In this document: one piece after another, positions 1 to 34,454 of the stretch | How positions within the stretch are numbered: the stretch's first letter is position 1 | Layout: each line of letters starts with the position of its first letter | Assembly: GCA_027460615.1 (NCBI GenBank) | Contig: JAPZAO010000205.1 | Location: 1 to 34,454, forward strand | Direction of reading: 5' to 3' | DNA: 34,454 bases | From: Candidatus Methanoperedens sp. | GTDB lineage: Archaea; Halobacteriota; Methanosarcinia; Methanosarcinales; Methanoperedenaceae | Made by a program: the position numbers and the translations under genes | Notes under the pieces: model-generated | The model's database searches: none | What the model was told of the DNA's origin: nothing | What the model saw: only the letters and a program-made list of their open reading frames with translations

Positions 1-882
1 ATAGACCGGCGTCGGCGGGAAAACCCTCACGGCGATACGACGCGACCTGACCTTCCAGATCCGTATTTTTGTACTTGGCAATCTTCTGGGAATCACGGGC
101 CTCCCGTAAAGACATATGTTCCAGGGGTGCGCGCTGAGCATCAAGTCAAAATCGCGCGTTTCTTCGCAGCGCCTCAAAATCTGCTCCACGAACGAAGGAT
201 CGCGTATACGGACGTTGGCATCGATATAGATCAGGATCTCGTAGTCGTTCAACTCCCGAATATCGAAAGGAAACACACGGAGCCAGCCGTTTTTAAGCAA
301 TGGTGACAACTGATCGCCGGGATTGTTCTTGATGATGCCGCGCAGCTGACCAACGGGCACGGCCGATACATCGTCAGTGAAGACTATGAAGTCGCAATCT
401 ACGGTCTGTGGTACGTGCTCGAGTATCCTGTCGTAGCCGGCAAACACGGCCGTGTAGACACACACCTTGAGCGGTTTCATCGCCTCGCTGGGTGTCCTCA
501 GCACGACTCGGAGGCTCCCAGCGCTTGAGTCGAACGCCGGCCTCATCAAGGTCACTTCGGCCTTCGATAGCGGCGCACCCGCTGCCCGCCCAACCAACGC
601 GTAGTGGAGGAAGGGCTCCATACCCGAAGTGGCAACCTCGGGATTTGCCTCGGCATAGACAACGGGATCGAAGATCGCGGACGGCTTGCGGTTTTCAAAT
701 CGACCGAAGACGAGATAGTGCTCGAACGGGTCTGCCCCTGCTGCCGCGATATCCGGATACGTCGTCAAGTAAAAACGTTCGTCGAACATCGCCGAAGCGA
801 TGACCGCGTTGAGATCGCTGCGCGACAACCCAGCCCGCTTTGCGAGTCTAATGTTCCTTAGGTATCGCCTCAGACGCTGCAT
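1..882 (-). CDS. DUF616-type glycosyltransferase with N-terminal YPD repeats (3' end cut by window; one apparent frameshift)
   Basis: Translating the minus strand from ATG at 882 gives a protein with two tandem N-terminal modules: FYLTTYPDI...HYLVFGR at about residues 37-61, and a similar FDPVVYAEANPEV...HYALVG at about 71-98. These are typical of bacterial surface-polysaccharide glycosyltransferases. From about residue 135 follows a domain like the DUF616 glycosyltransferases (VCVYTAVFAGYD, FTDD, YIDANVRIRDP). It probably transfers a sugar in capsule or O-antigen synthesis; donor and acceptor cannot be read. Near 121-127 the good frame is lost: the frame reading LMLSAHP must shift by one base to continue as EHMSLREARDSQKIAKYKN to the window edge. 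That suggests a single missing base beside a run of G, either a sequencing error or a real frameshift. G+C-rich, bacterial codon use, unlike the archaeal genes after 1.4 kb. Family call fairly sure; activity uncertain. Confidence 0.75.
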   Translation of the reverse strand, partial: MQRLRRYLRNIRLAKRAGLSRSDLNAVIASAMFDERFYLTTYPDIAAAGADPFEHYLVFGRFENRKPSAIFDPVVYAEANPEVATSGMEPFLHYALVGRAAGAPLSKAEVTLMRPAFDSSAGSLRVVLRTPSEAMKPLKVCVYTAVFAGYDRILEHVPQTVDCDFIVFTDDVSAVPVGQLRGIIKNNPGDQLSPLLKNGWLRVFPFDIRELNDYEILIYIDANVRIRDPSFVEQILRRCEETRDFDLMLSAHPWNICLYGRPVIPRRLPSTKIRIWKVRSRRIAVRVFPPTPVY

Positions 883-1136
883 GAACCCGCCGGCAGGCTG
901 AATGTTCGGCGGAGTGCTCGCAAGCGCTGGCGAAGCTGGCCGTTATTGTCGGAACGATCGCAGCCGATGCGGAATTCGTGGCTGTCAATTTCCTTTGCGA
1001 CTTCCGTCAACACATGGCACCCTTTGGTCTTCACGCGGTCTGCAAAGTCGCCAGAGCGGAGCCAGCTTGCGCGCGCAGCGATGTCCTCAGGAAGGCGCAC
1101 ATAGCGGTATGTTTCGTTACGACGCCAGGGATTTAG
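883..1136. other. Interval without a confident gene
   Basis: This gap lies between the divergent glycosyltransferase and acyltransferase. A minus-strand frame is open here, could start at a GTG near 1107, and ends in a TGA that overlaps the glycosyltransferase start. Its translation (for example EVAKEIDSHEFRIGCDRSDN) is not obviously nonsense and could be the 3' remnant of an upstream gene, but I recognise no family. The same frame continues through the acyltransferase on the other strand, so its openness proves little in G+C-rich DNA. Confidence 0.3.
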
Positions 1137-1412
1137 ATGACAAACTATCGCGCTGACTATCTCACTCCTGAAGCACTCGCCAGCATGCCCTTCAAATCTT
1201 TGGGGCATGACGTGATGATTCATGAACGTGTAACGCTCGTTGGCATTGAAAATATTTCGATTGGCTCGCACGTGCGAATTGATCCGGAGGTCATCCTGCT
1301 TGCGACCGGACCGTTGATCATTGGATGCTACACGCATATCGCCGCCGGCGTCTTTATTGGTGCCAAGGCAGGTTTCGAAATGAAGAACTTTGCAAACATC
1401 GCGAAGAAATAA
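1137..1412 (+). CDS. Hexapeptide-repeat acyltransferase, truncated at its 3' end
   Basis: The 91-residue product begins MTNYRADYLTPEAL and shows left-handed beta-helix hexapeptide periodicity (VGIENISIGSHVRIDPEVI, ATGPLIIGCYTHIAAGV). This is the pattern of WcaF/maltose O-acetyltransferase-type enzymes that acetylate sugars in surface polysaccharides. Full members are usually around 180-220 residues. Here recognisable similarity stops at about residue 84 (AGFEMKNF) and the frame closes six codons later at TAA. The catalytic His region and the remaining coils are missing, so this fragment should be inactive. The break coincides with a change from G+C-rich bacterial-looking DNA to A+T-richer archaeal-looking DNA, suggesting an assembly join or recombination breakpoint near 1385-1412. 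It is divergent from the glycosyltransferase, consistent with a polysaccharide locus. Confidence 0.75.
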   Translation: MTNYRADYLTPEALASMPFKSLGHDVMIHERVTLVGIENISIGSHVRIDPEVILLATGPLIIGCYTHIAAGVFIGAKAGFEMKNFANIAKK

Positions 1413-1435
1413 TATAAAGTGAAGAGGTATAAAGA
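1385..1435. other. Probable junction between bacterial-like and archaeal-like sequence
   Basis: The acyltransferase frame degenerates here and the base composition becomes markedly A+T-richer. From 1436 onward every gene has archaeal relatives and strong purine-rich ribosome binding sites (for example GAGGT just before 1436). No insertion sequence ends, target duplication or long repeat are visible at the join. An assembly chimera is the simplest reading. A genuine transfer or deletion breakpoint cannot be excluded from sequence alone. Confidence 0.5.
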
Positions 1436-1741
1436 ATGAGCAATAAAGATTCAACGTTGTGGATACTCATCGCGCTACTTGTGGCAGTAATCCTGTTGTT
1501 TTCCGGAGGCGGAATGATTGGTTTCGGCATGGGTTTCGGAGCTATGATGGGTTTTGGAGTCATCATAATGGTATTATTCTGGGGAGCAATAATCTGGCTT
1601 GTGATTTCACTTATAAATGCCGACAATAAGAAATCAGAAGAAACACCTGAATCAGCGCTTACAATCCTGAAAAAACGATATGCTAGGGGCGAAATAACAA
1701 GAGAGCAGTACCTTGAGATGGAGAAGGAACTGACGGGGTAA
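1436..1741 (+). CDS. Small membrane protein with C-terminal SHOCT domain
   Basis: This 101-residue protein has two hydrophobic segments (about residues 8-22 and 41-60) separated by a Gly/Met-rich stretch (GGGMIGFGMGFGAMMGFG). It ends in a SHOCT (short C-terminal) domain at about 73-99, with the usual pattern LKKRYARGEITREQYLEM. SHOCT tails are thought to mediate oligomerisation; no enzymatic role is expected. The ATG is preceded by GAGGT at good spacing. It is the first gene of a tight same-strand cluster with an ArsR regulator and DsrE and OsmC proteins, which suggests a membrane-associated role in a redox or metal response. Family call is firm; function unknown. Confidence 0.85.
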   Translation: MSNKDSTLWILIALLVAVILLFSGGGMIGFGMGFGAMMGFGVIIMVLFWGAIIWLVISLINADNKKSEETPESALTILKKRYARGEITREQYLEMEKELTG

Positions 1742-1763
1742 AATATGAACTGGAGTACATAAA

Positions 1764-2084
1764 ATGGACAAGAAAATCTTTGAAATGCATGCAGAGATAT
1801 GTAAGGTCTTTACAAATCCCAAAAGACTGGAAATAATAAGCCTTCTCAGAGATGGAGAGAAAACTGTAAACGAGCTTACCGAACTGGCTGATGTGCCGCA
1901 GGCAAACGTCTCGCAGCATCTCACAGTCTTGAGACAGAATAACGTTGTTACCACAAGAAGGAATGGAGCAAATATTTATTACAAAATCGGAAATCCGAAA
2001 ATCTTGCAGGCATGCGATTTGATGAGGGAAGTTCTTCTGGAACAATTAAAGGAGAATGAAAAGTTAGCAAAGAGGATGTTATGA
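1764..2084 (+). CDS. ArsR-family winged helix-turn-helix regulator
   Basis: The 106-residue protein matches ArsR/SmtB repressors: a dimerising N-terminal helix, then FTNPKRLEIISLLRDGEKTVNEL, a recognition helix region DVPQANVSQHLTVLR, and a wing RRNGANIYYKI. It should bind an operator as a homodimer and respond to metal, metalloid or thiol state. The classic metal-binding ELCVCDL motif is absent and only two Cys are present (in EICKVF and QACDLM), so sensing may differ from arsenic or zinc sensors. The stop overlaps the DsrE start by 4 nt (ATGA at 2081-2084), indicating translational coupling; it probably regulates this cluster. Confidence 0.9.
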   Translation: MDKKIFEMHAEICKVFTNPKRLEIISLLRDGEKTVNELTELADVPQANVSQHLTVLRQNNVVTTRRNGANIYYKIGNPKILQACDLMREVLLEQLKENEKLAKRML

Positions 2085-2404
2085 AGTTTGGAATAATAAT
2101 AAACACAAACGAGCCGGAAACAGTGTGGAATGCCTTTAGATTCGGCACTACTTCTTTACTTATGGAGCACGAGGTAAAAGTGTTTCTTCTGGGTAAAGGT
2201 GTTGAGAGTGAAAATATTCAGGATGAAAAATTCAAAGTTCAGGAACAGATAGGATTGTTTGTAGAGCATAAAGGTCAGATTTTTGCATGCGGAACCTGCC
2301 TGAAAATAAGGCAGATGAAAGGGAGCGAGGTTTGCCCGATCTCTACTATGCATGATATGCTCCATATAGTCGAAGAATCTGACAAGGTTTTAGTATTTGG
2401 TTAA
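2081..2404 (+). CDS. DsrE/DsrF-like sulfur-relay family protein
   Basis: The 107-residue protein has the DsrE fold pattern: a beta strand KFGIIINTNEPETVWNAFRF, then LLMEHEVKVFLLGKGVE, and a conserved Cys motif FACGTCLKIRQ followed by a third Cys in SEVCPIS. DsrE-family proteins carry persulfide sulfur or act in sulfur-dependent redox chemistry, and the CxxC here is a plausible sulfur-accepting or disulfide site. It is translationally coupled to the ArsR gene and followed 12 nt later by an OsmC-like thiol protein, so a joint role in reactive sulfur or thiol metabolism is likely. The partner donating or accepting sulfur is not visible. Confidence 0.85.
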   Translation: MKFGIIINTNEPETVWNAFRFGTTSLLMEHEVKVFLLGKGVESENIQDEKFKVQEQIGLFVEHKGQIFACGTCLKIRQMKGSEVCPISTMHDMLHIVEESDKVLVFG

Positions 2405-2416
2405 AAAGGTGAAAAA

Positions 2417-2947
2417 ATGATAGTAAATCGTGTAGATGTGGAAAAATTCAAGGAAACAGTTGAAAAAGCAAGAAAAGACCCTGCCAGTGGCAAGAAAATC
2501 ATGGAGATAGAGGGTGAATGGAGGATAGGCAAAACAGGTCCCCAGTTTGAATCAAAGATAAAAACAGAAAAGGGAGGAGAGATTACCCTTCAATCTGATG
2601 AGACGCTGATTCTTGGAGGTGGTGGAACTGCTCCTAACCCTGTGCAGTACTGCATTTACGGATTAATTGCCTGCTATGCCGCCACCTTTGCGAAGTGGGC
2701 TGCCATGGAAGGAATTGTGCTTCGCAGCTTCAGGATAAAAGCTACCGCGAACATGGATTTGACCGGAGCATTTGGAGTCACGCAAAACCCGATTCTTGAG
2801 CACCTGAAATGGGAGATGCTTGTTGATTCGAACGCAAGCATCGAAAAGCTTGAGCAACTGAATGAAATTGCAAAGGAGCGATGCCCGGGTTACTATTGCG
2901 TTACTCACGCGATATTCCCTGAAATAATAGTGAAAAAATTAAAGTAA
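2417..2947 (+). CDS. OsmC-family (peroxiredoxin-like) protein
   Basis: The 176-residue protein resembles OsmC/Ohr/YhfA thiol proteins. A typical helix NPVQYCIYGLIACYAATFAKW contains Cys79 and Cys86, and a second conserved Cys region ERCPGYYC holds Cys156 and Cys161. OsmC proteins reduce organic hydroperoxides using two such cysteines; many archaeal members are uncharacterised and may act on persulfides or other thiol species. A ribosome binding site (AAAAAGGTG) precedes the ATG. Its place after ArsR and DsrE genes supports a sulfur/redox stress role. The four cysteines, rather than two, are worth noting. Confidence 0.88.
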   Translation: MIVNRVDVEKFKETVEKARKDPASGKKIMEIEGEWRIGKTGPQFESKIKTEKGGEITLQSDETLILGGGGTAPNPVQYCIYGLIACYAATFAKWAAMEGIVLRSFRIKATANMDLTGAFGVTQNPILEHLKWEMLVDSNASIEKLEQLNEIAKERCPGYYCVTHAIFPEIIVKKLK

Positions 2948-2979
2948 AAACTTATCAAATAGAACTTGCAGGAACTCAA

Positions 2980-3324
2980 TTACTTATCTCTCAGCGAAGC
3001 CCATCTCATAAGAGGCGTTATAGTGTTTCTCAATTCCATTCCTTCTTTTGTGAGCGAGTACTCTACTCTCGGAGGTATTTCGGCAAACGCTTCTCTTTTT
3101 ATTATGTTCGCACTCTCCAGTTCCTTTAATCTATCTGCTAATGTTTTTGGACTTATTTCACCCAGCTTTTTTTCAAGTTCATTATAGCGCAATTTCTGGT
3201 TATTTCCTATTGCACTGATAATCAGCAGTGCCCATTTTTTACTGAGGATGCCCATGATACCTTCAATAGAACACAAACATATATCGTCCTCATACTCTGT
3301 ACATCTTTTACTTTCTTTTTGCAT
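2980..3324 (-). CDS. HxlR-family winged helix-turn-helix regulator
   Basis: The protein shows the HxlR pattern: SKKWALLIISAIGNN, LRYNELEKKLGEISPKTLADRLKEL, and the wing PPRVEYSLTKEG. HxlR regulators are small dimeric repressors or activators responding to formaldehyde, thiols or electrophiles. Here Cys8, Cys16 and Cys18 precede the DNA-binding domain, a plausible redox or electrophile switch. I choose ATG 3324 because GGAAG lies 5 nt upstream; ATG 3336 and TTG 3342 are in frame but have weaker signals. It is transcribed away from the small CxxC protein and CopD-like gene. A perfect 8-bp inverted repeat lies between them, a likely operator. Confidence 0.9.
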   Translation of the reverse strand: MQKESKRCTEYEDDICLCSIEGIMGILSKKWALLIISAIGNNQKLRYNELEKKLGEISPKTLADRLKELESANIIKREAFAEIPPRVEYSLTKEGMELRNTITPLMRWASLRDK

Positions 3325-3357
3325 AGCGACTTCCATTTTCAATAGCAGCTATTTAAC

Positions 3358-3377
3358 TTTAAACTTGATAGTTTAAA
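3358..3377. promoter_or_regulatory. Perfect inverted repeat, candidate HxlR operator over a TATA-like box
   Basis: The sequence TTTAAACT-TGAT-AGTTTAAA has two perfect 8-bp arms and a 4-nt spacer. It lies 33 bp upstream of the HxlR start and 43 bp upstream of the divergent 39-residue ORF. Its right arm is part of a TATA-like TTTAAATAC, so a bound dimer would block TBP. The symmetry is seen directly; regulator identity is inferred from position. Confidence 0.55.
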
Positions 3378-3420
3378 TACTTTATTAACTGAAGTAACAA
3401 TATAAAAGGAGGTGAAAAAG

Positions 3421-3540
3421 ATGTGCCGACAATGCCTTCCCATTACTACAAATAAAGAACAGCAAATGAATGATAACACAAAGAGTAGAAATAAAGAAAC
3501 AGTTAGCGAAGAACACGAACAAATCTTGAAAAAAACCTAA
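3421..3540 (+). CDS. 39-residue Cys-containing small protein
   Basis: A strong ribosome binding site (AAAAGGAGGTGA) precedes ATG 3421. The frame encodes 39 residues beginning MCRQCLPITTNKEQ and ending in a charged, Lys/Glu/Asn-rich tail, stop at 3538-3540. The N-terminal CxxC at positions 2-5 is a possible metal or redox site. It faces the HxlR regulator across the candidate operator and lies upstream of a CopD-like membrane gene, so it is probably under HxlR control. I recognise no family. The excellent ribosome site and conserved-looking context are the evidence that it is translated. Confidence 0.55.
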   Translation: MCRQCLPITTNKEQQMNDNTKSRNKETVSEEHEQILKKT

Positions 3541-3548
3541 AATGTATA

Positions 3549-3571
3549 TGCCCCTGTTTTAGATTGGGGCA
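3549..3571 (+). terminator. Hairpin after the small CxxC gene (terminator or attenuator)
   Basis: TGCCCC and GGGGCA form a perfect 6-bp stem around an 11-nt loop, starting 8 nt after the stop of the 39-residue ORF and followed by GTATTTTATT. It could reduce read-through into the CopD-like gene, giving excess small-protein mRNA, or protect the 3' end. The T-run is short, so termination efficiency is uncertain. Confidence 0.4.
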
Positions 3572-3601
3572 GTATTTTATTCAAATAAAAGAGGTGATAA
3601 A

Positions 3602-4048
3602 ATGGAAATAATAAACATCATTACGCTCTGGCTGCATTATCTGGCAACTGTAATGTGGATTGGCGGAATGGCATTCAATTTACTGGTACTTCGCCCTTCA
3701 ATGATAGTAATTGACCAAAACCAGCGTCCAGTGCTTGGAACTATGGTATTGAAGCGTTTCATAATTTTCGCATGGCTGTGCATCGCGGTGCTCGTACTGA
3801 CCGGCATTTCGATTTACTACAACCGAATAGCTTCTGATAACATTCCTGCGACGTATGGAATTGTTTTACTGGGTAAACACATTGTGACTTCAATAATGAT
3901 TTTAGTTGTTGCCTGGGTCAGTTTCGTTCTTTCCGAGAAGTTGGCGCCTTTTGCGCCAAAGCCTGATACAATATTGATACTTGTAAAAACTAACCTGTCT
4001 TTGGGGATATTGGTGTTATTTTTAACATCAGGCTTGAGGGTGACATAA
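3602..4048 (+). CDS. CopD-like four-helix membrane protein
   Basis: The 148-residue protein has four predicted membrane segments (about 5-28, 53-72, 89-111 and 123-146). Its first helix LWLHYLATVMWIGGMAFNLL resembles the CopD/YcnJ copper-resistance and related heme-binding membrane families. His12 in helix 1 and His93 in helix 3 are plausible heme or copper ligands. AGAGGTGAT lies just before the ATG. It follows the HxlR-facing small CxxC gene, so a thiol- or metal-linked membrane redox role is reasonable. No periplasmic copper-binding domain is fused. Family assignment is moderate because short four-helix proteins look alike. Confidence 0.65.
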   Translation: MEIINIITLWLHYLATVMWIGGMAFNLLVLRPSMIVIDQNQRPVLGTMVLKRFIIFAWLCIAVLVLTGISIYYNRIASDNIPATYGIVLLGKHIVTSIMILVVAWVSFVLSEKLAPFAPKPDTILILVKTNLSLGILVLFLTSGLRVT

Positions 4049-4096
4049 TAAAAAACATTGGAATCAGCACTTTCCAAAAGATTAATTAACCCAGTA

Positions 4097-4105
4097 AAAT
4101 ATATA
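4097..4105 (+). promoter_or_regulatory. Candidate archaeal TATA box for purP
   Basis: AAATATATA lies 25 bp upstream of ATG 4130 in an A+T-rich gap. That is the right distance for a nearly leaderless transcript. An AGGTG just before the ATG would then not be transcribed, so one of the two signals is probably incidental. Confidence 0.3.
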
Positions 4106-4129
4106 CCTGTTGCACTACGTAGGTGCTTA

Positions 4130-5200
4130 ATGATTAAGAAACAGGAAATTCTTGATATTTTAGAGGGTTATGACAAGGATGCTCTTTCGATAGCCACGGT
4201 CTGCTCGCACAGCAGCCTCCAGATTTTTGACGGGGCAAGAAAAGAGGGCTTTAAGACCATCGGTATCTGCATGGGCGCGCCTCCAAAATTCTATGACGCT
4301 TTCCCGAAAGCAAAACCCGATGAATTTTTTATAGTGAAGGATTACAAGGAAATCCTTTCAAAATCGGATGAGCTTGCATCCAAAAACGCCATAATTATCC
4401 CGCACGGGTCGTTTGTTGAATATCTCGGAGCTGATAATTTCCAGAAGTTGCGCCTGCCCACGTACGGCAACCGCAGGGTTCTTGAATGGGAATCAGACCG
4501 GGAAATGAGCCGCAACTGGCTTGAAGCCGCAGGCATAAAAATGCCCCGCCAGATAAAGAACCCTGAAGATATTGATTCACCCATGATGGTGAAGTATTAC
4601 GGCGCTAAAGGCGGGATGGGGTTTTTCGTCGTGAAAAATTACTCAGACTTCAAGAAAAGGATAAATCCGGCTGAAAAATTCACGATACAGGAATTCGTTC
4701 TTGGAACGCGTTATTACATGCATTATTTTTATTCACCAATTAAATCCGACGGCTACGCATTGAGTAAAGGCACGCTTGAACTCCTGGGTATAGACAGGCG
4801 CGTGGAGTCAAACGCTGATGAGATTTTCAGGATAGGCTCACCGACAGAGCTTGCTGAAGCCGGTATTTACCCCACGTTTGTAGTGACGGGCAACATTCCC
4901 CTCATAGTGAGGGAATCGCTTCTCCCCAGAATATTCGATATGGGGGAAAAGGTAGTTGAGAAATCGCTTGAGCTGTTCGGAGGAATGATAGGGCCATTCT
5001 GCCTTGAAGCCGTTGTGACCGATTCGCTTGAATTGAAAGTGTTTGAGATATCTGCTCGCATCGTTGCAGGAACCAACCTGTTCATCTCCGGTTCTCCGTA
5101 TTCTGATTTGGTGGATGAGAAACTCTCGATGGGACGGCGTATTGCCCGCGAGATCAGGGTGGCAAAGGACAAGGAGCTACTCTCCGAGGTAATCTCATGA
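4130..5200 (+). CDS. purP: Formate-dependent AICAR ligase (FAICAR synthetase) PurP
   Basis: The 356-residue protein matches archaeal PurP, an ATP-grasp ligase that forms FAICAR from AICAR, formate and ATP in purine synthesis, replacing the folate-dependent PurH step. Diagnostic stretches include TVCSHSSLQIFDGARKEGF near the N-terminus, IPHGSFVEYLG, LPTYGNRRVLEWE, MVKYYGAKGGMGFF, IQEFVLGTRYYMHYFYSP and the C-terminal FEISARIVAGTNLF. Length agrees with the family. An upstream in-frame ATG at 4058 would add 24 residues unlike the family; ATG 4130, with AGGTG upstream, fits better. It overlaps the following dehydrogenase by 4 nt (ATGA), so they are co-translated. PurP is typical of methanogens and relatives. 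Confidence 0.95.
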   Translation: MIKKQEILDILEGYDKDALSIATVCSHSSLQIFDGARKEGFKTIGICMGAPPKFYDAFPKAKPDEFFIVKDYKEILSKSDELASKNAIIIPHGSFVEYLGADNFQKLRLPTYGNRRVLEWESDREMSRNWLEAAGIKMPRQIKNPEDIDSPMMVKYYGAKGGMGFFVVKNYSDFKKRINPAEKFTIQEFVLGTRYYMHYFYSPIKSDGYALSKGTLELLGIDRRVESNADEIFRIGSPTELAEAGIYPTFVVTGNIPLIVRESLLPRIFDMGEKVVEKSLELFGGMIGPFCLEAVVTDSLELKVFEISARIVAGTNLFISGSPYSDLVDEKLSMGRRIAREIRVAKDKELLSEVIS

Positions 5201-6585
5201 CGCAAAAGAAAGAATATGACGTGATAATCGTAGGCGCGGGACCTGCCGGCATGTTCGCTGCAGATGAACTTGCAGGAAAAATGAATGTGCTTATCATTGA
5301 TATGGGACGCGACATAGATGAGCGCGAATGCAAGATGAAGCGCCGCGGCGTCTGTACACATTGCGACCCGTGTGATATCATGTGCGGCGTGGGAGGCGCA
5401 GGGACGTATTCGGACGGGACGCTCAACCTTCGCCCCGATATAGGCGGAGACCTTGCAGAGCAGACCGGCGACCCTGAATATGCCTGGGAACTGGTTGACC
5501 ATGTGGACAAGGTATTCGTGAGATACGGCGCGCCGGAGCAGTTATACATTCCCAAAGGCGACGAAGTCGAGCAGTTAAAACGCCGTGCCGCTGCTGTGGG
5601 AGCAAGGTTCATCGAGATAATCCAGAGGCACATGGGGTCTGACAATGCGCCAAGGGTTATTGGTAATTTTGAAAAGGATTTGAAGGAAAGGGGCATTGAA
5701 TTCCTGCTTGATACGAAGGTATCAGACCTGATTATCGAAAATGATACATGCAGCGGTGTGGTATTGCAGGACGGGACGGAGTTACACTCCAGGTTCACGA
5801 TAATAGCGCCCGGAAGGGTCGGGGCGAAATGGATAGATGAGATTATCCAGAAACACAAAATCGGGGCGAAATACGCACCCATTGACGTTGGTGTCAGGGT
5901 GGAAGTCCCGGCAATCGTGATGGACCCGATAACGAAGATTAACCGTGACCCGAAATTCCATATCCAGACCAAGACCTATGATGATTTTGTCAGGACATTC
6001 TGCACGAACGAGCATGGTTTTGTGGTCAAGGAAGAGTATGAGGATTTCATAGCTACTAACGGGCATTCCATGACAAATATGGAATCTGAGAACACGAATT
6101 TTGCTTTTATTGTCAGGGTGGAGCTTACCGAACCCATTGAGAATACCGTGCGCTACGGGCGGTCGATTGCGAAGCTTGCAACCACAATCGGCGGGGGAAA
6201 GCCTGTGCTTCAGAGGATGGGTGATCTGCGGCGCGGCAGGCGCAGTACCGAAGCGAGGCTCAGGAAGAATGTTGTGGTTAATACCCTTAAGGACGTGACG
6301 CCGGGCGATATTTCCATGGCTCTCCCGCACCGCATTGTCACTGATATAAGGGAAGGGCTTGAGGTTTTAAATGAAATAATTCCCGGGGTGGCATCCGATT
6401 CCACGCTTTTGTATGCGCCCGAGGTGAAATTCTATTCCATGCAGGTTCTTGTGGACAGGAACATGGAATCCTCGGTTAAGAACCTGTTCGCAGCCGGGGA
6501 CGGCGCCGGCCTTTCGAGGGATATTGTGAATGCTGCGGCGACAGGAGTGATTGCGGGCAGGGGGATATTGAAGAAGGCGGGGTGA
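5197..6585 (+). CDS. FAD-dependent dehydrogenase (COG2509-like)
   Basis: The 462-residue protein begins with a Rossmann dinucleotide motif IIVGAGPAGMF (GxGxxG at 13-18). It ends with the FAD-binding motif NLFAAGDGAGLSRDIVNAAATG, as in large uncharacterised FAD dehydrogenases. A Cys-rich patch near the N-terminus (Cys45, 53, 56, 59 and 63, in RRGVCTHCDPCDIMCGVGG) could bind a cluster or act in thiol redox chemistry. The middle region includes RRGRRSTEARLRKN and DVTPGDISMALPHRI. The substrate is unknown. It is coupled to purP by an ATGA overlap and ends only 9 nt before the methyltransferase of the defence operon. Family assignment is good; the reaction is not known. Confidence 0.85.
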   Translation: MTQKKEYDVIIVGAGPAGMFAADELAGKMNVLIIDMGRDIDERECKMKRRGVCTHCDPCDIMCGVGGAGTYSDGTLNLRPDIGGDLAEQTGDPEYAWELVDHVDKVFVRYGAPEQLYIPKGDEVEQLKRRAAAVGARFIEIIQRHMGSDNAPRVIGNFEKDLKERGIEFLLDTKVSDLIIENDTCSGVVLQDGTELHSRFTIIAPGRVGAKWIDEIIQKHKIGAKYAPIDVGVRVEVPAIVMDPITKINRDPKFHIQTKTYDDFVRTFCTNEHGFVVKEEYEDFIATNGHSMTNMESENTNFAFIVRVELTEPIENTVRYGRSIAKLATTIGGGKPVLQRMGDLRRGRRSTEARLRKNVVVNTLKDVTPGDISMALPHRIVTDIREGLEVLNEIIPGVASDSTLLYAPEVKFYSMQVLVDRNMESSVKNLFAAGDGAGLSRDIVNAAATGVIAGRGILKKAG

Positions 6586-6594
6586 TACAGCGAA

Positions 6595-7869
6595 ATGGTA
6601 ACTGAAAATGGAATTACAGTTCTGGATATGTTTGCCGGAGCCGGAGGCTTATCTGAGGGATTTTTCAGAAATGGTTTCAATTTCATAGCACATATCGAAA
6701 AGGATACATACGCTTCAAAAACTCTGGAAACACGTGCTCTTTATCACGCGCTGAAAAATAATGATATGCTGGACATATATTATGAATATTTGAAGGGAAA
6801 TATTACCAGAGATATGCTTTTTGAAGAAACTAAGGAAATCTCAAAAAATATTTCTTCAGGAGTATTTAATGTTGAGATTTCTGAAAAGACAGAAAAATCA
6901 CTGATTAATGGAATTTGGGAAAGGATGAAAAAAGATCATGTTCAAAAAGTGGATATCATGATTGGTGGACCTCCCTGTCAGGCATATTCGATCATGGGTA
7001 GATCGAGAGACCCCAATGGAATGAAAGAAGACCCACGAAATTACCTATATCACCATTATATATCCTTTTTGAAGACATTCAAACCTGATTTTTTTATATT
7101 CGAAAATGTTCCTGGAATTCTTACTGCAAAGAAAGGGGATATATTCCATGATATGATAAGACAAATTTGCAGTATGGGATATGTGATGGAACCTGAACCA
7201 GAAATACTGGATGCATCCGATTTTTTTGTGCTTCAGAAAAGAAAACGTGTTATTTTAATGGGCTGGCATTCTGAGAATGGATTCAAATATCCAAGGTTTA
7301 CAAAAAAAGAACATAGTTTTAATATCAGTAATTTGCTTGGAGATCTGCCAGCACTGCAACCGGGTGGAGGTTGTGAGGAAGCGCAGCATTATCTAAAACA
7401 ACCCACCAGATATCTCAGAGAATCAGGAATAAGAGATAAAAGGGATGTTCTAATTCAACATAATGCCAGAAAACATAATGAAAGAGACCGGGAAATTTAT
7501 AGACGCGCAATAATAGCATGGGAGAATGGTGAAAAGAGGCTCAAGTATCCAGACTTGCCTGAACACTTAAAAACACATAAAAACCAGAAATCATTTGAGG
7601 ATAGATTTAAAGTTGTAGCTGGAGATCTCCCCTATGCTCATACGGTTGTGGCGCATATTTCGAAGGACGGTCACTATTATATTCATCCCGATATTAATCA
7701 GGCAAGATCCCTTACAGTTAGAGAAGTTGCTCGAATTCAATCCTTTCCAGACAATTACAAATTTGAAGGACCGAGAACATCCCGGTATGTCCAGATAGGA
7801 AATGCAGTACCTCCTCTTATGGCAGAGGCAATTGGCATGGAAATAAGAAAGATGTTCGAAGGGATTTAA
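6595..7869 (+). CDS. DNA (cytosine-5-)-methyltransferase
   Basis: The 424-residue protein has the C5-methyltransferase motifs in order. Motif I is VLDMFAGAGGLSEGF (10-23), binding AdoMet; motif IV is GGPPCQAYS with nucleophile Cys128; motif VI is ENV (170-172); motif VIII is QKRKR (214-218); a target-recognition region spans about 230-370; motif X is GNAVPP (402-407). An insert of roughly 60 extra residues lies between motifs I and IV. It would methylate cytosine at a specific site and mark self DNA. GGTGAT precedes the ATG, and the stop overlaps the next start as TAATG. First gene of the defence operon, A+T-richer than the purP pair before it, suggesting acquisition. The target sequence cannot be read. 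Confidence 0.95.
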   Translation: MVTENGITVLDMFAGAGGLSEGFFRNGFNFIAHIEKDTYASKTLETRALYHALKNNDMLDIYYEYLKGNITRDMLFEETKEISKNISSGVFNVEISEKTEKSLINGIWERMKKDHVQKVDIMIGGPPCQAYSIMGRSRDPNGMKEDPRNYLYHHYISFLKTFKPDFFIFENVPGILTAKKGDIFHDMIRQICSMGYVMEPEPEILDASDFFVLQKRKRVILMGWHSENGFKYPRFTKKEHSFNISNLLGDLPALQPGGGCEEAQHYLKQPTRYLRESGIRDKRDVLIQHNARKHNERDREIYRRAIIAWENGEKRLKYPDLPEHLKTHKNQKSFEDRFKVVAGDLPYAHTVVAHISKDGHYYIHPDINQARSLTVREVARIQSFPDNYKFEGPRTSRYVQIGNAVPPLMAEAIGMEIRKMFEGI

Positions 7870-8555
7870 TGAAATCTCTTTTATGTGATCTGGATGAAAA
7901 AACCTACAGAAATACTGTGGTGGAAATCAGGAATGGAATCTTGGAATGGGGTAATAAGAACCTCAGAGATTTTCCATGGAGAAATACAAATGATCCTTAT
8001 AAAATAATTATCGCTGAAATCATGCTTCATAGAACGAATGCAGACCAAGTGAAACCAGTTTATGAAAAATTCATTGAAGAGTTTCCAGATTTTTCATCAA
8101 TTGTCAGGGCTGGTTCTAAAAATATCAGGACTGAAATACAACCCCTCGGTCTTTTCTGGCGATCTGATCTTTTATATCTGCTGGCAGAAGAGGTGGTGGA
8201 AAAATATAACGGTACTCTCCCTCTTGAAAAAAAGAAACTTATGGAGTTTCCTGGTGTTGGGCATTACATAGCATCTGCAATACTTTGTTTTGGATATAAT
8301 CGGCCGGAACCTCTTCTTGATACAAATACTGTCAGGGTGATTGGCCGTATTTTTGGAATAAAAATTACCGATTCATCAAGAAGAAGTAAAAAATTTTATA
8401 CAATTATGCAGGATATTGTTGCCTGTGAGGAACCAAAGAGACTGTCATTATCTATGATTGATTTTGCGGCTCTCGTATGCACAGCTAAAGATCCAAAACA
8501 TGATTTGTGCTCGATCAATAATATTTGTTGTTTTTATAGAACAAAAGTGACTTGA
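7869..8555 (+). CDS. HhH-GPD DNA glycosylase, MIG-like T:G mismatch glycosylase
   Basis: The 228-residue protein belongs to the EndoIII/MutY superfamily: FPWRNTNDPYKIIIAEIMLHRT (35-56), helix-hairpin-helix FPGVGHYIASAIL (127-139) and catalytic Asp151 in LLDTNTVRV. At the EndoIII lyase-Lys position it has Tyr133, as in the MIG thymine-DNA glycosylase paired with a cytosine methyltransferase on a Methanothermobacter plasmid. That predicts a monofunctional glycosylase removing T from T:G mismatches made by 5-methylcytosine deamination. The C-terminal cluster motif reads C204-x6-H211-x2-C214-x5-C220, so the second Cys ligand of the usual 4Fe-4S site is His. Overlaps the methyltransferase stop by one base (TAATG). 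MutY-like A:G activity is less likely; an attack on modified phage bases cannot be excluded. Confidence 0.88.
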   Translation: MKSLLCDLDEKTYRNTVVEIRNGILEWGNKNLRDFPWRNTNDPYKIIIAEIMLHRTNADQVKPVYEKFIEEFPDFSSIVRAGSKNIRTEIQPLGLFWRSDLLYLLAEEVVEKYNGTLPLEKKKLMEFPGVGHYIASAILCFGYNRPEPLLDTNTVRVIGRIFGIKITDSSRRSKKFYTIMQDIVACEEPKRLSLSMIDFAALVCTAKDPKHDLCSINNICCFYRTKVT

Positions 8556-8564
8556 TTGATTTGT

Positions 8565-10064
8565 ATGACAAAAACAGATTCTTACGATTTTGACATCGCT
8601 GCACCAGATGCAGGAGCAATGATAGAATCACTGCGCGCTTTTGGATACGACCTACCGACCTCAATTTCCGACCTTATCGATAACAGCATATATGCGGGGG
8701 CAAAAAATGTCTGGCTGAAATTTTATTGGAATGGGGAAAATTCGACCTTCTCCCTAAAAGATGACGGCTGCGGAATGAACGAAGATGAGTTAATAAATGC
8801 CATGCGACTAGGTAGTAGGAATCCTCTTGAGGAGAGGGATCCGGAGGATCTCGGCAGATTTGGTCTTGGTCTGAAAACCGCTTCTTTTTCCCAATGCAGG
8901 AGACTTACAGTGGCTACAAAATCAGCAGGACAGAACATTGCCATACGTTGCTGGGATATAGATCAGGTTGTCAAAACGGGAGAATGGCGTCTATTGAAAA
9001 TCACCGGAAAAAATGCAGATAGTTATTTTTCAGATTTGGAAAAGATGGAAAATGGTACCGTTGTTTTGTGGGAAAATATTGATCGAATTGTCAGTGGCAC
9101 AAGAGTTGACAATGGAAAAGATCACAGGTTATTCCTCGAACGCATTGATAGTGTTAAGTATCATCTTGCGATGGTTTTCCACAGATTTCTGGAACGGGGC
9201 AGACTCAAAATATGGATTAATGAAAGGACGTTAGAGCCATGGGATCCTTTTCTAAAGAATAAAAAGGCAACTCAGTTACTCAATGAGGAAAGCCTTGATA
9301 TTACCAAGAAGATCGTTGTGAATCCATATGTCCTTCCACATCATTCAAAAATAGATGATGAAACTCATAACTATGCTGCTGGGCCGAAAGGCTGGAATGC
9401 TCAGCAGGGTTTCTATGTCTACAGGAAAGAAAGATTAATAGTTGCAGGAAGCTGGCTTGGACTGGGGTTTAAAAAAGAGGAGCACTACAAACTTGCGCGT
9501 ATTCAAATAGACATACCCAATTCGATGGATATTCAATGGGAAATCGATGTGAGGAAATCAATTGCTCGTCCACCAGCGTTTCTTCGGGATGATTTAAAGC
9601 GTATTGCAAGATTAACAAGGGAAAAGGCGGCAGAGATATACCGCCACAGAGGAAAAATAATAGCCAGAGCCAGTGCTTCAAATTTTGTTTTCGTGTGGGA
9701 AAAAAAAGTCAGGCATGGGAAGATATTCTACTCACTAAACAGGCAGCATCCATTGATCAAAGAAGTACTGGATAATCCTGATGAATATAATCCAACAATA
9801 CGAGCACTGATACGACTGATTGAAGAAACCGTTCCAAGTCCCATGATTGCAATGGATAATTCAGAAAATCCAGACAAACAGATCAAACCTTTTGAGAAAC
9901 TGCCATCGAATGAACTTGTCGATGTCATGACAGAAGTTTATAAGTCACTTCTGGCTTCAGGTTTGACTGTCCAAGATGCCCAGAACAGACTTGCTGTGAT
10001 GGAGCCGTTTTATCATTATCCAGAGCTTGTTGTAAGTTTTTTTGAATCAAAACAGGAGATCTAA
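8565..10064 (+). CDS. MORC-like GHKL ATPase of a restriction-modification operon
   Basis: The 499-residue protein starts with a Bergerat-fold ATPase: N-box SDLIDNSIYAGAKNV (35-49), DDGCGM (66-71) and LGRFGLGLKTASF (96-108). A transducer-like middle follows (ENGTVVLWENIDRI, then IQIDIPNSMDIQWEIDVRKS). Prokaryotic MORC/MutL-like ATPases of this type are known next to Z1, PD-(D/E)XK and AIPR genes and are thought to clamp or load onto DNA when bound to ATP. Two deviations: Asp36 where MutL has the catalytic Glu, and Tyr43 where many members have Asp (SIDA). I choose ATG 8565 rather than the TTG at 8556. The start is 9 nt after the glycosylase stop without a strong ribosome site, implying coupling. 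Confidence 0.9.
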   Translation: MTKTDSYDFDIAAPDAGAMIESLRAFGYDLPTSISDLIDNSIYAGAKNVWLKFYWNGENSTFSLKDDGCGMNEDELINAMRLGSRNPLEERDPEDLGRFGLGLKTASFSQCRRLTVATKSAGQNIAIRCWDIDQVVKTGEWRLLKITGKNADSYFSDLEKMENGTVVLWENIDRIVSGTRVDNGKDHRLFLERIDSVKYHLAMVFHRFLERGRLKIWINERTLEPWDPFLKNKKATQLLNEESLDITKKIVVNPYVLPHHSKIDDETHNYAAGPKGWNAQQGFYVYRKERLIVAGSWLGLGFKKEEHYKLARIQIDIPNSMDIQWEIDVRKSIARPPAFLRDDLKRIARLTREKAAEIYRHRGKIIARASASNFVFVWEKKVRHGKIFYSLNRQHPLIKEVLDNPDEYNPTIRALIRLIEETVPSPMIAMDNSENPDKQIKPFEKLPSNELVDVMTEVYKSLLASGLTVQDAQNRLAVMEPFYHYPELVVSFFESKQEI

Positions 10065-10065
10065 T

Positions 10066-12804
10066 ATGATAGATTATGATAAAGCAAGACAGCTTGTAAT
10101 GGTCATGCTGAAAGGTGAACAAAAAATTAACAGTGAAATAATTCATGAAAAAATTAATAAAATTCGTGATATGGTATCTGGAGAAAATCAACATAGTATA
10201 GATTGGGAAACCCTTGTCAGAGATATAGAAAGCAGGTGTAATGTCTGGATTGGAAAGGGCACCTTTTTGGAATATCAGGTGGATCATAAACCATGGCTTC
10301 CAGATCGCAGGAGTCAGATACAGTGGAAGTTCTGGAAACGTTACGAGCGATATCTTGAAGAGGAAAAAGGATGGAGTGATAAAACCGTCACAAAGCTTGG
10401 AGAATTCACCGATCAGATTCTTGAAAGATTGGAAGATCCCCAAAGAGTGGGAAAATGGGATCGAAAAGGTATGGTGGTTGGACAAGTTCAATCCGGAAAG
10501 ACAGCAAATTATACCGGTCTTATATGCAAAGCTGTTGATGCCGGTTATAAACTCATAATTGTTCTGGCTGGACAGCACAAAAGTTTGAGGAGTCAAACCC
10601 AACTAAGGCTTGATGAAGAATTTCTGGGTTTTGATACACAATTGAACAGGGCGTTCAATCAGGAGAACCTTCGTATGGGAGTTGGACGCCTCACAGGAGA
10701 AGAGTTTCTCACAGTTCACTCGCTGACCAGTAATGCTGATAACGGTGATTTCAATAAAAAAGTTGCAATTCAGGTTGGCGTGGTTCCGGGAGGTGGAGAT
10801 CCTGTCCTTCTTGTTGTCAAGAAGAACAAATCGGTTCTATCAAACCTTCTGAACTGGGCAGTAAGTGTGCGAGGAGAGAAGGACACCGACACTGGAAAGA
10901 AAATTGTGAGGCGCTTGCCTTTTCTGGTTATTGATGATGAAGCAGATAACGCCTCTATCAATACAAATCCAATCCCATTGGATGAAACTGGAAAAATACT
11001 GGAAGATTATGATGTTACAGCCATCAATGGAATGATCAGACAACTGCTGGATAGTTTTGAAAAAACTGCTTATGTCGGTTATACCGCAACTCCTTTTGCC
11101 AATATTTTTATTTTTCCTCAGGGAGAAACAGACCGATATGGAAAGGATCTGTTTCCGGAGAGTTTTATTATCAATCTCCCTGCTCCATCGAACTATATAG
11201 GGCCCGCAAAGGTATTTGGTATTGATAGGGACGAAGACGCCGGAATCGAATCTGAAGAAGGGTTGCCGATCATAAGAATTGTGGATGACTTTGAAACATT
11301 CATCCCGAATAATCACAAAAAAGAACACATTCCTACAGGAGTTCCTGATTCACTTAAAAAAGCCATGAGATCTTTTATTATATCATGCGCAGCCCGAATG
11401 GCGAGAGGATATGATAAAAACCACAATTCCATGCTTGTGCATGTTACAAGATTTACTGATGTACAGAAAAAAGTGGCGGAGCTTGTCAATGATGAACTTA
11501 CTTTCCTCAAACGACGACTTGAATATGGAGATGGAAATTCATCGGAACCATTGCTGGCTGAACTTGAATCTTTATGGCGAGAGGATTATTTTGAAACAAC
11601 TCGAAAACTAAAAGAACGAATTCAAGATCCTATGATGAAAGACATTGACTGGAATGAAGTGAAACAGAATCTATACAGAGCAGCAGACAAGATTCAACTG
11701 AAGATTATAAATGGAACAGCAAAAGATATTCTGGATTACAGGGATCACACAAATGGATTAAACGTAATCGTTATTGGTGGAGATAAGTTATCACGGGGAT
11801 TGACTCTGGAAGGACTGACAGTAAGCTATTATTTGAGAGCTTCCCGCATGTACGATACCCTCATGCAAATGGGACGTTGGTTCGGTTATCGTCCGGGTTA
11901 CATTGACCTTTGCCGATTGTATACATCGGAAGAACTTGTAACATGGTACAGATATATTACTCTGGCCAGTGAAGAGCTAAGAAATGATTTTGATGATATG
12001 GCTGCGCTGAATTGTACGCCAAAGGATTACGGGCTTAGAGTGCGAACGCATCCTGAAGGACTTATTATTACAGCTGTAAATAAAATGAGAACAGGCACAG
12101 AAATGGAACTGTCTTATGCAGGAACAATCGCAGAAACTGTAATATTTCATAAGGACAATAAAATAAATAATTTAAACTTAAATGTATTTGATACATTTAT
12201 CCGTGAAAGAGGTCCTTACGAGATAAAAAATGGGAATTTTATTTGGAAAGAAGTATCAGCTCAGACTATTACACAATTACTACATGAGGTCATAATTCAC
12301 CCTGAATCGCGAAAGGCAAATCCGGAGATACTCAGACAGTATATTGAAGCTCAGTTGGAAAATAATGAATTAAAGCGGTGGACGGTTGCTCTTATCTCAA
12401 CACAAAAAGGGGCACGTTGGCCATTTCGCGCCGATCTTGAGGTGGGACTTCCTCAACGTGCTGATGCAAGTGCGATGAGTGATAAATATTCGATGGCAAA
12501 GTCTCGCCTAATAGATCCTGAAGATGAGTATATTGATTTAAGCGACGACGAATTAGAGACGGCAAAACAGATGGCAGGGGACACCTATAAACGTGGACGT
12601 CTTGGAGGGAAGTATATCAGAAACTCAAGACCCCCTGATAGGGGACTTCTCCTTATTTATCCATTGGATCCAAAACCTGCCGGTGTCGATAAACCAGTGA
12701 TGGGGTTAGCCTTTAGTTTTCCAGGGAGTTACACTGCAAAGAAGATAAAATATAAAGTAAACAATATCTACTGGAAACAGGAGTTTGGCAATGACGATTC
12801 TTGA
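10066..12804 (+). CDS. Z1-domain ATPase (helicase-like)
   Basis: The 912-residue protein is a clear Z1-family member. About 130 N-terminal residues precede Walker A GQVQSGKTANY (139-149). Then come Walker B LVIDDEADNAS (DDEAD at 290-294), GYTATPFAN (338-346), GGDKLSRGLTLEGL (from about 571) and MQMGRWFGYR (around 599), equivalent to SF2 motifs III, V and VI. Z1 proteins are superfamily-2-like ATPases found with MORC ATPases in restriction-modification operons; DNA translocation or remodelling is inferred. The start is ATG 10066 with AGGAG 8 nt upstream; an earlier in-frame codon at 10042 lies inside the preceding gene. Its 3' end overlaps the nuclease gene by 14 nt. Confidence 0.95.
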   Translation: MIDYDKARQLVMVMLKGEQKINSEIIHEKINKIRDMVSGENQHSIDWETLVRDIESRCNVWIGKGTFLEYQVDHKPWLPDRRSQIQWKFWKRYERYLEEEKGWSDKTVTKLGEFTDQILERLEDPQRVGKWDRKGMVVGQVQSGKTANYTGLICKAVDAGYKLIIVLAGQHKSLRSQTQLRLDEEFLGFDTQLNRAFNQENLRMGVGRLTGEEFLTVHSLTSNADNGDFNKKVAIQVGVVPGGGDPVLLVVKKNKSVLSNLLNWAVSVRGEKDTDTGKKIVRRLPFLVIDDEADNASINTNPIPLDETGKILEDYDVTAINGMIRQLLDSFEKTAYVGYTATPFANIFIFPQGETDRYGKDLFPESFIINLPAPSNYIGPAKVFGIDRDEDAGIESEEGLPIIRIVDDFETFIPNNHKKEHIPTGVPDSLKKAMRSFIISCAARMARGYDKNHNSMLVHVTRFTDVQKKVAELVNDELTFLKRRLEYGDGNSSEPLLAELESLWREDYFETTRKLKERIQDPMMKDIDWNEVKQNLYRAADKIQLKIINGTAKDILDYRDHTNGLNVIVIGGDKLSRGLTLEGLTVSYYLRASRMYDTLMQMGRWFGYRPGYIDLCRLYTSEELVTWYRYITLASEELRNDFDDMAALNCTPKDYGLRVRTHPEGLIITAVNKMRTGTEMELSYAGTIAETVIFHKDNKINNLNLNVFDTFIRERGPYEIKNGNFIWKEVSAQTITQLLHEVIIHPESRKANPEILRQYIEAQLENNELKRWTVALISTQKGARWPFRADLEVGLPQRADASAMSDKYSMAKSRLIDPEDEYIDLSDDELETAKQMAGDTYKRGRLGGKYIRNSRPPDRGLLLIYPLDPKPAGVDKPVMGLAFSFPGSYTAKKIKYKVNNIYWKQEFGNDDS

Positions 12805-13813
12805 AGATGTATGGAAGTCACTGGAGGATGATTCTAAATATGAAACAGGAATCTGCATCTTAAAACGCAGGTTAGAACCTTCATCTTCATGTGATGTTTT
12901 TCTCGGTTATGAGAAACCAGTAAATAGACGTATGCTGCTACTCAGGATCTCGTGTTCAAACACTCCTGAAACTGAAGCTCTACCACGTTCGAAAGGTTTT
13001 GAGGTCATGGCTGTTTCGCTGCCTGAAGACGATGAAGATCATGCTACTCTGGAATTGATATTGACCGATTCCAGATTTACTGATATTTTTACTAATCTTG
13101 TACAGGATGTAGTAGATAATATTACTGCACAGAAAAATGAAATGTTAATGATAAAGGCTTTCATCGAAAGATTGGTAAAATGGCAGCAATTTCTTGATCG
13201 ATATAGTCATGAGGGTCTCGGTGATGAAGCTCAAAGAGGACTGTATGGAGAACTCTGGTTTCTGCGAAAATATTTGATACCAATCCTTAGAATAAATAAA
13301 GCCCTTGATGCCTGGAAAGGGCCAGCCAGAAAAGCACAGGATTTCCAGTTCTCAGATTGTGCAGTGGAGGTTAAAACAACCATCAGCAAACAGCACCAGA
13401 AAATGTATATAGCAAATGAACAGCAGCTTGATGATACAGGTCTTGCATCCCTCTTTCTTCAACATATATCACTCATGGAAAGCAGTGGTGGCGGTGAAAC
13501 ACTGGTTGATATAGTGGAAGATATCAGAAAAACTATTGCCGACGAACCAGCAGCCAGCCAGAAAATGGAAGATTCTCTGTTTGAGGCAGGTTATCTGAAT
13601 GCTCAGGCACATCGTTACAATAAGACAGGCTATAATGTAAGATCTTCCAATATTTTCAGAATAAGTGAAGGATTTCCCAGAATCACTGAAGGTGATCTAT
13701 TAAATGGCGTTGGTGATGTGCATTATTCAGTAAATGTATCTGAATGCATGCATTATGTTATAAACGAATGTGATTTTGAATCTTTTTTAGTGGAGACAAT
13801 GAATGGATATTGA
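12791..13813 (+). CDS. PD-(D/E)XK motif nuclease (DUF4420-like)
   Basis: The 340-residue protein has the PD-(D/E)XK motif-protein signature. Glu154 lies in RGLYGELWFL, followed by Asp184 in KAQDFQF and Glu193-Val-Lys195 in AVEVKTT, matching the E...D...ExK layout of restriction-endonuclease-like folds. It is the probable DNA-cleaving subunit, cutting unmethylated invading DNA with help from the MORC and Z1 ATPases; this is inferred from family and context. The start is ATG 12791 (a TTG at 12785 is in frame). The gene overlaps Z1 by 14 nt upstream and AIPR by 11 nt downstream, so stoichiometry is likely set by coupling. All expected catalytic residues are present. Confidence 0.9.
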   Translation: MTILEDVWKSLEDDSKYETGICILKRRLEPSSSCDVFLGYEKPVNRRMLLLRISCSNTPETEALPRSKGFEVMAVSLPEDDEDHATLELILTDSRFTDIFTNLVQDVVDNITAQKNEMLMIKAFIERLVKWQQFLDRYSHEGLGDEAQRGLYGELWFLRKYLIPILRINKALDAWKGPARKAQDFQFSDCAVEVKTTISKQHQKMYIANEQQLDDTGLASLFLQHISLMESSGGGETLVDIVEDIRKTIADEPAASQKMEDSLFEAGYLNAQAHRYNKTGYNVRSSNIFRISEGFPRITEGDLLNGVGDVHYSVNVSECMHYVINECDFESFLVETMNGY

Positions 13814-15845
13814 TACTGAATTTGATGAGTTTGCAAAAAAATTTCAGCAGGATGTTATCAGCCAATGTCAGGTAGAAGATGATGAATCTTTCAAGGAAGA
13901 CCAGTTTACAGAAATTATGATGGAATACCTGAAAGACGCAGATGAGATTGACACTAAATTTGTTTGCTATCACAATGCGCGCGGCATAAAAGTAAATGGT
14001 TACAATGTGAGTGGGAATAAAGAGTGTTTGGATCTTTTTGTTTCCATTTATTATGGAGAAGTTCCTCCGCCAAGAGTTGCCAAAAGTGATGTAGATACTG
14101 CATTCAAAAGAGTATACAATTTCCTTATGAAAGCTTTTGGAGATTATCATCTTTATCTAGAAGAGGCGTCACCTGTTTTTGATCTTGCAGACACAATTCA
14201 TGAACTGAAGGATACTCTCATAAATATCAGATTATTTCTTCTGACAGATGGAATTGTAAAAGTAGAATCCATAGATGATATAAAGGAGAACAATTTAAGC
14301 ATATCCCATCACGTATGGGATATTCAGAGACTTTTCAGATTATGCAGTTCAGGCAAAAAAAGAGAAGCGATAGAAGTTGATTTTGAAAATGAATTTGGAG
14401 GCAGCATACCCTGTTTGTCCCTGACTGAACCGAATCCTGATTATGTAACATACCTTGCCATCATTCCAGGAAAAACGCTTGTTAAATTGTATGGAGATTA
14501 CGGCCCTAGATTGCTGGAAAGAAATGTCAGATCTTTTTTGCAGGTCAGAGGAAATGTTAATAAGGGAATCAGAAATACCATAATTCAAGAACCTCATATG
14601 TTTCTTGCCTACAATAATGGACTTTCAGCAACAGCGGAAAAAGTTGAAATTATTCCATCAAATGGAGGATACGGAATAAAATGGGCGAAAGACTTTCAGA
14701 TTGTCAATGGAGGTCAGACTACTGCATCAATTTATCATGCCTACAGAAAGGATAAAGCGGATGTCTCGAATATATATGTTCAGGTTAAATTGACCGTTCT
14801 GAAAGATGCGAGCAGGATAGATAGCTTTGTTCCGAAAATATCTCTGTATGCCAACAGCCAGAATAAGGTAAGTGTAGCTGATTTTTCAGCAAACAATCCG
14901 TTTCATATCAAGTTAGAAGAGTTATCAAGAACAGTATGGGCACCTGCGCCGCCGGGTATACAGCTTCAGACCCGATGGTACTATGAACGTGCAAGGGGAC
15001 AGTATCTTGATGAAAAAGGGGGAGAGAGAACGATTGCACGCAAAAATGCCTTCGAAATCTCAAATCCGAAAATACAGAAATTTACAAAAACTGATCTGGC
15101 GAAGTTTGAAAACACCTGGAATCAGCTTCCATATATAGTAAGCAGAGGAGCAGAGAAAAACTTTATGGAATTTATGGTTATCCTTAAGGAAAGAGGAGAG
15201 TTTCAGCCTGACAGAACATATTATGAGCATCTAATCGCAAAAGCTATACTTTTCAGACATGCAGAAAAACTTGTTCAAAAACAACAATACGGTGGTTATC
15301 GAGCCAATATTGTTACTTATACTCTTGCTCTGATTTCCCATAAAACAGCACAGCGAATTGACCTTGACAGAATATGGAAAGAACAGTCTATCTCCCCTAT
15401 TCTTATGGACACTATCATCAGTGTATCTGAAGTGGTTCACAGGCATATTGCAAATCCTCCCGGTGGCAGAAACATAACAGAATGGTGTAAAAAGGAGCAA
15501 TGCTGGGAAGATCTCCTTTCGCTTGATATAAAAATGCCCGATGAACTGGAAAATGAACTCATTGGGACAGATGGAAGAGAAAGAGCCGGAGTTGACAAGG
15601 GAATAGACAGTCCTGACAGTGAGGATCATGAGAAAATACTGGAGGTCATGAAGGTGCAAGTAGAGACATGGTTTAAAATTGCCCACTGGGCAAAGGAAAC
15701 AGGAAATCTCAAACCATGGCAGAGAAGCCTCTCTTTTTCAATGGGAAATCTGGCAAAAAGAGGAAGAGAACCAAGCAGAAAGCAGGCCGCTCAGGCACTT
15801 ATAATACTGGAGGATGCCCGCCGCCTGGGCTTTGAAATCCACTAA
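13803..15845 (+). CDS. AIPR (abortive infection phage resistance) family protein
   Basis: The 680-residue protein carries the AIPR core: MFLAYNNGLSATAEKVEI (around 264-281) and FQIVNGGQTTASIYHAY (around 297-313). A C-terminal region with GGYRANIVTYTLALISH follows. AIPR proteins are found in abortive-infection and restriction loci; their biochemical action is not settled, though a nuclease role has been suggested for the family. Near the N-terminus NKECLDLFVSIYYGE might be a nuclease-like strand, but I cannot confirm a full active site. It is the last gene of the defence operon and overlaps the PD-(D/E)XK gene by 11 nt. After its stop comes a short A+T-rich gap with no clear terminator. Confidence 0.92.
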   Translation: MDIDTEFDEFAKKFQQDVISQCQVEDDESFKEDQFTEIMMEYLKDADEIDTKFVCYHNARGIKVNGYNVSGNKECLDLFVSIYYGEVPPPRVAKSDVDTAFKRVYNFLMKAFGDYHLYLEEASPVFDLADTIHELKDTLINIRLFLLTDGIVKVESIDDIKENNLSISHHVWDIQRLFRLCSSGKKREAIEVDFENEFGGSIPCLSLTEPNPDYVTYLAIIPGKTLVKLYGDYGPRLLERNVRSFLQVRGNVNKGIRNTIIQEPHMFLAYNNGLSATAEKVEIIPSNGGYGIKWAKDFQIVNGGQTTASIYHAYRKDKADVSNIYVQVKLTVLKDASRIDSFVPKISLYANSQNKVSVADFSANNPFHIKLEELSRTVWAPAPPGIQLQTRWYYERARGQYLDEKGGERTIARKNAFEISNPKIQKFTKTDLAKFENTWNQLPYIVSRGAEKNFMEFMVILKERGEFQPDRTYYEHLIAKAILFRHAEKLVQKQQYGGYRANIVTYTLALISHKTAQRIDLDRIWKEQSISPILMDTIISVSEVVHRHIANPPGGRNITEWCKKEQCWEDLLSLDIKMPDELENELIGTDGRERAGVDKGIDSPDSEDHEKILEVMKVQVETWFKIAHWAKETGNLKPWQRSLSFSMGNLAKRGREPSRKQAAQALIILEDARRLGFEIH

Positions 15846-15878
15846 TAAAATATATAATAAATTCTAAGAGTTGATTAA

Positions 15879-16298
15879 ATGCTTTCACAAGATATTGAAA
15901 AGAAAATAATATCCGAACTTAAAGGCAAATTTCATTACGACCTTCGCTGCGTAATCTTATTCGGCTCATACGCAAAAGCCACCGCCCAACCATATTCTGA
16001 CATTGATATCCTTATAATCCTGAGCAGAAAATTCGCAAACTGGACGGAACGGCGCGACCTTGAAATCGAACTCAGAAAAAGGCTTTATCGAACAGTAGGG
16101 CAGGTTTCTCCAAAGGTCGGCTCTGTTGAAGAACTGGAAGCAGCATTAAAAGCCCATAATCCGCTGATACTTAATATCCTCGATTCCGGCATCACATTAT
16201 ACGATGACGGCGCCTTCGCTAAGCTGAAGGAGCAATTTAAACAGATTGTTTCAACCGAGGTTCAGAAGCGCGCCGATTGTTGGGAGATGGTAGCATGA
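15879..16298 (+). CDS. MNT-type nucleotidyltransferase-domain protein
   Basis: The 139-residue protein has the minimal nucleotidyltransferase motif CVILFGSYAKATAQPYSDIDILI, with the GS and DxD metal-binding residues intact. In HEPN-MNT toxin-antitoxin modules this domain neutralises a HEPN RNase by nucleotidylating it. Here no HEPN gene follows: the stop at 16298 is succeeded by repeat-rich non-coding DNA, and none precedes it. It may therefore be an orphan, act with a partner elsewhere, or have another role. Its position 33 bp after the AIPR gene could make it the tail of the defence locus, but base composition and the separate A+T-rich leader suggest an independent unit. Confidence 0.85.
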   Translation: MLSQDIEKKIISELKGKFHYDLRCVILFGSYAKATAQPYSDIDILIILSRKFANWTERRDLEIELRKRLYRTVGQVSPKVGSVEELEAALKAHNPLILNILDSGITLYDDGAFAKLKEQFKQIVSTEVQKRADCWEMVA

Positions 16299-16385
16299 TT
16301 CAGATGGTTTTTGAAATTTTAGTGCCGCAAAGGATAATATCGGTAATCTTTGCTTTCTGGCATGGAAAAATACTAACAACGCAAC

Positions 16386-16474
16386 ATAGAACACGGATGA
16401 CACGGATTAGACGGATTTTCACAGATAATTTTAATCCGTGCACATCCGTGTCATCTGTGCAATCCGTGTTCTAT
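16386..16474. repeat. Inverted-repeat element built of ACACGGAT units
   Basis: ATAGAACACGGAT (16386-16398) is repeated in perfect inverted form at 16462-16474, and GACACGGAT (16399-16407) in perfect inverted form at 16444-16452. Further ACGGAT/ATCCGT units lie between, so several alternative foldings are possible. It is non-coding and sits between the MNT and CitG-like genes. A related element with the same GAACACGGAT ends lies at 30135-30250. Similar ACACGGAT repeats are, from memory, scattered in many microbial genomes without known function. Confidence 0.75.
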
Positions 16475-16496
16475 CACAATAAAGCATCAATCGGGT

Positions 16497-16523
16497 ATCT
16501 GCGTTTATCTGCGTTCATCTGCG
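16497..16523. repeat. Three ATCTGCG repeats with exact 10-bp period
   Basis: ATCTGCG occurs at 16497, 16507 and 16517, separated by 3-nt spacers (TTT, TTC), ending 6 bp before the CitG-like start codon. The helical-turn spacing could allow protein binding to one DNA face, or it may be part of the adjacent repeat family. No function is known to me. Confidence 0.6.
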
Positions 16524-16529
16524 GTTAAT

Positions 16530-17402
16530 ATGACACATACAGACCCTTCCCACATCGCCCGCTGCGCCCAGCTTGCCATGATTCTTGAGGTCTCAGCCAC
16601 ACCCAAGCCGGGCAACATCGACAGAGACCACAACTACACGGACACGCGCTTTGAGCACTTCCTGGCAAGCGCCGTGGGCGTGTATCCAATCCTGGAAAAA
16701 GCTGCGCGCTCAAATTCCGGCGTTGGCGCCCTCATCCATGAAGCTGTCGCAGAGAGCGGCAAATGGCAGAAAGGCGGCAACACGCATTTCGGGGCTTTTC
16801 TCCTGCTCATCCCGCTTGCGATGGCAGCAGGGAAATGTGAAAATAAAACCTGCCTGAAAGCGCAGGTTCAGAGGGTTGTAAGAGAAACAAGCGTGGAGGA
16901 TGCAATCGAATTCTACAGGGCGTTTTCCGATGCGAAAGTGAAAGTTAAACCTGTGGATGACCTTGACCTTGGCGATGCGTCATCCGTTGACAAACTAAAA
17001 TCGGAGGGATTGGCCCTCTATAATCTCATGGAAATTTCCTGTGGATATGATATGATAGCAGAGGAATGGACAAACGGTTTTAAAAGAACTTTTGAGTGCG
17101 CCGCTTCAATTCAGGGCAAAATCAAAAAACACGGCATCAATGATGCCGTTGTCCTCACATTTATGGAACTCCTTTCCACCAATAAAGACACCTTCATCCA
17201 GACAAAATTCGATAGCAAAAAAGCAGAGGAGGTTTCTTTGCGTGCAAAAAAGATACTGCAAAAAGGGAATATGGACGAAATAAGGGACAAAATACGTTCT
17301 TTTGATGAGGAATTGTTAAACGAAGGCGTGAACCCGGGCTCGACCGCTGATATAATCATCGCGGGGCTGTTCGTATCACTGTTTGAGGGGATGAGATTCT
17401 GA
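16530..17402 (+). CDS. CitG-like triphosphoribosyl-dephospho-CoA synthase family protein
   Basis: The 290-residue protein has the family signature ILEVSATPKPGNIDR (18-32), then GGNTHFGAFLLLIPLAMA, DLDLGDASS and a C-terminal GVNPGSTADIIIAGLFV. In bacteria CitG/MdcB makes the prosthetic-group precursor of citrate lyase or malonate decarboxylase from dephospho-CoA and ATP. No such lyase is present here. Archaeal homologues are uncharacterised and probably transfer a triphosphoribosyl-like group in another cofactor pathway. The stop shares its last base with an apparent ATA start of the DUF447 gene (TGATA), indicating coupled translation. From memory these two families often lie together and near methanopterin genes; I cannot verify that here. 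Confidence 0.85.
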   Translation: MTHTDPSHIARCAQLAMILEVSATPKPGNIDRDHNYTDTRFEHFLASAVGVYPILEKAARSNSGVGALIHEAVAESGKWQKGGNTHFGAFLLLIPLAMAAGKCENKTCLKAQVQRVVRETSVEDAIEFYRAFSDAKVKVKPVDDLDLGDASSVDKLKSEGLALYNLMEISCGYDMIAEEWTNGFKRTFECAASIQGKIKKHGINDAVVLTFMELLSTNKDTFIQTKFDSKKAEEVSLRAKKILQKGNMDEIRDKIRSFDEELLNEGVNPGSTADIIIAGLFVSLFEGMRF

Positions 17403-17974
17403 TAAATACGGAGGATTTCGGGATACACGAAGGGATATCGGAAGTGATTTTTACAACCATCTCGCCCGATGGCTTCCCGAATGCCGCACCTATGGGTTTG
17501 CATAACAAGGATGGCAGGCTCTTTGTGAGGATTTATAATTCAAAGACCCTGGAAAACATTATGAAAAAGCCCATTACGGCTGCAAATATCGTGGATGACC
17601 CTGTATTGTTCGTGCAGTCAGCGCTTTCTGATGTCGAACCGGAAAGATTTGAATTCATGAAGGATTTTCCAGTCCTTAAAGATGCTTCTGGCTGGATTCT
17701 TTTTAATTGCAAATGCAAAAAGGGTAAGACTATTTCGGTTGTTGAGCTGTCTCCCATTAAAGGAAAAATAAACACGCGAAAGCTAAAGCCCGTGAATCGC
17801 GGTTTCAATGCGGTCATTGAGGCTTCGATTCATGCCACAAGATATGTTGTGTTCAGGGAGCAAAAATACCTTGAACATATCGAATATTACAATTCCATCG
17901 TTAAAAAATGCGGCGGGGCGCGGGAGAAGGAAGCGATGGGATTGCTTTATGAACTGATTGGACACAAGAAATGA
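17402..17974 (+). CDS. DUF447 family protein, apparent ATA start
   Basis: The protein contains the DUF447 core (GISEVIFTTISPDGFPNAAPMGL, IYNSKTLENI, NIVDDPVLFVQSAL, VNRGFNAVIEASIHATRY), a family with a split-barrel flavin-binding-like fold and unknown function. The first standard start in frame is GTG 17444, but family-like residues NTEDFGIHEGISE lie upstream in the same frame. The only codon placing the start correctly is ATA at 17402-17404, which shares its first base with the CitG-like TGA exactly as a TGATG coupling would. GAGGGGATGA upstream could serve as the ribosome site. With this start the product has 190 residues. A start at GTG would still give a 176-residue protein. Confidence 0.8.
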   Translation: MNTEDFGIHEGISEVIFTTISPDGFPNAAPMGLHNKDGRLFVRIYNSKTLENIMKKPITAANIVDDPVLFVQSALSDVEPERFEFMKDFPVLKDASGWILFNCKCKKGKTISVVELSPIKGKINTRKLKPVNRGFNAVIEASIHATRYVVFREQKYLEHIEYYNSIVKKCGGAREKEAMGLLYELIGHKK

Positions 17975-18013
17975 GCTGGGCTTCCCATTAAAATTTCATC
18001 CAAAATTTTCCAA

Positions 18014-18682
18014 TTATTTTTCCGAAAGTTCAGCCCTGATGACTTTCATGACCCCGTGGTCTCCCATCCAGATATTCCTGGTCTCAACCAGGTCTATCTT
18101 TTTCTTATAATACGGCGCATCAAGCACCAGCGTCTCGTACTCACCGCCCTCGCCTGCAATATGAACCCTGTACTTTCTGTTGAGAGCTTTCAGGTCTTTT
18201 ATCATCTTTTCATCAAAGCGCCGCCCGAGCCATGATTCATCCATGCCCGCAGCAGCTACCTTTACCATCCTGATATCCATGTATTTTATCATCTCGCGAA
18301 GGAGCGCTTCGGGTTCCTTATGCCACAGTGGCGCATACATCTCAAGGCCGAGTTCTTCGCAGATGCGCCTTACGCGGGAAGCCTGGTATTCGGATTCGAT
18401 AGCGCCTACCGCAATGCCATCAACCTTTACCCGGCTCAGGGCTTTTTTAAGATCAGCAAGTTCCATTTCCTTCTCACCTTTTGATGTCTCTACGGTTAGC
18501 GGAATTCCGCTTGCCACTGAAATCATCTCGGTAAGATGGATATTTGCAGAATGGAACATGTACGAATCTTCGTTTGCCGGTTTTATTGTGATAAGGTCGG
18601 TGACGCTATGCCCCTCCTGCAATGCCTTAAATATTGCAAAAGATGAGTCCTTGCCGCCGGAAATCAGGGCTGCCAGTTTCAT
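18014..18682 (-). CDS. dph6: Diphthine--ammonia ligase (Dph6-like PP-loop ATPase)
   Basis: The 222-residue protein starts [20 protein letters not shown], with the PP-loop SGGKDS at 8-13. It ends with the conserved [16 protein letters not shown] segment of the MJ0570/Dph6 family. Dph6 amidates diphthine on elongation factor 2 using ATP and ammonia, the last step of diphthamide synthesis in archaea and eukaryotes. Length agrees with archaeal members, which lack the C-terminal extensions of yeast Dph6. The start overlaps the end of the DUF555 gene by 4 nt (ATGA). In order of transcription it is the third gene of DUF357-DUF555-dph6. Confidence 0.9.
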
Positions 18683-19074
18683 TCTTCTTCTGCCGTCGGT
18701 TTCTTCTTTTCTTTTTCCTTCTTCTCTTTTCCGCCTTCAAACTCATCGACATCGACAACATTAAGAGGGGTGGTTCTTAATGCCTTGCCTATAGTGGACT
18801 TTGCAATCCTTGCCGCGTGTTCTTCGCTTTCCGCATCATATACTTTCATTTCAAGCAGGATGCCAACAAGCGCGGTTCCCGCAGCCAGAAAAACACTGTC
18901 AAAAGCCTCACCGCACGCCGGGCAACTGGTAGTGCCTACCTCTATTTCCACGAAGTTCAGGTCAGGATTCAACAGTTTTCCAACCTCTGATATCGCTATA
19001 TTCATCGCATCTTCAACGCTTTCTACATTTTTCACAAGCCAGCCGGCTTCAAGTGTAACAATATAATTCGACAT
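18679..19074 (-). CDS. DUF555 family protein
   Basis: The 131-residue protein matches the archaeal DUF555/UPF0212 family: [24 protein letters not shown] written as short segments, then [13 protein letters not shown] with Cys51 and Cys54, and [19 protein letters not shown]. The CxxC suggests a zinc or cluster site. A Lys/Glu-rich low-complexity tail (about residues 114-131) is likely disordered. Function is unknown, but the family is conserved in methanogens and relatives, and here it is translationally coupled to the Dph6-like gene. The start at 19074 follows the DUF357 stop by 15 nt. Confidence 0.85.
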
Positions 19075-19089
19075 TTTATTATTCCTCTT

Positions 19090-19377
19090 TTAAATCGTAA
19101 ACAGAGCCTCATCGCTCACTTTAAAAACACCAAGTTTCACACCCGCATCCAGCCATGCATGCCCATAACTGAAACAGGCGAGGGCGTTCACCAGATCCCC
19201 CTGCTCAATGAAATATTTGCCATCCTTATAGTAAGACCCTGCCATATTGGAAAAATCCTCTGCAACTTTTCTCAAATGGGAGTTTTCCTGCGGGGCTACC
19301 TCAAAAGCCCCAAGAGCCCTGTGCAACATGCCCTCGTATCTTTCCACTTTTTCAGATAGAACTGCATGGTGTTTCAT
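19090..19377 (-). CDS. DUF357 family protein
   Basis: The 95-residue protein carries the archaeal DUF357 pattern: NMAGSYYKDGKYFIEQGDLVN followed by ALACFSYGHAWLDAGVKLGVF at the C-terminus. It is predicted all-helical, resembling small tetratricopeptide-like folds. The function is not known. It leads a minus-strand operon with DUF555 and dph6. Its leader contains a possible TATA-like TTTACATATC about 25-35 bp upstream of the ATG. Confidence 0.88.
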   Translation of the reverse strand: MKHHAVLSEKVERYEGMLHRALGAFEVAPQENSHLRKVAEDFSNMAGSYYKDGKYFIEQGDLVNALACFSYGHAWLDAGVKLGVFKVSDEALFTI

Positions 19378-19460
19378 TAAATATCATAATACTGGCAAAG
19401 ATATGTAAAGGTTGTTGTAAAACAACTCACAACGTCTTTGTTTGATATAGGTTAAAAAAG

Positions 19461-19538
19461 GTAGAGGATTACAAGATTTCATGGATAGGTTTGGATAGGA
19501 TAGGAAGTGAATCTTGATGATTATTATTTATCCTCTAC
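19461..19538. repeat. 9-bp inverted repeat enclosing a G-rich GG-tract run
   Basis: GTAGAGGAT (19461-19469) is matched by ATCCTCTAC (19530-19538), a perfect 9-bp inverted repeat with a 60-nt interior. Within it, 19483-19504 contains five GG pairs separated by exactly 3 nt, a possible two-layer G-quadruplex on the plus strand. It lies in the 251-bp gap between fae-hps and the DUF357 operon. It may be a structured RNA or chance; the rest of the gap shows no gene. Confidence 0.4.
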
Positions 19539-19611
19539 AGAACACATGTTTCTTTTGTCATATAATAGTATTTTTCCAAGATTATACCCAAATTGCTACC
19601 AAATCATGAAT

Positions 19612-19640
19612 AAAAACTGATTTCCGAATCAGAAATCAGT
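19612..19640 (-). terminator. Intrinsic-type terminator overlapping the end of fae-hps
   Basis: On the minus strand ACTGATTTC (19640-19632) pairs perfectly with GAAATCAGT (19624-19616) around a 7-nt loop, followed at once by TTTTTA. The stop codon TGA (19631-19629) sits in the loop, so the stem uses the last codons of the gene. Hairpin plus T-run is a good transcription-end signal. Confidence 0.6.
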
Positions 19641-20810
19641 CATTATCCTGTACTGGTCTATCTCGGGCTGTTTGAGTTCTTCAAGGAACTGTTCAGTCAT
19701 GGAGCGCACATCTTTGGCTTTGGTGATTGCGCGTCCAACCACGATTATATCCGCGCCAGATTTGAGCGCTTCCTTGACTGTTTCAACACGGATTCCGCCT
19801 GCTACAGCCACCAGCAGCCTCTCTGACAGCTTCTTCATGGCTGGTATGTCTCCCCATGCATGTTCTGCCTTGCCTTCGGTATCTATCGCCCTGTGAAGTT
19901 CTACTACATCCGGCTTGACAGTGAGCGACTTTAGAACCGCTAACGGTTTCTCCACGTTCAGCATGTCGATTATAGCGTAGATGCCAGTCTTCTTCGCCTC
20001 TTTTATGGCATTCGCGATGGTGGAAACAGGCGCAAGTCCTGAAATCACGACTGCATCTGCCGTGGCGTCCGCGACCATGCGCGCCTCGAGGTTGCCTGTA
20101 TCCAGCGTTTTTAAATCCGCTACTACAAAGGCATTCGGCCGCACTTCCCTGATGGACTGTACAACGTTCACGCCATACCGTTTGATAAGCGGCGTTCCGG
20201 CCTCGATTAGAAGATGATCGCTTTGTGGTATCTGTTTCAATATGTTCTTGACAGCATCGATATCCGGTATGTCAATCGCAACCTGCAGGTACGGCGGGTT
20301 CCATAACCTGACGACCTTGAATCCCATTATGGGGTGCATGGTCCTGTCCTTCTCGTACATGAGGGTCTTCCTGTCCGGGAATCCCTGCATCGCCCGTTCT
20401 AACGCAAGTTTTGTGGCGCCGTAGTTGTAGCGGTATATCTTATTGTAATCTTTTGCTTCAGGATGAATAAAAACACTGACCACGATTGAAAGCTCTTCAA
20501 GCTGGTCTTCGGGGATGACTCCTTCCTGCACGGAATCGGCAACCGCCCTTGCTACTGCGGTTTGCGCAGGGCCGAATATCTGGGCAGCCTGTGCCATGTT
20601 CTTGACCGTTACTTTCGGCACAATAAGGGTTGCGGGTTTGGTCAGAAGGTTTGGCCTTATGACTGAAAGAAGGGGAGTATGTCCCTTGGATAATTGTGTA
20701 AAACCGTTCGCAAATGCCTGTCCTACAGGTCCTGTCTTTTCTCCTATGATCAAATCAATATGAGCAAGTTCTGGTTCCTCGCCGATTAAAGCCTCGCCTA
20801 CTAAAAACAT
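19629..20810 (-). CDS. fae-hps: Bifunctional formaldehyde-activating enzyme / hexulose-6-phosphate synthase (Fae-Hps)
   Basis: The 393-residue protein joins two enzymes. The N-terminal Fae part (about 1-165) has [21 protein letters not shown] with catalytic His17 and [15 protein letters not shown], condensing formaldehyde with tetrahydromethanopterin. The C-terminal Hps part (about 166-393) has [26 protein letters not shown] and [11 protein letters not shown], interconverting ribulose-5-phosphate plus formaldehyde and hexulose-6-phosphate. The fusion is typical of methanogenic and methanotrophic archaea, where it supplies ribose phosphate and handles released formaldehyde. I choose ATG 20810, with AGAGGT 8 nt upstream, over upstream in-frame codons. 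Length fits the family. It has its own terminator overlapping the stop codon. Confidence 0.96.
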
Positions 20811-20958
20811 TATTCGTACCTCTGTGCTTAAATTGATACTTTGGTATTTATGTATTTCTGCAAAAGGTACTGTCAAGTCTGCGACTGATGGGGTAAGGTG
20901 TAAAAAATCGTCAGATAAACGGCAAAATTTTAGTTCTCTATATTAGTCAAAGGTTGTT

Positions 20959-21579
20959 TTAAGACTGATGATTAACATTTTTTTTATTTTGATTATATAA
21001 TTCCAAAATTCTAATCTCATCTTCTGAAGGTACTATTTCTCCGCTGTTTACTTTCTCATTGAGTGTCTCGAAAAGTTGGCTTGGTTGTAGTTTATTCGAA
21101 TAATCTCTATGTCTATGACTGAGGCACTTGTTTGCACGCCACACCTCGAAAATCTTATCATCAATCTGACTTGTTTTTTCGGTGTTTATTAAATTGATAT
21201 TTAATTTGAATAAAATATATGGAAGTGTAGCGACAATCACCGCTGCAAGTGATGTTGATGCTATGGTTATAAGATGATCTACTGGACTTGTTATTGAATC
21301 AATTGTAAAAACCACCGTGAAGAAAATTACAATAAAGGTTAGAACAATTATTCCTGATATAATAGTGATAAAATCACTAAGCCCACAAATTTCTCTTGAT
21401 AACGATTCCATAGCACTACATACCATTCTTTTTTTCTCGGTACTGTTTCCCTCATTAGAAGGATAAACAATTTCTTGAATCCATATAGAATATGCCTCTC
21501 TGCTTTGTCCTATAAATTGACCCAAAAGCACCCCGAATAAACCGAAAAGTAAAACTTCGAATACTAATAATCTTATCAT
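20959..21579 (-). CDS. Hypothetical protein with three membrane segments
   Basis: The 206-residue protein has hydrophobic segments at about 3-24, 70-93 and 103-126, then a soluble C-terminal third rich in charged residues. I recognise no family. The sequence is notably A+T-rich and Ile/Asn/Lys-rich compared with carB and fae-hps beside it, suggesting recent acquisition. A 31-residue membrane peptide with a strong ribosome site lies 39 bp upstream on the same strand, so the two may form a small operon. Such small membrane pairs sometimes act in toxin-antitoxin or abortive-infection roles, but nothing in the sequence proves this. Confidence 0.65.
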   Translation of the reverse strand: MIRLLVFEVLLFGLFGVLLGQFIGQSREAYSIWIQEIVYPSNEGNSTEKKRMVCSAMESLSREICGLSDFITIISGIIVLTFIVIFFTVVFTIDSITSPVDHLITIASTSLAAVIVATLPYILFKLNINLINTEKTSQIDDKIFEVWRANKCLSHRHRDYSNKLQPSQLFETLNEKVNSGEIVPSEDEIRILELYNQNKKNVNHQS

Positions 21580-21618
21580 GTTTTTAAGCCAATAACTTGA
21601 AAAATAATTAAAAATAAT

Positions 21619-21714
21619 TTACAAACTTATTTTCACAATGACTATTGCAGCCATTGCTATTATCAAAATAATGTACATACGCTGTATATTTACTGCCATT
21701 TGTACAACTCTCAT
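21619..21714 (-). CDS. 31-residue single-span membrane peptide
   Basis: ATG 21714 is preceded by an excellent ribosome site, GGGAGG with 7-nt spacing. The frame encodes 31 residues: a short polar/basic start (MRVVQMAVNIQRM) then a continuous hydrophobic span (YIILIIAMAAIVIVKISL), stop at 21621-21619. It therefore looks like a genuine small membrane protein. It lies just upstream of the three-span membrane protein on the same strand. No family is recognised. Alternatives include a hydrophobic type-I-like toxin or a small subunit of the neighbour. Confidence 0.5.
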   Translation of the reverse strand: MRVVQMAVNIQRMYIILIIAMAAIVIVKISL

Positions 21715-21926
21715 TATTGTTCCTCCCAAATTTTCTGTATTTTATAATGAAATGTATTGAGGTTTTTCCTCATATAATCAAACTCCTAAATTGATTATCA
21801 TATAATAAATCTTTTCTTTGTCAAAATTTCCGTATAGTTCACTTAAATTTTCCATAAATCGTTTATTATGCTCATAATGATGATATATTATGTATATATT
21901 GTTACATATATATCTTCATCGGTTCA

Positions 21927-21967
21927 AAGCTTCGAAGAAGCTTACTTTTACTCCCATATTTATGGGA
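21927..21967. repeat. Two adjacent perfect 7-bp hairpins
   Basis: AAGCTTC-GAA-GAAGCTT occupies 21927-21943 and TCCCATA-TT-TATGGGA occupies 21952-21967. Both have perfect arms and very short loops, with 8 nt between them. They lie just upstream of the likely carB TATA box, so they are more probably operator-like DNA sites or the end of a leftward transcript than part of the carB mRNA. Confidence 0.5.
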
Positions 21968-21975
21968 TGTATTCG

Positions 21976-21987
21976 TTTATATATATA
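21976..21987 (+). promoter_or_regulatory. Candidate TATA box for carB
   Basis: TTTATATATATA is a good archaeal box A. A start about 25 bp downstream would give a leader of roughly 170 nt before carB, long for an archaeal gene. It contains the direct repeat TTCTGAAT (22071, 22090; 19-bp period), which could be a regulatory site. Confidence 0.4.
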
Positions 21988-22182
21988 GATTATGTAGTAA
22001 ACACAAGTGCTAAAACTTCACGACCTAATCTCGAAGAGTAAAAACTATGAGCATCATTATTTTTCTGGCGTTCTGAATCCACACTTGCATTCTGAATTAG
22101 CGTTATCCATTTGTTATCCCCTCAGTTCCGATGGCAATAATGGATAGAATTTATAACATGCCATGACATTTAGGCTTGAAAT

Positions 22183-25100
22183 ATGCCAAAAAGAACAGAC
22201 CTCAAAAAAGTACTGCTCATAGGCTCAGGCCCCATTATGATAGGACAGGCTGCGGAATTTGATTTTTCAGGCAGCCAGGCATGCCGCTCACTCCGGGAAG
22301 AGGGTATCAAGGTCGTCCTTGTCAACAGCAACCCGGCAACAATAATGACAGACACCGACATGGCTGATGCTATCTACATTGAACCGCTTGAGCCTGAAAT
22401 TGTTGCAAAAATCATAGAAAAAGAGCGGCCTGACGGCATTATTGCGGGTCTTGGCGGGCAGACAGGCCTGAATATTACAACAGAACTCGCTGAAATGGGG
22501 GTTCTCGATAAATTCAATGTCGAGCTTCTTGGCACATCGCTGCAGGCAATCAAGGATTCGGAAGACCGCGACCTGTTTAAGAAGAAGATGATAAGCATCG
22601 GCGAAAAAGTCCCGCGTTCAAAAGCCGTCAATACGCTTGCCGAGGCTGAGTCGCTGATTGAAGAACTCGGGCTTCCGCTTATCATCCGCCCCGCATACAC
22701 CCTCGGCGGCGCAGGAGGCGGCATCGCCTATACACGCGAGGAACTCCTTGAAATCACAGAGCGCGGGCTTGAACGCTCCCGCATTCACCAGGTTCTGATT
22801 GAAGAGAGCATCATCGGATGGAAAGAATTTGAGTATGAAGTGATGCGGGACAAGAACGATACCTGCATCGTGATTTGCAATATGGAAAACTTTGACCCTA
22901 TGGGCATCCATACCGGCGAGTCCATAGTTGTAACGCCTTCCCAAACGCTCTCGGATGCCGACCACCAAAAACTCAGGAGCACCTCGATAAAGATAATAAG
23001 GGCGCTCGGCATCGAGGGCGGCTGCAATATCCAGTTCGCTGTCCGTGATGATGAGGTCAGGATCGTTGAAGTCAACCCGCGGGTTTCGCGCTCCTCCGCC
23101 CTTGCCTCAAAAGCCACAGGATACCCGATAGCCCGCGTTACCGCAAAAATCGCAATCGGCATGACGCTGGATGAGATAACGAATGACATCACCAAGAAAA
23201 CCCCTGCATCTTTTGAACCCACTATCGACTACACCGTCGTCAAAATCCCGCGCTGGCCTTTTGATAAATTCGTGACTGCGGACAAGCATCTTACCACGGC
23301 AATGAAAAGTACGGGCGAAGTGATGGCGATAGGTAGGACTATCGAAGAAGCCCTGCACAAAGCTGTTCGCTCGCTTGAAGTGGATATGTACTTCGGATTC
23401 AGGGAGTGGAGCAATGATGAAATCCTGGATATCCTGCGCCATCCCACCCACGAGCGCCTGTTTGTCATTTACCAGGCTTTGCGAAACGGTATGCAAATCG
23501 ATGAAATTTCAAGGCATACCAATATAGACCCTTTCTTTATCAGGAAAATAAAAAATATCATAGACATCGAGGATACGATAAAAGAAGAGCTGTCGCTGGA
23601 AAAACTGCGAAAGGCAAAACGCATGGGTTTAAGCGATGAGAGAATAGCGTTCCTTTGCGGAAAGACACGCGAAGAGATAAACGATATGCGAAGGGAACAT
23701 GGCATCATTCCAACTTACAAGATGGTGGATACATGCGCTGCAGAATTTGCAGCAGCCACACCATATTATTATTCAACATACGAAGACCAGTGCGAAGCAG
23801 CGCCTTCCAAAAAGAAGAAGGTGCTTATTATCGGTTCAGGGCCCATCCGCATAGGACAGGGTATCGAATTTGATTACTGTACCGTTCATGCCGTTACCGC
23901 ATTGAGGGAAGAAGGCATTGAAACCCATATCCTGAACAACAATCCAGAAACAGTTTCCACTGATTACGATACCTCTGATAAACTCTTCTTTGAGCCGCTT
24001 ACGCTTGAAGATGTCATGAACGTGATAGACAGGGAACGTCCTTATGGCGTGATGGTGCAATTCGGGGGACAGACGTCTGTAAACCTTGCGATTCCGCTTA
24101 AAAAAGAGCTTGACCGGAGGACCGACCTGAATACCGTTATACTCGGAACAACCCCTGACGACATGGATATTGCAGAGGACAGGGGACGCTTTAACGCCAT
24201 GATGAAAAAACTGGGCATCCTCCAGCCTGAGGCAGGGTGCGCCACCAATTATAAAGAAGCGTTCAAAGAGGCGACAAGAATCGGATATCCCGTGCTTGTG
24301 CGCCCGTCATACGTGCTTGGCGGGCGGGCGATGGAAATCGTTTACGATGACCGCGACCTTGAGCGATACCTGAAAGAGGCAGTCAAGGTCTCAAACGAGC
24401 ATCCAGTGCTTATCGATGATTTCCTTGATAATGCGGTGGAAATCGACGTGGATGCAATATGCGACGGCAGGGAAATTCTTATCGGCGCAATAATGGAGCA
24501 CATAGAAGAAGCGGGTATTCATTCTGGCGACTCGGCATGCGTCATTCCGCCGCAGTCCCTGAAACCAGAGATTATCGCTACTGTTCGCGATTATGTAAAA
24601 AAGATAGCTCTTGCCCTTCATGTGGTCGGGATTGTCAATATACAGATGGCAACCAAGAACGGCCTGGTTTATGTTCTTGAGGCAAACCCAAGGTCGAGCC
24701 GCACCATACCTTTTGTGAGCAAGGCTGTGGGGTTACCGCTTGCAAAAATTGCGGCAAAAGTTATGGCCGGGCACTCATTAAAAGAGCTTGGTTATACCGG
24801 CGATATAATTCCAAAGCATGTTTCTGTTAAGGAAGTGCTGCTGCCTTTTGATAAGCTCCCGGGCGCAGACCCTGTGCTCGGGCCTGAGATGAAAAGCACG
24901 GGCGAAGTTATGGGAATTGATTATGATTTCGGGAGGGCTTTTTTCAAGGCCGAATGGGCTGCGGATAATACCCTGCCGCTTTCCGGAACGGTTTTCATGT
25001 CGATACGCGATGAAGATAAGAAGCATATCATCGGTGTTGCAAAAAAAATGCAGGATGCAGGTTTGCATATCCTTGGCACGCGCGGCACGGTCATGTTCCT

Positions 25101-25383
25101 GGAAAAGAACGGGATAAAGATTGATATCATAAACAAGGTAAGCGAAGGCACGCCAAACATCGTTGACCTTATCCATAAAAAAAAGGTTGACCTGATTATT
25201 AATACCCCGACAAGCAAGCAGACCGTTAAGGACGGTTTCCAGATAAGGCGCGCTGCTGTTGATTTCAGCGTTCCTTACATTACCACGATACAGGCTGCGC
25301 TTGCGGCTGCCGATGCAATCCAGGCCATGAAGAACGGGGAGATTACGATTAAGTCGCTGGGCGAATACCACACAGAAAGCTGA
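22183..25383 (+). CDS. carB: Carbamoyl-phosphate synthase large subunit
   Basis: The 1066-residue protein is a full-length CarB with two homologous ATP-grasp halves. GSGPIMIGQAAEFDFSG (from about 12) starts the carboxyphosphate half, with GGQTGLN and LGGAGGGIAY; GSGPIRIGQGIEFDYC (from about 551) starts the carbamate half, with GGQTSVN and LGGRAMEIVY. A C-terminal MGS-like allosteric domain (from about 940; LGTRGTVMFL) follows. With CarA it makes carbamoyl phosphate from bicarbonate, glutamine-derived ammonia and two ATP for pyrimidine and arginine synthesis. carA is not in this window. The gene is monocistronic here, preceded by a long structured intergenic region and followed by a convergent toxin-antitoxin pair. 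Confidence 0.97.
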   Translation: MPKRTDLKKVLLIGSGPIMIGQAAEFDFSGSQACRSLREEGIKVVLVNSNPATIMTDTDMADAIYIEPLEPEIVAKIIEKERPDGIIAGLGGQTGLNITTELAEMGVLDKFNVELLGTSLQAIKDSEDRDLFKKKMISIGEKVPRSKAVNTLAEAESLIEELGLPLIIRPAYTLGGAGGGIAYTREELLEITERGLERSRIHQVLIEESIIGWKEFEYEVMRDKNDTCIVICNMENFDPMGIHTGESIVVTPSQTLSDADHQKLRSTSIKIIRALGIEGGCNIQFAVRDDEVRIVEVNPRVSRSSALASKATGYPIARVTAKIAIGMTLDEITNDITKKTPASFEPTIDYTVVKIPRWPFDKFVTADKHLTTAMKSTGEVMAIGRTIEEALHKAVRSLEVDMYFGFREWSNDEILDILRHPTHERLFVIYQALRNGMQIDEISRHTNIDPFFIRKIKNIIDIEDTIKEELSLEKLRKAKRMGLSDERIAFLCGKTREEINDMRREHGIIPTYKMVDTCAAEFAAATPYYYSTYEDQCEAAPSKKKKVLIIGSGPIRIGQGIEFDYCTVHAVTALREEGIETHILNNNPETVSTDYDTSDKLFFEPLTLEDVMNVIDRERPYGVMVQFGGQTSVNLAIPLKKELDRRTDLNTVILGTTPDDMDIAEDRGRFNAMMKKLGILQPEAGCATNYKEAFKEATRIGYPVLVRPSYVLGGRAMEIVYDDRDLERYLKEAVKVSNEHPVLIDDFLDNAVEIDVDAICDGREILIGAIMEHIEEAGIHSGDSACVIPPQSLKPEIIATVRDYVKKIALALHVVGIVNIQMATKNGLVYVLEANPRSSRTIPFVSKAVGLPLAKIAAKVMAGHSLKELGYTGDIIPKHVSVKEVLLPFDKLPGADPVLGPEMKSTGEVMGIDYDFGRAFFKAEWAADNTLPLSGTVFMSIRDEDKKHIIGVAKKMQDAGLHILGTRGTVMFLEKNGIKIDIINKVSEGTPNIVDLIHKKKVDLIINTPTSKQTVKDGFQIRRAAVDFSVPYITTIQAALAAADAIQAMKNGEITIKSLGEYHTES

Positions 25384-25401
25384 CGGTTAGTGGCTAAAGG
25401 A

Positions 25402-25737
25402 TTACTTTACCTCAACAAGAAATCTTTTCTTACCTAAAGGAATCATCTCTACTTTGCTTTTCTCATCTATCTCTAAATGTTTCGCAAGGTCTGCCGGAAT
25501 CCGAATTACCATAGACCTGGCACTTTTGCTTATTGACCGTATGAATCGGAAAGCATGCGTTTTAATGTCCTCTGTCCGCTTCTCTAAGACATCTGCCTGC
25601 TCCTCGGTAAAAGTAACATGACCTATCGGGCACCGCATTGCTTTGACATTTTCCAGGACTATGCCATCCTCGAATTCATACTCTTTTAGTTCTACTTCCT
25701 GCATCTCCTGATTGCATTTGCCACAGATTATTGTCAT
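25402..25737 (-). CDS. YgiT-type zinc-finger / AbrB-like antitoxin
   Basis: The 111-residue protein has an N-terminal zinc-finger-like part with Cys5 and Cys8 (CGKC) and later Cys36 and His40 (RCPIGH), like YgiT-type antitoxins. It ends with an AbrB/MazE-like swapped-hairpin DNA-binding region (SMVIRIPADLAKHLEIDEKSK, KRFLVEV). I choose ATG 25737 because GGAGG is 5 nt upstream; an in-frame ATG at 25749 is possible. It overlaps the DUF4258 gene by 4 nt (ATGA). It should bind and neutralise the toxin and repress the pair's promoter; this is inferred from family behaviour. Confidence 0.85.
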   Translation of the reverse strand: MTIICGKCNQEMQEVELKEYEFEDGIVLENVKAMRCPIGHVTFTEEQADVLEKRTEDIKTHAFRFIRSISKSARSMVIRIPADLAKHLEIDEKSKVEMIPLGKKRFLVEVK

Positions 25738-25991
25738 TCTTGCCTCCATTTTCTTTTTATTTCATATACAGTAAGTATGAGAATGTCTTCTTTATCATAA
25801 GTCCAACCGACCATGATTTTCCTTGGATAACTTTCCTTAAGTTCGAGGGAATGAGTATATTCTTTTCCTCTGCCTTTTTCATCTGTTCTGGTAAATTCCA
25901 GTTCTCCCTTCTCGACCGCTGCCTGTACTTCATTCTCGCTTATGCTTCTGGATGCCATTCTTTTTCTTGCATGGTCGGTGTACTTGAACAT
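25734..25991 (-). CDS. DUF4258 family toxin
   Basis: The 85-residue protein shows the DUF4258 pattern: FKYTDHARKRMASRSISENEV near the start, then GKEYTHSLEL, KIMVGWTYD and a final ILTVYEIKRKWRQ. DUF4258 proteins resemble RelE/MqsR-like ribonuclease folds and commonly pair with YgiT/AbrB-type antitoxins, as here. His7, Arg9 and Arg11 may be active-site residues. The toxin precedes its antitoxin and the two are joined by an ATGA overlap. RNase activity is a family-based inference. Confidence 0.85.
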   Translation of the reverse strand: MFKYTDHARKRMASRSISENEVQAAVEKGELEFTRTDEKGRGKEYTHSLELKESYPRKIMVGWTYDKEDILILTVYEIKRKWRQE

Positions 25992-26158
25992 TTACCTTCA
26001 TCTTCTATTCATCTATAAGTAAGATGAAAGATATAATAATTTCGGCAAAATCGAATAGATATCTTTGAGAATTGTAACAATTTTAAATAATATGACAGCA
26101 AGGTAATCTCAGGAAAAAGACATATCATAAAAGGCATAATATCTCATAACCGGTAGCA

Positions 26159-26743
26159 ATGTCACGCAAAACAGAAATCGCCCTCCTTTTAAAAGCGCTG
26201 GATAAAGCCCTCAAAATAGACGAAAAGCAGCTTGCTGATGAAATAAAATCCATTGGGTTCAAATGCAGGAATTGCGCTCATTGCTGCAAGGCTGAATATG
26301 GTGATAACACAGTATTTGTCTTTCCTTCTGAGATAAGACGCATTCGGGAAAAAACAGGACTTAAAAGGGATGATTTCGTAATTCCAACGCCTTCAGAAGA
26401 CAGGGATTCGGAAGGGAATGTCCATACCTTTGAATGGGTTCTCAGGAAAAATGGGGACTGCATTTTCCTGAAAGGTGGTTTATGTGAAATTTATGAAACA
26501 AGACCATATATCTGCAAAACCTATCCCTTTTATTTGCTGGATGGACGCCTCATGATTTCTGAATGTGAAGGCATTGGAGGCGATATCACAGAAGAGGAGA
26601 GCCGCAAACTCGCAACTCTTCTCAAGGAAAGATATATTGCTGAGATTAAAGAGGCGATTGCCCTCTTTGAGAAGTTTCGGGGCTTCAATCTTTCAGGAAG
26701 CGGGATATGCGTACACGACAGCGAAGGGGAGCACTGGGTTTGA
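26159..26743 (+). CDS. YkgJ-type cysteine-cluster protein
   Basis: The 194-residue protein contains the CxxCxxCC cluster CRNCAHCC (Cys36, 39, 42 and 43). A later block CIFLKGGLCEIYETRPYICKTYPF supplies further Cys and the conserved RP..C..YP signature of the YkgJ/Fe-S-zinc cluster family. These proteins probably bind an iron-sulfur cluster or zinc; the family's role is poorly defined and some members have been linked to oxidoreductase or modification functions. It stands alone with its own leader, 167 bp from the divergent DUF4258 gene. All expected Cys are present. Confidence 0.88.
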   Translation: MSRKTEIALLLKALDKALKIDEKQLADEIKSIGFKCRNCAHCCKAEYGDNTVFVFPSEIRRIREKTGLKRDDFVIPTPSEDRDSEGNVHTFEWVLRKNGDCIFLKGGLCEIYETRPYICKTYPFYLLDGRLMISECEGIGGDITEEESRKLATLLKERYIAEIKEAIALFEKFRGFNLSGSGICVHDSEGEHWV

Positions 26744-26763
26744 AGGTGCGAATTGCTGGGCGC

Positions 26764-26779
26764 ATTTTATAGAGACCGT
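26764..26779. repeat. Left copy of a short direct repeat flanking the nuclease-fusion gene
   Basis: ATTTTATAGAGACCGT here resembles ATTTTATAGACCGT at 27966-27979: 10 identical bases, then CCGT after a 2-base difference. The pair brackets the 26923-27966 gene and could mark the ends of an inserted cassette, or be coincidence in A+T-rich DNA. Confidence 0.3.
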
Positions 26780-26872
26780 TAAATTACGGGGTGGTAAATT
26801 AAATGGATAAAAAAATGAATCGAATAAAAATTATATGCAGTTTCAATAATAACAAGATTGTTAATCAGTATG

Positions 26873-26880
26873 TTTTATAA
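26873..26880 (+). promoter_or_regulatory. Candidate TATA box for the nuclease-fusion gene
   Basis: TTTTATAA lies 43 bp upstream of the GTG start at 26923. A transcript starting about 25 bp downstream would just include the AGGTGA ribosome site at 26908-26913. Confidence 0.4.
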
Positions 26881-26922
26881 GTATTGAATGTATTTGACAA
26901 TTGAATTAGGTGATTACTGAAA

Positions 26923-27966
26923 GTGAAACCTACAACGGAAAAGCATTCAACTAAGTGTTTTATTATCATGCCCATTACCACTCCAGAGAGTTGGGTTGAA
27001 AAATACTTGGGGGACGAAGACCATTTTAATCATGTTTTAGACTATTTATTAATACCTGCTATTGAAAAAGCTGGCTTTGAACCTATCTCACCAATAACGA
27101 AAGGCGCGGAACTTATTCAAGGTGAAATTATTAAGAATATCGAATCCGCAGATTTTGTTTTATGTGACATGTCTATTCTCAATCCGAATGTTTTTTTTGA
27201 ATTGGGTATAAGAACATCATTAAATAAGCCTGTATGTATAATTAGAGATGATTTAACAGAAAATGTCCCATTTGACGTAAAAATGATAAATAATCACGAA
27301 TATTCGAGTGCTTTATATGCTTGGGAACTGGATGCCCAAATTGAAGCTTTAGCCACGCATATTAAAGATAGTTTTGCAAAATGCAAAGGTTCTAATTCTT
27401 TGTGGAAATATTTTGGTTTGAGTTCGTCAGCTCAACCTTTTAAAGAAGAAGGGGCCGATGCAAAAATTGATTTTTTAATAAGACAAGTTGAAGTACTTAG
27501 GGAAAAATTAAATCCATCAGATTTTTCTTCAAAAAAGATATATTCAGCGGGTATTTCTTCTGATGACAAATTAAGGCGAAGCTATTCAGAATTAATAGTA
27601 TCTTTTGAAGATTTGGTTTCCCAATGCTTAAATGAATTGAAGATTACCAAAAAAGCCCAAACTTTGCAATCAGATAATTGTGATTTTTTAGTTATTAATC
27701 CAAAAAATGGGAAAAACATACCAATAGAGGTAAAATTTTATCTAAAAAGAGTTGTTGCGAATGAATTGCCTTCTCAATTAATAAAGAAGATGAAAAATTG
27801 TATGAATCAAGTGGGAAGTGATGAATCCATAGTAATTATTTCATCGAAGGTTACTCCAGAAGCTTTAGAACTATTTAAAGCGTTGGCGGGGAAAGATAAA
27901 ATACATATAGTCACAGGGAACACTAAAGAGGAATTAAAATCTCAACTAACCAATATTTTTACTTAA
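26923..27966 (+). CDS. Deoxyribosyltransferase/TIR-like domain fused to a restriction-endonuclease-like domain
   Basis: The 347-residue protein has two parts. The N-terminal region (about 11-150) has CFIIMPI, LIPAIEKAGFEPISP, GEIIKNIESADFVLCDMS and NPNVFFELGIRTSLNKPVCI. This is the pattern of nucleoside 2-deoxyribosyltransferase-like/TIR-like domains, with Glu93 as likely catalytic residue. The C-terminal region (about 185-347) has a coiled stretch and then Asp254 (NCDFLVINP) and Glu269-Val-Lys271 (IPIEVKFY), a plausible PD-(D/E)XK core. The start is GTG 26923 with AGGTGA upstream. An N-terminal nucleotide- or NAD-processing domain joined to a nuclease suggests a self-contained anti-phage or stress effector. 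It stands alone, is A+T-rich, and is bracketed by short direct repeats. Function inferred. Confidence 0.7.
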   Translation: MKPTTEKHSTKCFIIMPITTPESWVEKYLGDEDHFNHVLDYLLIPAIEKAGFEPISPITKGAELIQGEIIKNIESADFVLCDMSILNPNVFFELGIRTSLNKPVCIIRDDLTENVPFDVKMINNHEYSSALYAWELDAQIEALATHIKDSFAKCKGSNSLWKYFGLSSSAQPFKEEGADAKIDFLIRQVEVLREKLNPSDFSSKKIYSAGISSDDKLRRSYSELIVSFEDLVSQCLNELKITKKAQTLQSDNCDFLVINPKNGKNIPIEVKFYLKRVVANELPSQLIKKMKNCMNQVGSDESIVIISSKVTPEALELFKALAGKDKIHIVTGNTKEELKSQLTNIFT

Positions 27967-27979
27967 TTTTATAGACCGT
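27966..27979. repeat. Right copy of a short direct repeat flanking the nuclease-fusion gene
   Basis: ATTTTATAGACCGT begins at the last base of the stop codon of the fusion gene and resembles 26764-26779. See the left copy for comparison. The match is short, so this is tentative. Confidence 0.3.
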
Positions 27980-28028
27980 CTCATTTTTAACATTACAATT
28001 ATAAACAACTGAACTAATATTACACCCT

Positions 28029-28664
28029 ATGAAGCTGCTTGCAATATCAGACCTTCACGGCGATTATTCCCATGTGGAATCTATTTGTGAGAAGGCAGGA
28101 GATTTTGACGCCGTATTGATAGCGGGCGACCTGACGGATTTCGGGCCTGATGAAAAGGCGCTTGAATTACTGGCAATGTTTCGGAAGCCGGTTCTTGCAG
28201 TGCCAGGAAATTGCGATAACCAATCACTGCTGGGGATACTGGACGAAAACGAAAATACCATAAATCTTCATAATTCGGTTCATCAATTCGGGGGACTCAA
28301 CTTTATTGGTCTTGGCGGCTCAAACCCCACACCGTTCAATACGCCGTTTGAACTCTCGGAAAAAAAGATAGGAGAATATATCGGCACATTATTAAGCAGA
28401 TTAAACGGGAGGATTATATTATTATCCCACGCCCCGCCGCGAAATACCACCGACAGGCTGCCGCACGGGAATGTGGGAAGCGAGGCGCTGGCGCGGTATA
28501 TGGGAAGATTTGACCTCGTAGTTTGCGGGCATATCCATGAAGCGCGCGGAATTGTCCGTGTAAACGGAACGCATGTGGTTAATCCCGGTATGGCTTCCAA
28601 AGGGCAGGGCGCTTTAATTACGATAAAAGATGATATAAACACAGAGTTTATTGATGCTAAATGA
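28029..28664 (+). CDS. Metallophosphoesterase (YfcE-like)
   Basis: The 211-residue protein has the calcineurin-like metal motifs in order: ISDLHGD (Asp8, His10), AGDLTDFGP, PGNCDN, LSHAPP and CGHIHEARG. These bind two metals and hydrolyse phosphoester bonds; small archaeal members act on various phosphodiesters or phosphomonoesters. The true substrate is unknown. It overlaps the cooC start by 4 nt (ATGA, 28661-28664) and leads a three-gene operon with cooC and radB. All key metal ligands are visible. Confidence 0.9.
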   Translation: MKLLAISDLHGDYSHVESICEKAGDFDAVLIAGDLTDFGPDEKALELLAMFRKPVLAVPGNCDNQSLLGILDENENTINLHNSVHQFGGLNFIGLGGSNPTPFNTPFELSEKKIGEYIGTLLSRLNGRIILLSHAPPRNTTDRLPHGNVGSEALARYMGRFDLVVCGHIHEARGIVRVNGTHVVNPGMASKGQGALITIKDDINTEFIDAK

Positions 28665-29419
28665 TTAAAATCGCAATCTCAGGAAAAGGCGGCGTGGGGA
28701 AGACCACATTATCAGGCACGCTTGCCCGGCTTTTTGCAAGAAAAGGTTACGATGTCCTGGCTATCGACGCCGACCCGAGTATGAACCTCGCTTCAGCGCT
28801 CGGCATAAAAAACCCGCCAAAGCCTCTCACAGAATTTAAGGAACTCATTGATGAAAGGGCGGGCGGTCCTGCCGGTGTATTCAAATTGAACCCGAAAGTC
28901 GATGATATTGCAGGGAAATTCGGGGTCACAGGACCGGATAATGTGAAATTGCTGGTCATGGGCACAATAGAACGGGGCGGGAGCGGATGCATGTGCCCTG
29001 CAAGCTCTTTTTTAAAAGCCCTCATGCGCCATGTGATTTTGAAACTTAACAGCGTGGTTATCCTGGATATGGAAGCCGGGGTTGAACATCTCGGGCGCGG
29101 AACCACGAAAGGAATCGATTATATGCTCATCGTAGTTGAACCCGGCGCAAGGTCGATTGAGACTGCGGGAAGGATTGCCAAACTTGCCCGCCATATCGAT
29201 ATTCACAAATTCGGCGCTGTCATCAATAAAGCCGGAGCCGATGTAAAGGAAATCGAGGATAAGCTTAAAGAATACGATATACCGGTGATAGGCGTTATAC
29301 CGTTTGATTCCGCCCTCGTGCAGGCTGACATGGATAATATTGCCCCTGTTGACACAAGCGGCCCGGCAATTCTGGCGATAAGAGAAATTTTTGAGAAATT
29401 ATCGGAGGGATACCAATAA
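28661..29419 (+). CDS. cooC: CooC-type CODH maturation ATPase
   Basis: The 252-residue P-loop protein starts with a deviant Walker A GKGGVGKTT (8-16) of the ParA/MinD class. It has IDADPSMNLA, and a CxC at Cys110 and Cys112 (GSGCMCPAS) as in CooC, where the cysteines bind nickel or zinc between subunits. VILDMEAGVEHLGRG is typical of the carbon monoxide dehydrogenase accessory proteins. It probably helps insert nickel into the CODH/acetyl-CoA synthase complex. The CODH genes are not in this window. It overlaps the phosphoesterase by ATGA and radB by ATAA. Confidence 0.9.
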   Translation: MIKIAISGKGGVGKTTLSGTLARLFARKGYDVLAIDADPSMNLASALGIKNPPKPLTEFKELIDERAGGPAGVFKLNPKVDDIAGKFGVTGPDNVKLLVMGTIERGGSGCMCPASSFLKALMRHVILKLNSVVILDMEAGVEHLGRGTTKGIDYMLIVVEPGARSIETAGRIAKLARHIDIHKFGAVINKAGADVKEIEDKLKEYDIPVIGVIPFDSALVQADMDNIAPVDTSGPAILAIREIFEKLSEGYQ

Positions 29420-30099
29420 AAAAACAAGACAGGATTCCCTGCGGATGCAAATCCATCGACGAGATGCTTGGCGGAGGGTTTGAGACCGGCATAGTTACTC
29501 AAGTTTACGGCGCTTCGGGCACAGGGAAGACCAATATCTGCATCCAGCTCGCTGTGGAATGCGTAAAAAGCGGAAGAAAAGTCATTTTCATAGACACGGA
29601 AGGCTTCTCGGCAGAAAGGTTCAAACAGATAGCGGGCGAGGATGCAAAAAAAATCGCAGGGGATATAATCATATACGAACCCGCAAGTTTTGAGCAGCAG
29701 TATTCTGCAATTACGGATATTGAAAAATTAATGAACGAGAAAATCGGATTGATAATCCTGGACTCTGCTGCGCTTTTTTACAGGCTTGGGCTTACCCAGG
29801 ACGATTCAAATGAAGAGAACATGGCGATTCGGCGCGAACTTGTGAACCAGATAGGGATACTTCATGGGATTGCACGAAAACACGGGGTCGCCGTGGTAAT
29901 CACAAACCAGGTTTTTAAAGATGTAACCACAGGCGAACTGTGCCCGGTCGGGGGAAATGCAATGGAACACCTCTCAAAAACAATTATCCTGTTTGAGAGG
30001 ACGGGTGTCAACAAACGCAGGGCTGCCCTGCGGAAGCACCGTTCAATAAGCGAGGGAATTTTCGCAGACTTCACACTGACCGATAAGGGCGCACAATAG
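29416..30099 (+). CDS. radB: RadB recombinase paralogue, apparent ATA start
   Basis: The protein is an archaeal RadB: CKSIDEMLGGGFETGIVTQ, Walker A GASGTGKT (32-39 with the upstream start), FIDTEGFS, LIILDSAALFYR and VVITNQVFKD. RadB is a RecA-family accessory protein thought to assist RadA in recombination. The first standard start is ATG 29464, but this would lose the conserved IPCGCKSIDE segment. In frame, ATA at 29416 has GGAGGG 6 nt upstream. It overlaps the cooC stop as ATAA, the same register as the ATGA overlap at 28661. With this start the protein has 227 residues, as expected for RadB. Confidence 0.93.
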   Translation: MKKQDRIPCGCKSIDEMLGGGFETGIVTQVYGASGTGKTNICIQLAVECVKSGRKVIFIDTEGFSAERFKQIAGEDAKKIAGDIIIYEPASFEQQYSAITDIEKLMNEKIGLIILDSAALFYRLGLTQDDSNEENMAIRRELVNQIGILHGIARKHGVAVVITNQVFKDVTTGELCPVGGNAMEHLSKTIILFERTGVNKRRAALRKHRSISEGIFADFTLTDKGAQ

Positions 30100-30134
30100 C
30101 TCACAGGTCATCGGTTAAGAGTAATATTGTGATG

Positions 30135-30250
30135 GAACACGGATTGCACGGATGAAAACCTTTGAGAAAGGTTTATCAAACAAGGGGTATGCAAAGCATA
30201 CCCTATACCGTGTAAACTGAGGTTTCAGTTTATCCGTGTCATCCGTGTTC
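30135..30250. repeat. Four-armed inverted-repeat element (cloverleaf-like)
   Basis: An outer stem joins GAACACGGAT...CACGGAT (30135-30153) to its inverted copy at 30232-30250 (17 of 19 positions paired). Inside are three consecutive perfect 8-bp hairpins: AAACCTTT-GAG-AAAGGTTT (30156-30174), GGGTATGC-AAA-GCATACCC (30185-30203) and TAAACTGA-GGTT-TCAGTTTA (30213-30232, sharing one base with the outer arm). The whole could form a cloverleaf in DNA or RNA. Its ends resemble the repeat at 16386-16474. It lies in the 242-bp gap after radB, downstream of both flanking genes, and holds no ORF. Confidence 0.75.
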
Positions 30251-30341
30251 TGTTTCTGTTATACGCTGAGAATCATTGTATTTTCGAAAAAAGATATGTA
30301 TTGAATCAATCAAATTCGTTAACCGAAGACTAAAGAATAGC

Positions 30342-30767
30342 TCACGATTTCGGTTTTGAATTCGGTTTTTCTCCCTTCAGGATTTTTCCCAGTTTCCGTG
30401 GGAATTCCTTAAGCTGATTCACTATTGAGCCAGCCTGTTTCCCTGCTGGCGCCGCAGGCGCTGCTTTTTTCGCGGGCGTTTCCCTCAAAAGGTACCACGT
30501 CAGCACTTCGGCATATGCAACTATCCCGATAAATGCAGACCAGATAAGAAGCAGGATATGGATATTATATACCGGCACAGTCCCGCCAACAAACGAAAAT
30601 TGCTTTATTGAAAAAAATCCTATGGCTTTAACAGGCAGGATATAAATAGACGCCACAGGAGCAAGAATCATGATGAAAGCAGAAAGCAGCGGCGAGACGT
30701 AAACGAGAATAACCAGTATGAGCAGTGAGTATATGAGGAAAAGTAAAAGAGAAAGAATATCCATCAT
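30342..30767 (-). CDS. Small multi-span membrane protein of unknown function
   Basis: The 141-residue protein has hydrophobic segments at about 5-25, 26-47 and 66-93, then an Ala/Pro/Lys-rich cytoplasmic-type tail ending KPNSKPKS. I recognise no family. The start is ATG 30767, overlapping the stop of the upstream surface-protein gene as ATGA; a second ATG is immediately in frame at 30764. The tight coupling suggests the two products work together at the cell envelope. Confidence 0.7.
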   Translation of the reverse strand: MMDILSLLLFLIYSLLILVILVYVSPLLSAFIMILAPVASIYILPVKAIGFFSIKQFSFVGGTVPVYNIHILLLIWSAFIGIVAYAEVLTWYLLRETPAKKAAPAAPAGKQAGSIVNQLKEFPRKLGKILKGEKPNSKPKS

Positions 30768-32404
30768 CCCGACCTCGTTTTGAATTTTGTTATTAAATAA
30801 GCCGCTATTGCCACGCTGCCTATTATTGCCGCGATTACAAGGAACGATGATACCATAAATATTATTATTTCATTCCGCCCTGCATTTATAGGTGATGTTT
30901 CACCAGGATTATCGGAAGAAAACGCTTTTTTGGTTCCGATATTATTTGACTGGGCCTGTCTTGTGGTGCCGCGAATGTCACGGTATGTTGCATTAGCAGC
31001 AGGAAGAGACACGATATTCCCCTGCAATGAGTATTTGATAGGGACATTATCGTCTCCTTCAATTAAACCCGACCATGTTGGCTCTCCAAAAACAAGTGGA
31101 TGCGCATCAGGTATTTTATCCGATAACGTTACCATCGCAGGCCTGTCGCCGCTGTTGCTGATAACGAGTACCACATCAGTCAGGCTCCCATTATTTTGTG
31201 CTTTTTTTGTCATGGTGATATACGGCATATGCACTGTTGTTCCTGTCTTTTTGGATATCGAAGATTGGTCGTCCCATCTGGCTATTGCAGGCTGCAGTTC
31301 ATATTTCCCAGGTTTTTGGGGTGTAATATAATACGTCAAGTTTGTTGATTCTTTGTACCCGAGTGTAATATTCCAATCCAGTTGCTCGCTGGCGGTAAAC
31401 CCGGAAGGTATGACATCATGGATGCTGATAGATTTGTTATCCATTCCTGAATTATAGACATACAATTCAACAGGCACGTTTTCATCATCTGTTTCTTCAG
31501 GGATGCGTTTTGCAATAGAGATATTCGGGGTGATTTGTATATCTTTACTTATTGTAAGGAGGCGGGCGTTGTTGTAAAAATCGCGTGTCTCAACCTGTGC
31601 GGTTAATTTAATTGTAGAATTTGGAGGCAGCCGGGTTATCAGGGATTTAAAGGATTTTGTGCCTTTAATGCCCGAAATTGAGAACATGTAGGGCTGGATT
31701 TTTATCGGGTCTTTGCTCTCCAGGATTATACCTGCAATATTCTGGGTATCATCGCTTGTTAAATTTATTATGACCCCTACCGTTTCATCGGGATAATATT
31801 CGTCTTTATCTGTGATAATTTCGGCTTTGACCTCCGGAGGTTTAAATGCCAGGGATTCAAGCTCTACGAAACCTGTCCTGTTTATACTTCTTACGGCGAT
31901 GCGCAGATTCCCGAAATCCTTGAAGCCATCTTTTTGGAAAATCCCGGTTTCACTCATGGTTTTATTTGATATTGTCAGGTTCACGGTATTGGTTCCAAGC
32001 GCATCAATACTGATTGAATAATTTTGAATTGAATAGTTGTCTCCCCATTTCAATGTCGTTGTTTCCATGGGCGTCCAGATATCCCGGTCTTCAAGTTTGG
32101 AGAGGGCTATCCACGAATAATCACCACGTATCCCGAGCAGGGTTACCCCGATGCCGTTATAAATTTTAAATTCATTTACCTTAAATTCGTCTGCCGCCAT
32201 CAGGGATTGGTCCTTGTATATGGCTAAAGAGGAGTTTGAACCATCTGAGGCTGTTGCTCTTATCAGGTAATTTTCATATACAAGAGATTCGTTGGATTTG
32301 ACATATCCCGAAGTTTTGGCTGCCCAGACCCTGTCTGTTGTAACGGCGGACGCGGCAGGGAGAAAACAGATTATTATGAAACATATTACAATTTTTATGT
32401 TCAT
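30764..32404 (-). CDS. Secreted, membrane-anchored surface glycoprotein-like protein
   Basis: The 546-residue protein has an N-terminal signal peptide (IKIVICFIIICFLPAASA) and a long extracellular part rich in N-glycosylation sequons (NES, NSS, NYS, NLT, NKT, NRT, NST). A C-terminal membrane helix (about 515-540) is followed by a short basic tail (KFKTRSG). The N-terminal part (VWAAKTSGYVKSNESLVYENYLI in short pieces) resembles S-layer-related domains of methane archaea. The middle resembles CARDB/DUF11-type beta domains with repeated DVVLVISNSG-like segments. It likely functions in the cell envelope, perhaps in adhesion or complex assembly. Family assignment is moderate. Confidence 0.75.
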   Translation of the reverse strand: MNIKIVICFIIICFLPAASAVTTDRVWAAKTSGYVKSNESLVYENYLIRATASDGSNSSLAIYKDQSLMAADEFKVNEFKIYNGIGVTLLGIRGDYSWIALSKLEDRDIWTPMETTTLKWGDNYSIQNYSISIDALGTNTVNLTISNKTMSETGIFQKDGFKDFGNLRIAVRSINRTGFVELESLAFKPPEVKAEIITDKDEYYPDETVGVIINLTSDDTQNIAGIILESKDPIKIQPYMFSISGIKGTKSFKSLITRLPPNSTIKLTAQVETRDFYNNARLLTISKDIQITPNISIAKRIPEETDDENVPVELYVYNSGMDNKSISIHDVIPSGFTASEQLDWNITLGYKESTNLTYYITPQKPGKYELQPAIARWDDQSSISKKTGTTVHMPYITMTKKAQNNGSLTDVVLVISNSGDRPAMVTLSDKIPDAHPLVFGEPTWSGLIEGDDNVPIKYSLQGNIVSLPAANATYRDIRGTTRQAQSNNIGTKKAFSSDNPGETSPINAGRNEIIIFMVSSFLVIAAIIGSVAIAAYLITKFKTRSG

Positions 32405-32427
32405 TATACTTCAGATTGAATTCAATT

Positions 32428-32437
32428 GGTTTAAACC
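32428..32437 (-). promoter_or_regulatory. Palindromic TATA-like site for the surface-protein gene
   Basis: GGTTTAAACC is a perfect 10-bp palindrome 23 bp upstream of the start codon at 32404. TTTAAA at this distance could be the TATA box of a nearly leaderless transcript, and the symmetry could bind a regulator. Confidence 0.35.
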
Positions 32438-32537
32438 TTTTCTTGATGCATAAGAAAGTATAAACCTATATCACTATCTTGCGGTGGAATTTGAATCGGA
32501 AAAATGGATATTCTTAACATCATTTTATAACGTGGGG

Positions 32538-32588
32538 TCAAGGGGTAGAGAATACCACCCGACTTGTCGGATGAATCATGCCCCTTGA
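32538..32588. repeat. Nested inverted repeat
   Basis: TCAAGGGG (32538-32545) and CCCCTTGA (32581-32588) are perfect 8-bp inverted copies; inside, CCGAC-TT-GTCGG (32559-32570) forms a second perfect hairpin. It might be a terminator, a protein-binding site or part of a small RNA. It lies near the suspected right-hand join. Confidence 0.45.
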
Positions 32589-32706
32589 AATATTACTTTC
32601 ACATCGCTTTCATTAATTGTATATCTTGCTAAAAGAATCTTTGAGTTGCTTTTCTTCGTCCTAGTTCCTATTTTGAGCATTACGAACAATCAAGGAACCC
32701 TTTTCG

Positions 32707-33393
32707 ATGGCTAATATGGCGATTGTGGTGCTGCTGAGCTACATCATTGGCTCCATACCCACAAGCATTATTCTCTCAAAGTGGAGACACGGTTTTGATA
32801 TCCGGACTAAGGGAAGCGGTAACGCCGGGGGTACGAACGTATTCAGGGTCCTTGGGTGGAAGTCCGGATTGTTCGTCATGGTATTCGACGCAATGAAGGC
32901 TGTTATTGCCACAACGATTATCGCGCGATTGTTTTGGGATCCGACATTGCCGTTCTATAATAGAACACCCTTCGATGATTTTACGATCATTCAAATGATT
33001 TGCGGAGGGGCGGCTATCGTCGGCCATATCTGGACAGTTTTCGCCGGATTCAAGGGAGGGAAAGGGATTGCGTGCGGTGCTGGAATGCTTATTGGCATTA
33101 CGCCGACAGAGTTTGCAGTATCGATTATTGTATTCCTGGCCGTTTTCTTTGCCTGGCGTTATGTTTCGTTGGGTTCCATTGCGGCTGCTATCGCATTCCC
33201 GCTCTCGCTGCTTGTTCGCCACAATATTCTTTCAGATGAAATCCACAGCTACAAGACACTGGTATTCTTCAGTATCGGTGTTGCGGTTCTCCTCGTTTAT
33301 TCCCACCGGAAGAATATTCGGCGACTTCTCGAAGGGACGGAGAATAAGATCACGAGCTTCTCCCAAAGGAGAAAAGCCGAAGAGTCCGTATAA
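32707..33393 (+). CDS. plsY: Acyl-phosphate:glycerol-3-phosphate acyltransferase PlsY
   Basis: The 228-residue protein has PlsY motifs: LLSYIIGSIPTSIILSK, the glycerol-3-phosphate loop KGSGNAGGTNVFRVLGWK, GHIWTVFAGFKGGKGIACGAG, and a final SHRKNIRRLLEGTENK. It transfers an acyl chain from acyl phosphate to sn-glycerol-3-phosphate, the first step of bacterial phospholipid synthesis, at the inner membrane. Archaea make lipids on glycerol-1-phosphate and normally lack PlsY. Together with gpsA 80 bp downstream this is a typical bacterial pair; the sequence style reminds me of Bacteroidota/Ignavibacteria-like lineages, but that is an impression. I choose ATG 32707; ATG 32716 is also possible. Confidence 0.93.
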   Translation: MANMAIVVLLSYIIGSIPTSIILSKWRHGFDIRTKGSGNAGGTNVFRVLGWKSGLFVMVFDAMKAVIATTIIARLFWDPTLPFYNRTPFDDFTIIQMICGGAAIVGHIWTVFAGFKGGKGIACGAGMLIGITPTEFAVSIIVFLAVFFAWRYVSLGSIAAAIAFPLSLLVRHNILSDEIHSYKTLVFFSIGVAVLLVYSHRKNIRRLLEGTENKITSFSQRRKAEESV

Positions 33394-33473
33394 GTCGGGA
33401 AGAGTGTCGGTTTCGCGTCCCGGGCACGTACGGACTAATTTCCTTCCACAACTGTTGTGCTCTATCATTCCCA

Positions 33474-34454
33474 ATGAAAGTCACAGTCCTTGGCGCCGGA
33501 AGCTGGGGAACGACACTTGCGCTTGTTCTTCACGATAACAGGCACGAGGTTACGCTGTGGACATACAAGGCTGAACAGGCCGAACTGATCAAGTCCCGGC
33601 GGGAGAATCCAGTGTTCTTGCCGGGGATTCCCATTCCCTCAGAAGTCAAAGTTACTACTGACATTGAGATCGCCTGCCTCAACAGGGATATGATTGTGGC
33701 GGCGGTCCCATCACAATTCCTCCGTTCTGTCATTCAAAGAATCGCCCATCTGGATCTTGAAAAGACAGTCGTCTGTAACGTGGCCAAGGGAATCGAAAAT
33801 GGTACGCTGATGACGATGTCCGAAGTTCTGCTCGATGTCCTGCAACACGAACGGAAGGAAAACCTGGCAATTCTTTCCGGTCCGAGCCATGCGGAAGAGG
33901 TCTCCAAGAAAATCCCGACGGCGGTCGTTTCGGCTTCATTCAAACTCAAGACTGCAAAGCTTGTTCAGGAAGCGTTCATGACCCCTTATTTTCGTATCTA
34001 CGTTAATGAGGACATCCGCGGTGTTGAGCTTGGCGGCGCGATCAAAAATGTCATCGCGATTGCAGCAGGTCTCAGTGACGGGGCTGGATTCGGCGACAAT
34101 ACCAAGGCGGCGATCATGACACGCGGTGTGTATGAAGTCACACGTTTGGGTGTGAAAATGGGAGCGCAGCCGCGTACATTCGCGGGGCTTTCCGGCATCG
34201 GGGACTTGATCGTCACGTGCATGAGCCGGCACAGCCGCAACCGTCACGTCGGCGAAGAGATCGGCAAGGGACGCGCACTGGATGATGTGCTGAAAGAAAT
34301 GGTGATGGTAGCGGAGGGGGTTGCCACGACAAAATCCGTCCATCAGCTTACAGAAAAACACGAGACAGAAGTCCCGATCGTCACCGAGGTGTACAAAGTT
34401 CTCTACGAGGGAAAACAACCATATCAGGCGATGTTGGACCTGATGACGAGAGAT
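33474..34454 (+). CDS. gpsA: NAD(P)H-dependent glycerol-3-phosphate dehydrogenase GpsA (3' end cut by window)
   Basis: The frame from ATG 33474 stays open to the window edge (327 codons), close to full length for GpsA. It shows the N-terminal Rossmann motif VLGAGSWGTTLALVL, then AAVPSQFLR, SGPSHAEEV, the catalytic region GAIKNVIAIAAGLSDG and FGDNTKAAIMTRG, and GLSGIGDLIVTC. It reduces dihydroxyacetone phosphate to sn-glycerol-3-phosphate, the substrate of PlsY, so the two genes act in sequence. Both belong to bacterial lipid synthesis, not the archaeal glycerol-1-phosphate route. Only the last few residues are missing. Confidence 0.95.
   Translation, partial: MKVTVLGAGSWGTTLALVLHDNRHEVTLWTYKAEQAELIKSRRENPVFLPGIPIPSEVKVTTDIEIACLNRDMIVAAVPSQFLRSVIQRIAHLDLEKTVVCNVAKGIENGTLMTMSEVLLDVLQHERKENLAILSGPSHAEEVSKKIPTAVVSASFKLKTAKLVQEAFMTPYFRIYVNEDIRGVELGGAIKNVIAIAAGLSDGAGFGDNTKAAIMTRGVYEVTRLGVKMGAQPRTFAGLSGIGDLIVTCMSRHSRNRHVGEEIGKGRALDDVLKEMVMVAEGVATTKSVHQLTEKHETEVPIVTEVYKVLYEGKQPYQAMLDLMTRD

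What the first reader, a model, noticed from the sequence alone, without database searches (positions are those of the whole stretch)
6595..15845. MORC/Z1 restriction operon in which a MIG-like glycosylase takes the place of Vsr
Six same-strand genes with overlaps or tiny gaps encode a C5-cytosine methyltransferase, HhH-GPD glycosylase, MORC-like ATPase, Z1 ATPase, PD-(D/E)XK nuclease and AIPR protein (seen directly). MORC/Z1/AIPR restriction operons are known from comparative genomics, usually, as I recall, with a Vsr endonuclease by the methyltransferase. Here a T:G-type glycosylase fills that slot, as in the M.MthTI/MIG plasmid pair. This suggests an archaeal version in which mismatch repair of deaminated 5mC is done by base excision. 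A more speculative reading is that the glycosylase attacks modified phage bases.
Basis: partly seen in the sequence, partly recalled or inferred. Interest (0 to 1): 0.75.

Follow-up and report, generated by a model that had tools for sequence, protein, structure and literature searches.

The report
Defence operon with built-in mismatch glycosylase
This archaeal anti-virus operon marks its own DNA with methyl groups and carries a base-removing repair enzyme to undo the mutations that such marks cause, where most related operons carry an unrelated repair nuclease (Vsr) for the same job.

Summary
The six genes at 6595-15845 are real and form an MZA-type operon: C5-methyltransferase (MTase), HhH-GPD glycosylase, MzaB (MORC ATPase), MzaC (Z1), MzaD (DUF4420 nuclease), MzaE (AIPR). 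The glycosylase is MIG-like. Its best solved relative is MIG (1KEA) by sequence and by predicted fold. It keeps MIG's Glu, Ala, Tyr, Asp and Leu pocket residues and groups apart from chromosomal MutY-like proteins. Of 92 distinct MZA loci, 54 carry Vsr, 11 a MIG-like glycosylase, 27 neither (16 on short flanks) and none both. Archaea split 10 glycosylase to 5 Vsr; bacteria 1 to 49. The two swap at least five times on the MzaC tree, even beside MTases whose target-recognition regions are 75% identical. The same MTase-glycosylase pair also sits inside DISARM (five archaeal loci). The window's pair is closer to one of those than to other MZA pairs. Best reading: a portable mark-and-repair cassette in which base excision replaces Vsr for T:G mismatches at methylated sites. 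It is not strictly archaeal. T:G activity, target motif and phage defence are untested. New variant of a known kind; the precedent is M.MthTI with MIG.

The parts
6595..7869 (+). C5-cytosine DNA methyltransferase, DrmMII-like (self mark)
   Evidence: Pfam DNA_methylase 7e-61; PADLOC DrmMII 612 bits; PCQ, ENV, QxRxR and GNAV motifs present; nearest MTase is in a DISARM locus, L069, 63% identity
7869..8555 (+). MIG-like HhH-GPD mismatch glycosylase (V slot); E50, A58, Y133, D151, L194, D198 match MIG E42, A50, Y126, D144, L187, D191; cluster loop C204, H211, C214, C220
   Evidence: best PDB hit 1kea, 1.9e-42; AlphaFold2 pLDDT 95 with top fold match 1kea; pocket residues; trees
8556..10064 (+). 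MzaB, MORC-like GHKL ATPase (start probably ATG 8565)
   Evidence: PADLOC MzaB 4e-128; NCBIfam MzaB 507 bits, below its 850 cut-off
10042..12804 (+). MzaC, Z1-domain SF2-type ATPase (start probably ATG 10066)
   Evidence: Pfam Z1 1e-87; PADLOC MzaC 749 bits; QSGKT, IDDEAD and YTATPFAN motifs invariant in 12 homologues
12785..13813 (+). MzaD, DUF4420 PD-(D/E)XK nuclease (EVK motif; start probably ATG 12791)
   Evidence: Pfam DUF4420 4e-88; PADLOC MzaD
13803..15845 (+). MzaE, AIPR-family protein
   Evidence: Pfam AIPR 1e-107; PADLOC MzaE 356 bits

Best explanation
The operon is a methylation-marked MZA defence system. Inferred steps: the MTase marks host sites with 5-methylcytosine; MzaB, MzaC, MzaD and MzaE attack DNA lacking the mark. 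Spontaneous deamination of 5mC at marked sites gives T:G mismatches. The MIG-like glycosylase removes that T (or U) and leaves an AP site, which host base-excision enzymes (AP endonuclease, polymerase, ligase) restore to C:G, so the marks are not lost to C-to-T mutation. In most relatives Vsr, an unrelated nicking nuclease, does this job. Shown here: gene content, MIG-type pocket and fold, recurrent linkage to C5-MTases, one-or-the-other pattern with Vsr, repeated swaps, and exchange of the MTase-glycosylase pair between MZA and DISARM. Not shown: enzyme activity, methylated motif, defence.
For: MIG (1KEA) is the best structural relative by sequence and by predicted fold. Glu42, Tyr126 and Asp144 of MIG are kept in nearly all linked glycosylases, with Ala at position 50 in most; the MutY-like controls differ at several of these. 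A50 and L187 are the positions reported to decide T/G against A/G preference in MIG (PMC2714593). A C5-MTase lies in the locus of 48 of 51 MIG-like genes against 0 of 20 controls. V-slot tally over 92 MZA loci: Vsr 54, glycosylase 11, neither 27, both 0; all 65 loci with intact flanks hold a C5-MTase. Zero overlap among those 65 (9 glycosylase, 45 Vsr) has hypergeometric p about 5e-6, and archaea alone (6 and 5 of 11) 0.002; neither figure corrects for kinship. At least 5 glycosylase/Vsr changes on the MzaC tree and 7 on the MTase tree. Vsr-linked L029 and glycosylase-linked L027 and L090 have MTase recognition regions 75% identical. Pfam confirms the archaeal Vsr calls. Five DISARM loci carry MTase-glycosylase-DrmA-DrmB. 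One clade of MZA glycosylases is rejected (p-AU 5e-54).
Against: No activity data. Tyr126 is also found in some MutY enzymes (PMC2714593), and position 187 varies (Leu, Phe, Tyr), so substrate is not settled by sequence. Complete bacterial loci with neither repair gene exist (11 of 65), so the function is dispensable or supplied elsewhere. One cluster Cys is His (H211), though relatives share this. The bacterial sample is the best 80 of at least 584 hits to an archaeal-weighted query, so proportions are not unbiased.
Confidence: 0.85

Rival explanations
1. The glycosylase is a restriction effector: it excises modified bases from phage DNA, and the AP sites lead to breakage or feed the MZA nuclease.
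For: It lies inside a defence operon. Base-excision restriction enzymes exist as a principle, in the unrelated PabI fold (PMC10273834).
Against: It never co-occurs with Vsr, which has no such role, in 92 MZA loci. It follows C5-MTases into MZA, DISARM and simple R-M loci. The pocket is that of a mismatch enzyme and there is no extra targeting domain.
Confidence: 0.05
2. It is a MutY/EndoIII paralogue that happened to lie next to the MTase, with a housekeeping oxidative-damage role.
For: NCBIfam's best model is mutY at 156 bits, far under its 286 cut-off. The fold is shared with MutY.
Against: Tree separation from chromosomal MutY-like proteins (98/98), different pocket residues, recurrent MTase linkage against 0 of 20 controls, and other HhH-GPD genes already in the genome.
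Confidence: 0.05
3. It repairs T:G and U:G generally, and its place in the operon only reflects horizontal co-transfer rather than service to this MTase.
For: MIG is reported active on U/G and T/G without a stated sequence requirement (PMC2714593), so it could act genome-wide.
Against: The slot is filled by one of two unrelated T:G enzymes in all 11 intact archaeal loci sampled by genome, and a second C5-MTase in the same genome has its own Vsr.
Confidence: 0.05

Closest known systems
M.MthTI and MIG of Methanothermobacter plasmid pFV1
   Same: C5-MTase and MIG T:G glycosylase in one R-M locus; same fold and pocket
   Different: There the pair serves a simple type II system (NgoPII-like nuclease). 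The window glycosylase is about 33% identical and sits in a six-gene MZA operon.
MTase-containing MZA-like 'Type II' system (PMC9523054) and the MORC/Z1/AIPR operons of Iyer et al. 2008 (PMC2292703)
   Same: C5-MTase, MORC, Z1, PD-(D/E)XK and AIPR genes; Vsr reported in such neighbourhoods
   Different: Neither text names a glycosylase; here it fills the Vsr slot
MzaABCDE
   Same: Homologues of MzaB, MzaC, MzaD and MzaE in the same order
   Different: No MzaA sigma factor; MTase and glycosylase present; all four below the NCBIfam equivalog cut-offs
DISARM with DrmMII
   Same: DrmMII-like MTase next to a MIG-like glycosylase in five archaeal loci; the window's pair is nearest to one of them
   Different: Effector genes are DrmA and DrmB rather than MzaB-E
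Dcm and Vsr of E. coli
   Same: C5-MTase with a dedicated T:G repair enzyme
   Different: Vsr is a nicking PD-(D/E)XK nuclease, unrelated to the glycosylase

Membership tests
MIG-type T:G mismatch glycosylase | MIG as closest characterised relative by sequence and fold | tested here: met
   1kea ranks first in phmmer (1.9e-42) and in Foldseek (7.5e-14)
MIG-type T:G mismatch glycosylase | Pocket residues Glu42, Ala50, Tyr126, Asp144, Leu187 | tested here: met
   E50, A58, Y133, D151, L194 in the window protein
MIG-type T:G mismatch glycosylase | Four-Cys [4Fe-4S] loop C-x6-C-x2-C-x5-C | tested here: not met
   Second Cys is His211; the same change occurs in 10 related glycosylases, so probably tolerated. 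I therefore call the protein MIG-like, not MIG
MIG-type T:G mismatch glycosylase | Excises T and U opposite G | not testable with these tools
   Needs purified enzyme
MIG-type T:G mismatch glycosylase | Encoded beside a C5-MTase | tested here: met
   Overlaps the MTase gene by 1 base; 48 of 51 relatives have a C5-MTase in the locus
MZA system (MzaABCDE) | MzaB, MzaC, MzaD and MzaE homologues in order | tested here: met
   PADLOC 4e-128, 1e-225, 1e-28, 8e-107
MZA system (MzaABCDE) | Full-score members (NCBIfam equivalog cut-offs) | tested here: not met
   507/850, 853/1500, 178/420, 456/1050 bits: related, not equivalogs
MZA system (MzaABCDE) | MzaA sigma factor | tested here: not met
   Upstream neighbour is an FAD oxidoreductase; no sigma-like gene in the operon. 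That MzaA is a sigma factor is from PMC9523054
MTase-containing MZA-like system (PMC9523054 Type II) | Z1, DUF4420 nuclease, C5-MTase, AIPR and MORC genes together | tested here: met
MTase-containing MZA-like system (PMC9523054 Type II) | Protects against phage | not testable with these tools
   Needs phage or virus challenge
DISARM | DrmA and DrmB genes | tested here: not met
   None in the operon; no DrmA match in the genome at E <= 1e-100. Only the MTase is DrmMII-like

The most novel reading that the evidence does not exclude
The MTase plus T:G-repair pair is a self-contained, portable mark-and-maintain module that plugs into different effector systems (MZA, DISARM, other MORC/R-M loci) and comes with two interchangeable repair chemistries. 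The strong form, to which the probability refers and which nothing here supports: the glycosylase also acts during infection, so that AP sites help the MZA nuclease recognise foreign DNA.
Probability: 0.08. Interest if true: 0.8.

Novelty: new variant of a known kind. Interest (0 to 1): 0.52.

Why it matters
It turns a one-off plasmid observation (M.MthTI with MIG) into a recurring rule: defence systems that mark DNA with 5mC often carry one dedicated T:G repair enzyme, which can be a nicking nuclease or a glycosylase. The swap beside closely similar MTases is a natural experiment on what 5mC marking costs the host. It also gives a test of whether a repair gene is part of a defence system's fitness. 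Finders built for MZA or DISARM that look only for Vsr would miss this component, and annotation pipelines call it MutY.

Tried and rejected
Viral contig search with the glycosylase: no relatives. One mafft run timed out and was replaced by faster settings. No RNA family or tRNA in the window. Phage records with MzaC homologues are short unannotated faecal contigs and were not pursued. Target-motif prediction from solved MTases failed: the nearest, M.HaeIII and Dnmt1, are too distant. CCWGG is reported for a DISARM system (PMC11676413) but is not transferable here without a test. Considered and rejected: housekeeping MutY, chance neighbour, phage-base effector (see rivals).
Full report
OBSERVATION. 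The six genes exist as described. Pfam and PADLOC identify a C5-MTase, an HhH-GPD protein, and homologues of MzaB (MORC-like GHKL ATPase), MzaC (Z1), MzaD (DUF4420, PD-(D/E)XK) and MzaE (AIPR). NCBIfam names the same four Mza families, but all score under the equivalog cut-offs. So this is a relative of MzaABCDE, not a textbook copy. There is no MzaA (described as a sigma factor in PMC9523054). The closest described system is the MTase-containing 'Type II' arrangement of PMC9523054, and before that the MORC operons of Iyer et al. 2008, who noted MTases and Vsr nucleases nearby.

SETTING. The contig belongs to an archaeal genome assembly (82% complete, 5% contamination). The flanks hold archaeal and methanogen-type genes and match a same-genus genome, G337, at 78-82% DNA identity in the same order. 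In G337 the slot between the FAD oxidoreductase and the nucleotidyltransferase holds other small genes and an 87-base duplicate of the FAD gene's end. That fits an insertion hotspot and horizontal gain of the operon, as does its lower GC.

THE GLYCOSYLASE. The best PDB match by sequence is MIG, 1KEA (1.9e-42), ahead of MutY. An AlphaFold2 model (pLDDT 95) also matches 1KEA first, then MutY. On the sequence alignment it has MIG's Glu42, Ala50, Tyr126, Asp144, Leu187 and Asp191. PMC2714593 reports that A50 and L187 set T/G against A/G preference in MIG and that Y126 is needed. Chromosomal MutY-like proteins from related genomes have different residues at several of these places, and they form a separate group with 98/98 support. 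One cluster cysteine is histidine (H211); ten relatives share this.

LINKAGE CONTROL. Among 51 distinct MIG-like genes, 48 have a C5-MTase in the locus, mostly within 500 bases. Among 20 MutY-like controls from genomes of the same phylum, none does. Four of the 51 were reached through MzaC rather than through the glycosylase. Examples include pFV1 itself, halophile plasmids, and Caldicellulosiruptor and Thermus plasmids.

GLYCOSYLASE VERSUS VSR. Z1 occurs in 13 of 393 genomes of the phylum. With 80 further loci from genome contigs, less one duplicate, there are 92 distinct MZA loci. The repair slot holds Vsr in 54, the glycosylase in 11, neither in 27 (16 of these with a contig end near the operon), and both in none. 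All 65 loci with at least 2.5 kb on both sides have a C5-MTase. In archaea the split is 10 glycosylase, 5 Vsr and one truncated locus. In bacteria it is 1 glycosylase (a Chloroflexota assembly), 49 Vsr and 26 neither. Pfam confirms the five archaeal Vsr genes. The hypergeometric chance of no overlap is 5e-6 for the 65 intact loci and 0.002 for the 11 intact archaeal ones of the phylum search. These figures ignore kinship, so the tree counts matter more: at least five glycosylase/Vsr changes on the MzaC tree and seven on the MTase tree. The sharpest case is L029, which has Vsr, against L027 and L090, which have the glycosylase. Their MTases are 71-73% identical overall and 75% in the recognition region, so probably the same methylated site is served by two unrelated repair enzymes. 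The bacterial sample is the best 80 of at least 584 hits, so ratios there are rough.

NOT ONLY MZA. The window's MTase and glycosylase are both nearest to a pair in a DISARM locus (L069: MTase, glycosylase, DrmA, DrmB; 63% and 65% identity). Five of ten archaeal DrmA-bearing genomes have the glycosylase directly before DrmA, one has Vsr by its MTase, and the rest lack either or are cut or diverged. The MZA glycosylases do not form one clade (p-AU 5e-54), so the enzyme joined MZA at least twice, and the pair has moved between MZA and DISARM.

ONE GENOME, TWO SOLUTIONS. The host genome has a second C5-MTase with its own Vsr next to it on another contig (contamination of the assembly is a caveat). 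This speaks against the idea that archaea use the glycosylase because Vsr cannot work there, and suggests each MTase keeps its own repair partner. AP-endonuclease-family genes are present for the downstream steps.

MECHANISM. Inferred: the MTase marks self; MzaB-E restrict unmarked DNA; deaminated 5mC (T:G) at the marks is excised by the glycosylase and restored by base excision repair. Shown: gene content, pocket, fold, linkage, exclusivity and swaps. Not shown: any activity, the motif, phage defence. The effector rival (attack on modified phage bases) is not excluded but nothing favours it.

NOVELTY. MIG beside an MTase is known; MZA-like operons with MTase and Vsr are known. What I did not find in the papers searched is the glycosylase in the V slot of MZA and DISARM, the one-or-the-other pattern, and the repeated swaps. 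The paper library is open-access only, and PADLOC's match of the protein to a 'type II nicking endonuclease' model suggests that REBASE already catalogues such proteins as V enzymes (inference).

Noticed in passing
G000:C110:2294-3998 (L220, L226): The same genome has another C5-MTase with an adjacent Vsr, so one cell appears to use both T:G repair solutions, one per MTase (assembly contamination 5%).
   Followed up: partly
window 15879-16530; L212:4215-5068: An MntA-like nucleotidyltransferase lies after the operon. In the sister genome it is followed by a 145-aa ORF (HepT-like by position); in the window that partner is missing and about 230 bases of short repeats stand in its place.
   Followed up: partly
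window 6499-6585; L212:3356-3441: An 87-base copy of the end of the upstream FAD oxidoreductase gene lies further downstream in G337, hinting at an insertion hotspot right after that gene.
   Followed up: partly
window 8478-8528 (residues 204-220 of the glycosylase): The iron-sulphur loop reads C-x6-H-x2-C-x5-C; the Cys-to-His change recurs in ten related glycosylases, with Gly or Ser in a few others.
   Followed up: partly
L170-L189 (MutY-like controls): Most of these chromosomal MutY-like proteins have Glu at the catalytic Asp position and no iron-sulphur cysteines in the alignment, an unusual active site worth its own look.
   Followed up: no
window 26923-27966: A 347-aa protein with an Mrr-type nuclease domain and a weak nucleoside deoxyribosyltransferase match, in the AT-rich stretch around 27 kb; possibly another defence gene.
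   Followed up: no
L078:2644-14186: A type I R-M-like locus (specificity subunit, HsdR-like) holding a DrmMII-like C5-MTase, a GHKL protein and a MIG-like glycosylase together.
   Followed up: partly
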